NCBI RefSeq assembly: GCF_000189635.1
Contig: NW_002476437.1
Coordinates: forward strand, 70,005 to 134,004
Origin: Tetrahymena thermophila SB210
Taxonomy: Eukaryota; Ciliophora; Oligohymenophorea; Hymenostomatida; Tetrahymenidae
Reading direction: 5' to 3'
Length of the DNA stretch: 64,000 nucleotides
The position numbers were made by a program, and so were the translations under genes. Shown here piece after piece: positions 1 to 64,000 of the stretch; positions within the stretch are counted from its first letter, which is position 1; the number at the start of each line of letters is the position of its first letter. A model generated the notes under the pieces. The model was given only the letters and a program-made list of their open reading frames with translations, was not told where the DNA came from and did not search any database.

Positions 1-217
1 TTATTTGTATTTTCAAAATATAAAACTTTATCAATTCAAAAAATCTATTTTTTTAAATTAAACTTATATTTAAATAGTTAAATTTATTCATCCATTTATA
101 TAATTTATTTGAGTATGAATAAATGAGAAATTTATTAATAAAATAAAATAAGTTGAGTTATAAATTTAATAAAGAAGACATTTTATTATAATGAAAAATT
201 AATGTGTTATTTTTTAT

Positions 218-1591
218 TCATATATACCTAAAACCACAAGGCAAAGGATTTTAAACTATTTACTCGATTTGTAATTATTACTCTATTTATTTTTAGTTAT
301 TTTCGTTAATCTTCTTGAGCTCTTTTTAATAATATTTTTCAAGAAAAATTTAACTTTAAATACTGTATTCGAAATTTTCTATTTCAATTAAATTTGAATA
401 TTTATAATTGTTAGGAAAAATCTCATTTTAGGGGGCTTTTTTAATAAATTCTTATCTAATTTTCAGCAGCTATTCAATATGCCAAGGAGTTATATCATAT
501 TCAACTAAACAAAATTATTCTATTGTATTTAATAGAGGGTACTATTCAAATTACAACTCAGGTGGATATATGATTGGGATAGTTTAAAATCTACCTTTAC
601 AAACTATTTTAATTTAATCAAACGTCAATAGCTCAAAATCTTCGATTTCTAATATTAGTCCAGATTGCTATTTCTGCTGAGCTTATATGTTACATTTCAT
701 AATTTATCTTCTTGAGTTTTGGGTTAAAACTTTTAAAAATGCTATCTTTGAAACATTACACAAGACATTATCACTTTCAAATCCGAGAAGAGCAATCATC
801 GATTAAGAAAATGAAATATTAGAAACAGTAGTTGTTTAGTTTGTTAAGGATAAACTTACAGTCGCTATTTAACAGAATCGATCTTAGTTGTAGATCTACT
901 CTAAAATCTACTTTCTTTATTAATTTTTGATATTTTACCTTTTATTTATAATTTCTTCCAATTTTTAGTCACCACACAAAAAAGAATTTTGTAGGTCTTA
1001 GATTTAAGCACTAAGCATGTAAATTAATTCTTAATGTTTTTTCAAAAACTTAGAGAATTAGTATAGCTCTTAGTCTTAAGAATTTTCCTAATAATATATC
1101 ACAGATTAGAAATTTTTAAGAGGACTAACGCTTGTGAGTTCAAATTAAGTTCCATAATTATCTCTTTCTATAAAAAGAGCATTTCTCTACTCTCTAAAGA
1201 TATCTATTCCCATATCGTTTGTCGCATCTTTCAATTCAGCTAAAATGTCTCCTGCTAAAAAAAATACTTTTTAAGAAGGGATTTATTTAATAATGCTTGT
1301 TTCGTATTGAAGTTTTGACTGTATCTAAGTTAACTCTTATAAATTTGTAGAACTGTATGTATAAGCTATTTTCTTCATTTGCAGCTTAGGTTTTCTCCCT
1401 CTTTTATATGTTTTTTTGCCATCGCTACATTTGCTAATCTTTTTTTTAAATTAAAATGACTGTAAAGACCAAGATTCATCCTTCATGCTACTTGCACTGC
1501 TCAGATTGTCTTACGACTAATCCATTACTTCCTCACTTTTCGAAAATTAATCTTTATCCTTTGGTATCTTCTCACTTTCAATTTAACTCAT
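218..1591 (-). CDS. Tandem family copy 1, PAS-like protein
   Basis: Single-exon frame of 457 residues with TGA as the only stop. I do not recognise a named family. The N-terminus (about 1-95) is charged and low-complexity and holds a basic patch with RGRKPK, which resembles an AT-hook. A conserved block follows at about 105 (FFLAGDILAELKD), then NALFIERDNYGTQFEL. Next comes a helical stretch with QDQELYQFSKFLKKH, then a PAS-like region (SMIALLGFESDN, then DFELLTFDQIKIVC, then IPIIYPPELQF). The end carries FLEKYYQKEL. All these blocks recur in the five genes downstream on the same strand, so this is one tandem family. The basic N-terminus suggests a nuclear, perhaps DNA-binding, role; that is inference. 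The start is the first ATG in a frame that stays open to the stop. Confidence 0.85.
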
Positions 1592-1699
1592 TTCTTCAAT
1601 AAATTACCTTAATTAATCTTTTAAAAAAAATTAATCTATCTATATATGTTACTTATTATGATTATTTTGTAAAGACTACTCAAACTTCAATTTGTATTC

Positions 1700-2140
1700 C
1701 TGTTTGTAAAATAATCAAAAATATTATATTAATTAAATATCAAATCTCTTAAAAAATACTCTACTTTTTAATTAATATTTGATATTTTCAAAATTAATTC
1801 CTAGGCTTGGCTTCATCAATGTAAGTGACCATAAATAATTTTTACTTTATAGTCTACTAAAAAAAATTAGTACATGAGATGTAATATCATAAATCTTTAT
1901 TTAATACTTATGATAATTGTTTTCAGCGAAGAAAAATTCAGGTCTTAACTCTAAAAGCAATACAAAATATTATAGAAATTAATTATAGATCAAATCTCTA
2001 AAAAATATAATACTCTATAAATAATATTTGATATTGTACATATTGTAAAATATTAATTCATATTTTTTAATTCATCAATGTAAGTGATCGATCATACATT
2101 ATTTTTATTTCATAGTCTATATCGAAAAATAACCAATTGA
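1700..2140. repeat. Diverged direct repeat between family copies 1 and 2
   Basis: Two related segments of about 180 bases lie roughly 250 bases apart, near 1700-1885 and 1950-2140. Both contain ATCAAATCTCT, then TTAATATTTGATATT or AATAATATTTGATATT, then TTCATCAATGTAAGTGA, then an ATAGTCTA-like end. The rest of 1592-2488 is AT-rich with no gene that I can see. The repeat may be a duplicated upstream region of copy 1, or a small non-coding unit. I cannot tell which. Confidence 0.6.
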
Positions 2141-2488
2141 GATTTAACACCCAACATAATTCTTCTATTTTAATAGAATTAAAAAAGGTAAATTTAGTGT
2201 TTTCTCTAATTTATTTAGAGTCCATAGTTTCTAAAATGTGGACCAAAATATACCATTATAGCGATTTAAATTTTTGGTTATTTGTAATAAAACTAAAAAC
2301 TATGCCAAATTAAATTTTCGTAAGAGAAATTAGATCTTAAAAATTATCAAAAATCAAATAAATTTTTAGTTTTTTTTAATTATAATAATTTAATAAAATA
2401 TACAATAGAAAGTTTATTTAATATTTGAATATAAAATATAAGTTAATAGATACAAAAAATTTAAATAATGATTAGTTGTTTTGGTACT

Positions 2489-3814
2489 TCATTAAGTATT
2501 AAGTTAAATGGTTTATTATGATGAACTACTTTGTTAGGGTTAATCTATTTATTTATTTAAATCATCCATTTCCTTCTAATAAAATTTTTCTAGAAAAATT
2601 TAACTTTGCATACTTTGCTAAAATTTATCATAATCAATAAACCCATTATAATCATAGTTATGAGGAAATGGTTGATTTTATGGAGCATTTGCAGCCATTT
2701 ACTATCTTATTTTTAGTACATCTTAAATTATTTTAAAATTAATTTCATGGTGAACAAGGATGAATTTTTCAATTTTATTTAAGTCAGGGAAATATTAAAA
2801 TTATAAATGCTTAGGATAATTAATATTAAAGCGCCTAATTCGAGTTTTGCAAGTAATTTTTATATTATCAATAGTATTAAGCTGAAAGTCATCAATTTAA
2901 AGTTCATATTGATCAAATCCTTCTTAAGTAGCTTTAATACAAAACTCATCCATTTTATTCCTTGTATTTTCATCTAAAACCTTCAAACTTCCATATTTAA
3001 GAAATTCATAACAAGTGTCATCATAATTACCTCCTACTAGTGCAATTAATGGCTTAGACATAAAGCGGTTTGAAATAGATTTTGTTTAGTTTTCAAATGA
3101 TAAGCTCTCAGTTGTAACAAGGCAAAAGTCATCATCAGAACAAAACTCTTCAATGAGCTTTCTTCTTTATTCTTTAATAAATTCAGATCTTTCTTTTATG
3201 ATATATTGCAAATCCTCTATCCCATTCAGATAAAAGTTCTAAATTTCTTAAAGTTATGAGCTAATTTTAAAAATTACTTATTAATGTTTTTTTAAGTATT
3301 AAGCAAACTCATATGAATCTTTATCTTAGAGATTTTCTAAGTAATAAATAGGTTGTGAGAAATCTTTTAAAGGGCGAAAGCTTTCAATTTCAAACGAAAC
3401 TCCTTTTTTAGTCTTTTCAATGTATATGTGGTTTCTATGATATTTATAAAGCTAAATTCTATCTTCATTTTCAACTCCTTTCATTTCAGCTATCATGTCG
3501 CCTGCTAAAAAAAACAATTTTTGAGAAGGGACCAATTTTTATATCGACAGATCAAAAAAGCTTGTATATTATTCAATGCTTAGATAGTTATTGATTGAAT
3601 TAACCCCAAAAATAACCCTTTTTATTTGGTTATTTTGTCTTTCAGATTTTTTTTGCTTCTATGAATCTGGTTTTGAAATCTTTTTTTTGATTAAAGAAAT
3701 GGGAGCAGCTGGATACATTTCGCTGTTACTATCTTCATCTTAAAGAGTTTCTTCATTGAATTATTATAAACTTTTTGGAGAAATACTTAGATTATCTTAA
3801 GCTAAAGCACTCAT
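2489..3814 (-). CDS. Tandem family copy 2, PAS-like protein
   Basis: Single exon, 441 residues. It has the same order of blocks as copy 1. The N-terminus is acidic and then basic (LIKKKISKPDSQKQKKSER). FFLAGDMIAEMKG is at about 100, followed by RNHIYIEKTKKGVSFEIESF and then QDKDSYEFAQYLKKH. The PAS-like region carries PLIALVGGNYDD, IDDFQLNTIDNIKITC and INYPKHLQF, and the end has FLEKFYQKEM followed by a Q-rich tail. It is closest to copies 1, 3 and 4. Its upstream gap of about 1.6 kb is the longest in the array. Function unknown. A PAS fold would imply sensing or dimerisation, but this rests on motif shape only. Confidence 0.85.
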
Positions 3815-5414
3815 TTTTCTGTTTTATAGCTTTTTTTTTGATTTATAATTTTTGTGTTTTTGCTAACAAACAAACAAATAAATAAACGAAAGGTACAATT
3901 TTTTACAAAAGATAAATTCTAATAATAATCAATAAATATATAAGTAAAGAAATAAGAAGTACAAACTTCTTCTCTTGTTTTTGTCTGTAATATGATCAAA
4001 ACTAACCAATGACTAGCTATTTATTTTTATGACTACAATTCAATTATCAATAATAGGATTTTTATTAAATCTAAATTAATCACAAATTTTCTGTTCTTGC
4101 TGCACTCATTGCTTCATCTTACTTAATAATTAATTAATACTAAGTGCTAAAAATATTTTACTGCAGATAAGATATTTAAACTTAATGATAAAATAAATAC
4201 TATTTTATAGAAGTAAAATTCTAATCTAATCTAAATTTAAATTTAAATTTTTGAGAAAAGAAATAGAAGCTTTCGAGATTAAATTATGTTGTTCTTTTAT
4301 TCTATAGAAATTCTTTTTTCTATGATCGTAGATAAAATTCTTTGTTAAATATAACTTTAATTTATTTGAGGTAAATCGCTGCTAAAAATTATCTTTCTAG
4401 TTCATATAATTAACAAAAATACAATAAATTAAATAACTCTTTTAGTTGTAAATTACATTTTTTTTTATTTCACTTATATAGTAATTTAATATTCATGTAC
4501 CTGAAGATAATTTTTATGCATTAACAAATTTCTGATGAATTAAAAATTATTATTTGAAATTAAATATGTTAAATGCTAATATTTACACATAATTATTACA
4601 GTATTTTTCATGTTTTATTTAAATTTATGCGCTTCTTACTAATTCGATAGCTATCACTTTTTAATTTTCAAATTAACTTTCAAGAAATTATCATAAATAA
4701 AATATTTATTGTTTGCAATAAATTTATATAAAAAATATGTATTTTCTTAACAAAACTAAATAAATAAAATAAAATGATATTTTTCAAACCTTATACTTAC
4801 TTTAGCCTTTAATCAATTAAACTTAAGCATTACAATCAAATAGTGAATTAAAATTATAAATTAAATAATTCAAATTAAGTTTGTTATTTATCATTAGTTA
4901 CAAATAAAAGAAAGTAATATATCTTTATTCTATATTGTATAATGTGAGGTAGATAAATATTTTTAAATAATTTATATTAATTTTTATAAAAATTATTTTT
5001 TTTGTTCTTGTTTTAATTAACTTTTTAAATAGCTACACTGTGAAAATCAGTAAATAGTGTCATCAACAATAGATTTTTCATACAACTCATAAAGATAAGA
5101 CTAAAAAATGAAATATAATGAGTATTAAATGAATCAAAAAGCAAAAACTGATATATGTGATGCTATTAAAAATTGACTATGTTGTTCTATTTTTAAAAAG
5201 CAATAAAAGTCAATTATATTCTTAAGATTTTTAATTTATAAATTTAGAATAAATTTTATTTTTATTTTTAAAATGAATTTTAATTTGAAAAAATCTATTT
5301 TCTATCAATTTGCATTATTTTCTTTTATATTGTTTGTTTGATTATAAAAAATAATTTTTTTAGAGCTAATAAATGACTGACTGATATTAAAAAGATTAAA
5401 TATTTAGTTATAAA
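3815..5414. other. Intergenic, no gene seen
   Basis: About 1.6 kb of very AT-rich sequence with no sustained frame on either strand under the ciliate code. It separates family copies 2 and 3. Its length would fit a lost array member, but I found none of the family motifs in it. Confidence 0.6.
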
Positions 5415-6674
5415 TCAATTTAACAAATTAAATAATTCCTATTGATAGTAAGCCTCTAAAAATTTCAAATTTTAGTTTGTATTATTAAATGATTCATAAT
5501 CTATAAAATTCTAGTACTAATAATTTTAAGGAAATATTTATTATTGAGGTGATTTAAATACTTAGCTCCTTCTGATTTGCATTACATTTTAAATATTTTA
5601 CAAATCGATATGATAATTAACTAGAAGAAACATCTCTCTATTATTTAAATGTGTAAAAATAGGAAACTATAGTTCACTAGGATAAATAAGTGGAATAGCT
5701 TCTACTGTTTTATTGCATATTATTTTAATTTCATCAAAAGATTCAATCTCAAAATTTTCTATTTTTACTACAAATGCTGCTTTATTTTATGAGTGAGCCT
5801 TTTAACTTGAAAACATAACTTGCTTTGTTGAGTTATTATTAAAAACTTTAGTTATTGCGAATTTTAAATAATTAAGAGAAGTTGAAGTCTCACTTTCTAT
5901 TCCTAAAATAGAAATGAGTGGGTGCGTCATAAAAATATTTGATGCTGTGCTTGTTGAATTTTAAAAAGAAAGACTGATAGACACAAGCATTTAGAATTAA
6001 TTATCGCTGCAACGCTAACTAATTATTTATTTTCTCTATGCATTTCTGTAAGCAGATCTTTTATTAAATAAAATTTGCATATCATCTGCTCCATTCGAGT
6101 AGAACTTCTATATTTCTAACATTTAACAGTTTATCATATGAATGATTCTTTGATGTATTTTTAAATATTCTGAGAATTCATAGCTATCTTTGTCTTACAA
6201 GCTTTCCAAGCATTATATTATATATGCTAAGTCTTTTTAAGGATAAACGCTTTCTAATTCTAATGATATTCCTTTGGAATATTTCTCCATATACACTATA
6301 TTTCTATATTATGAATATGTCCAGCATCTTTCTAGTTGATCAGCTCCTTTTAATTCAACGATAATATCTCCTGCTAAAAAAAAAATCTTCTAGTCAGGAA
6401 TTTATTTTAAAATTTAAGTATTGAAATCTAGTTATTATTTTTTTTGTTAAAAATAATTAGCTGGAACAACTCCATAAGTTGCTGATTTCATATCTTAATT
6501 TTTATTTAAAGATGTATTCTAAATTTAAGGATTTTTAATTAGAGACTTTTTCTATATTTGACTCGAACTATTTGAGCTTGAACCTTGATAAATGCTCTCT
6601 TCTTCTTCAACATTTGAGGATTTCTTTTGATTTAAAAAATTTAAATCTATAGAATTAGCTAATTTAAATTTCAT
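5415..6674 (-). CDS. Tandem family copy 3, PAS-like protein
   Basis: Single exon, 419 residues. The N-terminus is serine-rich (YQGSSSNSSSQIQKKS) and less basic than in copies 1, 2, 4 and 6. It holds the family blocks FFLAGDIIVELKG, RNIVYMEKYSKGISLELES, QDKDSYEFSEYLKIH, PLISILGIESET, ENFEIESFDEIKIIC, IPLIYPSELQF and FLEAYYQQEL. It ends shortly after the last block, without the Q-rich tail of copies 1 and 2. The start is the first ATG that keeps the whole frame. Function unknown. Confidence 0.85.
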
Positions 6675-7136
6675 GTTCTTAAAACTTAAATGAATAATAA
6701 TTTATTATTAAAAATTATAGCTTATTTTAATTACATTCTTCAAACAATTTTTCTTATAAAATGAACAATGTGTTTGCTTCTATTTCAATTATAAATATCA
6801 TTCTAATTTTGATTAGTTTTTTAAATTATTCTTGTGTTAAATATAAAAAATTTAAATGAAATCCATCCATCTAATCACTTTTCTGGTAAAAATTAATTTT
6901 TATTTTTTAAAAAAATTTGCTAAAATATAAATAAATATTCAATCAATCATATTCAATAAATTTTAACATTTAATAAATAAAATAATAAAAAAATTAATTT
7001 ATTAATTTTGTTTAAAAATTTATTTGGTATTTATATAAATTAAAAGCTTAAGTAAAACTTTAAACAAAGAACCAAACAATAGTGAAAAAATTGATAATCA
7101 CACCATTTTCGATAATTAATTAAAAAAAGTTATTTT
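6675..7136. other. Intergenic spacer in the tandem array
   Basis: AT-rich spacer of about 460 bases between family copies 3 and 4. It must hold the promoter of copy 3 and the 3' end of copy 4, but I can identify no specific site. Confidence 0.55.
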
Positions 7137-8426
7137 TCAAATTAAAATATTTTATTTTTAGATTTTGTTAAATTATTTCTCATAATATTTTTTGAGGAAT
7201 TTCTAACTTTCTGAGCTGCTTTTTTAATCCTCATCAGTACTAACTTAACTGTAATACTAATAATTTTCAGGAAATACTTTGCAGTAAGGTAAGTCTTCAA
7301 ATTAGCTCTCTCTTTTAAGCAGAATGTTTTAAATACTCTCTGAACTAAACTCATAATAAGATACAATAAATTTTTCTTTTTAATTTAGTAGAGGAAAATT
7401 TTAAAATTATAAATGAGCTGGATAATTAATTGGAATAATTGTCGCTTTTCTTTCAGAACTTATTTTAAAATTATCAAATGTCTAAAGCTCAAAATCTTCA
7501 GTGGTAATTTCTAATTCTTCTAAATTTTATTATTACACCTTCATCCCTATTTCCATTATTTTTTTCCTTGATTCACTGGTAAAAATGTTAGATATTCCTT
7601 ATTTAAAATATTCATTTGAAGTATCATTATCTCCTCCTAAAAGAGCCATTAAAGAGTTTGAAAAAAATATATTAGACATTGTAAAAGCCTATTTTTTAAA
7701 TGATAAACTTATTGTTGAAATCGATAAAAACTTATCATCGTGAGAATATTTTTCAATTAGCTTCTTTCTCATGTTTTTTAAATAAATATTTCTTTGTATT
7801 ATTATATCTTCAATGTCACTCATACCATTCAAATAATAGTTTTAAACTTCTTATATTGATTAACTTATCATGCTCAACAATTAGGATTACATCTTTAAAT
7901 ACTATGCTAGGTTATAGCTATCAAGATCTTACGAATTTTCTAAGTAGTATATGACAGGTTTAAAGTCCTTTTAAGCGTTTAAGCTATCTAATTCTTTTTA
8001 TATTCCATATTCTGTTTTTTCTACATATAATATATTCCTACTTTGGTTATAGAATTGCTTTTTGTTTTCATTTTCTCCCTTTTATAACTCTACATATACA
8101 TCTCCAGCTAAAAAAAACAATTTTTATGAACCAAGCATCTTCTAAATAGACAAATTATTACAATTCTTATAAAAATCATCTTGGCAAAACTACTAATTAA
8201 TATGATATATTCCATAAATCACTTTCTTCATATTTTTATTCTAATGTTTATATTTTTTTAAAACATTACTTTCTTCTTTTTAAATTTATTTTCTTTTTTT
8301 GCATTAATACGTCTACATACATTCATCGCTGTTGTTTTATGATGAAAAGTTGTCTTCTGCGATATTTATTGAAACTACTTAACTCTGTTTAGAAGAGCTT
8401 TCAGGTTCTTCAAAATAAAAAATCAT
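7137..8426 (-). CDS. Tandem family copy 4, PAS-like protein
   Basis: Single exon, 429 residues, intact. The N-terminus has basic runs (CKKRKQIQKEESNVLKKYK). The family blocks are LFFLAGDVYVELQKG, RNILYVEKTEYGI, QDLDSYNLAQYLKM, SLMALLGGDNDT, EDFELQTFDNFKISS, IPINYPAHLQF and FLKKYYEKQF. The block after the first is degraded compared with copies 1-3 (IQKELDSLNAQKDF). The neighbouring copies lie on the same strand with spacers of 0.5-0.7 kb, so each copy is probably transcribed on its own. Function unknown. Confidence 0.85.
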
Positions 8427-9091
8427 ATTTTTTAAACTTTAATCTTTTGTTTTATTATTAATTAATTTCTAGTTAGCCGATCGATTTTTAATTTACCACC
8501 TCAAGATCTACAGAAATAATAAAGATTTATTCAAAAAAAACAAACATAACATTCAATAATCAAAGTTAATTTTTGTTTATCAGTAAACAAACATCCATAT
8601 TAAATACGCATAAAATAATAATTAAATAAAAAGTAAATTATATTAAACAAAAACACTGATGAATGAATGAAGATAGGTATGTAACCTAATTTTTATATAA
8701 TTTAAAAGATGATAAGATAATTATTTTTTCATTTCATTTCTATATTACCAAATTTTGTTTAATATTTCCTTTAATTTTTTTCATATTTGCAAATAAATAA
8801 TATTTCATTTCCATATTTGCAAATAAATAATATTTCAGTAAATTATTTTAACTTAATCTACTAAAGTAAACTCCTAAATTATTAATTTTGAGGTGCTTAA
8901 ATGGGGAAATAATTTATATTTGTATGAGCTCTCAAAGTATTTTTTGAAATTTCTAGATTAAATTATTTTGATGAGTTTATTTATTAATTCTTTTTATACT
9001 TATCAATTTATTTAATTTTTAAATTATTATTAAAGCTTTAGAACAACTTATTTAAAAGTACACGAATTTCTTGTTTTTTCAGCTTACTTTT
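8427..9091. other. Intergenic spacer in the tandem array
   Basis: AT-rich spacer between family copies 4 and 5. Apart from a short tandem duplication at 8782-8838 I see no feature in it. Confidence 0.55.
8782..8838. repeat. 30-bp tandem duplication
   Basis: The 30-base unit beginning CATATTTGCAAATAAATAAT occurs twice head to tail with almost no change. It lies in the spacer upstream of family copy 5's stop codon and of copy 4's start. This looks like recent slippage rather than a functional element. Confidence 0.8.
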
Positions 9092-10342
9092 TCATATATA
9101 TTTGTATGAGCATGTTTAAAGTAATCTTTTCTTCTAAAATATTTATTAATTTTTTGATTTTTTTTATTAAATCTATTTTTCATAATATTTCTCAAGAAAT
9201 ACCAAGTTTTACATGTATGTTTCGAAATTCTCAGCTATGTATTGATCTAATTCACGATGCATGTAGCTTTATTTAATGTTTAAGTTTGAGATTTTAGCCT
9301 CTCTAGTTTGTATAACATATTTTATGTTTTCTATTGAAATATTATATTTAATGATAAAAAGATAGTCAAATTTATTGATCAAATCAAATTCTTCACCTTT
9401 AAATAGCAAATCGCTTGGATAATTTAAAGGAATTGCTGTTATTTAGCAAGGAGTAGTGAGTGGTATTTCATCAATTGTTAGTATATTGATATTTGGATTT
9501 AAGTAAGTGAATGTTTGATTAAGTTAAGAATTTATTATTTCTAGAGAGCTTAGTAAAAACTCTCTTCTAGAATGCTTAGAAAACATCCAAAAAAGAGTGT
9601 TTTTCATTACATAATTTATTAAATCTTCTGTTTCTACACCATTCAATGCAATCATCGGATTGGAAAATGTATAATCAGTTAAAATATTAGATTACAAACT
9701 CATATCCAAACAATAAGTAACCGTCTAATAAAAATCTTCGTCATTTACATACATTTAAAGGCTCTATTTTTTGTATATTTCTTAGTATTCCTTTCTCTTG
9801 CATATTATTTGCTCTATCTATGAGGTTTCTTACTTTAAAAATAACCTTTCAATAGTATTTTTCAAATTCATAATCATAGGCTTTACTTTCAATAATTTGT
9901 TAGCAATTGTGTAATTTTCATTATTCTAAGTAGAATAAAGTATTTCTGCTATTCTCTCATAATCAAAAGTAATTTCATTGCATCCCATTTCAAATTTCAC
10001 TGAACCATCATTATATCTTTAACTAAGCTAAACCATTTTGCAGTGATTAAACACTGAGTTTTCAATTTCTTCATCAGAACTATAAATTTCTATCAAATAT
10101 CCACCTCCTAAATGAAATAATCTTTAACTTTTTAGGCATCTTTCTATTGTCAAATTATTTATATTTTTGTAATTACACATCCCAACAAATTTATCTCTAT
10201 AATCATTTTTTTTATCAAATTTTTAATGGCGTTTACTATCTACAATAATTTCAATAAATCCTTAGAAAAATTTTGATGCACCACGATTTTCTGGCTATGA
10301 CAATATTATTTGCTAATCTCTATTAACTAATTCTATTTCCAT
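9092..10342 (-). CDS. Tandem family copy 5, diverged PAS-like protein
   Basis: Single exon, 416 residues. This copy is clearly related but diverged. The LAGD block has become LFHLGGGYLIEIYSS, and the N-terminus is shorter (DSKRHQKFDKKNDYRDKF is its basic part). The PAS-like half is kept: NPMIALNGVETED, FWMFSKHSRREFLLSS, ILTIDEIPLTTPC, IPLNYPSDLLF. The end keeps FLEKYYEKQI and then SYKYI, where copy 6 has SYKPIVV. Copies 5 and 6 form a subgroup, both with a longer helix and with 'F.MF...SRR' in the PAS-like domain. Function unknown. Confidence 0.83.
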
Positions 10343-11007
10343 ATTATTTGTAGTGATTGAAGAAAATTACCTTCTTTATGATTTATTAGTAAGAAAAAGT
10401 TTGAATTAGTTAATATCAATTATTTTAATCAATTTAGATTGCTAAATATATTAAATATTCACATATACAAAAAAGTAAATGTAATTAATCCTACATAAAT
10501 GATTTTTACATAATATTCACCAGAAATTTATTAATTGCATTAATAATTGAAATATATTAAAAAAAAGAATGTATTTTCGCAAATTGATACATAAATTATA
10601 TTCATATCAAAAATCTCATAAAAAAATATTATATTCAATTACCTACAATTATTTTCATTAGAAATCTAAAATTATGATATTCTAATTAAAAAACTAATAA
10701 TGTCTTTTAATTACTTAAATATAATAAATAACATCATCAATTCCAATTAGCTGATATTTTTTTAATAGATATTTAGTTGAAGATAGATGATGAACCAATA
10801 ATAAATATTCAAAAAACCAAAAATGAAAACTTCCTTAAAATTAAATTTTAAAACCAATTTTAGAGTAAACTTTTAATATTTTAATTAAAATTATTTGGTT
10901 TTGATAAAAAGATATTATACGAAAAATATAAATTTTTAAATTATATTGAATGCTCATTTTTGATATATGAAATATATTAACTAAAAATTGATTTTCTTAA
11001 TTAATTT
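10343..11007. other. Intergenic spacer in the tandem array
   Basis: About 660 bases of AT-rich sequence between family copies 5 and 6. No gene or recognisable site seen. Confidence 0.55.
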
Positions 11008-12369
11008 TCATACAACAATGGGTTTATATGAACACACTTATTGCTATTTTTTTTTTGTGTTAATTATGCTTTCGTATTTTTCATTATAAAATTTTTGCAA
11101 AAATAGCTCAGATTACATATAATATTCAAAGTTTTATGCAATTTATTTGCTTTCTTGATCCTCTGATTAGCCATTTTGAGAGTAAATTTCAGAGTTTTAG
11201 TCAATAATTTATTATCTTAATTTTATTATTCTTTCTAGATGCTCCTAAGTTAAAATAAATTTAAAAAGGACAACACTTTCAATTCCATTTATTTAGCTCT
11301 AATTTTCATTAAAAAACTGCAACTCTTCTGGGAATTAAACTCTAAATGTATGTAACTAAGTGCAACACTTAATTACAATATTATCCAAGGTCATCAACTC
11401 AAAATCGGGTATTTCTTCAAATACTCTATGTTGATCTATATAATATTTAATAGAGCATTCCATAATTTTTCTTCTGCTATACCCATTAAACATTTAAAAA
11501 AGTCCATTTCTCATTACATATATAATATAATCCTCATTTACTGTTCCTAGCAAAGCTAATATTGCTTTAGAAAAATAAAAGCTAGTTAATTGTGTAGTTT
11601 TCTATTCCCAATTAATTTAGAATGTAACAAGCGTGGTAAATTCATCTCCTTACAAGTAAGTTTAAGATAATTCCTAGGCTTTTTATTCAATGAACTACTT
11701 TCTTTTCTAAACAATATCAATAAGTTATTTTTCTTCATATCTATCTATAATCTATATTATCTGATGAGTTAGTAGACTAATTGGTGCCTAATATAGTCTT
11801 ATTAGCTTAGAAATATAGTATTTGTCTTAGTCTTATGATCTTTCTAGCAAACTTATTACATATTCGTAATGTGATACGATTGCTGTATTATTTACATAGA
11901 TAGAAATAACTCCATCATTAAATTTATTTACATGTTCTATAGTTTTCAGTGATCCAACTACTTAATGATCTATTTGATCCTTTTACCATTCTAATTCAAT
12001 TATAATCCCACCAGGCAGTATGTAATGTTTTTGAAATTAGAAAATCTAATTAAATAAATATGAATCAGCTACATTAATTATAGAGTAATCAACTTTTTTC
12101 ATTTTATTCACTTTTTTTCTGCTGACTTTCTTTTTTAAAAGTTATTTATATTTAGGAATTGCTAACTTATCCTCAGATAGTGTTTATTAATCCTAAAATA
12201 AAGATGAATTATATTAAACATCTTTTGATTGCTCTGCTTCTTAACCAACTACATTATTTTCATCATTTTTCTAATTCTAAGAATCATTAATATCTAGCTA
12301 ACCGAATAATGGTATCTAATTTACAATTATAGAGCTTTAACTTGATAAAGAAGAATCTAAAATACTCAT
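11008..12369 (-). CDS. Tandem family copy 6, diverged PAS-like protein
   Basis: Single exon, 453 residues. The N-terminus is acidic and Q/N-rich, then strongly basic (KYKQLLKKKVSRKKVNKMKK). The first conserved block is HYILPGGIIIELEW, where copies 1-4 have FFLAGD. The PAS-like half shows AILALLGTVNED, LFQMFNGYSRRKIMECS, DFELMTLDNIVIKC and QFPEELQF, and the end has LFLQKFYNEK. It is closest to copy 5. It is the first gene of the array in transcription order. Function unknown; a nuclear regulator would fit the basic segment plus a PAS-like fold, but this is inference. Confidence 0.83.
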
Positions 12370-12820
12370 TAACAAAATAATTTAATCAATAAATTTTTTC
12401 TATAAACTCCTAATTTATCAATTTTTGTTAAATAAATGAATAAATATTAGTAAATTATTAAGTCGATTATAGAACAAATTATGATAGAGCTAACCAAATT
12501 CTATTTTTTATATGATTTAAATCTGATTACTTTTTGATCGCATGATAATGATTAAAATCCATTAATAAATTGATGTAATTTAACAAATATGCATTAATTT
12601 GATGATTTAATAATCATCAAAAAAAATACTCTCCATCATTTATAATATAAAATCAAAATTAGTTTAAACTGAATTATGACAATATTCATATTATTTTATT
12701 TAGTGTACTAAATAGATTAAAATAGAAGAATATGACTTATATTTTAAAATATGCTAAATACATTTACGAATTAACAAGTTGGAAAGAAAAAATTATAAAA
12801 TAATAAATTATTAGGCCCCT
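12370..12820. other. Intergenic between the array and the next gene
   Basis: AT-rich, about 450 bases. It holds the upstream region of family copy 6 and the 3' end of the nine-exon gene. No specific site identified. Confidence 0.5.
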
Positions 12821-15800
12821 TCAATAAGATTTAGTTGAGATGGCCAATCTCTCTAATGAGGAAGTTAAATCCTCTATTTAGTAAGCTGTAGTAGGCCACT
12901 TTTGAACCAATTTTGGAAGATGGAGATATCCAAGATAAGCTAAAGGATGTAAGAAAAGAGGTGTGTTATTGAAATAAGAGTAAGGTTTCCTTAATGGAAC
13001 AACAAGCATAAATTGTCTAGTAATAATTAAGTTAAAACCCATTTTTAGCTTATCTATTTATTATTTTAAATATATCTTGCATATTTCATAATATAAATAA
13101 AATTTACCTTCAGGATGCACACATAGAGCATCAACAATTTTTCTATACTTTTTAATTAATTTTTTCTTTTTGATTTTTAGATCCTTAAAATAGTAGATAG
13201 CATGCTCAAATTACAATGACGGGACTATATTTAAATATTATAAATTATAATTGCAGATAAAATATAAAAAATATTCTTACTTGTGTGGTAGCATTTAACT
13301 TTTCTTGCTTTAGGTTTATCAAATAAAATAGATTATTCAAATGGAAGGTTTGTTATATGAGGCTCTTATTCATTTAATTAATCTGAGAGGTGAGGAATAA
13401 TGCTTTAATTTGTATGAATTGAATTCATAAATTTTCTCAAAAAGAGGTTCACTATGCCTGTAGAGAGAGGTAGATGAGTTTTGAAACCAAATGGGAGTAC
13501 TTGATATGTAATAATGCAGCATATTTTTTTCATAACTTTGCTGATCATTTTCCAATCTAATTTGGACAAGGGCTTGTTAATGTCTATCCAATCTCTGCTG
13601 CATCTACTTTTAAATTCATAATCAATAGGGGCAATTAATAATTCCTCTTCATCTAAAATATTTCCAATATTTTAATTATTTTGATCATCTGCATTTAACT
13701 CTTTCTCTTTATCAGCACCATCTTATATTTTTTTTTACTGCTCATTGTAAAGTTCTCTTTGTTTTTTGCCATTCTCTCTTAGTTTTCTATCTCTTTAAGT
13801 TCTACTAAAATCTATAACATTTATAGCTTATGGATCTAAGAGTAACTTTTTATTATTCTCAAATAAGATATCAATAGAAGTTTATTCATACTCTATGTAT
13901 TCTTGTTCAACGCTAAAGTTTTACTGTTGAGATGGCTGCTCATCATGATGAATATCAGCACCTTAACTATTGTTATTATTTTACTAATCTTCACTGTGAT
14001 GAGTTTAGTGAACTCGACTATCATGGTTTTAATGATTATTGTTACTATTAATGTGATTGTTGCTCACATTGCTATGTTGGTTTAAGTGACTTTAAACTTG
14101 TTCTACTTTAGCTTCTTCAACATTACTTTCTATCTTATAGTCGTCAGGGTTTAGGTTAGGATATTTTTCAAATAAAATGACCTAACCATCAAATAAAGGG
14201 TAGGGATGGAATGACAGATAATAGTTGGTGTCTTTCATCTATAAAAAAGTTGATTATTTTTAAAATTAAATTAAAAAATTTGAATTACTTTTTTTATAAT
14301 GTAAGGAGCAAGATTAAATATTTCAGGTGCAATTTCAGAATCAACACTCATTACTTCTTCAATAATAACATTTTTATTTTGCTTTTCTTTCTTGACTTCA
14401 ACTACTTCTTCTTGAATCTAATTATTAGTCTCTTATATAGCAGGTTAAGTAGCATCAACAAGTGAGGGTTGGTTTTATTCTTCTCCTTCCATGACAGTTG
14501 ATGGAATATTTTGTTGAGTAGGGTTTTAAATTTCTGCATTACTCTATTAAGGTTACTCTTCAATTTAACTTTAGCTTTCTTTATTGGGATTGACACCAAA
14601 ATCAGATTTAGTTTTTACTGCTTCAGTTTCTCTGGATTTAATATCTCGAGGAGTATTAATAGTCTTTATATCTCTAGGAGTGATACCAATCTACGAATTG
14701 TCTGTTTAATGTTTTTTTGAACCAGCTAAGCTCTTTTCTACTTCTTCTTCATTTACCTCTGGAGGATAATTATCATTAGCTGCTATTTGCTAAATATCGA
14801 CAACAGCTATTGATTAACAAAGAAATATTCATATTGATTTGTAATTTGCCAAAAATATATACCTGGGTGAATTTCTTCTTTGATAACATGAGAAATTTAT
14901 TCAGGATCTATCTTAACTTCAGGGCACAATCTCTCTTCGTATTTGACATAAAACTATATTTAATAATTAACAGATCTATTTAAAAAAATTAAATCCTCAA
15001 TTTTTGATTGATACCTAAAGACCTTCATTTATATCTGATAAGAAAATTCCCTTTACTGGATGAAGTGTAGAATCTTCATATTTTTACTTAAGAGAGTCTT
15101 AAATTTTTTCTTGAAGAGTTCTTTTACCCTTTTTAAGTTTTTTCTTTGCTGCTACTTCTTTTTCTACTTGGTTCATATTTATCTAATAAAAATGATATGT
15201 TTAAGATTTCATAAAAACTTTATTAATATTTTGTGTTTTTAATTCCTTTATCTCTCTGTCTGTTAAAAGACTCATTTAAAATAATAAAGATAAGTTCTCA
15301 CCTTAGTTGTGATAACACTCTTAAGAGAGGTAGTATCAATACCAAATTTATATTCAGCCATTTCTTTAAACTGATCGATTCCGCCAATTAATTTACCATC
15401 TAAAGTAAAGATAATAGGATTTATTTTTCTCTTAAATCCATAAGTTCTGCATATCTTTATTTTATATTTATATTGGAATGATTAAACAAAGAAAACATAT
15501 ATTTTTAAATCATAATATCTATAATTATTGAAGAAGAATATTTTCTTAAATGTTTAGTTCAAAATACAAAAGTAAATGATATACTTCATGGATATATTCT
15601 TCCCATTCTTTAGGGTGCTTAATAATTATTCTAAAATCTATATTTTTGTAAAACTTCTTAATTTCATTAGCTATGGTTTCGCACTAGTTTAATAAAAAAA
15701 TAAATTAAATTTAATGTCATTAGATTATCCATAAGAGTAATTAAGAAATTATCAGTCCATGCTATTTGATTTTATAAACTTTATTGTTTTTCTTTTTTGT

Positions 15801-15890
15801 TTTTTAATAATGAATTGAGGAACAATTTTTATATTTTACAAATGCTGTATCTTCATTATCAGCTGATCCAGCTACTGTATAACTACTCAT
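12821..15890 (-). CDS. MDH1B-type N-domain protein with adenylyltransferase-like C-terminus
   Basis: Nine exons, 795 residues: 15890-15840, 15683-15585, 15454-15302, 15182-15015, 14953-14863, 14806-14289, 14238-13281, 13224-13108 and 13053-12821. All junctions are GT...AG and all phases match. Residues 1 to about 100 resemble the N-terminal domain of human MDH1B: YTVAGSADNEDTAFCETIA, KHPKEWEEYIHEICRTYGF, NPIIFTLDGKLIGGIDQF. I see no dehydrogenase domain. A lysine-rich part follows (VAAKKKLKKGKRTLQEKI), then a long acidic, Q/N/H-rich middle with TPRDIK-type motifs. The last 80 or so residues (GFNLIITRQFMLVVPLRK, LFLHPLAYLGYLHLP) resemble the C-terminal part of ATP adenylyltransferases. MDH1B is linked to motile cilia in animals, so an axonemal role is possible. 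The C-terminal assignment is tentative. Confidence 0.7.
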
Positions 15891-16497
15891 ATTTTGCTAA
15901 TTTTACTAGGTAATTATTGACTTGATTGATTTATTAGATTTATTGAAATACTTAAATAAAGAATTGATTGAAGTTATATATATTTATTATTAACTAATAA
16001 TTAATTAAAGTACTTGTAAATATATTTATTATTGTTATGTTTTTTTTATTATCTGAATAATTAATTTAATTTAATTTTTTTTTGCATGATTGTTTGTTTG
16101 TTTATTATTGATATAAATTAATCAAAAATATAGATAAATTTTTTTGAAACATTTTCTTAATAGATTTATAATATCTCAATAAAGTATTACCGTATTAATA
16201 CCTTCTTATTTAGAATTAATTAATTGATTATGTTTTTAGTTCTGATAAAAGTACATTAACCCTACTATCTTTCAATATTTAATATATAAGTTAAAGTTTA
16301 ACTTAATTTTTCATTCAAAAACCATAAACAATTAAACAGTCAAAGATTTTTTTAAAAGTTTTATCAAAATCCTTTTAAGAGTTAGGAATAGCAATTTTGT
16401 AAAACTCAAAGGCTTCCTAGAATTTTAGAATTTATCCTCAATAATTTTTATATTATATAACATTACAATACGCTCAGGTTTAGATCAAAAATATTTA
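15891..16497. other. Divergent intergenic region
   Basis: About 600 AT-rich bases between two genes that start back to back, one leftward at 15890 and one rightward at 16498. It probably holds both promoters. No specific element recognised. Confidence 0.55.
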
Positions 16498-19400
16498 ATG
16501 AAAAAGTCTTCTGTAGTTCCATAAAATAAAAAAGTTTCTTAGTTTGCTTAATAAAGCTAAAAAGATCATGACGATGAAAGATAAAATATTCTTAAATAGC
16601 AATCTTCAATCAAGTCCGACTCTAATTCTGCAGCTTCTATAATTTAAAATCAATAAGATTAGTAAATAAATGCTAATTATTAAGCTAATTCATAAGAATA
16701 TATTGATGTCATGAAACAACAAGAGCAAATTCTTATACAAAAGGGTATAAGTTCTCCACATAAAGATATTAGAAGAGATTCAATTGATTCAAAAATGTCA
16801 GAGAGTTTTATTGATAGCGAAGCAAATAGTGATAGCGATAAAGATAGTGGTGATGAAAATAGTTTATTTGGTACACCTGAACAAAATGATTTAAAAAAAG
16901 ACTTTAGTATGCCACCTGAACTTAAATTAGACTCAGATTAAAAATAAAGCATTGAAAAAGAAAAATAAAGTCATGATTAAGGAGTTTAAGAGCTAGTTTT
17001 GAAGAAAGAATAAAGTAAAAAAAGTTTAAAACAAAAAAAAGACTCAACAAATACAAAGAGTAAACCCTTGAAAAAAAACAATAAGAAATCAAATAAATAG
17101 AAATAAGACTATTAAGATGATGATTTTACTTTAACTAATTAGGTTGGTAGAAATATACTTCATAGGTAGTGTCTCAAATAGAATGTGGAAATGATCTAAG
17201 ATTTGTTAGTTTAATATAAAAAACTTAAAGAATTAGAATATTTGAAATAATAGAAATAACAATAATAATAATTTGATGTTATAGAATTGTCACCAGATTA
17301 AGCTCTTTAAGAATATATAAATCAATTAGATAATTTTGGGAATTCTCCTCTAATCTTATGTTGTATACAATAATTTGATGATGAAGTTAACTATAGGTAT
17401 GAATGTCTTAAACTACTTTTAGAAGCTGGTGCAGATGTTAATCATCGTAACCCCAGAACACTTTGGTCTGCCCTACATTGGTCTGCTCATTATGGTGATG
17501 ACAAAAGTATTTAGCTTCTTTTGACTTTCTAAAGTAAGGATTTAAAAATCCAGACTCCTTTATTGCAACCACTCAATTTAAATTAAAACTACTAATTTAA
17601 TAAAACATACCAGTGTTTTCCAGATTAGCAAGGTCTTTTCCCTCTAGACTTAGCTGGAATATCAGTAATTCAAAATTTTATATATTTAATATGATTTATG
17701 ATAAAATTACAAATATTTGAGAGTAAATAAAACATTAATTTTTAGTGATTTGTTTGGTTTAAATTCATTTAACATTATTTTTTTGAAATAAAATAGGGTA
17801 ACTAAGATGCTGTAAATATTTTGCTTGAAAATCTCGTTTAGGATATGAAAGAAGTAGAGAAAATTCAACAAAATTAAATTCTCTTAGAAGATGAAATGTT
17901 ATTTTATCAAAGCAATCTTGATTAAAAGTTTATGAGACAGTAAAGAGTTAAATATTTGAAGTCGCCTCTCTTGAAATCTCGCTTTTTGTACTGGGCAGCC
18001 TATTATCCGGGATAAAAGTCTAAAGCATTTATCACTGCTGCTTTTGGTTTCACTTAAATCTACGTAATGGCAAGGCTGTAAATATAAACAAACTAATTTA
18101 TTTCAATATATTATTAATTTTATTTCTTTTAATTAATTAGACCTCATTAATCATTAATGACACCTTTACATGCAGCTGCAAAGAATAAAAATTTAGATGC
18201 TTTAAATATTCTTGCTGATAATATTAGATATCAAAATATTAGGGAACTAAAGGATTGGATAAAAAGAGAGTATGAAAAAAGATTACCATAAGAGTTTTTC
18301 TTCTCTAAATACTAAAATTCTGTGCTTTAAATGATTCCAGAAGAAGATCGTTTATACAAACCTTCGTTTGTTAATTAAATAAAAAAATTTGCCTAGTGGG
18401 AACATGAATTTATAATGAGCTACCGTAAGTATGAGTAGGATGAAACAAAATATACATATATTGATTAGTAAATAATAGTTTTTTTGTAAATTGTATTATT
18501 GATAATTTTATTTTAAATTAATTAAAAGGAAAGATGCCTTTGGAAATACAGCTTTGCATCTAGCTTCTATTAACGGATTTGATGAAGGAGTTGTAAAACT
18601 TCTTAATTGTGGAGCAGATATGGAAACTGGTAACAAAGAGGGGTGGAGACCAAGAGAATTAGTATAGTTTTAAACTATTAGGCAAATTTATTACTAAGCT
18701 TTAGAAAAAAATTAAGGTTTATCCCTTCAGCTTAAAAACATGAATAAATAGCTTCAGCAAACGATTAAAAAATATAAAGTAATTGTAGAAGATTAAATTG
18801 ATAATGCTAATAAAAAAAGAGAGAAAGATCTATTTGCATATGGCACTAAGCTCTTTTTACCAGATTTTGTAATTGTTTTCTCATTAGGATCAGATCCTTA
18901 AAAAGCCAAAAATAACTAAAATAGAATGAACTTCTAAATTGGTATTTTGAGAAGATCAAAGTTTAATGTTTATCTCTTAGAGTCCGTCTATCCTGACAGA
19001 TATTATTTATTAATAGGAATGCCAGAAAGATATTTGTAACAGGCTTGTAAAGAAAATAAAGTATTTTTTTATTAAAATCACTTTAAACATTATTTTATTT
19101 AATATAAATTGGTGATTTTTACAATAATTTAAAAAAAAATTTTTTCTACATTTTATTAACAAAACAGATGCAAATGAAACTAATAGACTCATATGATTAT
19201 GAACCATATAGCTTGGATCAAGTTACAAAATTTGAGCCTTTTCGTTCAAAGCAGAGACAAGAAATTATAGAAATGCAACTCAATAAAATTATAAACCTTT
19301 AAGACTTAAAATCTCAAGGATTAATAACATAATATTATAAAATGCACACATATGGAGGTAAATCAAATAATCAATCAATTTAATGAAGGTCAAAGTGTCT

Positions 19401-22400
19401 ATAATAATTTTAATCTTAATATTTTAGGTATATCTAGAATTAAACACTAATGGGTTGATGACACTAATTGGTACTGGCCTCAGCCTTTAAATTAGATGGA
19501 TGACTATTTGCTTGAAGACAAAACTTAAAACTTTACTTCGGTAACGCTTCTAAGACAATACTTTGGAGAAAAAATAGCTTTCTTTTTTGGATGGAAAAGT
19601 TTTATCACCTGCTTTATGACTTTAATTGCTGTTCCTGGTCTAGCCCTTTAAATTTATGTAATACTACAAGATTCTGACGACTACAATAACTATTTAGTTT
19701 CTTTTTATGTACTTTATGTTATGATTTGGTCAACTATTATTGTCGAGTTTTGGAAAAGAAAAACATCTGAAATAAATTATAGATGGGGTACTTTGGATAT
19801 GATGAACAATCCTGACATTCTAAATAAAACTCTAAAAGAAGATTTTATTGGTGATGAATGCATATCTACTGTCACAGGAGGTTTAACTAAATACTAAAAG
19901 AAATCAAGAACAGTAAGTAGATTTTTAAAGAATATATTTAAATTTAATTTTCATTATAAATAAACACTTAGATAATTAAATTTTTAATCTCAATGCCTAT
20001 TTTGTTTGGCTTAATGGCTTTGGTTGTCTATATATTTATTGCTATCGATGATTTTAAACAAAAATACACATCTCCTGATTCAACAGATTTTTAAAATAAT
20101 TTGTACAAAGCTATAGCCGGTGCTTTACAAGGTGTTGGAATTTAAGTTTTAAACTTTATTTATACATATTTGGCAAGATATTTTGCTCAATAAGAAAATC
20201 ATAAATATATTTTCCAATATGAAAGATCAATTATTTATAAGCTTATGTCATTTAAAGTACTGAATAGTTATTTTGCACTATTTTACATTGCTTATATTTA
20301 AAAAGATTCTAATTTTTAGACTCTTTTTTATATGCTCCTACCAATTATGCTCATCAAATAAGTAAATAAATATAAAAATAAAATTGATAAATTATTTATT
20401 TATTTATTTATTAAATCAAAAAAGATTAATTACACCATATTAAATGTGTGGCTACCTATTTTCTTGTATAATAGAGCAGAAAAGAATTATTTTAAGCAAG
20501 TAAACAAAAAAATTATGGATCACGAAAATATTTAAGGTTAAGTTATGCCAGAAAAAAGAAAAGAAAATTAGGATATAATTGAGCAATACTGGAACGATAT
20601 TTCAAAAGAAGATATGAAAAACCTTTCAAGAGCAGTCATTTCTTTGCAGGAAGGTGAAGAAGTAAAAGGTGATAAAAACGATCCTAATCCTACAATTAAA
20701 TTAATTAAATACATTGACGTAGATTCAATCGAGTTAAATTCTCTAAGGCAAGAATTCTTAGATACCGTTAATTTCTATGCTGATGGGTTTATTGATTTAG
20801 GCTATATTACTTTATTTGCTTCAGCGTTCCCAATAGGTCCTTTCGTTGCATTAATCATGAATTCTTTAGAAATTAGAAATAAATTAAATGTATTTATGTA
20901 TATCCTCAAGCGTCCTACATGTTAAAGATGTGCTGGAATTGGTGATTGGCTCTTTATTTGGGAAACATTTTCATTCGTCTCAGTGGTATGATTATAAATT
21001 CAAATTTCTTTATTTTATCAAAATATATCTTATCAAACATTTTAAATTTAAATTTTGATAAATTAGCATTTTTTTATTTTTAGTATTACAATTTTAAATT
21101 TTTATCTGATTTAATAATTTACTAATAAATTATTAATTCAATCTATCTTTGAAAGATAAAAAATGGGGTGAGGAGTTCTCTCCAAGACTTTTTCAAAAAA
21201 CATTCTTTAATTCATTTATATTAAAAATGTTTTTTGATATTTATTTTATTTTTTAAAATTAAATCCCTGTATAAATCAACTATAATTTAAAAAAAAAAAT
21301 AATCAATAATTTTAAAATTAAAGATTACAAATATAGGCTTGCTCTACTATAAAGATTAGAAACTGATAGATTTATTTTTGGATCCTAATTAATATAGTAC
21401 ATCAGAATTCTAAACCATTAAAGTTTGGTTATATATTTGTCTTGGTATTGCCATAGTAATATTGAAGTATATATTCCAAGAGCTTATTTAAGATAAGCCA
21501 GAATGGATTATGAGAGAAGAAGAGAGATGGGCTTACTTAGAATAAATCCAAAAAGAGTATTTATTTATTTATTTATTTATTTATTTATTTTTGATAATAT
21601 TTTCTTTTAATTAATTCCATTTTAATTTTAATTTATTTTATTAAAAAGGTAAGATGAAAAATTACTTCAAAATCATAAGAAAATAAAAGATGAAGAAGAT
21701 AAAAAGAAAAAAATTGAAATAAATCAGATTAAAAAAAGATATGAAGATAAAATAGCTGAAAAAGATGAAGCTTTATTAGATTTATAGGATGAAGTTAAAT
21801 ACTATAAAGAGGCATGTCCTCCAGAAGCAATACAAAAGAGACTGAATAAGGATTAAAAATTGAATGGTAATCAAAGTCAAATTGGTAAAAGTAATCTCTT
21901 TAAGGCAAAATCTGAGTATGAATTAAAGGAATTTGGAGTTTTTAGAAGTACTTATATTAAAATTGAAAGAGAGTTGCTCATTCAAAGAATGAAATAAATT
22001 GAAAGCTTAAATGTAGGAACAATCATGATATGCAATGAATGTGGTAAAAAATTATCTGTTTTCGAATGCATAGAATGCGATTTAACCTTCTGTAAATCTT
22101 GTTTTGACGAATACCATAACTTTATTCAAAAAAATGACCATCAAATACACCTTCTAAATATAAAACATGAAGATTAGCAACTCTATTCAAAATACAACAT
22201 ATTACATATAAATGGTGAAAATAGTTACCTTTTAGAAGAAAATAGATTAGAAGTAAATTTTTTTATTTAGATTTTTTTGTTTATTTATTTAAATCTAAAA
22301 TTTCTAAAGATATTTTATTCTTTTGATATTTTATATTAAAAGTATATTAAATAGTTTTATTGAAATAATTTATTAAAAATGATTTACAAATTTTGAATGG

Positions 22401-23437
22401 TAAAATTGAAAAATTTTATTAATTAGATTTAAAAGAATACTTTTTTTATGAATAAAATAAGACAGAAAAAACAAATAATTAATATAATAATTTTAAAAAA
22501 TGAAAGAACAAAATTTTTAAATATAACAATTTTTAGAGAATAAATTCTAAATCATTTTAAGAGAAAACATGATTTTATTAAACTTTAGGCATTTAATTAA
22601 TAATTAAAGCTAATTTAGCATTTTATTTAAATTTTAATAAATATTTTAAATTAGAGTTAAACCAGATAAAAATAATTGATAAGTAAGGTTAAATCACAAT
22701 AATAAGGAAAAAATAATGTAAACAAGACCTTAGGAGATGAGAATTGGAGGAAACTTGAATATTTTGTTTTACCAACTTATGAGAAAAGTCCATAATTTTC
22801 GTAGCTTAAGGAGATTTTTGATTTGTTTAAATCTGAATACATTGATAATAACGGAATTGATGGTACTAATGAAACAATAGATTTTACAAAGGTATTTAAA
22901 CTAAAAGAAAAGCCTGAATCTAAAGGAAAATTCATATTGTAAGAAAGCAGATAATTCAGGACAATTTTAAACATGACAGAGTTCAATATAGAGGAAAAAT
23001 TATTTTTAAATAGAATTGCTTTCCTTGTTTTTAAAAGATACAGATAAAAGGTCACCTTTAAAAACTTTTATAGTCTTTGCAAAATACTTCAAGTAAATTA
23101 ATTAATTATCCATGACATTTAATTCAACAAAACCAATCAATTATTCAAATAGGAAGGCTATTCTGAGCAAAAGTTTATCTTACTTTTAGATTTTATAGAC
23201 GAGGACGATAGCTAAGAAATTGATAAAGATGAAATTAAGAAAATATTTTATACCAGTTTCCTTTAAACTTGTGAAGATTAAAAGAAAATTGACCCTATCA
23301 TTGATAACTTATTTGCATCGTCATTTAATGGTAGTATGAGTAAGTTAGAAATCGGAAAGAGATTTATATATTCATAAGAATAGAATCCTATGCTTTACTC
23401 ATTTTTGGTCTCATTAGTCTAAGATAGAAAGAATTGA
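16498..23437 (+). CDS. Ankyrin-anoctamin-B-box-EF-hand membrane protein
   Basis: Twelve exons, 1,830 residues, all phases consistent: 16498-17664, 17797-18077, 18141-18467, 18529-19060, 19168-19357, 19428-19912, 19972-20361, 20425-20985, 21324-21556, 21649-22252, 22655-23092, 23153-23437. After a charged N-terminus come ankyrin repeats (about 280-380, 490-515 and 595-630; DAFGNTALHLASINGF). An anoctamin/TMEM16 core follows at about 835-1390, with GEKIAFFFGWKSF, IVEFWKRKTSEINYRWGTLD, ITLFASAFPIGPFVALIMNS and GLLYYKDQK. Then comes a charged coiled coil and a B-box zinc finger at about 1517-1560 (CNEC, CIEC, CKSC, then histidines). An EF-hand loop, DEDDSQEIDKDE, is near 1753. Anoctamins are Ca2+-activated channels or lipid scramblases. 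The extra EF-hand suggests a second Ca2+ input; that is inference. The start at 16498 is preferred over 16711 because the upstream frame is coding-like. Confidence 0.88.
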
Positions 23438-23471
23438 ATAAATAATATAATAAAATAAAGAATAATTTTGA

Positions 23472-23919
23472 AAATATAAAATAATAAGATTAATTTAATT
23501 ATAATCTATTGATAAACATTTAATTTTCTAGAAATTAATCATTAAAAATCCAAGATTAAAATAATAACTAAGCATTAAATTATATTTCTATTTTTTGTTT
23601 GTTTGTTTTTTATAAACTAAAATATTTAAAGTGAGTTAATTCAATAAAATATTTTAATTAAAAATTTATTTTGTTAAAATGTGGTAAGAAAATCAAAAAA
23701 TAAAATTATAAGATAAATTTAATTGTAATCTATTGATAAACATTTAATTTTCTAGAAATTAATCATTAAAAATCCAAGATTAAAATAATAACTAAACATT
23801 AAATTATATTCTATTTTTTGTTTGTTTGTTTTTTATAAACTAAAATATTTAAAGTGAGTTAATTCAATAAAATATTTTAATTAAAAATTTATTTTGTTAA
23901 AATGTGGAAAGAAAATCAT
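23472..23919. repeat. 224-bp near-perfect tandem duplication
   Basis: Two head-to-tail copies, about 23472-23695 and 23696-23919, differ by only a few bases and one single-base gap. Both contain GATAAACATTTAATTTTCTAG and TTTTTTGTTTGTTTGTTTTT and end in GTGGtAAGAAAATCA. It begins 35 bases after the stop codon of the anoctamin-fusion gene. The near identity implies a recent duplication. I see no gene in it. Confidence 0.85.
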
Positions 23920-24115
23920 TAAAAATTGAGATTTTATTTATTTATAAAAAGTGTCTCATTTATTAGAATTTATTTGGAAGATTTTTTTGCAAAAAGCCTT
24001 ATCATTCAATGAAAATTTAGTTTGTTTAAATACTACTATATAATATAATGCTGGTTGGTTTGTTAATTGAATGTGTAACTAAAGTAAAATAAGTAATTTA
24101 AAATAAAAAAAATAA

Positions 24116-24643
24116 ATGTAATTAATCAGGACTGACTTGCTAGAATCTTACATATCATTCTTTTATTTGGAAGATTTTGATGATTATAAATATTTTCTAT
24201 AGAAATTTCTTTTAAATAATGCTTTTTTGATAAATTAAGACTAACTATGATTGATTGACTTCCACTTAGAAGCTTGAGTTATAGATACAAGATAAAATAT
24301 TTCATTCGATTAGAATAATTGGATGAATGTGCATTTCTATCGAAAGTAATATTTAGCATATGAATACCTATGTTTTATGTAAAAATGGATATAAATGAAG
24401 ATGAAATTTTCGAGAAAAATCTAGATATTTATTTTAAAGAAGACAGATATAATAATATTTAACCGTTTGAAGATTATTTAAGTCAAATATGTAGAAGAAA
24501 TTAAAGAAAAACAAGATTCTACTTATAATTTTGATTCTTATTTTAAAAAAGAGATGGCTTTTTAATCTATTTTATTTTTGAATTGTCCTAAATTGTTTTA
24601 GTAAGCTTATTGCTTGAATGAAAACAGAAAAAGATCAAAATGA
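24116..24643 (+). pseudogene. Decayed gene of unknown family
   Basis: Several short coding-like stretches lie in order on the plus strand but in different frames. Examples are LLESYISFFYLEDFDDYKYF near 24125-24190, WMNVHFYRKQYLAYEYL near 24320-24370, IYFKEDRYNNIQPFEDYL near 24430-24480, and IKEKQDSTYNFDSYFKKEMA near 24500-24560. Several frame breaks separate them and I found no GT...AG introns that would reconcile them. The composition matches local protein-coding sequence, with mixed polar and aromatic residues. I do not recognise the parent family. A real gene with very unusual introns is the alternative. Confidence 0.45.
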
Positions 24644-24821
24644 ATTATTAATTGATTGATTTGTTGTAGTTGATATCATTAAAATAAAACGCTAATGGTG
24701 ATTGATACGAATACAAATAAATAGTTAATATGCATGCAATTAAAGAATATATTTAAGAACTTTTTAATATTTTAATCAACTATTTAGATTTAAAATAATT
24801 TCTTTGTATATTTGAAGAAAA

Positions 24822-25266
24822 TCAATTCTTGTGGAGAACACCGAGGATATCAGTATCTCTGTAAACAAAGAATTCACCATCCTTTAAATTAATCTTGGAA
24901 CCACCGTAGTCGGGTAAGACAACTATATCACCAACTTTAACGCCCAAAGGAATAACCTTACCATTGTTGTCAAAGTTACCTATTATATTAAAATGTTAAT
25001 AATTAAAAATGATATTGATTTAATCTTGAGTTTGATTCATATTTTGCTGCTTCTTAAGTTTCTTAAGTGCTATATTTGTTTGTTGTTATAAAACTAAATT
25101 CTAATGATAATTAATTACCAGGACCAGCAGAAACAATTTCACCATAGGCAGTCTTATCAGCAGGGTCTTAGAGGATGATACCAGTTCTAGTCTTGGTTTC
25201 AGCTTCGAACTTCTTAACGAGGATTCTGTTGAAGGTGGGAACTAATCTCTTGAAGACGGAGGTCAT
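24822..25266 (-). CDS. HSP10: Mitochondrial chaperonin 10 (Hsp10/GroES)
   Basis: Two exons, 25266-25119 and 24979-24822, with a 139-base intron. The product is 101 residues, the normal Hsp10 length. Typical family sequence is present throughout: KRLVPTFNRILVKKFEAETK, then GIILQDPADK, GEIVSAGPG at the mobile-loop and barrel region, VKVGDIVVLPDYGGSKI and GEFFVYRDTDILGVL at the end. Hsp10 caps Hsp60 in the mitochondrial matrix and assists folding of imported proteins. It has no added presequence, which is usual for Hsp10. The codons are visibly richer in C-ending forms than those of the neighbours, as expected of a highly expressed ciliate gene. Confidence 0.97.
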
Positions 25267-26092
25267 TTTTATTATTTATATCTTTTGCTTTTAGATTATT
25301 AATTAATATATTTGTTTTGAATTTTTTATTATTTAATAATTAACTTTGCTATCTATGCGGATTTATATCAATCAAACTGGTTGTCTATAAAATATCTATG
25401 TAATTTATTATATGTGATGAATAAATATCTTTTTTAATTATTTAATTAATTAATTGATTGATTGATTTAGTTAGTTAGTGAGTTAGCTATCAAGGAAATG
25501 GAAATTAATTAAAAATTATTAAAGGTTTAAAACAATTGATGATATTAATTTAATTAAATTAATAAATGAATGAATGAATTAAGTAAGAAACAAAGAATAT
25601 TTCAGAATTTTTTTAATTATGAATGAAGATTTATTTGATAAAGAAATTAACAATAAAAAAATCAAATTTAATTAAAAATTGATCGATCAATCTTTTAATA
25701 TCTAGAATAATAGAAAAATAGAAGATTTCTTAATTTTCTTTGATTATTATGCTAACTAAACAAGACCTAATAAATTCGTTTAATAATCAATTAATCAAAA
25801 TTTAATTATTTCAAATATCAAAAACAATTCCTCGTTTCTATGCATTAAAATAATTTGTTTAATTTGTTATTTATTCTTTTTGTTTATTAACTAACTAACC
25901 AACTACAACTAACTAGCCTCTTTTCTTAATATTCTATCAAAAACTAATTAATATTTGTGTTTTTGCAAATCTTCTAAGAAAAAATAGAAAATTAAGCTAT
26001 TTGTAAAATAATTAATATTGCAACAAAAATCAAAATATCTTTAAGCATCAAAAAGAATAAATAAATAAATAGCAAGTTTACCTTTGAAGAAA
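25267..26092. other. Divergent intergenic region
   Basis: About 830 AT-rich bases between the starts of Hsp10 (leftward) and the CS-domain gene (rightward), so it should hold both promoters. It contains short runs such as ATTAATTAATTGATTGATTGA and TAAATGAATGAATGAA, but no element that I can name. Confidence 0.55.
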
Positions 26093-26967
26093 ATGAAGTT
26101 CTATATGCATTTGAAGTACCCTAACTTACATGATAAGGGTTATTATACTTACAAGTTTGAAGTACCAGCTGAGTAGGAAGCTAATTATCAAAATACTTTG
26201 ACTCTTAAGCAATTCTTATATAATGTTTCTAAATTCCGTGGTGATCTCAACCCTACTTACATGCAAGTTTTGACTCACGAAAAGTAAGTCTTAAATAACA
26301 AAGCACTCTATATTAAAAACTTATTTTTTTTTATTTTTAATAAATAGCTCTAAGGCTCTTTCAAACCTTGATATGCTTTTCAGCAACTTCTTCGAAGATG
26401 GCAGCGATATTTTCCTTATTTGTGGTAAATAATTCTTCTTTAAAAAAAATCAAATATTAAGAAGAAAATTATTAACAAAATTTATAAAATAAAAATAATA
26501 GACGCCCCCAAACCCCTTCTCGTTAGTGAAGAGAAAAAGATTTACTACGAAACTCTTAAGAAGTTCTCCTTCTTCGAATCTGGTGATTGGAGCGTTAAGT
26601 AATAATTAGAATTTATATAAATTAACTAGCTTTAATCTTCAAAAAACAACGAGAAAATAAAATAGATATTTTTTACTTAGAAGTTTTTTATAAATAAATA
26701 AATAGGGTTAACATTGACTTACCTGGAATTTAAAATCATGACATCAGCAAAATTCAATGCAGATTCTTAGAAACCAGCTTTGAATTAAAAATTCACGAAT
26801 TCAAAGGAAAGAATTATCTCTTTTCCGTTCCTAGAGCATCAAACAAAATTGATTTTAACAAATCAAAAATTTAAATTAAAGAAAATCAAGTAACTATTGT
26901 CATCAGAAAAAATAGTAAGGATGATCACTGGCTCTCTTTACACAAAGTTAAACTCATCGGAGAGTGA
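26093..26967 (+). CDS. CS-domain protein, CacyBP/SIP-like
   Basis: Four exons, 26093-26283, 26348-26424, 26502-26598 and 26706-26967, giving 208 residues in consistent phase. The C-terminal half is a CS (p23/CHORD-SGT1-like) domain: WSVKVNIDLPGIQNHDISKI, then FELKIHEFKGKNYLFSVPRA, then VTIVIRKNSKDDHWLSL. The pattern and the order of blocks are closest to calcyclin-binding protein (CacyBP/SIP), a cofactor of ubiquitin ligases and Hsp90-type chaperones. The N-terminal 110 residues (MKFYMHLKYPNLHDKGYYTY) do not match the usual CacyBP N-terminus, so the name is tentative. Its codon use is richer in C-ending codons at the 5' end, suggesting moderate to high expression. Confidence 0.75.
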
Positions 26968-27466
26968 GTTAAATATTAATAAATTTCATGTAAATAAAAT
27001 ATGTCTCTCTATATTTAGTTATTCATTTATTCTTAAATCTATTTTATATTTCATTTCTCAACTCTATTTATCAATAAGATATATTTTAATCAATCAATCA
27101 AAAATTAATAAAAACTTGATTGAAAAGAAAATTTTTTTTTGAATCTTATCATTTTCTGATAAGATCTAAGAAAAGTCTCTTTTTTCTTCTATATGCAAAT
27201 ATTTATAATCAAAGCATCTATTTCAAAAACCAACTAAAATTAATTTTATTTTTTAATAATTGCTTTAATTTGAATAAATAATTTAGAGTAGTTTAAAATA
27301 TTTACCAATAATTTTTTTATATAAAAAATATAAATAAACTATTTATAATGAATAAAATTGACAGAATATAAGCTTTAAAATAATTTAATAATAATAAATA
27401 CTTGTAAAATATAAATTAAAAATACATAATGAATATAAATTTAAGTGGTAATTTTTAAATATATTA
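26968..27466. other. Intergenic, convergent 3' ends
   Basis: AT-rich spacer between the 3' ends of the CS-domain gene (plus) and the leftward LRR gene (minus). No feature seen. Confidence 0.5.
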
Positions 27467-29705
27467 TCATAGCTAAACATCTAGGTTAACTAATCTAATT
27501 GATTTTCTGAGAAATTTTTATCTAACATTACTACTAACTTTATAAAAGCTAAGATTTATTTTAAAATTTTAATTTTATTTATTTAGATTAAAGAATTTAC
27601 GATAAATAGAGCTATAAAGAATTGAAATGAGCACATTTCGATAAATCATTAACTAAATTTGCAAAATCTAAATTCTAGGAGCTTTAACTTTTAATAGAAT
27701 AAATATTAGATTTTAATAATTAAAAAATAAAATAGATTTATTCGCAAAACTTTTTTTACTTTAAAAATAGAGTTAAGTTTAAAATGTTTCTGCAATTCGC
27801 TAATCCCAAGCCTAATTAAGTAACTTCATGTGAATTAATCGGATTATTCCTTTTATAATTATATGCATAAATTATTTTGTTCATACGAAAAATCAAATAT
27901 TACTTCAATTCTAATGTTAAAGTCTTAATTTCTTTTTGTTTGAAAGCATTTCCTAAAAAAAATACATCTTCAGCTCCAAAAGAGTTTTAACTTTTTAAAA
28001 TTAAATAATTAAATTATTAAGAAAATGATAAAATATTTTAGATTTTTAGACATTTAATCATTAATTTTAAAAATTATTTACTTTAAATCTAAAGAGAATT
28101 TAGTAAGATTAGCGCATTTAGAAAGAGATTAACCTAGGGTAGAATCTATTTTACTTATGTTGTTTTCTCTATCAATTTTTATAATTAATTTAAATTATAT
28201 TTTCATATTCTTTTATTTAATATGAATGAATAATTCAACCTGAGTTATAGATCTAATTTGTTAAGTTTTTCAAAATTTGATAAAGAACCGAATATTTAAG
28301 ATGCACCACTAACGCCGATATGATTTAGACTATTTTAAAAATCAATAAATTAAAATATTCATTTTCAAAAAATAATCTTAAAATTGGTTTCTTTGAATAT
28401 AAATATTACCTTAAGTTAAGTGTTAAGCTCTCAATAGAATGACTCTTTGAAAGGTTTTCACTTAGATTAGAAGATCCTACATCACCCAAATTATTTTTGC
28501 TATAAAAATATTTTATGTTAAGTGTAAATGGAATAGCATTTTTATAATATAAGAAAATGTAATCAGCTTCTTTAAATTGAATAAGATAATTTTTTGATTA
28601 TCAATGTACTTACTAGTAGAATTAATAACCATTAAAATCAAAATTAATAAATACCATATATCAAATTTTATTACAGTAAATGAAAAAATAAAATTAAGAA
28701 ATTTCAGCATATATTCACATTCACGTGAATAAAGAATTTATGTTAGTAAGAAAAAATATTAAAAATCTAAACAAAATTTATACCTCAAATCAAGTGATAA
28801 TGTTTTAAGTTTATTAAGATTAGATAAGCTGTCTCCTAAATTACATGAATGGTCAATATTATTTTAGCTATTTTATTCATAATATTATTAAATAAAATAA
28901 TTTTAATTTTCGCCTTATTAAAATGTAAAAATATACCTTAATATAAGTTTTAGACTTTCCATGTTTTGTATTTTTGATAGGTTCTTACCAAATTAATTTA
29001 CACCGAATGAGCTAATGTTATTGAACCTTTTATTATAAGGTGAAAACTAATCAAAAATCATAAGTTAATTGATAATTTTGATATATTAATAAATAAATAT
29101 AACAACTACTTTAAATTAACCATCAATTCGTTGATATTTTTACAGTTTTCTATGCCCTTTCCTAAGGAACAAGATCCATCATCATTTATTTTGTTATAGC
29201 TTTCACAAATAAAAGCTAGTTAATTTATTTTTTATAATGATATAAATAGTAATGCTACCTCAAATCAAGATATAGACTTGTTAAATTCTTGCACATTGTT
29301 AGTTCTACTCCTATTTTAGCTGCTCCTTAGAAAGTTATATTGTTTGCACTAAGTTAATTTTAATAACAAATGAAAATGGCTGATTTAAAGATGAATTATT
29401 ACTATAAATAGAACTCTAATTTAACAAGATATTTAATACATGTCAATGAATTTGCTATAAATTATGTTCCTTCATCTCCAAAACTATTTTTACTTAAAAA
29501 ATAATTAGCTTTTAGAAATTATCAAAATATTAACAAATATAAACCTTTATGTTATTTATATTAAATATGTCATAATCAAATATTTTTATAAACTATAATT
29601 TTACCTTAAGTATAGCTTTAAATTAGTTAATTGTTATGATTTTTATAAAATTGATCCAAGCTCCTTAGCTTCCTACTGACTAAGTCCATTTGAACTTTTT
29701 ATAAA
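27467..29705 (-). CDS. Leucine-rich-repeat protein, about one repeat per exon
   Basis: About a dozen small exons, each holding one 25-30-residue repeat of ribonuclease-inhibitor type and each followed by a GT donor just after the last leucine strand. Readable repeats include NSFGDEGTQFIANSL (near 29450), NNITFQGAAKIGVELTMCK (29310), NKINDDGSCSLGKGIENCK (29170), NNLGDVGSSNLSENLSKS (28470), NHIGVSGASQIFGSLSNF (28300) and LGQSLSKCANLTKFSLDLK (28090). The last exon ends FLRKSIRLVNLDVQL and stops at 27467, parallel to the end of the opposite LRR gene. The 5' end is unresolved: exons upstream of 29705 could not be assigned. LRR arrays bind proteins; the partner is unknown. The exact exon list needs transcript data. 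Confidence 0.65.
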
Positions 29706-31366
29706 GGTATTAATTAGCTTAACATCATTTTAGTAAATGGAGACAGAAAAAATAATGTAAATTCAAAATTTCTTTTTACGCCAAATTGACTTCCAAATTT
29801 TTCTCATCTTTATGATATTTAAGCAACTTTAATTATAAAAATTATTTTATAGAAATTGTAAATATGTATTTAGGTTTATGTTTGTTTACATCTTATAAGC
29901 AGTAAAATTTTGAGTACTCCTCTAGCATTTATTTTATGAATTTGTCTTATTTTTTTTTAATTTATGATAAATATTAATTTTTATAAAATAAATTAGTCTA
30001 ATTTTAACATTTATTTCATGCTGTTTTCCATAAGAAAAAAAAATCAAATTATCAATAAAAGACTTATTTGTTAAATTATTTAAAAAAATAAACAAACATT
30101 TGATAGAAAACTGATCGCAACTTTTAAGCCAATAAATAAATAATTTACTAAAGTATGCTATTTTTATATAAAATTTTTTAACAAAAAGTAAACAAAATAA
30201 TTTAATGTTGCTAAAGCATTTTTGAGAATAAGGGAATATTTCGTAGTACCTATCTTAATTAAATTATTATTTTTATTGAACATTTAATTAAAAAAAAGCA
30301 AATAATTACTAATAATTACTTAAAAATTAAAAATATTTAAATCAAAGTAAGAAAGAACAGAAACAAATTGATTGATACATTTATATGTTAATTTATATCA
30401 AACAAACATATAATTTTATAATATTTTTAAATTTATTATTTTATATATGTTTTAATATTTATATTTTAATTTATTAATCAAAAATAATTTCTTTTTTTGA
30501 AGATATTACCTTCATTTTTTAAATTTTTATTGGATTAAAAAAAAGTTGAAAAATTGAGACACTAGGATACAGAAGGTTCCGTATATCATACATATTTTTA
30601 TCTTATAAAAATCAAATGAAATACTAAAGATATTTTTTCTTGATTTACAAAAAACTTTTTGAATAGCTTTTTTTATGATGTTTTGAGATTTACAAACTAA
30701 TTTTTGCATGTAAAAAAGATAAATATTGCATTAAGACTTGACCTTACATTGTAATAAAAATATTATTCTTTATAAATTATTAATGGGTTTAGAAGTTTAA
30801 TTCTAGATTTTTCTTTCTTTTAAAGAAATTTTAGATATAATTTTTAGCTTTTATTATTAAATATAACAAATAAATAAATAGTAAAAACATTTAGAAAAAA
30901 AAAAAAATAAATGATATAATAAAATTCTGAATATTACAATTTAGAAGATGTAAACTAATATTTATTAAAAGCTCTTTTATTTATTAACAATTTTTAATAA
31001 TAAAAGTTTCTAAACTCTAATTTATCATGCCACAAAATTCTCTATATCGACTTAAGGCAAAAAATATATAAATTATTTTTAATACTACAGACATAATCTC
31101 TTCAATCATTTATTTATTTAATTAAAACTATCTAACTCAAAATATTTAATTAGTACTTTATTAGCAAAATATTTAAACTATAATTTCTATTTAAATATTT
31201 TAGTTTGATATATAATTTTTTTCTAATATAATTATAAATTCAATTAGTGTCTGACAAATTTTATTTATTTATTTATTTAAGATCTAAGTGTGTTTTATTT
31301 TGATAGAACTAAATTAAATAGAAGATTAAATAACCAATATTATAATTGTAAATTAATTTAATAATT
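29706..31366. other. Region between two divergent LRR genes
   Basis: About 1.7 kb of AT-rich sequence between the two LRR genes, which point away from each other. It probably holds the first exons and promoters of both. A lysine-rich minus-strand frame near 30527-30709 begins MQKLVCKSQNIIKKAIQKV and could be a first exon of the leftward gene, but I could not connect it. Confidence 0.45.
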
Positions 31367-34122
31367 TAATAAATAGTGGTAATAAAATAGGAGTAGAAGG
31401 TATTAAAGATCTATGCCTTGGTATTTAAAGCTGCATTAATCTATCTAATTTGACTCTCTTCTTATAGTAACTGACTACTTTTACTTCAATAAATAAAATT
31501 AAGTTTTAGAATCTTCAGAAGAAAATTAAATAAAGTTATTTATATCATTATTTAAAGGTAAAATAATACTGGTGATGAAGGTACATCCTAATTGGCATCA
31601 GCTTTGACAAATTGTCCTTTTCTTTCAACTCTTGTAATTTCTTTAGGGTAAATGAATTATTTAAGTTATATTCACAAAAAAATACATTAATTTTAATTTT
31701 TAAATATTTGTTTATCTTCATAAAAAACAAATAGATGCAATTTGAAATTTAAGATTGAAATTTGTTTACTTATATTCGATTTATTCTTAATATTATATTA
31801 ACATGGGAATTATTAAAATAAAAGTAGTAATTAAATTGGTGATGAAGGATCTAAAGATTTAGGTTTGAGCTTATCTAAGTGTTCTAATCTTTAAAATTTG
31901 ACACTTTTTCTATAGTAAATTAATTTTTTACTTCAATCAATAATTTCATTAGAATCAACTTTTTATCCTTAAATCTAAATAAAAATTTTTTTAGCTTATT
32001 CATTTTATAAACTATTTTATTATGCTTCGGTTTGAATTTAATTTAATTTTTTAATATAATCAAGGTACAATAATATCCAAGCTTAAGGCGCATAAGGATT
32101 AGCCTAAATTTTAGCAAACTCCAAAAATCTTTAATTTTTAAAGTTTTAGCTCTAGTAAATTTATATTTTTGGAATAAATTTTTATTTGAGTTTAAATTTT
32201 GAAACAAATAAATAATTTATAGCTAGCTCTAAATAATAGTTGAAAGTAGTTTTATTTGAATTATAATTATTCTTTCTTAAAACACTAAAAAAGGTACAAT
32301 AATTTTGGTGATGATGGGGCTTTTAATTTTGGTTCCATTTTCATTGATAGCAGTAAAATTTAAACATTATCTCTTGATCTAAAGTAAATAAACATTTTAG
32401 ATTTTAGATTGAATTTGATATTTTAAATTATTTTTATTTAAAAAAAGATATTTTTAAACAAATTCTAATAAAAATTTAATATTAAAATTATTTTTGATGC
32501 AACTAAAAAGACATAATAGTATTGGAGCGTCAGGCGCTTCAGGATTAATTTCAGCTTTGTCAAACTGTAAAAATCTATCTAATTTAATAATTTCTTTGAT
32601 GTAATATCATTTATTCATTCATTTTTAGTTTTTTTTAATAAAAATTAATTATTCTTTATTTAGAAAAATATTTTTAAAAATTAATAAAATGACTTTACAT
32701 TATTGAAATAAATAATAAATTATATTGTAGGTACAATAATATTGGTACTTAAGGAGCTTCTGGATTAGGATTAGCTTTATCAAACTGCACAAATCTATAA
32801 AATTTAACAATTTCTTTAGGGTATGTATAATTAGGATATTTATTTACTAATTTAATTTATTTTCATTAAATTTTATCTTTTATTTAGTTTTATAAAAATT
32901 TTAATTTAGTCTTTTATTCTGGTTAAAGGTATAATAAAATTGGACCATAAGGTGCCATAGACTTTGGTAATTCTTTAGCAAAAAGCAGCAAACTCACTAC
33001 TTTGATGCTCCATTTTTAGTAGCATTATTTAATATAATTATTTTCATAAAAAATTAAAATATTTTTATTTCAGACATAATAAAATAAAGGATGAGGGTGC
33101 TTTGGGCTTAGGTTTTTCTTTATCTAGATTTGCTAATCTCAAAATGCTAGTTCTCAACTTAAGGTAACTAACTCATACGTTATTATTTTTTCATTAATTA
33201 ATAACTAAGTAAGTATCTTGTTTAACAAAGATAGTATTGAGCATCACTATTATATTGATAATATTTATTTTTAAAACATTTAATTTTCAAATTTTTTGTT
33301 TTTCTAATAAAATTAAAATGCCACTTTCTTAAATAAAAAAGGAATATTTATTTTGAAATAATAAATAAGCCAGAAATTAAAATTTAATTTTATAAAATAA
33401 GTGCTTTCTTTAATAATTAAAAGCTTATAAATACAAAAGCTTAAAAAATAATTTTCTTTATTTTAAATCAATTAATTTGCAAAAAATATAATCAACAAAC
33501 AATTTTTACTTGAACAAATTAATTTTTAAAAGATAGATCCCTTTTCATATATTACAAAAAATTTTACTAATTCTTTAATAGTTAATGAAATAAAATAATA
33601 AAAACAATAAATTTTTAAATTAATAGTTTATTTATTTTTGAAGATAATAAAATAATTACTCATATAACAATTAAATAATAGTGAAAATAATATTGGATCT
33701 CAAGGTATATCAGACTTAGGTTAAGGTTTAAAATAATGCAATAATCTTTAGATTTTGGCACTCTACCTTTAATAAAAGTAGTTTTTAATATAATAAATTC
33801 TCAATTTTTAAGTTTATAAATTATCTGCTATAAAAAAAACTTCATAGTTAATGGAAGCAAACAAACATTCATTAAAGAAAGAATTATCTAAATCTTTAGC
33901 TAAAAATTATTATTTGAAATAAAAATATTTTTTATCTCTTTTAACTTCATAAATTATTAATAAATAATCATTTTATTTTTAATTAATTATTATTTTATTT
34001 TTTTTAAAAAAAACTAATTTAAAAACATGAAAAGCTACAATAAAATTAAAGGAGAGCAGAATTTGATCAAAAAAGTATAAAAGATTAAAAGATTAGTAAG
34101 AAAATAAATAAACACATTTTGA
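31367..34122 (+). CDS. Leucine-rich-repeat protein, one repeat per exon
   Basis: Ten repeat exons and a terminal exon are readable, starting near 31367, 31555, 31830, 32067, 32295, 32511, 32732, 32930, 33075, 33680 and 34030. Each has the form N.IG..GA..LG..L..C.NL..L.LSL. Examples are NNTGDEGTSQLASALTNC, NQIGDEGSKDLGLSLSKC, HNSIGASGASGLISALSNC and NNIGTQGASGLGLALSNC. Introns of roughly 90-200 bases, with one longer gap before 33680, fall at the same place in each repeat. The last exon (YNKIKGEQNLIKKVQKIKRL) ends at TGA 34122. The 5' end is unresolved. Repeats 5-7 are the most alike, which suggests recent exon duplication. Binding partner unknown. With the leftward LRR gene it forms a diverging pair. 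Confidence 0.65.
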
Positions 34123-34521
34123 AAATTTAATTCAAATTCATTTATTTTTTATGTAAATAAACTTTAGATGTTTGTTTGTTTAATTTTTGTTATTTTACAT
34201 CAAAAAAAATAAAATATTTATTTATATTTTTAAAAGTTTAAATGAATTAACTGAAATTAAAAATAAAATGATGCTATAAAATTAAAAAAATTTAAAGGAT
34301 TTTTCAATTTATTTTGAAATAATATTCAATTAAATTAATATTCTTAACTCTATTAAGTAATTATGGATAATCTAAAATAATATATTTAAGTTGAATTGGC
34401 TAACTTTGAAAAAAAATAATAATAATAATTTTCTTTCATTTTTTTGAAAATAATTTATTTATTTTTAGTTTTCTCTTTATTAAAAACATGTAAAAATATT
34501 AATATCTTAATATTTTTACAA

Positions 34522-34916
34522 TCAATAACTTTAAATAATATCTAAACCATGGATTTGATTTCTTATCAGAAACAGGTTCAAAAATTAATTTTGAAAAAGA
34601 ATTACGAATAACCATAAATCAGAGAAGAGTATTTATTTGATCTTTTTACTCAAAACTCCAATTTAAAAAAAATAAAATATTTAAGTTGCAACTAAGCTTT
34701 TTATATTTAATGAAAAAAATAAAAAATATTACTAATACAAAAAAAATTATTTCTTATTATTTTTAAAATTAATTACTTTTAATAGTATCTAAATCGTGAC
34801 TTAAATTTCTTATCAGAAGTAGGCTCAAAAAATACTTTCTAAAAAGAATTATGAATAACCATAAATCAGAGAATAGGATTTGATCTTTTACTAAAAACTC
34901 CAATTTCAAAAAAAAT
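34522..34916. repeat. Two diverged direct copies of a ~150-bp segment
   Basis: Copy one is about 34522-34677 and copy two about 34770-34916, roughly 245-250 bases apart. Shared blocks include TTTCTTATCAGAA, AAAAAGAATTA.GAATAACC, ATAAATCAGAGAA and ACTCCAATTT.AAAAAAAATAA. Parts read as coding-like on the plus strand but neither copy holds a full frame. It may be a duplicated gene fragment or a non-coding unit. Confidence 0.7.
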
Positions 34917-35077
34917 AAGATTAGTTTGTTACTAATTTATAATAAAGAAATCAAAAAAGTAAAAAAAAGATAATTCTCAATAAATAATTTAAATATCAAT
35001 TTGTTAAGTAGATCAAACAATATAGTATAAAAAACCATCAAAAAGGGAATCTAATAATTTTTAAAAAAATATTAAGG

Positions 35078-35099
35078 TACCTACCTACCTACCTACCTA
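35078..35099. repeat. CTAC microsatellite
   Basis: Five tandem ACCT/CTAC units in AT-rich intergenic sequence, just upstream of the single-exon membrane protein gene. Confidence 0.9.
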
Positions 35100-35225
35100 T
35101 ATACTTACTTTGCAAAGAAAATTGTTGAATGGGAGATATCAGAGCTTCTTTCTCTTATTTTAAGATTTTCTACATTTTATTTGTAAGAGCTAATTAAATA
35201 AATTGGTTATTATGGCTTATTAATA

Positions 35226-36749
35226 ATGAATTTGTAATAAATAATTGATTATTTTTTTAATAATTGTTTGTTAAAACATTTAATTTATTTTTAAAAGTAC
35301 AAATTAATACCATGGATGTTGTTTACTCTGATATATTTTTTAATCGTTTCCATATACTCTATGATAGCTTATTAGGGAGTTTTTAATTTTGGAGTCTTTG
35401 AATTTTTACTAGTGACTTTACTCAAAATATTTAGTGTAGAAGATTTATACTTCTTAATAAGATTTAAAAAATTCAAATCTTATTATACTTCTTATGAGAA
35501 TAACGGGTTATTGCTAAGGTATACAACTATGCTTTTTTGTTTATTTATTTAGTTTTATGCCATATTATTTACTATTAATCCATATGATACTAGTTGCTTA
35601 TATCTGATTCTACCTATAATTTCTTTTTCTTTTCTATCTTACATGTTTTAACTTGCTGTTACTCTATAAGAATTGCAGATTTATAAACTAATATCTCAAA
35701 TTAAATTAAAAAACTTACTTACTTCATCCTTTTAGTCTCTAGTTTTTTCTTGTATTTCTAATTATTTATAAAGAAATGCAAAGGAAATTCATTACTTATG
35801 GACAGCTATTGTGCTAAGTGGCTATGTGATAAGTTTTTATTTAATTTTTAGATACAGAAATCGCAAGGTAGTTCAAAGATTGAATTATTTGTTCCTCTTC
35901 AAAATAATATTTGGGATAAATATCGACTTACTTTATTTATACACAAAAAAATCAGTAAATAAGCTTAAATATTATCTAGTAGACTTAGATAAGTATATTT
36001 AATACTATTTTACAATTGCTTCTATTATTATGACCATACTTTATATTTGGTATATTACATTCAACTATGACAATTTACAAAAAGAATTCATTTATCCTTG
36101 GCTCATCTTACTGATTCTTTAGAATTTTATATACTACTACTTATTTAAAAAAAACATACTGATTACAATTTTTAAGGGACAGTATATTTTGCATATTTAT
36201 AATGAGGATTAGCTTGCTTAATCCATAAAAGATTATAATAATTAAAATCTTAAAAATACTAAAATAATCATAATAGACTTCGTAAGAAATAACTCCTCTA
36301 TTTCAATCTAGAACTGTCTACTGCATGAATTTGAAGGTTGCTAAATTCTTAATGTAAATGGCAATTATAAAAGAGTAAATAAAAAATCTTATAATTTTTA
36401 AAAAGTAAATTTAAACAATGATATTAATTTGTAATAATTATAGCAATAATTGTAAAACAAACAAGTATTAAATTAAATTATATCCATAAAAATAGATATA
36501 CTAGATGATCTAACCTATTTAAACATGATTAACGAATTAAGAAATCATAATTAACTGATCAAATTAACCTCAGATAAAAATGTTTTTGAAAGAAATTTAA
36601 TCAAAGACATTAGAAAATATAACTACGAATATCATACAATTTATTATAAAGTCATAATTTTATAAAATATAGTATTTAAAAAAAATTTTGATGAGTTTTT
36701 AACAGTAAATCCAAAATATGTCTTCACTGATTTATCGTTGATTGAGTGA
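35226..36749 (+). CDS. Multi-pass membrane protein, unknown
   Basis: Single exon, 507 residues, TGA stop. The first 330 or so residues hold about eight hydrophobic stretches, for example MLFTLIYFLIVSIYSMIAY, LYLILPIISFSFLSYMF, WTAIVLSGYVISFYLIF, IASIIMTILYIWYITF and YPWLILLILQNFIYYYLF. The last 170 residues are soluble, with a short Q-rich segment (NLQQLQQQLQNKQ) and a region, KTKIIIIDFVRNNSSISI-like, that could be a small alpha/beta fold. I chose ATG 35226 because the frame is open and coding-like from there; ATG 35316 is the alternative. It sits alone between intergenic stretches. I do not recognise the family. It could be a ciliate-specific transporter or receptor. Confidence 0.75.
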
Positions 36750-37124
36750 TTGATTAAATCAAAGAATGAATTTAATAAATGAATAATCAAATATCACTCA
36801 CTTTTCATAATCAAATTAAAAAAATATTTTTAAAGGAAAAATTAAATGAAAAAATGAATTGATAAAGTGAACAAATAAATATGAATTGATTAGTTATTAT
36901 TTTTTATTTTATTTAGTGCCATATAAATTTATACATACTTGTTTATTAAAATAATTTATTTTACTTAATTTAATTACTATTTTTTATGTTTAAATAAAAC
37001 TTTTTTCAATAAATAAATCTAATAATTAATTAATTAATTTTAATAAAATTTTAATTAATGAGTGATTTAAAATCATTATTTATTTATTTATTTATGTCAT
37101 TTTTTAAATTTTCTAAATATTTTT
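36750..37124. other. Intergenic, convergent 3' ends
   Basis: AT-rich spacer between the membrane protein gene (plus) and the TTLL gene (minus). It includes short TGATTGATT and TTTA runs, but no gene. Confidence 0.5.
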
Positions 37125-40100
37125 TCATACTTCAATAACACTAACTTAGTTAAAATCTTCTATTGGAATATTTATATTTGTTTATTATTGCTTTTTCAAA
37201 ATATTTAACTGCTTTTTAGCTAAAAATTGTCTCATCTTTTACTAAATTTTAATGGCTGCAAATGTAAACTTTTAATTTTTCAATCTTTATAGCTTCTTTT
37301 TGGCTAAAAATGATCTAATCTTTGATTGAATTTTAATCGCTCCCCTAATAATAAAATTTTTATTTTAAGGCAAATAAAGAAATTAAATTACAAAATTAAT
37401 TACCAATATTAGAAGTATTTTTTATCAAGATTTTTTTCCTTTTTTAAATCTGCTTTTTACCCTATAACCATAAGTTGGATATCATTATTAAAGGCTAATT
37501 GCATATTATTATCTTCTTCACAAAAATATTCTTTTTACTCTTCATTATAAATTTCTTCCCAATCATAATCTGGATTTTGGCAAGAAGCAGGTGCAGTAGA
37601 AATTGCAGTTTCTTTATTGATTTCTAAGTCTTCTTATAAGTTGTTTTATTTAAAAACAATTTAGAACATCTTGTATGCCATCGCATCAAGCATTTCAGTC
37701 AAAAACGAGCTTCTTTCTGAACAAGCTGGACTTAAATTTACTTCAAGCAACCAAGGATGAGCATACTCGTCTAACAAAATATCAAAGCCATATAACTCAA
37801 AGCTTTTTTTTCTGTTGACAATTTTGTCTGCTGCACATTTAATTGTTTCTATAACTAAATCCTTTATTTTAGGCTTTACATCTTCCTGATAATCTATATT
37901 TTTAAACTCCTTCAAATAACTAATGAAATCTTTTAGCTCAACTACAGTCTCATCCCAGTTTTCTTTGGCTAGACTATTTTTATTTAAACTGAAATTTGTT
38001 AAGTGCTTAGAAAGAATCTTAATATTGTCCAAATCAAAAGATTAGCTGCACACTCTTAAATAGCTGCTTGTAAAAAAATAAATTTTGAGAGGCTTAAAGC
38101 TTGTTACCAAGACCCATTATCGGATGTCAAATTTTTTATTGTTCAGTTTCTTATATTTTGCTCCTTGAAATATTAAAGGCCTCTCAATATACTTTTAAAC
38201 TATTCTCGCCTACATTTTTAAACCACTGTCAATAGCTTCGTCTAATTTATCTACTAAATATATCCCAGATCCTCTTGAATTAGCAGATGGTTTAATTATC
38301 CAAATATTTTTTGTTCCAGAAACTTTAAATTATGGGTCAGCATCTTTGAAATATTTATACAATGAGTAAAGCTTTTTCATAAGTTTCATAGATGGAGATG
38401 ACCAATGTTCTTTTGACATACCCACGATCTTTTCAAATACAAACTTTTCTTCATCGAAAGGTACATTAATTTTAACATACTGAGAAATCATAGACTCCAA
38501 TTTAAAATTTGTTTAGTAAATATATAATTAGCAATCTCTTGATTATCTTGTTTCATCTATATATTCCTCTTACTATCTTTTTAATTTTTTGAGTATCTCC
38601 ACAGCTTCAGCTATCACAGTAATGTTAAAAATAAATCTGTTATCTCTCTTCGTATCTTCGTACATTAAAGGACTAAAGAACTTCTATTTCGTTACTTTTG
38701 CAAAGAATATCCCATCTTTTACTTAAGCATTTAATTTATTGGCTTGCTTCTATTAATAAGCTTGCTTGATTTCCTAATACGTTTGACTTCTTCTTAGCTT
38801 TATATATTGTATGTGCTTTTTCAACAGATTCATCACATTCATTCTCTAAAAAAAATAATTAATATTAAATAAAGTTTTTTAAGTAATTTACATTAAATTC
38901 ATTAGAAAATTCTCCTCTTTCCTGATCATTTCCAAGATCGTAGCACCTTGGAAAAAATAATTCCTAATTTACACCAAATTGTGTGTTATTTTTCAAGTTG
39001 TAGAGCAGTCTTCCCTTTTATGTAAGCTCAGTGTTATTTTTAAAGTGGTTGTAAAATTAGTTATCATTTAAAAACTTGTAGTCATCATTTGAATCTATAT
39101 AAATCCATTTTAAATCAAAATTATTATTTAAAAGAAGTTTATTTTCTTTCCAGCCCATTCTAAGAAGTGTCCTTCTGACATATTCATCTTATGAGTTGAT
39201 AAAAAATGTTTTTTGTAATTAATTATTTGATTATCCAGCTTAATTTGCACTTGCTGATTATATTTTAGTTTTTTTTAAATTTTATTTATCATTGTTCTCT
39301 TTTAAATTAGTGTTTTAATTTTAAGGATTAGTTTGATTTTGATTATTGTTGTCAGAATTTTTAACAGTAGAATTATTTTTTTATCTTAAAGCTTATAAAG
39401 AAATAATTCTATTGCTTGTGGTAGAAAAATTTGATGTATTAGTAGTGGTTTCTTATTTAAAATAGTTATTGCTTTGCTGTTAACTTGTTACAATTTAATT
39501 GGATTAATTTTTTTTTTATTAGAGCACATTTTCCTTTTAAGTATTTTCGTTTTCATCATTTTAAATTATTTCAGCTGCATTTAAATCAATCGAATTTTAT
39601 TTAATCAAAGGGCTTTGATCATCATTTAAAACTTAATTTTATTGATAATTATCATCACCATATTACTGAATCGAATTTTATTATGAGATCACTGAAGAAG
39701 TTTGATTTGACTATAAATCTTTTTGATTTCCTTACAGATTATTTTAATTTATTTTAAAAATTGTTCTTTTTTTGTTTTTGGCTACAACTTTATTTTGACT
39801 ATCAAGATAATCTAAATTTTTGTTGAACCTTACGTTCTACTAAGCACTTTTAAGAATATCCTTTCTGTTTGAATATTCTTTTGAAAAGGGCCGAGCCAAA
39901 GTTGTCAGAGTTTTACCAAACATATTTGGTTTCCTTTCTGTTTGCTCATTTTCTATAACAATTAAAATAAAATTTAAGAAAATAAATATTGAATTTCTAT
40001 ATAAATTTACTTATTTAATTTTAATTTGTAACAGAACTTGCAACATAAATATGATGATCATTTAACATTTGATCTAGTTCATTTTCCCTGTTTTCTTATT

Positions 40101-41472
40101 TTTGGTTTAATTCTTGTACAGGACTTCTAGGAGAAGCTATAAAATCTTTAGGAACACCTGCCAACTAAAAAACATTCTAAAAAGAAAAGCCAGTAGTTTC
40201 AGTTGAGCCTAACTCAGCAAAATCATCATAAAAATTTTAATCATTTAAGTTGCTATTTAAATTATTTTTTTCTATACTTTAAATTTTTAGAGGTTAGGAA
40301 ACCAAAGAAGAAGGCTGAGAATTAACAGAATTTTGTTGCTAAAATTTGACCTATTTACTATTTGGTCTCGTTAAAATGATTTCTTTGAAGTTTTTTAGAT
40401 TAGAAATATTTTTATAGCTATTTAAATTTGCAGACTTAGGAGGTTTCATGCTTATTCTATTATTGGATTCTACATTTTATTATTCCTTGATCTTATTTTT
40501 AGTTTCTTGTTAAATAAGTTACTGTTTTTATTTATACGAAAAATCTAAATTTTGAAAACCATTAGAAGCAGCTGCATATTTAAGAGATGAATTTGTAATT
40601 TAAGCAGAAAAAGGTTTCTATTATTAGTAAAAAACCTTGCTACTCTTAGCAGCAGAACTCCCTAAATTGTTATCCTAACTTATTGTTTTAGCTTAAGAAG
40701 GTTTTAGCCATCCATTAGTGACAGTTTATGATAGTTCCTTATTGTAAATTCTAGACAAACTTTCAAATCTTTTCATTAACTGCTCCTTTCTCTACTAACT
40801 AGGTTTTTTTTCTTCATTTTTATGATTATTTAATTAACTTTGACTTTTATTTTAAAAATTACTTTTCTTCTTTTTTTAAAGCATTTCATTAGTGTTCTAA
40901 TAATTAAAATCGTAATTTCTTTAAGTGCTACTATTGTTGTTGTTGTAGTTGTAGTTGTAGTTGTTGTTGTTTTTGTTTGTTGCATCCTCTACTAATAAAT
41001 TATTTCTATTTTCAAAAAATGTGTATCGAGTTTAATAGCCAAAAATATCTCCTTCATTTAAAAACTAATTATTTTCTTCGCCTTCCTATAAATAATTTAA
41101 TTCTTCTTAGGAATCAAAAGAAAGAATGGATAAATCTTCTTCTTTCTAAAGATTATCTTACTAAGCTTAATTTAAAGATTCTAAAGAAAATTTATTGTCT
41201 TAATAATTGTTTATATTTGCAAAATGATTCATTTTATTAATTGGCGTATTCTTAGGTTGTAACTGAATTTAATCTGAAATGTAATTTTTAATCTTTTTAT
41301 TCTCATATTTATCCTATTCTTGCTCAATTAAAAATTGGTTGTTTGGATAAAATTTAGGCTTTTGTCTTAAATTATTATTCTAATTTTCATTAATAAATTA
41401 TATATTGTTATAGTTGCTTTTGCTGCTGTTATCAGCGTCATTTAAAAAATAGTATTCAAAAGGCAATATCAT
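37125..41472 (-). CDS. TTLL3-type tubulin glycylase with IQ motifs
   Basis: Four exons, 41472-40011, 39952-38892, 38845-37404 and 37344-37125, 1,394 residues with matching phases. The first 740 or so residues are Q/N/K-rich and low-complexity. The TTL domain follows: WKENKLLLNNNFDLKWIYID, then FFPRCYDLGNDQERGEFSNE at about 825, which is typical of the TTLL3/8 glycylase group. The ATP-grasp core shows IIKPSANSRGSGIYLV (about 1020), KKFDIRQWVLVTSFKP (about 1080) and FELYGFDILLDEYAHPWLLE with VNLSPA (about 1190-1215). Two IQ motifs (AIKIQSKIRSFLAKKKL, AIKIQQKMRQFLAKKQL) lie near the end and predict calmodulin binding. TTLL3 enzymes add the first glycine to tubulin tails in cilia. Glycylase rather than glutamylase rests on the FPRCYDL block. 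Confidence 0.88.
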
Positions 41473-42489
41473 TTATATGGTTTAATCCTATTTTTGTATA
41501 GATTGGCAATCAATTAATATTTCTACTTAAATATAAAACACTTAAGAACTCCTAACAAACCTAGTCTATTTATCTTTTTGTTAATAAATTAATTATCTTT
41601 GAAAAAATTTAAAGAATAGCTAAAATTACTATATTAATAGTTATGACTTTTTGATGGATTTAATTGATTTAATAATTAAAACAGAAAAATATTCTTTCTA
41701 AATAAGGATTTCACAACTAAATTATCAGTTATTAAAACATCAAAAACATATTAACTCTTTCCTTTAAATTTTAAACCAATATTGATGATATTCTTTGATA
41801 AAAATGCTATTTGAATAAAAAACTGAGCAATAGTTATAAATCAAAAGAGACAAACATGAGATAGATCTTCTAAAAGTCTAAAAACAATCTTTTTTATTTT
41901 TCAATTCATTTATTAAATATTTTTAATTTTACGAATTAATAAATAAAATTATTATTATTATTTCGCATAATAGATTAGAATAAAATGATAAATTTTACAA
42001 ATAAATAATTTTATTTATCAAAAAATTATTTTTTATATTTATATTTAATTGTTTTTGTGAATTTTATGTTAAATATCTAATTAAATTTAAATGTTTGAAG
42101 CTCTTAAAATGAAATATTTATCAGTAAATTATTGAAATAATAAATAAATGTTGTTCTTATTCAATAATGAATGTGAAATAAATTATTTATGCTAGTCTTT
42201 GAATTTAATTTTTAAAAAATCCTTTACAATCTGCTGATTAGTTATAATTTTATTTATTTTTTATGAATTTATTATGAAGAAATATATATATATATATTTA
42301 GAAAATCCCAAAAAGAAGATGATACAATTATATAATATAAAAAATATAAAATCGATTAAATAATAAATATTTGGTATTATATTGAGACTTGTATTAATTA
42401 ATATACTGGGATTGTAATTGATTGATTAATTAATTAATTAATTTTTTATTCTAATTATATTTCTATTTTATTGAAACCAACGATCTTTT
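41473..42489. other. Intergenic, no gene seen
   Basis: About 1 kb of AT-rich sequence upstream of the glycylase gene and downstream of the CCCH zinc-finger gene. It includes a short TA run near 42287-42300 and TTAATTAATTAATTAA near 42425-42440, but no sustained frame. Confidence 0.55.
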
Positions 42490-43420
42490 TCAAGGTTATT
42501 ATTGCTTATCTTCAGATTTTTAATCTTCACCACCTTGTAATTATCCTGGGGTGTTTCCAGGGAAAGGTCTTTTACCGTTTGGCTTATTAGTAATCTTTCT
42601 CTTAGAGGCATTCATCATAGGCATCATTAACATTTATAGGAAAGGATTTATGGCTTGCTTTTCTGTTTAATAAAATATTGTTAATTGAATTTCTTCAAAA
42701 TTGTATTTATTTTTACTTGGGAAAGGGTGCTCGTAGAAACAATCAGGTCTTTGGCATGATTTACCATATTTGCAATCAGGATGCTTATTTATACACTGAG
42801 AACCATACTTACAAGTAGGGAAGAAAGTGCACTAATTAATTAAAATTATTTATTTGTTTATATAAAAATAAATAGTTTTTGAGAATGAATTACAGGTTCA
42901 GTTGGATGAATGTATGGGCAAGTTTTTTCATTTTTACAATTGGGATAATATTTACATCTTTGTTTCTTCTTGTCTTCTAGTTCTTTAATTAAATATTCAT
43001 CACTTTCTTCTTAGTTATTAGCATTGGATGAGTTATTATTTTAGTTGTTATTTGCATTGTTTTTATTTTCAACAGCTTCATTTGCTTTTTTTAGCTTTTA
43101 TTCGTCTTTTTCTAATATTTTTCTTGATATATGTAAGTAAGAAAATGTTTTTTTTTATGGAGTTTTCATATATTTTTAATTTACACAAATTTCTTTGTAG
43201 TAGGTTAGTTTGTTTGAGGATTTTCTTAATTTTTAGCACCAGAATTAGCATTGTTGCTGTTACCCTTTGGTTTAATTCTGTCATGGATGGTTGAAGCCTT
43301 TTTTATAATAATTTAGAATGAGGTTTATTAGTTTTCTTGAGGAGGTTTTTTATTTTATTGCTTATTTTTTTTTTAATTTTTTTAATAAGTTTTAGATGAA
43401 ATAAAAATTTTATTTTTTTT
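42490..43420 (-). CDS. CCCH zinc-finger protein, Nab2/ZC3H14-like
   Basis: Readable exons are about 43420-43185, 43122-42894, 42831-42717 and 42662-42490, with the stop at 42490. Three CCCH-type fingers are visible in the order RCKYYPNCKNEKTCPYIHP, CTFFPTCKYGSQCINKHP, DCKYGKSCQRPDCFYEHP. The spacing (C-x5-C-x4/5-C-x3-H) is that of Nab2/ZC3H14 fingers, which bind poly(A) in nuclear mRNA export and tail-length control. Upstream is an N/Q/K-rich, partly coiled segment (KILEKDEQKLKKANEAVENK). The tail is methionine-rich and then carries NASKRKITNKPNGKRPFPG, a likely nuclear signal. The 5' end is unresolved because the sequence upstream is almost pure A/K-coding; the true start may lie further up. 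The last intron (42663-42716) is 54 bases, a multiple of three. Confidence 0.75.
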
Positions 43421-43551
43421 TTGATGGAGGAAGTATTTTTTTTTAATATTTTTTTTTGGTATTTTATTTAAAATTTTTTTTATTTTATTTATTCCATTTT
43501 TTATTTTTACTTCTTCCTTTTTATTTTATTTTGGAAATTTTTTTATTTTTT

Positions 43552-43698
43552 ATGGGGTTTGCTCTGTCTCTCTTCGATTCAGCAGTGGTAGGAATCACGG
43601 AAAGAGGAGGTCAGCCACGAATTTTGAAGAGAGAAAGAGCCAGTGTGTATGTATGTAAGTAAGTAAGTAAAGCAGTTAAATTTCGTAATTTATGGTGA
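43552..43698 (+). other. G+C-rich island with a 48-codon open frame
   Basis: About 90 bases from 43552 are close to half G+C by hand count, in surroundings that are mostly A/T. On the plus strand they form an open frame starting MGFALSLFDSAVVGITERGG and ending at TGA 43698. On the minus strand all three frames are broken by TGA. It lies just upstream of the CCCH gene's readable 5' end. It could be a small non-coding RNA gene, a leader exon or a promoter island. It does not resemble a tRNA, and I do not recognise it as an snRNA. Confidence 0.4.
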
Positions 43699-43699
43699 T

Positions 43700-44218
43700 C
43701 AATCTCAAATAAATAAGTGATTAAATTTATCATCTCATTCATATATTTCATCTATTAGGATTTATTTTATGTTTGTTTGTATGTATGTAGATGTTTGTTT
43801 GATTGCTTTAGATTGATTAAATTTTTTTTAGCAAAGATAAAGAAACTAATCAATAATAGAGGTGAATAATTTGGTTAAGTATAAAAATAGATTTTCTTTC
43901 TTGTAAGTTCAGTCTGCAGATTAAATTGACTTAATTTTTAGTCAGCCAAAAAGAAACTGCTATTCGTTTAATGGATGCTATTTTCTATTGCTTAATCGAT
44001 CAATTTTTATTTACTTGATTAGATTTACTCTAAATAAATCATTAACTGATAAATAAATTTCTTATTCATCATAGTCAATCAATCAATCAACCTACTTATT
44101 TATTCATTTTTAATCAATCAAAATTAATTGCGAATAGAAGATGCTTGTAATTATTTATGGTTTTAAATCAGAGAATCTTAGTTAATTTGTAAATCTAGAT
44201 TCATTTTGATGAAGGAAA
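43700..44218. other. Intergenic, no gene seen
   Basis: About 500 AT-rich bases between the G+C-rich island and the small four-exon gene. They contain GTAAG/TGTATG runs and ATCAATCAATCAATCAA near 44078-44090, but no gene. Confidence 0.5.
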
Positions 44219-44878
44219 TCAATGGATTAATTATTATTAAGTAGTGTATACCTTAGCAGAAGTATTACTCTCCTCTTTTGCTGTTTATTTAAAATTAATA
44301 TTAAGTATGTATTTGCTTGACTGACTACTTTAAATAAATAAATTTATTTCTAAAGTGTCATAAACTAGTTATTTTACCTTTCTTAGACTTGCTTTCCATT
44401 TGAGATATTTTCTTTTTGATAAATTCCAACAACTTTTATTCACATTCAGGCTTTTTATAAGTTAAATAAAAGTTAAAATTTTTATCTCTTTAATTTTGAG
44501 AGACACTTATTCATTGATTATAAATTTTGTGTCTAAAAATTAAAGAAATAATTTAAAATACTTCTTCTAGCTTTTTGATTTCACCCAAAAAGTCTTCTAC
44601 TTCACATTGGGAGTCGAAGAATGATTAGAACCACTAAATGCAATAGCTATTTGTTAAAAATAAATTATAAATTTGATAAATTTATATTTTTTATGAGTAT
44701 TTCAGTCACTTTAAATAATAATAAAGACAATAAATAAATTTAATTCTAACAAGATTTACGTTGTAATAATTTCCTGTGCTTCTGGTTAAAGATTCTAAAT
44801 TTGGGAAATGATTCCCTAAAGCTCACTTTAAACTTCTTTTTCGTCAAAATATTATTTTAAATCACCGCGCTATGTCAT
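44219..44878 (-). CDS. Small coiled-coil protein, four exons
   Basis: Exons 44878-44760, 44646-44562, 44450-44378 and 44280-44219 give 112 residues with consistent phases and GT...AG introns. It begins MTQRGDLKQYFDEKEVQSEL and is helical throughout: GIISQIQNLQPEAQEIITTY, CEVEDFLGEIKKLEE, EQKLLEFIKKKISQMESKSK. It has no signal peptide or membrane segment. The heptad-like spacing suggests a short coiled coil or helical bundle. I do not recognise it. Size and make-up would fit a small subunit of a larger complex. The short frame is believable because four independent exons join in phase. Confidence 0.65.
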
Positions 44879-46044
44879 TTTTTCAAAATATACTATTATT
44901 TGAATAAATAGATTTTGCTATTCTTTATTTCTTCTAGTTTTTTTACTTCTAAATTAGAAATTTTTAGATTTTTTATTTTAATATAAAAAGATATGAGAAA
45001 TTCCAACTCTATAAACTAATTAATAAATAAATAAATATCTAACAAAACATTTAATCACTAAATCTCCTGCATCATGCTTTAATAATTAAATTATAGTTTG
45101 TATAAAATATATAGTACTTAATTTTATTTAAAAAGACATACTCATTAACATAAAAGGTCATTTAAACTATCTATAAATCAAGCAAAACATTTTAAAATAG
45201 TTTAGAAACACAATTATTATCAAAATATGTAAATTAATTTAACTTTATAAAATTATTTAAATAAACATAAATTATCTTTATTTACATTATGAGAATATGC
45301 GTATTAATTTTAATAGTCTTATTTAATAATAATAATATTTATAGCAAAGTAATGTAAGTTCAACTACAAAATAATTATTTTTAATTTATTATATTCAATT
45401 TAATATTAAATATGAAAAATATTTATTCAATTTTAATTAATAATTTTATCATTTATTTTAAGAATATTTTTTTTAACAGGATAATAGAAATTAATCTAAA
45501 TAATTAGGCTTATTAATAACACTAATTATGATAAATAATTATTGTAAATTTTATTTTTAATTTTAATAGTTGAAAAATTTATTAGTTCAGTATAGTTAAA
45601 TAACTTAAATTTTAATTGCCTTCCATAAAGATTTGTTTATTTATTGCTTATTAAAAACAAACACAGCATTTAAGACTATAACAAGAAAAATAGATTGATA
45701 GATGAAACAATTTAAATTGAAATTTCAAATAATAACAACTAACAAACCTGATAATTATATTTTTTAACATTTTAATTGGAATATTTATGTAAAATAAAAG
45801 TGTAATAAATATATATTTGATTTTGCTAATTAATTTTTGAATTGGCAGAGTAGAAAAAATTTTTTAATTTGATAAAAAAATTAAATGCAAAATTAAATGC
45901 GAGTCAAGTTAAATTATTTGGTGAATCAGGCAGACCTATTTAATTAAATCAAAAGAGCAAATAAATAAATAAAAAAAACAAGTAAATTTTATGAAAATTA
46001 AATTAATACAAATATAATAACATGCAAATACAAACATGCATACA

Positions 46045-46075
<31 letters not shown>

Positions 46076-46451
46076 TTACATGAAAAATTCATATTCAAGT
46101 TAAAAAAAAAAATTATCAGATAAAGAAAGAGAAGTGAAAATAAATAAATAAATAAAATGCAAAACAAACAAACAAACAAATAAATATACAATAAAAAAAG
46201 TCAAAAAATAGAAAGAGAAGTGTAGATAGATAAATAGATAGATAGATAAAGCTTGACAAAAAAGAAATCAAAAAAGCATACATACAAGCAAACAATAAAA
46301 CAAACAAGTTTTAGAAAAGAAGTTAAAAAGAAAGAAGAGAGATTTCATAAAACAAATTAAAAAGTTAAAAAAAGAAAGAAAGAAATAAATAAATAAATCA
46401 AGATAGTTTTTAAGTTAACAAAGGAAGAATAATTAAACAAAACTAATAAGT
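44879..46451. other. Intergenic with microsatellites
   Basis: About 1.6 kb of AT-rich sequence between the starts of the small coiled-coil gene (minus) and the importin gene (plus). The second half is full of simple repeats: TACA units at 46037-46073, AAAC and AAAT units near 46140-46190, and GATA units near 46223-46250. Open frames here are by-products of the repeats. Both promoters should lie here. Confidence 0.6.
46037..46073. repeat. TACA microsatellite
   Basis: About nine tandem CATA/TACA units, uninterrupted. Tetranucleotide runs of the same kind recur at 51994-52024. Confidence 0.9.
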
Positions 46452-49400
46452 ATGGACTCCAATTCAGTTAGTTAGCAAGACATGCTAACAGTTTTAAATG
46501 TATATCAGCAATTAGTCACAGATAGTACAAAGTTAGCTCAAGGTGATAAATTTTTAGAGTAAGCCCTCAACTAGATTAATAATTTTGCATCTACCTCTAT
46601 CAAGATTTTTGTTTAGAAGGAGTAAAACATGCAAATGCGTATTTACATAGGTGCTTTAATCAAAAATATGCTCAGAGAGTACTGGTAAAGCAATCAGGCT
46701 CTTGCAGATTAGAAAAAGGTTTTGTTTAAATTTACTATTTCGTTTGATTAATTTTTTTTTTTACTTGAACAAGCAAAAGAAAACCATTTTATTTTGAATT
46801 TTATATCATTTTCGAGCTTCATCTAACATTTTGCATATAAAAACTTGCTTGCTAGCTAGTTTGATTTTAGAAAGCCTGCATCTAACTAACTAATAAATTA
46901 GAAATTTCAACAATCTCACTAAATAGTTATTCACTAGCAATTTAAATTACAGGTTTAGATGCAAAACAACTGCACAAATTTTCTATTTTTAAATTAGTTT
47001 GTTTTAAAAGCTAGATAAAATATCTTTGAAAAAATGATAATTGTTAAATAAACTCCCTTGTTTTTATTGATTTAAATTATTATTAAAATTCAACATAATG
47101 GTTAAAATTAATCTTTTGTTCAATAAAAAAATTAGGAAATAAGAGAAATATTATTGCATGGTCTGCTAATGAATGTCGGAGACTTGAGAATTATAGAAAT
47201 TATTGTAAATTTCAATATATTTTTTTGAAAATTTTCTGCTTTTTCAAAATTATAAACCAGTTTTATTCAGCAAAGTCAAAAGTGATAAGTCAGCAAAATA
47301 GCTAGCTAGCTTTTCAAAATAATAAATAAATAAAGCTATTTTATTTTTATAATGAGCAAATGAATAATATTTTTTAATTTTCGCTTTAAACCAAGAAATA
47401 AATGAAAGTGATAGAATGAATAAGGCGAACAAGTTAGCAGCAAAGCTGATTTAAAAAAAAGAATTTGAATAATAAAGGTTTTATAAATTTTCAACCAGCA
47501 GAAGAAATAGTTAAAATTATTACCAATTAGCTTCAATAAACAATAATTTTTAAAAATAGGCCCTTATTATCACTGAAATTATGGTTTTCGATGGAGTAGA
47601 ATTATGGGCAAGTTCATTAAAGCAAATTATAGATTGGATGAAAAGCGAAGATTTGGAAAGAGTTAATACTGGATTAGAATTGTTTTGTACAATATTCTCC
47701 AAAGTAAGTGAAAAATATAGAAATGAGAAAATTCTTCCTGAAAGTTTCTCACTCACTCCTTTGATTCCTAAATTAATGCAAGCTCTCTTATAAATATTAG
47801 TTAACCTAAGAGTAATTACTTAATTAAATTCTTTATCTAACATAATAAGTCAGGAATAATTCAATTCATTTTCCATAGTGAAATAATTAAGTTTGTTATT
47901 GAACCAAACTAGAAATGTTTAATTGAGTTATATTAATTAATTAATTTGCAGCCATTATAAAAAATATAATTATAAACTAACAATTTTTTATAAACAGACT
48001 TTAAATGAAACTTAAAGAGAAAAATTATTTGTTTTGCTCTATTTAACTATTACTTCATTTGCTTACGCTGATGGATCTGATAATCGTTTAGTCGCATAGT
48101 GTTTTGATGAAACTTTCAAAGATTGGATGAATCTCTTTATTTCTACCTTACAAACCGACCTCAAATCTCACATCACTATTAAGAGATATATTCTTAAAGT
48201 AAATGATAATAGAATATTTTAATTAGTTATTAATTTTAGTTATTTCTACCTACCTACTTCTTCTGCTTGCTTTTCAAAGTTAGCAAAATAAAAAAAAAAT
48301 AAATAAATTAATATTCTATTAAACTCTAATTTAATCTTTTATTTTAAAATATGCTTATAGATTATGAATGTCATTTTTAGAGATTTTACTTATTATGCTA
48401 GAAATGCTATTGCAATTAGAATTCTCCCTATTTGGAAGTTCATGAACTCCATTCTTCCCCTCTACATTTGGACTTGTGTGTATGGCATCTAATTACAAAA
48501 TCTTGATAATAATGCATAACCAATTCAAGATCCAGCTACTATTTTGATTTAATAAGGAGCTCAATAGATGGATCAATACGGAGTAATATTTTATAAATGT
48601 TTAATTTAAGAAATAAAGCAAAATTTAATTGAATAAATAACAAAATATTTATTTATATAAAATTATAATAGAGTGCTGGATTAGATAATTTAGATTTTAG
48701 ATTTTTAGAAGAAGAAGATGAATGTTTGAACGAAATTGAAGGTTTAACATTAAATGCTATTGAATTACTTGCAACATTAGTCATTAAAGAAGATCTTTAT
48801 ATGTTAGTAAAGCATGCTCTTTTCCCAATTATCAATGCTCTTGCTCACTTTATTCTCCTTTCTAAGTAACAAGTAAGTATTTATTCATCAAAATTATTTT
48901 TATTTACAAAAATTCATTCATTTTATCTAATAGGAAAAATTATGGATTCATGAACCAAATCAATTTATAACTGATGATGAAGATGAAGCAAATATGAAGT
49001 CACTCAGGGCTCTTGCACATAACTTAATTTTCTAACTAATTGAAAAGTTTTAAGATTAAACTACTCAAGCTCTTATGATTGTTGCCGAAAAGTTCATGAC
49101 AAACCAAGATCAAGCACAAACAGTTTAAGTTATCTAAGAATTTTACGATAAGGGGTTAGCAAGTGAAATTAAAATGGGCTAAAGCTTTGACTTCACCAAA
49201 GAAAGACTTATGGAATTCATCAAAACTTCTAACTTTGACTGCACTCTTCCCGATCACGCTTGGAAAAAGAGAGAAGTAGGTCTCCTCCTTCTTGGTAGCT
49301 TTTCCGATGATATTATCGATTTCCAATATAAGCATACCTCTTCTTTTGACATTTCCTCTCTCATCCAAAATCTTATTTCTGATATTCAAATTCCTAATTC

Positions 49401-51772
49401 TAATCCTATCCTTATAGCTAAATCATTATGGTGTGTTACACGCTTTTCAGAGGTTATTGCCTAAAAGCACACCGAATTATTCCTTCCTCTCTTTAAAGTT
49501 GCAATGTCTTGTCTTTCAAATATTCACTAATTCCCAGTTCGTTTGACTGCTGTTAAGTCGATTGGAGTGTAATTAAAGAATTTTCATAAATAAAAAACAA
49601 ATATTTAACTTTTTACAATAAAATAAATAGAATTGCTCATAAGATCAAATAATATCAATAACAATTACCTGACAGAAGCACTTGGGTATAATATGGTATT
49701 GAAGACGTTTCTATATTAGTAGATGTATTTGATATTTTAACTTATGTAAATGTTGAAACTGTGCACATTATTTTAGATACTCTTGTATATTTGAATAAGC
49801 TTTCTAAAGTTTATATTCCTGAAATAGCTAATCTAGGTGCTAGATCTATTTTATAAATTTTCACTTTGTAGCATAATGATTAAATGATTAATCGTATTAC
49901 TATGGAGCTTATTACTTAACTTTCTGAAGATCCTGTCTCTTTCAATATTATCTTCTAAAATGCCTTCTCATCTTTTATTCTTGATAGTTTTAATCTCATT
50001 AAGCATCACATTGCCGAAAACTCAAATTTAACTTAAATTAGACAACAAGATCTCTCACTTATGGCTGTAAACTTAAATCTTTATTTTTAAATCTAAATTT
50101 TTCATTCATTCAATCATTATTTTAATAGAGTATATTTGATGTAACCAGCATTTTTGTCAAGAACTGCTAAGATAACAATGCAAAGGAAAGTTTAATCAAA
50201 CTCTTACCTCCTCTTCTTAACCTTATGATTGTCAACGAAGAATGCACATTATAATAACATGCCTCAATTTGCCTAAAAAATTTCATTAAAGTTGCTGACC
50301 AATATATAATTAAAAAGTAATTATTATAAGATATTTATTGTTTAATTTACCTTAATTACTTAATAAAGTTCTTCTTAATTTTTTTAAAATGCAGTTTGGA
50401 TTTAATATTTTTTAAAAATATTGCTTTTTAAAAGATTAAACAATAAAAAATATTGCTTTTTAATAAATTACATTAATTAAATATTTTATTTCTAAAATAT
50501 AGTCAATTAGTAAAGGATGTTCTTTAAGTTATTATGAAGTTACTATAAGTACCTACAAACTCTTAATTTGAAAGTAATTCAACTTACTCAGGAAATCTCT
50601 GCATGATAGCATTCCACAATGTATTAAACTAATTATATTATTTATTAAATATTAACCAAATCAATTATTAAATAGCTTCTTGGTGGTTCTGCTGATCCTG
50701 AAATATTAAAATAAGTAATTTATAAGATTTTTAGGTCAAAGCTAGCTACTACTGTTCAAGGTTTAGTTTTAGTATGGGCTCGTATGATTATTAACAATCC
50801 CATTGAATCAGTTAATTTCCTTTACTCATTCAGTGTTGAAAACAGATTTGCTTTGAAAGTTTTAATTGACAAGTGGTTATTACAATAGGCTGCTTTTAGA
50901 GGAAAATATACTAAAAACACAACTTTGTTGGCATTGACTAAACTTTTCTTGTTAAAAGATAATAGAATTGAAACTTTAGTTGCTATTGCTTACAATCCTT
51001 CTCATTAAAACGTTGGACATGGTAATTTATTTATTAAGATTTTTGAAACTTATTTAACTTTTTTTAATGATTTAGATGTAAGTGCTCCACTTAAAATTTT
51101 AAGTACATTGATTAGAGGATTAGATAACGAGATGATCCCTCAAAGAAAAGAATAGGACTATATAAGAGATGCTTAAAATTACATAAAAGACGGTGAAGAC
51201 GAGCGTTTAGAAGTTGATGATGACGAAAATGGAGATTATAATGACTAATTCTAAGAAGAAAATGAAGGAAAAGTTGAAGTTGATATGAATATTATCCACG
51301 ATGAAGAAGAAAATCAACCAAGACAGTTTGCAGTAAAATAAATTTTTTTTAAGTTTAATCAAAAAGATTAAATTTTTTTTAAAAATCAAGGTTGGTGGAG
51401 AAAAAGCAGGCGGATTAGCAGAATTTGAAACAGGATCAACAAATTATATGACTGAAGGTTTTGAATTTGGTTATGATGATGGCGAAGAATGTGATGAAAC
51501 AACTGAAGAAGATCTTGAATATTTGAAAGACCAATATATATAAGTAAATACAGCTGTAAGTTATTTAAATTTGTATTAAAGTGATAAATAAAATAATACT
51601 TAATTTTAATAAATAGGAAATGCTTAAATAATTCTTTAATGACCTTGCTAAAAACGATCCTAAGTACTTCGCTCAATGCTTGAAGCACTTATTAAAAGAG
51701 GATATAAATCTATTATAAAAATATATCAATCTTAAAAATATTGAACAGCTACATTCTTAATAAATATACTGA
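46452..51772 (+). CDS. Importin-beta family karyopherin, importin-9/Kap114-like
   Basis: A multi-exon gene of roughly 1,000 residues. Exon 1 (46452-46718) begins MDSNSVSQQDMLTVLNVYQQ and has the N-terminal karyopherin block NMQMRIYIGALIKNMLREYW. Long introns follow, about 415 and 350 bases, then short ones. HEAT-repeat sequence is readable throughout: LIITEIMVFDGVELWASSLK, IMNVIFRDFTYYARNAIAIR, HAWKKREVGLLLLGSFSDDI, QFPVRLTAVKSIGV. Near the C-terminus is a long acidic insert (DGEDERLEVDDDENGDYNDQ, DEEENQPRQFA, DDGEECDETTEEDLEYLKDQ), then FFNDLAKNDPKYF and the stop at 51772. The acidic loop and layout fit importin-9/Kap114, nuclear import receptors for histones H2A-H2B. The exact family member is inferred; other importins also carry acidic loops. 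Confidence 0.82.
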
Positions 51773-52429
51773 GTTTAAATATAATGAATGAGTCTTATTT
51801 TATATAAAAATAAATATTTGAAACAGAAACACTTAAAAAATAAATTAATGATTTCATAAATATCTTCTAAAATTTTAATTCCCTTTATTAAAATATGATT
51901 AAACAAAATAGTTTATAATGCATATAGATAGCTCTACTTTCAGAAATTTTATTTCTGATTTTATCTAATTGAAGATGGTTGTTTTTATAGGTAGATACAT
52001 ACATACATACATACAAACATACATAAATAAATAAGTGTATACAAATATCAACCATACATCATCTTTTTATGGAATTTAAATTAAAATTAAAATTAATTTA
52101 TAATAACTTAAATAAAATATCATTTTGTAATATACTTATTTTATATTTGTACAAATTTAATTAAAAAATTATAAACTATTTTCATTTTAGCAAAAGCATT
52201 AAAAAGTTAATTTTTATTCTAAGCATCATTTTATATATGAAAAAATTAATTATAAGTATAACTATTTTATACTAATAAATCTTAATTAATATTTATTGAT
52301 CAATTTATTTATAAAAATAAATATTTAAATATATTTCACAGAAATTAAATAAATATGGAGGAGTGTTTTATTTATTTGAATAGAATTGGTCACTATCAAG
52401 ATTTTTTAAGATGTATGTACAAATTAATT
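51773..52429. other. Intergenic, convergent 3' ends
   Basis: About 650 AT-rich bases between the 3' ends of the importin and RING genes. They contain a CATA microsatellite at about 51994-52024 and no gene. Confidence 0.55.
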
Positions 52430-53942
52430 TCATTTTGAATTTTTATTAAGTGCCCTATTAATAATATAAAAATATTTATAATTATTAGAAATAAAACTAA
52501 ACTTAAAAAGATTACTTGCATTTATTTTTAGTAACACAATAGCAACAAGCCCATGAAGCTAAATGATTTTTAATTTAGATAACTGTATTGTGTTCTTTAT
52601 GGCAAAAGAACGCACATGACTAGCAAATCCAGTTTAAATTACATTATACACATGTGTAGTAATCTACTGTAGTATTTTATTAAAATTTATAGGTTAAGCA
52701 GGTAGGAGGTTTATCAGAATTGCTTGGAATATTTCCTTAAATAATAATAGTAGATCCTTATTATATTTATAATTGAACAAAAGCTTCTTAAGATGTAAGA
52801 TTTCTTACTTAAGCAGTAATTCCACTTTACTAAACAAATTATATTAAATTTTACTCATCTTTAAAATTTTCCTTGCTTATTTTGTTTATCTATTCTTCAT
52901 TATCAGCAGCCAAAGGTAAACATATAACAAAAATTTTACTTAAATCTAATTTTTATTCATCAATTGGATCATTATTTTTTTTAAATATTTAAATTAATGT
53001 TTGCTTAAAATCTGAAATCTAATCATAAGGTTTCAAAATAAAGCTTTCTAAGTAAAGGTTCTTTTTAGGAATAATTAATTTGACTCTTAAATCTAGTATA
53101 TCGGGTTTAGGTAAAGATGTTTTCAGATACTTATTTAAGTTTTCTATTAAATGATTTTAGATTTCATTTTATTCTTAATCTAATTTTATTATTTTTTAAT
53201 TCTCGAATTGCTAACTCTGTGCTCGAATTTAGTCAGATAACTAAGAAATATTTTATTAAATTATTAAATTAAATTATTTTACTAATGAATAAATGTTCTC
53301 ACCTAATTCTAAAGTTACAATTAATTTTCAAGTTACTTCTCAATTATTTTTTTCTTTTCTTAAAATATTTAATTTATTTCTTTGAATTTAGACTCATAAA
53401 GTAAAATGATTTCCCTCAAATTATCTTTGAAAATCTATTAAAATGTAAATATAAATTTATAAATAAAAATTTTTTTGATTGATTAGAATTTATTTACACT
53501 TAATATTGGACTTTCTTAGTTTTCTTAGTCTCTTTTATTAAAAGCTCTATTTATTATGCTATTTTTGTACTCCTCTTAAGCCTTCAAAATCACATCTTAA
53601 ATTTATATTTTAACATAAAATAAAATAATATTTATCTAATTAAATACTTTTCAAATTATCAAAATGATAATTCTTTATCACTTCATTTTCTTTTAAATCT
53701 GTTGAACAGAATGGGCATCTATGATGTCTATTAATTGATTCAAATATACATTCCTAAAAATAATTAATGAAAACATTTACAGTCAAACCAAACTAAATAT
53801 TATAAATATTATCAACTTTGCAAAAAACATGACCGCATTTAGTTATATGAGCTTGCTTAATGTACAGCTAGCACACTGTGCATTCAAATTCTTTTAGTAA
53901 ACTCTAACCCTTTTGAGAATTAATTAAAAATATTTTGATCAT
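52430..53942 (-). CDS. RING E3 ligase-like protein with C-terminal UBR-type zinc finger
   Basis: At least six exons; the last is a short one ending at TGA 52430. A C3HC4 RING begins at about residue 19 and spans an intron: ECTVCQLYIKQAHITKCGHV, then FCKECIFESINRHHRCPFCS. A coiled coil follows (KEINQIFQEKKKIIEKQLEN). Next is a ubiquitin-like or alpha/beta segment (LDLRVKLIIPKKNLYLESF, SDFKQTLIQIFKK). The C-terminus has a Cys/His cluster (TCLTYKFQQNTTVDYYTCVQ, CNLNWICQSCAFFCHKEHNT, SWACCYCVTKNKCK) that fits the UBR-box pattern. RING proteins pass ubiquitin from E2 to substrate; a UBR-type finger often recognises N-degrons. The start at 53942 is the first ATG in the RING frame. An overlapping frame, 54012-53884, lies just upstream. 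Confidence 0.75.
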
Positions 53943-54295
53943 AACTTCTATTTAAATTTATTACTTCTACTGTAAAAGGGATTGATCTATCTGCTTCTAA
54001 TTCTAAATCCATTTATTACTAATTCAACTGTTTACCTATGCTTTCTGATAATTATCTTCTTCTTTTTGCTAAAGTTTTTATACAGATATTTTATTTTATT
54101 AGAAGACCTTAAAAATTGAAAATATTTATAATATTAATTGTAGTTAAGATTAATTTTTATCTTTGATATTATTCTTTTAAATTCTATCAATAACAATCAT
54201 CAGATCTATCAAATCAATATTAAAACATCAAAAAATTTTTTTTTCTTTCTAATAGACATTGATAGACAAAGCGAATTAAATATAGATTAAAGATA
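53943..54295. other. Short intergenic region with an overlapping upstream frame
   Basis: Spacer between the start of the RING gene and the 3' end of the membrane-protein gene. A 43-codon minus-strand frame (54012-53884, beginning MDLELEADRSIPFTVEV) overlaps the RING start in another frame. It may be an upstream ORF or a mis-read N-terminus. Confidence 0.45.
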
Positions 54296-55522
54296 TCAGA
54301 TTCTTTTCAATAAAAACAAGATATTTTATATTTTAAATGAAAAAACGCTTATTTTTTACAAAATAAATAAATAATATTTTGAATAAACAAATTAAAGCAT
54401 TTTTATATTAAAAATACTGAATTATCTAAGAAATTATTTTATAAATTAGTTTAAATTAATATAAAGATCAACTGTAGTGAAGACATGCAATATAAAAAAA
54501 GACATATAAAAGGTAAAGAAAGCATCCCTAAGTCTTAGCCTTATTATATTTTTCTTACCTAAATAAAATAGCAGTTGTATAAAAAGTCTTACTAAATATA
54601 AAGAGAGGGAGTAAGTACCTAGATAATTTTATAAACAAATGTTTTAAATACACCAATCATTTTAAATTGTCAATAAAATTTACACAATCGATTTTGCTTT
54701 TGTAGCTTCTACAATTGAATAGAGATAAATGTAAGCCATAATTAAAACCATTACTCTAAAGCAATCATGCTTTCCTAAAAGTTCAAAAATTGTCACTCTT
54801 GTTGAGGTTTTTTTTTCTTTTGTATCTTCAATTTTCCCTTATTGTGTTTGCATATCATTAGTTTACTTTTTATCTGAATCATTCTACTGTTTAGGCTTTT
54901 TTACTTGTATGGATGATGTTTGAGTGATAGAATAAACTATAAACAACAAGTTTAAAGGAGAAAATTTTACAACTATATCGATATTAAATTCCATTGTAAT
55001 GATAAGACTACTCATCAAAACAACTAAAGGTACAACTACCAGATTGAAAATAGCTTCAGAAAAACCCAATTTGCTTCTGAAGACTAAACCAAAAATAATT
55101 AAGACAAAAAGCCCAATATAGTAAAGGATAAAAGCATAAAATTCATAAATATAATTGCAAATATTTAATGACGATAAAATCAAAGCAAACCAAAGACAGA
55201 AAGTAGATATTTTATCATAATATTGTTTAAACCTAAACTAAAATTCTTCTATTAAAATTTTATTCATATGGATAGCTCCACACACAATCATTAAAAGGAT
55301 AAAGCTTTTGAAACCAGCTATATTAATTGTTCCATATTATTTTTATTTACATTCATCAGTTATTTATAATCCACTTAACTCCTTTTAGAAGTCTGACTAA
55401 CTGTAGATATGAAGCATACGCAAGAAAAAAGTTATAACTTTATCAATTGGTAGTAAACATTTGTTAGATATTAGGGGAAATATAATCCCTAATACTATAT
55501 GAAATAATTTCATCCAAAACAT
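54296..55522 (-). CDS. Polytopic membrane protein, unknown
   Basis: A frame of 408 residues with no TGA, starting MFWMKLFHIVLGIIFPLIS. About eight hydrophobic segments are seen, among them FKSFILLMIVCGAIHM, STFCLWFALILSSLNICNY, AFILYYIGLFVLIIFGLVF, AIFNLVVVPLVVLMSSLIIT, LNLLFIVYSITQ, MVLIMAYIYLYSIVEA and AFFTFYMSFFILHVF. A charged loop (KPKQQNDSDKKQTNDMQTQQ) lies in the middle. Introns are not needed, though the last 80 codons are very AT-rich and could hide one. It lies directly downstream of the large PAS membrane protein on the same strand, but with a 630-base gap and its own start. Not recognised. Confidence 0.65.
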
Positions 55523-56152
55523 CTCTTACTAATTCACCAATCTCTTAATTGTTATTTATATTTAGTTGAACTTAATTTGCAAATAAAGAATAATAAAGAT
55601 TTTTATTAAATATAAAAAATATCAAACATAAATATGAAGATAGATGAGAAAAAATAAATTTTGCAGACTTACAAAAAATATTTTTTTTTTAATATTAAAA
55701 TAAGTATAAATGTATTAATAAATAAATTGATATAATTTAATTCAATCTTATTTTATTTTTTTTGAAAAATGTAAAACTTTAAATAATTTTAGAAGTCTTT
55801 TAAAGTAAAAATTATTCATATCTTTATTAATTTTTAAAAAAGTATATTTCCTTAAAACCTAGGCTTCTCCAGGATAGCTTAAAACTGAAGCCAAGAGAAA
55901 GGGTTAATAAAATAAATATTTTGTATTTTAAAGAGTCTTTTATTAGTATATTATGTATTTTATAAAATTAATTGTTGATTTGATCATTTTGTGGTATATT
56001 TTTATTTAATAATATAAAAAAGATTAAATACAATCAAAAAAAGTTAATATAAAATTTTTAATTTGATATTAAAAAAATTGAAAAATAAGGAAGATAAAAA
56101 TATATATAAACAATATGATAAAATATATTTTGAATAAATTATTAATTCTAAT
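55523..56152. other. Intergenic, no gene seen
   Basis: AT-rich spacer of about 630 bases between two minus-strand membrane-protein genes. A TTGAGGTTT-like purine/pyrimidine run and a short less AT-rich patch near 55855-55905 (CCTAGGCTTCTCCAGGATAG) stand out, but no gene is supported. Confidence 0.5.
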
Positions 56153-59100
56153 TCATATTTTTTTTATGAATTTTAACATTTACAATGTACTCTCTTCTTA
56201 GATTTTACTATTAGGAAAGCATGTCAAGCCAAAATTTATGTTCATTAATCTCATAATGTTTATTTTATACATTGAAAAAGCCATGATTATAAATAGAAAT
56301 ACCATGAAGATACCAAAAATTAAAAAGTAGAGTAAATGAGTTTTTTAAAAATCGCTATAAAAATTGTTGTAATCACTGATACTTATATTGACTATTTCTT
56401 GTATAAAATTAGTAGTGTTTAAATAATTCATCAAAACAAGCTCAGTAAATAAAGTTGTAGAGTAATACTAAGTTAGTACTTGTTATTATTGATAAAAAGG
56501 GATATTACCTAAAAGAAATTCATTATTATTTAAAAATTATAAATAGTTTGAAATTAAGCTTGCAAGACCTTTATCATATATCTTTTAAGTATATTCAGAT
56601 ACTTGATTACATAACTATTATTTTGAGTAATATTAGCATAAACTCTTAGTGTAAAGTTAATTCATAGCTTCATTATTTGAGTTTGTTATTGATGAAAGCT
56701 CATTTAACTCTTATTAAAATTAAGTTAAGAAGTTTGAAACATTTTTGAAACTCAGTTGATAGTCTTGATTTAATTGAGCAATATCAAGATTAGGAAAGTA
56801 TTAATTTTAAGATTTAAATAAAGGAAAGTTGATCAAAAGAGACCAGTCTATGAGCATACTATTGAAAGAGGGAAGGGTTTATTAAGAGAATTCAAAGAAA
56901 TGCAAATATTTATCTGACTGATTTGAATATTATTTGATGATCACAGTAAAAATCGAAAAATAAACAAATCCTAATAAAGAGATAATAATGAAATAACAGA
57001 TTTGTCTATAATTCTTTATTTTTTAGTTCTTAATCTTTGATGAAATTGGCTGTCTTTAAGTTTTTAGGAAGTTACTTGATTTTATTGATTTCTTTAAAGC
57101 TTCATTTAAAGTCTGCTAATCGCTTATCATAAAATTTTTATAGACCCATTACTCATTTTTACTTTAAATGTATTTCAGTACATCGCTTAATTTTGTAGAT
57201 TCTTATAGGCATTCACTTTCTGTCATTCTAGCAATCAAAATAAGTACTCTCTCTTAATAGCTATTTATTTACCTTAAAAATGGGAAAAAGCAGATGATAA
57301 AAAAGAAGAATACTATTATATATGAACCAATAAAGAAATCAACTCTCCAATCTAGAGTATTTGACAGGTCTCTAAAGTTACTAAAAGAATTAGAAAGTAA
57401 AGATTTATCTAAATTTTAATTTATTATAGAGTTTTTAGATAAATAAAAGAATTAATCATTTTGCAATTTATTAGAATTTTTGCCTAATTAAAGCACTTGA
57501 GTAACACTGTTTAAATTATAGTATTTTAATTCTGCTAAAGATTTGCGCTCCATCTGCTAATTACTGAATTTATAAACATAAAAATAAAATTTTAGAATAT
57601 AAAAAAAAACAATTTTACTTAAAAGAAAAGATGCCAACATCATACAATGAGTTTTAGCTAAATTAAAAATTAAGATATTATTGAAGTATTCTTGGAAAGA
57701 TTTGCCCATAATTATTTGAAATATTAGTAATTTAATTTTAAACACTAGTTGAATATTATCCACTAATTAATCCAATTTGGATAGCATATAAATTTATTGA
57801 GTTTAATATTTAAATTTATACTGAAGTATCATCTATTAGAGCTATTTAATTGAAAGTTAAATCATCCTTTAACTTCGAATATTAAGTGATTATTCCAAGG
57901 CTAAGAGCAATTTGCAATGAAATAAATATAATAATAAAGAAAACTATATTATAAAAAGAATAAAACTAAGAATTAAATTATTAAATTAAATAATTTACCA
58001 AAAAATATTTTTAATTTATAAAATATGCTGGGCAAGTGAAACGAATAAGCGATACTTTAGAATAGGTACACACCATAACTCTTAGAACTCTGTGATGAGA
58101 TGTGAGAAAAAGATCTTATTTAATTATTAGTTTTTGGTTCTTGAGTTGATTTGCCGTTTTTTCTAACAGTGGTTGTTCCTTTTTTAGTAATTGAAGATTG
58201 ATCTACATCAACTACATCTTCTTCATATTCCATATCCATAGCTATATTACTGCTTATAGTTTCGGGATTTTAAAAAATTTTATCTTATTTTTCTTCGTTG
58301 AAGGCTTCTTGCCTTTCTTTTAAAAACAAAGCAATGCCTCTTTGTAAATTAGATTAAGTATTTGTTGTTGATACTTTATTTTTTATTCGTTACCAAAGAC
58401 TAAGTTTTGGCTTAGGAGAAGGAGATTTTGCTGTTAGCGAGGATGAAGCTAAGCTATTTTGATGTAAAAATAAATTTTTTATTTTGATTTTTTCCTCATC
58501 AGGTCTTTCGGATTCATCAATCGAAAATTTAGGTTCAAAATCTTTAGAAGCAGTTTTCACTATTGGTTTATTATCTTTACTAAATTGTGGCCCTAGTAAA
58601 CGTTTTAATGGGCTTAGAACTTCATAGCTATGGCTAGAATTATGAATATTATTAGTAATCTTTGAAATTTAAAGTTTATTATTTTCTATTTTTGAGGATA
58701 ATTCAATATTCTAATTAGAAGTCATATATGTCTCATTGTTTAAATTGATTAAACTCTTTTCGACACCATAAATATTTTACTAAGATATGACATGATTTTT
58801 ATCTGATAAGTGAGAGAAACTCGAAAGATATCTTGATTTTCTTTCTCCGATCTTATTATTAATTTCAGGGCTTAAATTTAAATTTTATGATAAATGCTTA
58901 TCTAAACTTGTAGAACTTTAATTAAAATGATCATTTTCTTACTCTGTCTGTAACTTTCTCTTTCTCATATAAGGAGTACCTTACAGCGTTGAATTACTAG
59001 GAGTATTTACTTAATTAATCATCAATCTCTAATTAGATTACTGTTAAGCTATATAAATAAAATAATTAAAATTCTGAATTTTAAATTAAGTTTTTTCCAA

Positions 59101-62100
59101 GTTAGTTGTTATATGTAAAAAAATATTTACTTGCTAATTTAAATACATCATAAAATGATATTCTTCGGTTAGTGAAAGCCTTGTGTGGAGATAGGGCATC
59201 TCCTTTTCTTTTTCTTTGCTTTTTAGGGGAATTTATTTCAAGACTATCTTTTCTATCGATTTCAGAAGTAATACGACTTGACTCATTAATTTAAATTATG
59301 TAAAATTCTTCAGTAATTTTCTTCTTATCTTGCATATGCTTGAGGGATTATTTGATTATATTATACTTTATTTTAGTTTCTGAAGCTAAACTTTCTTTGC
59401 TCCACTCCTATTAAAATAAAAAAGTTTTTTATAAATACTTTGAAAAAACCAATAAATTTATTTTTTTATTACAATCAAATTTTCTTTATAGAAATTCTAA
59501 TATAATTCAATTATTTCTTCTGTATCTTAATGCTAAAAGATAGAAGTCTAGAGAGAAGTTTAAGATAATCCTTTACTTTTTTCTGAAATAAAATATTGAT
59601 TTGCCTTAAACTGGTTTTGGAGTTCAAAAATACTCTCAGGTATTTTTATTACTCCTTATTGGTTTTGAGCAATTGTTTCTATAGAAGAATTCAAATCAAA
59701 TTTTTCTAACCCTTCTTCTTCACTAATTTATTATTAATGCTTTAATATAATATCTGATACTTCAGGTAAAATCATGTAAAAGGATATTTTTTGCATAACA
59801 TCAAAAGCATCTATGTTTATCTTTTAATTTAAATATAATTTTATTGTTTAAAAAAAATATCAAATATAATTTTTAAAACCTTTTTTTATTTGAAGCTTTT
59901 ATTTTATTCAGCTGTTTTGAAAACATCTTCATAAATTAATTGGGTTAACCCAAGAATCTATCCTTTAATATTAATTACAAATAACTCTTTAGCATTTTCT
60001 AGCTTCAAAATAGATCCATATAAACAAAAATCATCTCTATATTCAAAAATGTTTTCTACAGAAATACTTATTGGGAAAATAAATCCTTCGCTATTTAAGG
60101 CATAGCTAAAATGACTTTATTTAATTAGTGGCGAGTAGCTTCGCCTGATATAATTTTGCATTAAGCTATTATGGATTTGCTATAAAAATTAAGGCATAAA
60201 TTAATCGATATACTAAAGATTTAAATCAGTATTTTATGAATAACCAAAAAAGTTATTGATTCTTTTACTATTTAGACTTATAATCTTTCCACGTTCTTTC
60301 GAGTAACTGACTATCACAGATAATATATTACCTTTCAAAATATTTAAGGTATTAAGTACAGCTTAATTTAAAAGATAATCTCTTTTTTTTAACTCTAAAA
60401 TCAATTCTTCGTATTTTGTTGACTCTTAAATCCTGTTTAAAACAATACCCTCATAGATAGATAGAATCTTTTGTTAAAATTTTTTATTTAGTTTTTATAA
60501 ATTGGAAATTTATTTATCTTACTTTTAAAATATAAACATTTTATGATGTCCTTTTGCCTTGACTTGTCTAATAGCTAAAAGAAATATTACTACCTAAATA
60601 CGTTTTTAATTTAATTGTCACATTGGTAGCAATATTACTCATGCGTGTAATTTTATCTCCAAACAAAGATATTTTTTCAAAGCCAGCTCTCATTTATTCA
60701 TAAAGGTTAGCTTTTAGATCAACAAATTATGAGATGAGTGGTAATATTTTGGTTTTAATTTTATCTGAATAAATGAAATCAGAAAGTTCTAGTTTGGTTA
60801 TATCTTCATCAATTCTGGTTGAATAAACTTGTGTTTGATCCTTTAATTCTTTCAATTTGTTTTATTAGTGAAGTAAAATCATTTCTTCAATTCTAGCTGA
60901 AAAAATATTTTAAATACAATCAAAATAAAAGCTTATCTGATTGGTATGCTACGACATTAAATACTTTAACTCATAATATGCTTTTACAGGGTTATTTCTG
61001 TACTTTGCTATAAAAGAAATGTATTTTAGAGATAAATGCTCAAACAAATCTTGATTTTCCCTAACCTATTTTTACTTCAAACTAAATAAAAACATGCTCT
61101 CAATAAATTTTAAGACATCTTCTTTTATTATGCTATTTTCAGTATTTTTAAAGGAAGTTTATTAACACTAGCAATTGTAATTTTAGCAAAATTATTTATG
61201 ATAAATTAACACTTCGAACAATCTAAATTATGCTTCTTCACTCTTTTTATTGTTTTCTAAGAGATTGAATATTTCTTCTAAGTATTAATCTATCTTCTTG
61301 TAGTGTCTGTTAATAAATTATAATGTTAAGATATGATGAACAATAAGAAAAAGATTAAAATCTGCATTTCAAATGTAAAAATTAAAATTTATCCAATTTA
61401 TATTTCTTTATTTAAATAAAGTTAACAAGGTTATTTTACATTTAATTAGTATTTTATTATATAAAACTAACTAAAATTTTATCGTTTTTGATAGAATCAT
61501 TTCTTCATAGTTATTTTAAATTTAGTATTTATTCACTAAATTTTTTAAAATAATAAAAAAATGTATGTTTACTCTTTGAAATTGGTTGAATTGATTCTTA
61601 TAATTTTTTCATATGAAAAATTTAAGAATACAATAAATGCTGAGCTAAGAATGACCAAATATAGCACAAAGTAATAAAATACATCAGTGTCATAAATGTA
61701 GTCAGTTTCATTCAAAATAATGATTGTAATTATTCCAACTGTAAATGCTGCCACACAACAAGAGTACATTTTCATTATGTCTTAATTATAGTAAGGTTTA
61801 TATAAGTATATATCTACTATCATTAGCAATATTAAAAAACACATCAATATTTCTTTAAATAACAATATTTTATTCAAATTTAAATAGTAAAGAAATATAA
61901 CAGAAGCACGACATACTAAAACTAAAATTTATATAAAGTTAAACTTTCTTCTTAGGTAATCTTTACTCCCAAATTCATTATTCCTGAATAGAAATATAGC
62001 TACTGTAGCTGTAGCAATCGAAAAGAAAAATCCAATATATCCAAGGACAAATATAACAGGGCTTACGTTAGAGCAATTTTTATTTCTCATAATTTTCAAG

Positions 62101-62576
62101 AAGGAATAATTATTACAACTCAGCATAGTGATATTTATTTCCAAATATGGAGAGAAAAATATCCACCAATAAAATGTAAAAAAAATATTGAGGTATTGAT
62201 TTACAATTTAGAAAATCCGTTTGTTTTTTGAAAACCATAATTATTTCTTTTTTCTTAAATAAGTGTAAACACCAACGTAAATGTAGTAGAAGTACATACT
62301 CAATTAAAATATTCCAAAAAAAAGTAAAGTTAACAAATCTTCTCCTTTATAATAAAGTAAATAAGTCCCTGTGGACAATTCATTGACTCTACCTATAAAT
62401 TTTGCTTTTTCTTCTTTTAAAGCCTTTTTTTCTTGAGTAGAAAACAAGTATCCAGCTATTTAGTTAAAATATATAATGACGATAGCATAATAAATAATTT
62501 TTGGAATCAAAAAGGATGGCTTATCCTCCATAATTTCTAAAATAGTGCTTAAGTATTCTCTAAACTACTTCTTCAT
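56153..62576 (-). CDS. Large PAS-domain transmembrane protein
   Basis: A multi-exon gene of roughly 1,900 residues starting MKKQFREYLSTILEIMEDKP. The N-terminal third is a membrane domain with about 8-10 helices (AIVIIYFNQIAGYLFS, VIFVLGYIGFFFSIATATVA, LILLMIVDIYLY, YFVLYLVILSSAFIVFL). Next come helical soluble parts (LFEHLSLKYISFIAKYRNNP, VKAYYELKYLMSQ) and PAS-like domains (IISLNSKRINNFFGYSQNTD, ELFVINIKGQILGLTQLIYE). A long S/N/K-rich linker follows. The C-terminus has a second membrane module (FFIIIFISLQIALSLGII, VDFFIGSYIIVFFFFIICFF, LLYFLIFGIFMVFLFIIMAF) flanking a QIFPRILQQYLN-type external region. This is the architecture of the large ciliate PAS membrane-protein family. Introns at 57944-57998 and about 57562-57616 join the C-terminal frames. 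Probable role: sensing or signalling at a membrane; ligand unknown. Confidence 0.78.
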
Positions 62577-63642
62577 TATTTATATTTTTATTTGTATTTG
62601 AATTTGATATAGCAATAACAGACTATCTTTATAGTAGCTCCCTATAATTAAGTTTTGTATCAGATAGGAAGCAAATTAAAATCAAGTTTTTTACTGCAAA
62701 TTGTTTATACTAATCAATTATAATTATTAATTACTTGCTTTTTATTTAATAGCTATTACTTAACTTTATTAAGATTAAGATTTTTGATATTTAGTCTTAA
62801 ATTAAATAATTAAAAATAATTTACTTTACAGTCAGTCCTTCGAAAAATACCATTTTTCTCATTTACACTTATGTATTTTTGATCATTTAAATCAAAATGT
62901 TTCGTTAAATTTTAAAGGTTATTTTTATCAAATTTTTTACTTAATTTTAGCATAAATACTTCTTTTTTCAAGTAATTTTATTATTATATTACTAACCATA
63001 CATTTTTGAAATATTGAATGTAAAATTAAATTTTTATTTCAGGCTTAATATAATTTTTTTTTTAAAATGGAAACTTTCTTAAATTTAAGTAAAATGTAGA
63101 AACAAAAATTTAAATAGGTATATTTTCTCAAAATAAAACTTATTAAAATCTAAGTGTTTGATAAAATAAATATTTTAAACAAGATAACTTTTTAAAAATG
63201 AATGATTGATCAATAAATTATTATTTTAAAATTTAAATGAAATTAGATAAAATAAAATTAATTTAAATTTGCTTGATAATAAGGATAAATAAATATATTA
63301 TTTAAAAAATTTTTAATTCATTTATGTATGATTGATTATTTTATATTGAAAGCAAATATAAATAATTTAATTAATAATTAAAAGAAAAATAGTAATAGGT
63401 TTGATATTAAAATGGCTAGTTAATTAAAATTAGGTGAATTGTTTGTAGTTATATGAAGTACTTCATAATCTTTTTGTGTGAAAATTAAGTAAGATTTAGA
63501 TCATTTTTAGATGGCTTGAAATCTTATTAGATTTTAAAAGTTATTAGTAAATTAAAGCATTATATATTGTTGTATTTTAACAAAAGAAAGATAGAATTAG
63601 TTCTATTTTACTGTAAAATTTAAATAAAAGGTGTCAAAAAAA
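62577..63642. other. Divergent intergenic region
   Basis: About 1.07 kb of AT-rich sequence between the starts of the large PAS gene (leftward) and the MGCC-TPR gene (rightward). No gene or named element found. Confidence 0.55.
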
Positions 63643-64000
63643 ATGGGATGCTGCCTTGAAGGAGTTATCAATAGTAAAAAAAAGAGCAGGGTATAACTTT
63701 AGTATAAAATAAATTAGGAATATAATGATACTTAAAAGAATAATAATTCGAAGATATAGAATTTGCAAAACTCACATCCATTTAAAGACGAGGACAATTA
63801 AGAAGTAGCTAATGCATCTATTTCTCGAAGATAGAGTAAGACGTCAAGTGTAATCGAAATTCAGAAAAAATAGGAAAGCACAGTATTAAAGGAATAAGGA
63901 AACAACTTTTTTAAGTAGAATAAATTTTTAGAAGCCATCAAGTGCTATTCTGCTGCTATTGTAATTATTTTTCATCAATAAATAAAAACTAATCAAAAAT
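63643..64000 (+). CDS. N-terminal part of an MGCC-type TPR protein (cut by window edge)
   Basis: The first exon starts at ATG 63643 and runs to a GT donor at about 63960; the rest lies beyond the window. The protein begins MGCCLEGVINSKKKSRVQLQ. Gly2 followed by Cys3-Cys4 is the usual pattern for N-myristoylation plus palmitoylation, so it is probably tied to a membrane, possibly the ciliary or plasma membrane. A basic Q/N/S-rich linker follows. Then comes the start of a TPR repeat at about residue 84 (KEQGNNFFKQNKFLEAIKCY, then SAAI), close to the Hsp70/Hsp90-cochaperone type. TPR domains dock protein partners. The number of repeats and any further domain cannot be seen. Confidence 0.75.

Follow-up and report, generated by a model that had tools for sequence, protein, structure and literature searches.

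bHLH-PAS factors combine a bHLH region with two PAS domains, and the PAS core of LOV photoreceptors is marked by a conserved cysteine that is photoactive. The gene family described here, six members of which lie in a 64,000-nucleotide stretch of the Tetrahymena thermophila SB210 genome (contig NW_002476437.1, forward-strand positions 70,005 to 134,004; hereafter the window), resembles each of these in part. The PAS-B domains of the bHLH-PAS proteins AHR, HIF2-alpha and ARNT, together with NCoA1, share its predicted PAS topology and were the first structural matches of copy 1. However, the family has one predicted PAS core, neither bHLH nor PAS appeared among the Pfam matches listed, and the aligned identity between copy 1 and the bHLH-PAS and NCoA1 chains is ∼8–13% in the listed Foldseek matches. 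The first matches of copy 6 were LOV and PAS proteins (PpSB1-LOV, PpSB2-LOV and chimeric LOV-histidine kinases), which likewise hold a PAS core between long helices. In contrast to these proteins, the family has no recognised kinase or other output domain and no family-wide cysteine in the PAS core; the commonest, at one column in the strand after the T-x-D-G turn, is found in 20 of 66 alignment rows. With regard to gene organisation, the leucine-rich-repeat expansions of Tetrahymena described by Xiong et al. 2019 (PMC6564038) are likewise large, tandemly duplicated ciliate families, although the domain differs and introns are not seen in the window ORFs. The seven domains given in that paper do not include PAS, and a literature search over titles and abstract openings listed no report of a family of this kind.

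Translation with genetic code 6 gave six homologous ORFs of 416–457 residues, arranged head to tail on the minus strand, just as the first-pass annotation had described. In all six, TAA and TAG are read as glutamine and TGA is the sole stop. In window positions, stop included, copy 1 occupies 218..1591 (457 residues), has RGRKPK in its N-terminus, and carries the C-terminal helix motif SQIFLEKYY and the tail CGFRYI. Copy 2 (2489..3814, 441 residues, SQIFLEKFY) lacks the C-terminal cysteine tail, as do copy 3 (5415..6674, 419 residues), which stops soon after a degenerate helix, LKFLEAYY, and copy 4 (7137..8426, 429 residues, SQKFLKKYY). The first in-frame ATG of copy 4 is at 8552, and its use as the start would extend the protein to 471 residues. 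Copy 5 (9092..10342, 416 residues) has the helix NLVFLEKYY and the tail CSYKYI, and copy 6 (11008..12369, 453 residues) has SELFLQKFY and CSYKPI. Identity to copy 1 is 38% for copy 2, 35% for copy 3, 36% for copy 4, 25% for copy 5 and 26% for copy 6. The shared, ordered motif blocks reported previously are all present, some in degenerate form; for example, copy 5 has FHLGGG, and copy 6 YILPGG, where the block FFLAGD would stand. Judged from the uninterrupted frames, the six genes appear to be intronless. Twenty simulated windows with the same dinucleotide frequencies contained a total of nine ORFs of at least 416 residues, compared with 15 in the single real window, so that six consecutive homologous frames are not attributable to chance; this simulation, together with the dN/dS values given below, rules out chance open frames.

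When the entire window was scanned with a family profile, no members beyond the six came up, but the array itself, proposed as one of six genes, runs on leftward. A seventh copy lies ∼0.4 kb to the left of the window, with its match at C113 68302-69381. Genome searches with nine members gave 116 family loci, 108 of them at E ≤ 1e-6. The list of 117 places behind these counts was compiled by hand from the search results, with repeated places and rows with E > 0.001 removed and two adjoining pieces on contig C91 merged. The family comprises about a hundred genes, over half of them in tandem groups: when clusters are defined as neighbouring loci with gaps of ≤12 kb, 69 of the 116 loci fall into 19 clusters, every one of which is on a single strand. 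Members with extracted DNA were used for the alignment, tree, tail and region statistics; the conservation columns come from 66 rows, one of which is a duplicate fragment, and the other sets from 65 members, some of them partial. Thirty-nine of the 65 were outside the scoring profile, and their scores were 60.8–246 bits.

In the tree, copies 2–4 form a single clade, whereas copy 1 groups with genes of C335 and C82, and copy 6 with C115; copy 5 and the seventh copy belong together. The expansion by local duplication that had been suggested for the array is thus borne out for copies 2–4 alone; a single local burst as the source of the entire array is contradicted by the same groupings. On the evidence of the tree, the array is old and mixed, being made up of several old lineages. 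Some members are on short contigs, the ends of which look alike by eye. Neither CCCCAA nor TTGGGG occurs in the last 120 bases at both ends of C281, C340, C321 and C268 or at the right-hand end of C90 and of C113, and for this reason we do not claim the small contigs as whole chromosomes. On the left, C90 and C113 end in N.

Across the family, the core is divergent and the C-terminus conserved. Median pairwise identity is 0.44 for the C-terminal helix, compared with 0.18 for the PAS region and 0.15 for both the N-terminal domain and the helices. The helix, with the consensus SQxFxEK[FY]Y, is the best conserved block of the family; in copy 1 it is FEYSIQSQIFLEKYYQKEL, at 317..373 on the minus strand (model residues 406–424). 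A genome-wide search with the corresponding DNA pattern gave 53 sites, as against 11 for the reversed control, and 46 of the 53 are within 200 bases of family loci. The first-pass annotation recognised this block, and its conservation holds family-wide, but it missed the tail beyond the helix, which in copy 1 is formed by the final six residues, CGFRYI (221..238, minus strand). The tail motif C-x-[FYI]-[KR]-x-[ILVMP] follows the helix in 41 of the 60 members with a definable tail, five of the 65 having been set aside because the helix expression did not match, while 500 shuffles of the tails gave 0.34 on average and a maximum of 3. The expression fails in 19 of the 60, including three window copies: the tail is present in copies 1, 5 and 6 and absent from copies 2–4, and inspection by eye of the sequence that follows the stops of copies 2–4, read in three frames, revealed no tail motif.

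The PAS-like core proposed from motif shape is backed by structure prediction, at the level of fold and not of sequence. Models of copies 1 and 6, which are 31% identical across the folded core, both have the PAS topology beta-beta-alpha-alpha-alpha-beta-beta-beta with a five-stranded sheet, the feature whose absence would have spoken against the proposal. In copy 1 the predicted PAS fold (two strands, three helices, three strands) spans model residues 234–367 (488..889, minus strand) and is preceded by a predicted long helical pair at residues 167–233 (890..1090, minus strand); in copy 6 a fold of the same topology spans residues 69–200 of the 263-residue core (11248..11643, minus strand). 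Comparison of both models with the PDB gave Foldseek lists dominated by PAS chains, classed by entry title and in some cases by what we take the entry to be: 40 of the 50 listed for copy 1, with AHR, NCoA1 and HIF2/ARNT among the first, and 49 of the 50 listed for copy 6 (PAS/LOV-type; best E 3.9e-4, probability 0.99). Two sequence features that resemble PAS motifs also stand out: the glycine of L-L-G is found in 66 of 66 rows, and a T-x-D-G turn lies between two predicted strands (T 61/66, D 63/66, G 38/66). Taken from the models, the family proteins probably share a PAS fold. No conserved cofactor residue was identified in the core in the 66-row alignment; ligand binding is not common to all PAS domains.

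The explanation that we favour, with moderate confidence, is a large, old and constrained family of soluble PAS sensor/adaptors, combining a variable core with a constant, docking C-terminus. The predicted layout begins with a low-complexity, often basic N-terminus, followed by a small strand/helix domain, the long helical pair and the PAS domain; after these come one helix and the SQxFxEK[FY]Y segment, which most of the members tested extend with a tail of the type C-x-[FY]-[KR]-x-[IL]. Dimers or heterodimers would form through the helical pair together with the PAS domain, and the variable PAS core would bind a paralogue-specific small ligand or protein. The conserved C-terminal segment may dock to a partner and, since a divergent core is coupled with a nearly fixed C-terminus, a single partner shared between paralogues is predicted. 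This partner would probably be nuclear, a placement suggested by the basic N-termini. Copies 2–4, the tail-less clade, would be altered or uncoupled in the interaction. A more far-reaching version, which we consider doubtful, is a hundred-member combinatorial PAS set acting on one hub via the constant helix and tail, with the tail-less copies as decoupled regulators; if true, this would be a form of modular sensing in which the input varies and the output plug stays fixed. If the fold holds, one genome contains a large PAS-type repertoire that is invisible to sequence profiles, and the shared partner could provide ciliate biology with a new signalling or gene-regulation hub.

Members of the family could instead be DNA-binding transcription factors similar to bHLH-PAS proteins, with a basic N-terminus that contacts AT-rich DNA, a PAS core for dimerisation and a C-terminal helix and tail that recruit a common co-regulator. 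This we think unlikely, though the PAS-B domains at the top of the copy 1 Foldseek list fit such a role, as does the distribution of basic patches (at least six K/R in 12 residues), which occur in the N-terminus of 35 of 65 members compared with nine of 65 in the longer remainder of the protein. However, the strong patch is missing in 30 of the 65, the N-terminal region can hardly be aligned (median identity 0.13), and no DNA-binding domain was among the Pfam matches listed. The AT-hook-like RGRKPK is found in copy 1 and in the two members most closely related to it, three of 65 in all; it favours the idea but, at that frequency, cannot define the family and was rejected as a family feature. 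The basic, AT-hook-like N-terminus of the first-pass annotation is thus upheld for its basic character in about half of the members, and neither property is universal.

Somewhat less probable again is that the PAS likeness is an artefact of low-depth models, the true fold being another alpha/beta sandwich and the family a ciliate invention. Sequence profiles gave no link to PAS. The family core aligned to a seven-row PAS profile with an hhalign probability of 0.1%, no better than column-shuffled controls (0.0–0.2% in the first five of 30), although true PAS domains, left out one at a time from the same seven rows, were recovered at 18–96%; by this route, the suggested PAS membership found no support. 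Pfam searches with 65 members gave weak, scattered matches (best E 0.0027, at most two of the 65 members per family) with no PAS in the 25 of 49 families listed, those with 26 members gave no PAS in any of the 16 matching families, and PDB sequence-profile searches yielded no convincing relative and no PAS chain. A Pfam or PDB sequence relative was accordingly dropped, in agreement with the earlier statement that no named family was recognisable; judged by the same matches, no enzymatic domain is recognised in the family proteins. The models themselves, built from six-sequence alignments, are of moderate confidence (mean pLDDT 59.9 for copy 1 and 71.2 for copy 6), and the Foldseek scores are modest: E-values for copy 1 are all at least 0.02 among the listed chains, the maximum TM-score by target among listed chains is 0.54 for copy 1 and 0.57 for copy 6, and several top matches have an rmsd above 20 Å. 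Against another fold stand the single topology reached in both modelled copies and the predominance of PAS/LOV chains in both lists. Elsewhere in the T. thermophila genome, PF00989 matches two other loci, outside this family.

Selection bears on the remaining alternatives. Computed over whole genes, dN/dS was 0.12–0.49 in all ten pairs of relatives, which were picked by hand among close relatives, and the family is under constraint in the pairs tested. Of the window copies, copy 1 takes part in two of the pairs and copy 6 in one, and in these three pairs dS exceeds 2, the silent sites being saturated. We regard it as improbable that these are fast-turnover environmental or conflict genes whose diversity is itself the function, for example in sensing microbes or food-related signals. 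The size and clustering of the family, the low core identity and the duplicates of recent origin found on C281 and C321 (dS 0.19–0.31) would suit such genes, and species-specific Tetrahymena genes are often tandem, fast-evolving and lowly expressed in axenic culture, according to Xiong et al. 2019 (PMC6564038). However, whole-gene dN/dS is below 0.5 even for the closest pairs, and the window array is made of several old lineages. Decayed or mobile-element-derived frames without cellular function are very hard to credit: the tandem clusters, the similar ends of the short contigs, the occasional in-frame TGA and a transposase match point that way, but the frames are mostly intact, all ten dN/dS values are below 0.5 and the Pfam matches listed contain no recurring mobile-element domain. 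The transposase match, to PF02371, was weak and confined to one of 65 members (E 0.025), and in-frame TGA codons are carried by few family loci.

Under ciliate code 6, the leftmost 12.4 kb of the window translates to six consecutive minus-strand open frames, all of them complete and belonging to a single family, as the first-pass annotation had proposed. Identity to copy 1 (the copies are numbered from left to right) is 35–38% for copies 2–4 and 25–26% for copies 5 and 6. Copy 1 starts at its first in-frame ATG, at 1591, and copy 4 has two candidate starts, at 8426 or 8552. A seventh array member, found in the genome search with copy 1, lies just left of the window (contig C113, 68302–69381); its open frame, which starts about 0.4 kb past the window edge, encodes a basic run, KKKKKK, and the C-terminal tail CSYRPI. 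The G+C content of the window is ∼19–26% per 4 kb, which, taken with the use of code 6, suggests a Tetrahymena-type ciliate. Frames of at least 416 residues numbered nine in total over 20 simulated windows matched in dinucleotide frequencies, as against 15 in the one real window. For 10 pairs of relatives, dN/dS was 0.12–0.49. The lowest values (0.12, 0.14 and 0.19) came from the three pairs with window copies 1 and 6 and are rough, because silent sites are saturated (dS > 2); the remaining seven pairs gave 0.27–0.49 at dS of 0.19–1.04. The family is protein-coding and constrained, the window copies in the tested pairs being 1 and 6.

The family extends well beyond the array. In the 101 Mb genome (445 contigs), copy 1 found at least 26 matches at E ≤ 10, the seventh copy among them, and 24 of these had E < 1e-6. 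Eight divergent members used as queries found at least 53, 20, 18, 25, 18, 48, 16 and 48 matches, such counts being lower bounds for big families. With membership taken as transitive, the merged searches define at least 116 loci on 61 contigs (108 with E ≤ 1e-6), 69 of which fall into 19 clusters, every cluster on a single strand. A profile built from 26 members scored all 65 members with DNA at hand at 60.8 bits or more, 39 of them lying outside the profile. A degenerate DNA pattern encoding SQxFxEK[FY]Y, a peptide of the C-terminus, matched 53 genome sites versus 11 for its reversed control; of the 53, 46 fall inside a family locus or at most 200 bases away from one. The other seven (C39:415513, C67:68868, C78:445379, C168:180225, C168:183318, C258:33949 and C318:121860) could be further members, the same segment in other proteins, or chance, given the 11 control sites. 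Four short contigs of 22–31 kb (C281, C321, C268 and C340) carry three to five members each. No telomere repeats occur in the end stretches read of these contigs, and by eye the ends of C268 resemble those of C340 and of C321, which suggests assembly breaks at a shared repeat.

Expansion by local duplication, the origin first suggested for the array, accounts for part of it. In a maximum-likelihood tree of 65 cores, copies 2–4 are the only group made up solely of window copies, but copy 1 is placed with genes from contigs C335 and C82 (support 100/100), copy 6 with one gene on C115 (100/100), and copy 5 with its sister, the seventh copy (100/99). The tree thus rules out one recent burst as the source of the window array. 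Younger amplification is seen elsewhere, for example on C281, where copies are 81–83% identical with dS of 0.19–0.31.

The PAS-like core of the first-pass annotation can be retained as a predicted fold. AlphaFold models of copy 1 and of the core of copy 6, made from six-sequence window alignments, had mean pLDDT values of 59.9 and 71.2. Both show long helices, then strand-strand-helix-helix-helix-strand-strand-strand, the PAS order as modelled, and then a trailing helix. In Foldseek searches of the PDB, with chains classed by title and with DosP, EL222, EL346, YF1, phytochromes and a few other entries presumed to contain PAS domains, 40 of the 50 chains listed for copy 1 were PAS-type (TlpA chemoreceptor domains being scored as not PAS) and 49 of the 50 listed for copy 6 were PAS/LOV or PAS-containing. 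The PAS-B domains of AHR and NCoA1 ranked first for copy 1, where no E-value was below 0.02; the best for copy 6 was 3.9e-4. Among the chains listed, TM-scores by target reached 0.54 and 0.57, respectively, and several top matches had a large rmsd. Sequence methods, however, detect no PAS domain. PAS was absent from all 16 Pfam families shown for 26 members, from the 25 families displayed (of 49) when 65 members were searched, and from the PDB sequence profile matches of the family. When the family was aligned to seven PAS domains with hhalign, the probability was 0.1%, as low as for shuffled columns, whereas leave-one-out controls on PAS domains gave 18–96%. It is for this reason that we speak of a predicted PAS fold rather than of proven homology. 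No enzymatic domain was recognised in the family. The classical PAS profile PF00989 itself has only two genome matches at E ≤ 0.001 (C209:390313–390609 and C439:33467–33634), neither of them a listed family locus.

Conservation is concentrated at a few positions and towards the C-terminus. Over the 66 aligned rows, the glycine of the L-L-G block and one arginine in the helix following the PAS core are invariant, the serine six columns ahead of the first leucine of L-L-G is present in 62, and the threonine and aspartate of T-x-D-G in 61 and 63, respectively. Residues of the C-helix (the SQxFxEK[FY]Y block) are also invariant or nearly so; its median pairwise identity is 0.44, compared with 0.15 for both the N-terminal domain and the helices, and 0.18 for the PAS core. 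A tail, C-x-[FYI]-[KR]-x-[ILVMP], follows the C-helix in 41 of 60 members, at a median distance of 23 residues, and in 26 of the 41 it lies five residues or fewer from the protein end; shuffled tails gave a mean of 0.34 matches and a maximum of three (500 trials). Window copies 1, 5 and 6 have the tail. Copies 2–4 lack it, with no remnant seen 3' of their stops, and since these three make up a single clade (support 99/93), its absence could be explained by one loss.

A variable core joined to a near-constant end is what one would expect of many paralogues that dock on a common partner through that end and differ in what they sense or bind, and we infer that the family may work in this way. The long helical pair with a PAS domain suggests that the proteins would form dimers, and the basic N-termini suggest possible nuclear or nucleic-acid contact. 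A strong basic patch is indeed present in 35 of 65 members, but basic N-termini are neither universal nor well alignable across the family, and the AT-hook-like character once ascribed to them is confined to a motif in just three of 65.

A literature search by title or abstract beginning found no paper on the family; its members may be entered in Tetrahymena gene databases under different names or annotated as hypothetical proteins. In the parts seen of a study of young Tetrahymena genes, seven domains dominate and PAS is not one of them (Xiong et al. 2019, PMC6564038). Its main text, like PMC10868616, has no word starting with 'PAS', and the passages listed from PMC5182062 (12 of 31) and PMC3341644 (12 of 23) contain nothing on the family.

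Elsewhere in the window, Pfam matches identify an ankyrin-repeat protein (16498–17694, plus strand) and an anoctamin-type membrane protein (PF04547; 19193–20991, plus strand), the latter in two overlapping frames that are probably separate exons. A protein at 21227–22363 (plus strand) has a B-box-like zinc-binding match just below the Pfam cut-off. On the minus strand lies a tubulin-tyrosine ligase-like gene (37280–38929; PF03133, E 4.4e-56), and the frame directly upstream of it, at 38607–40244, may be another exon.
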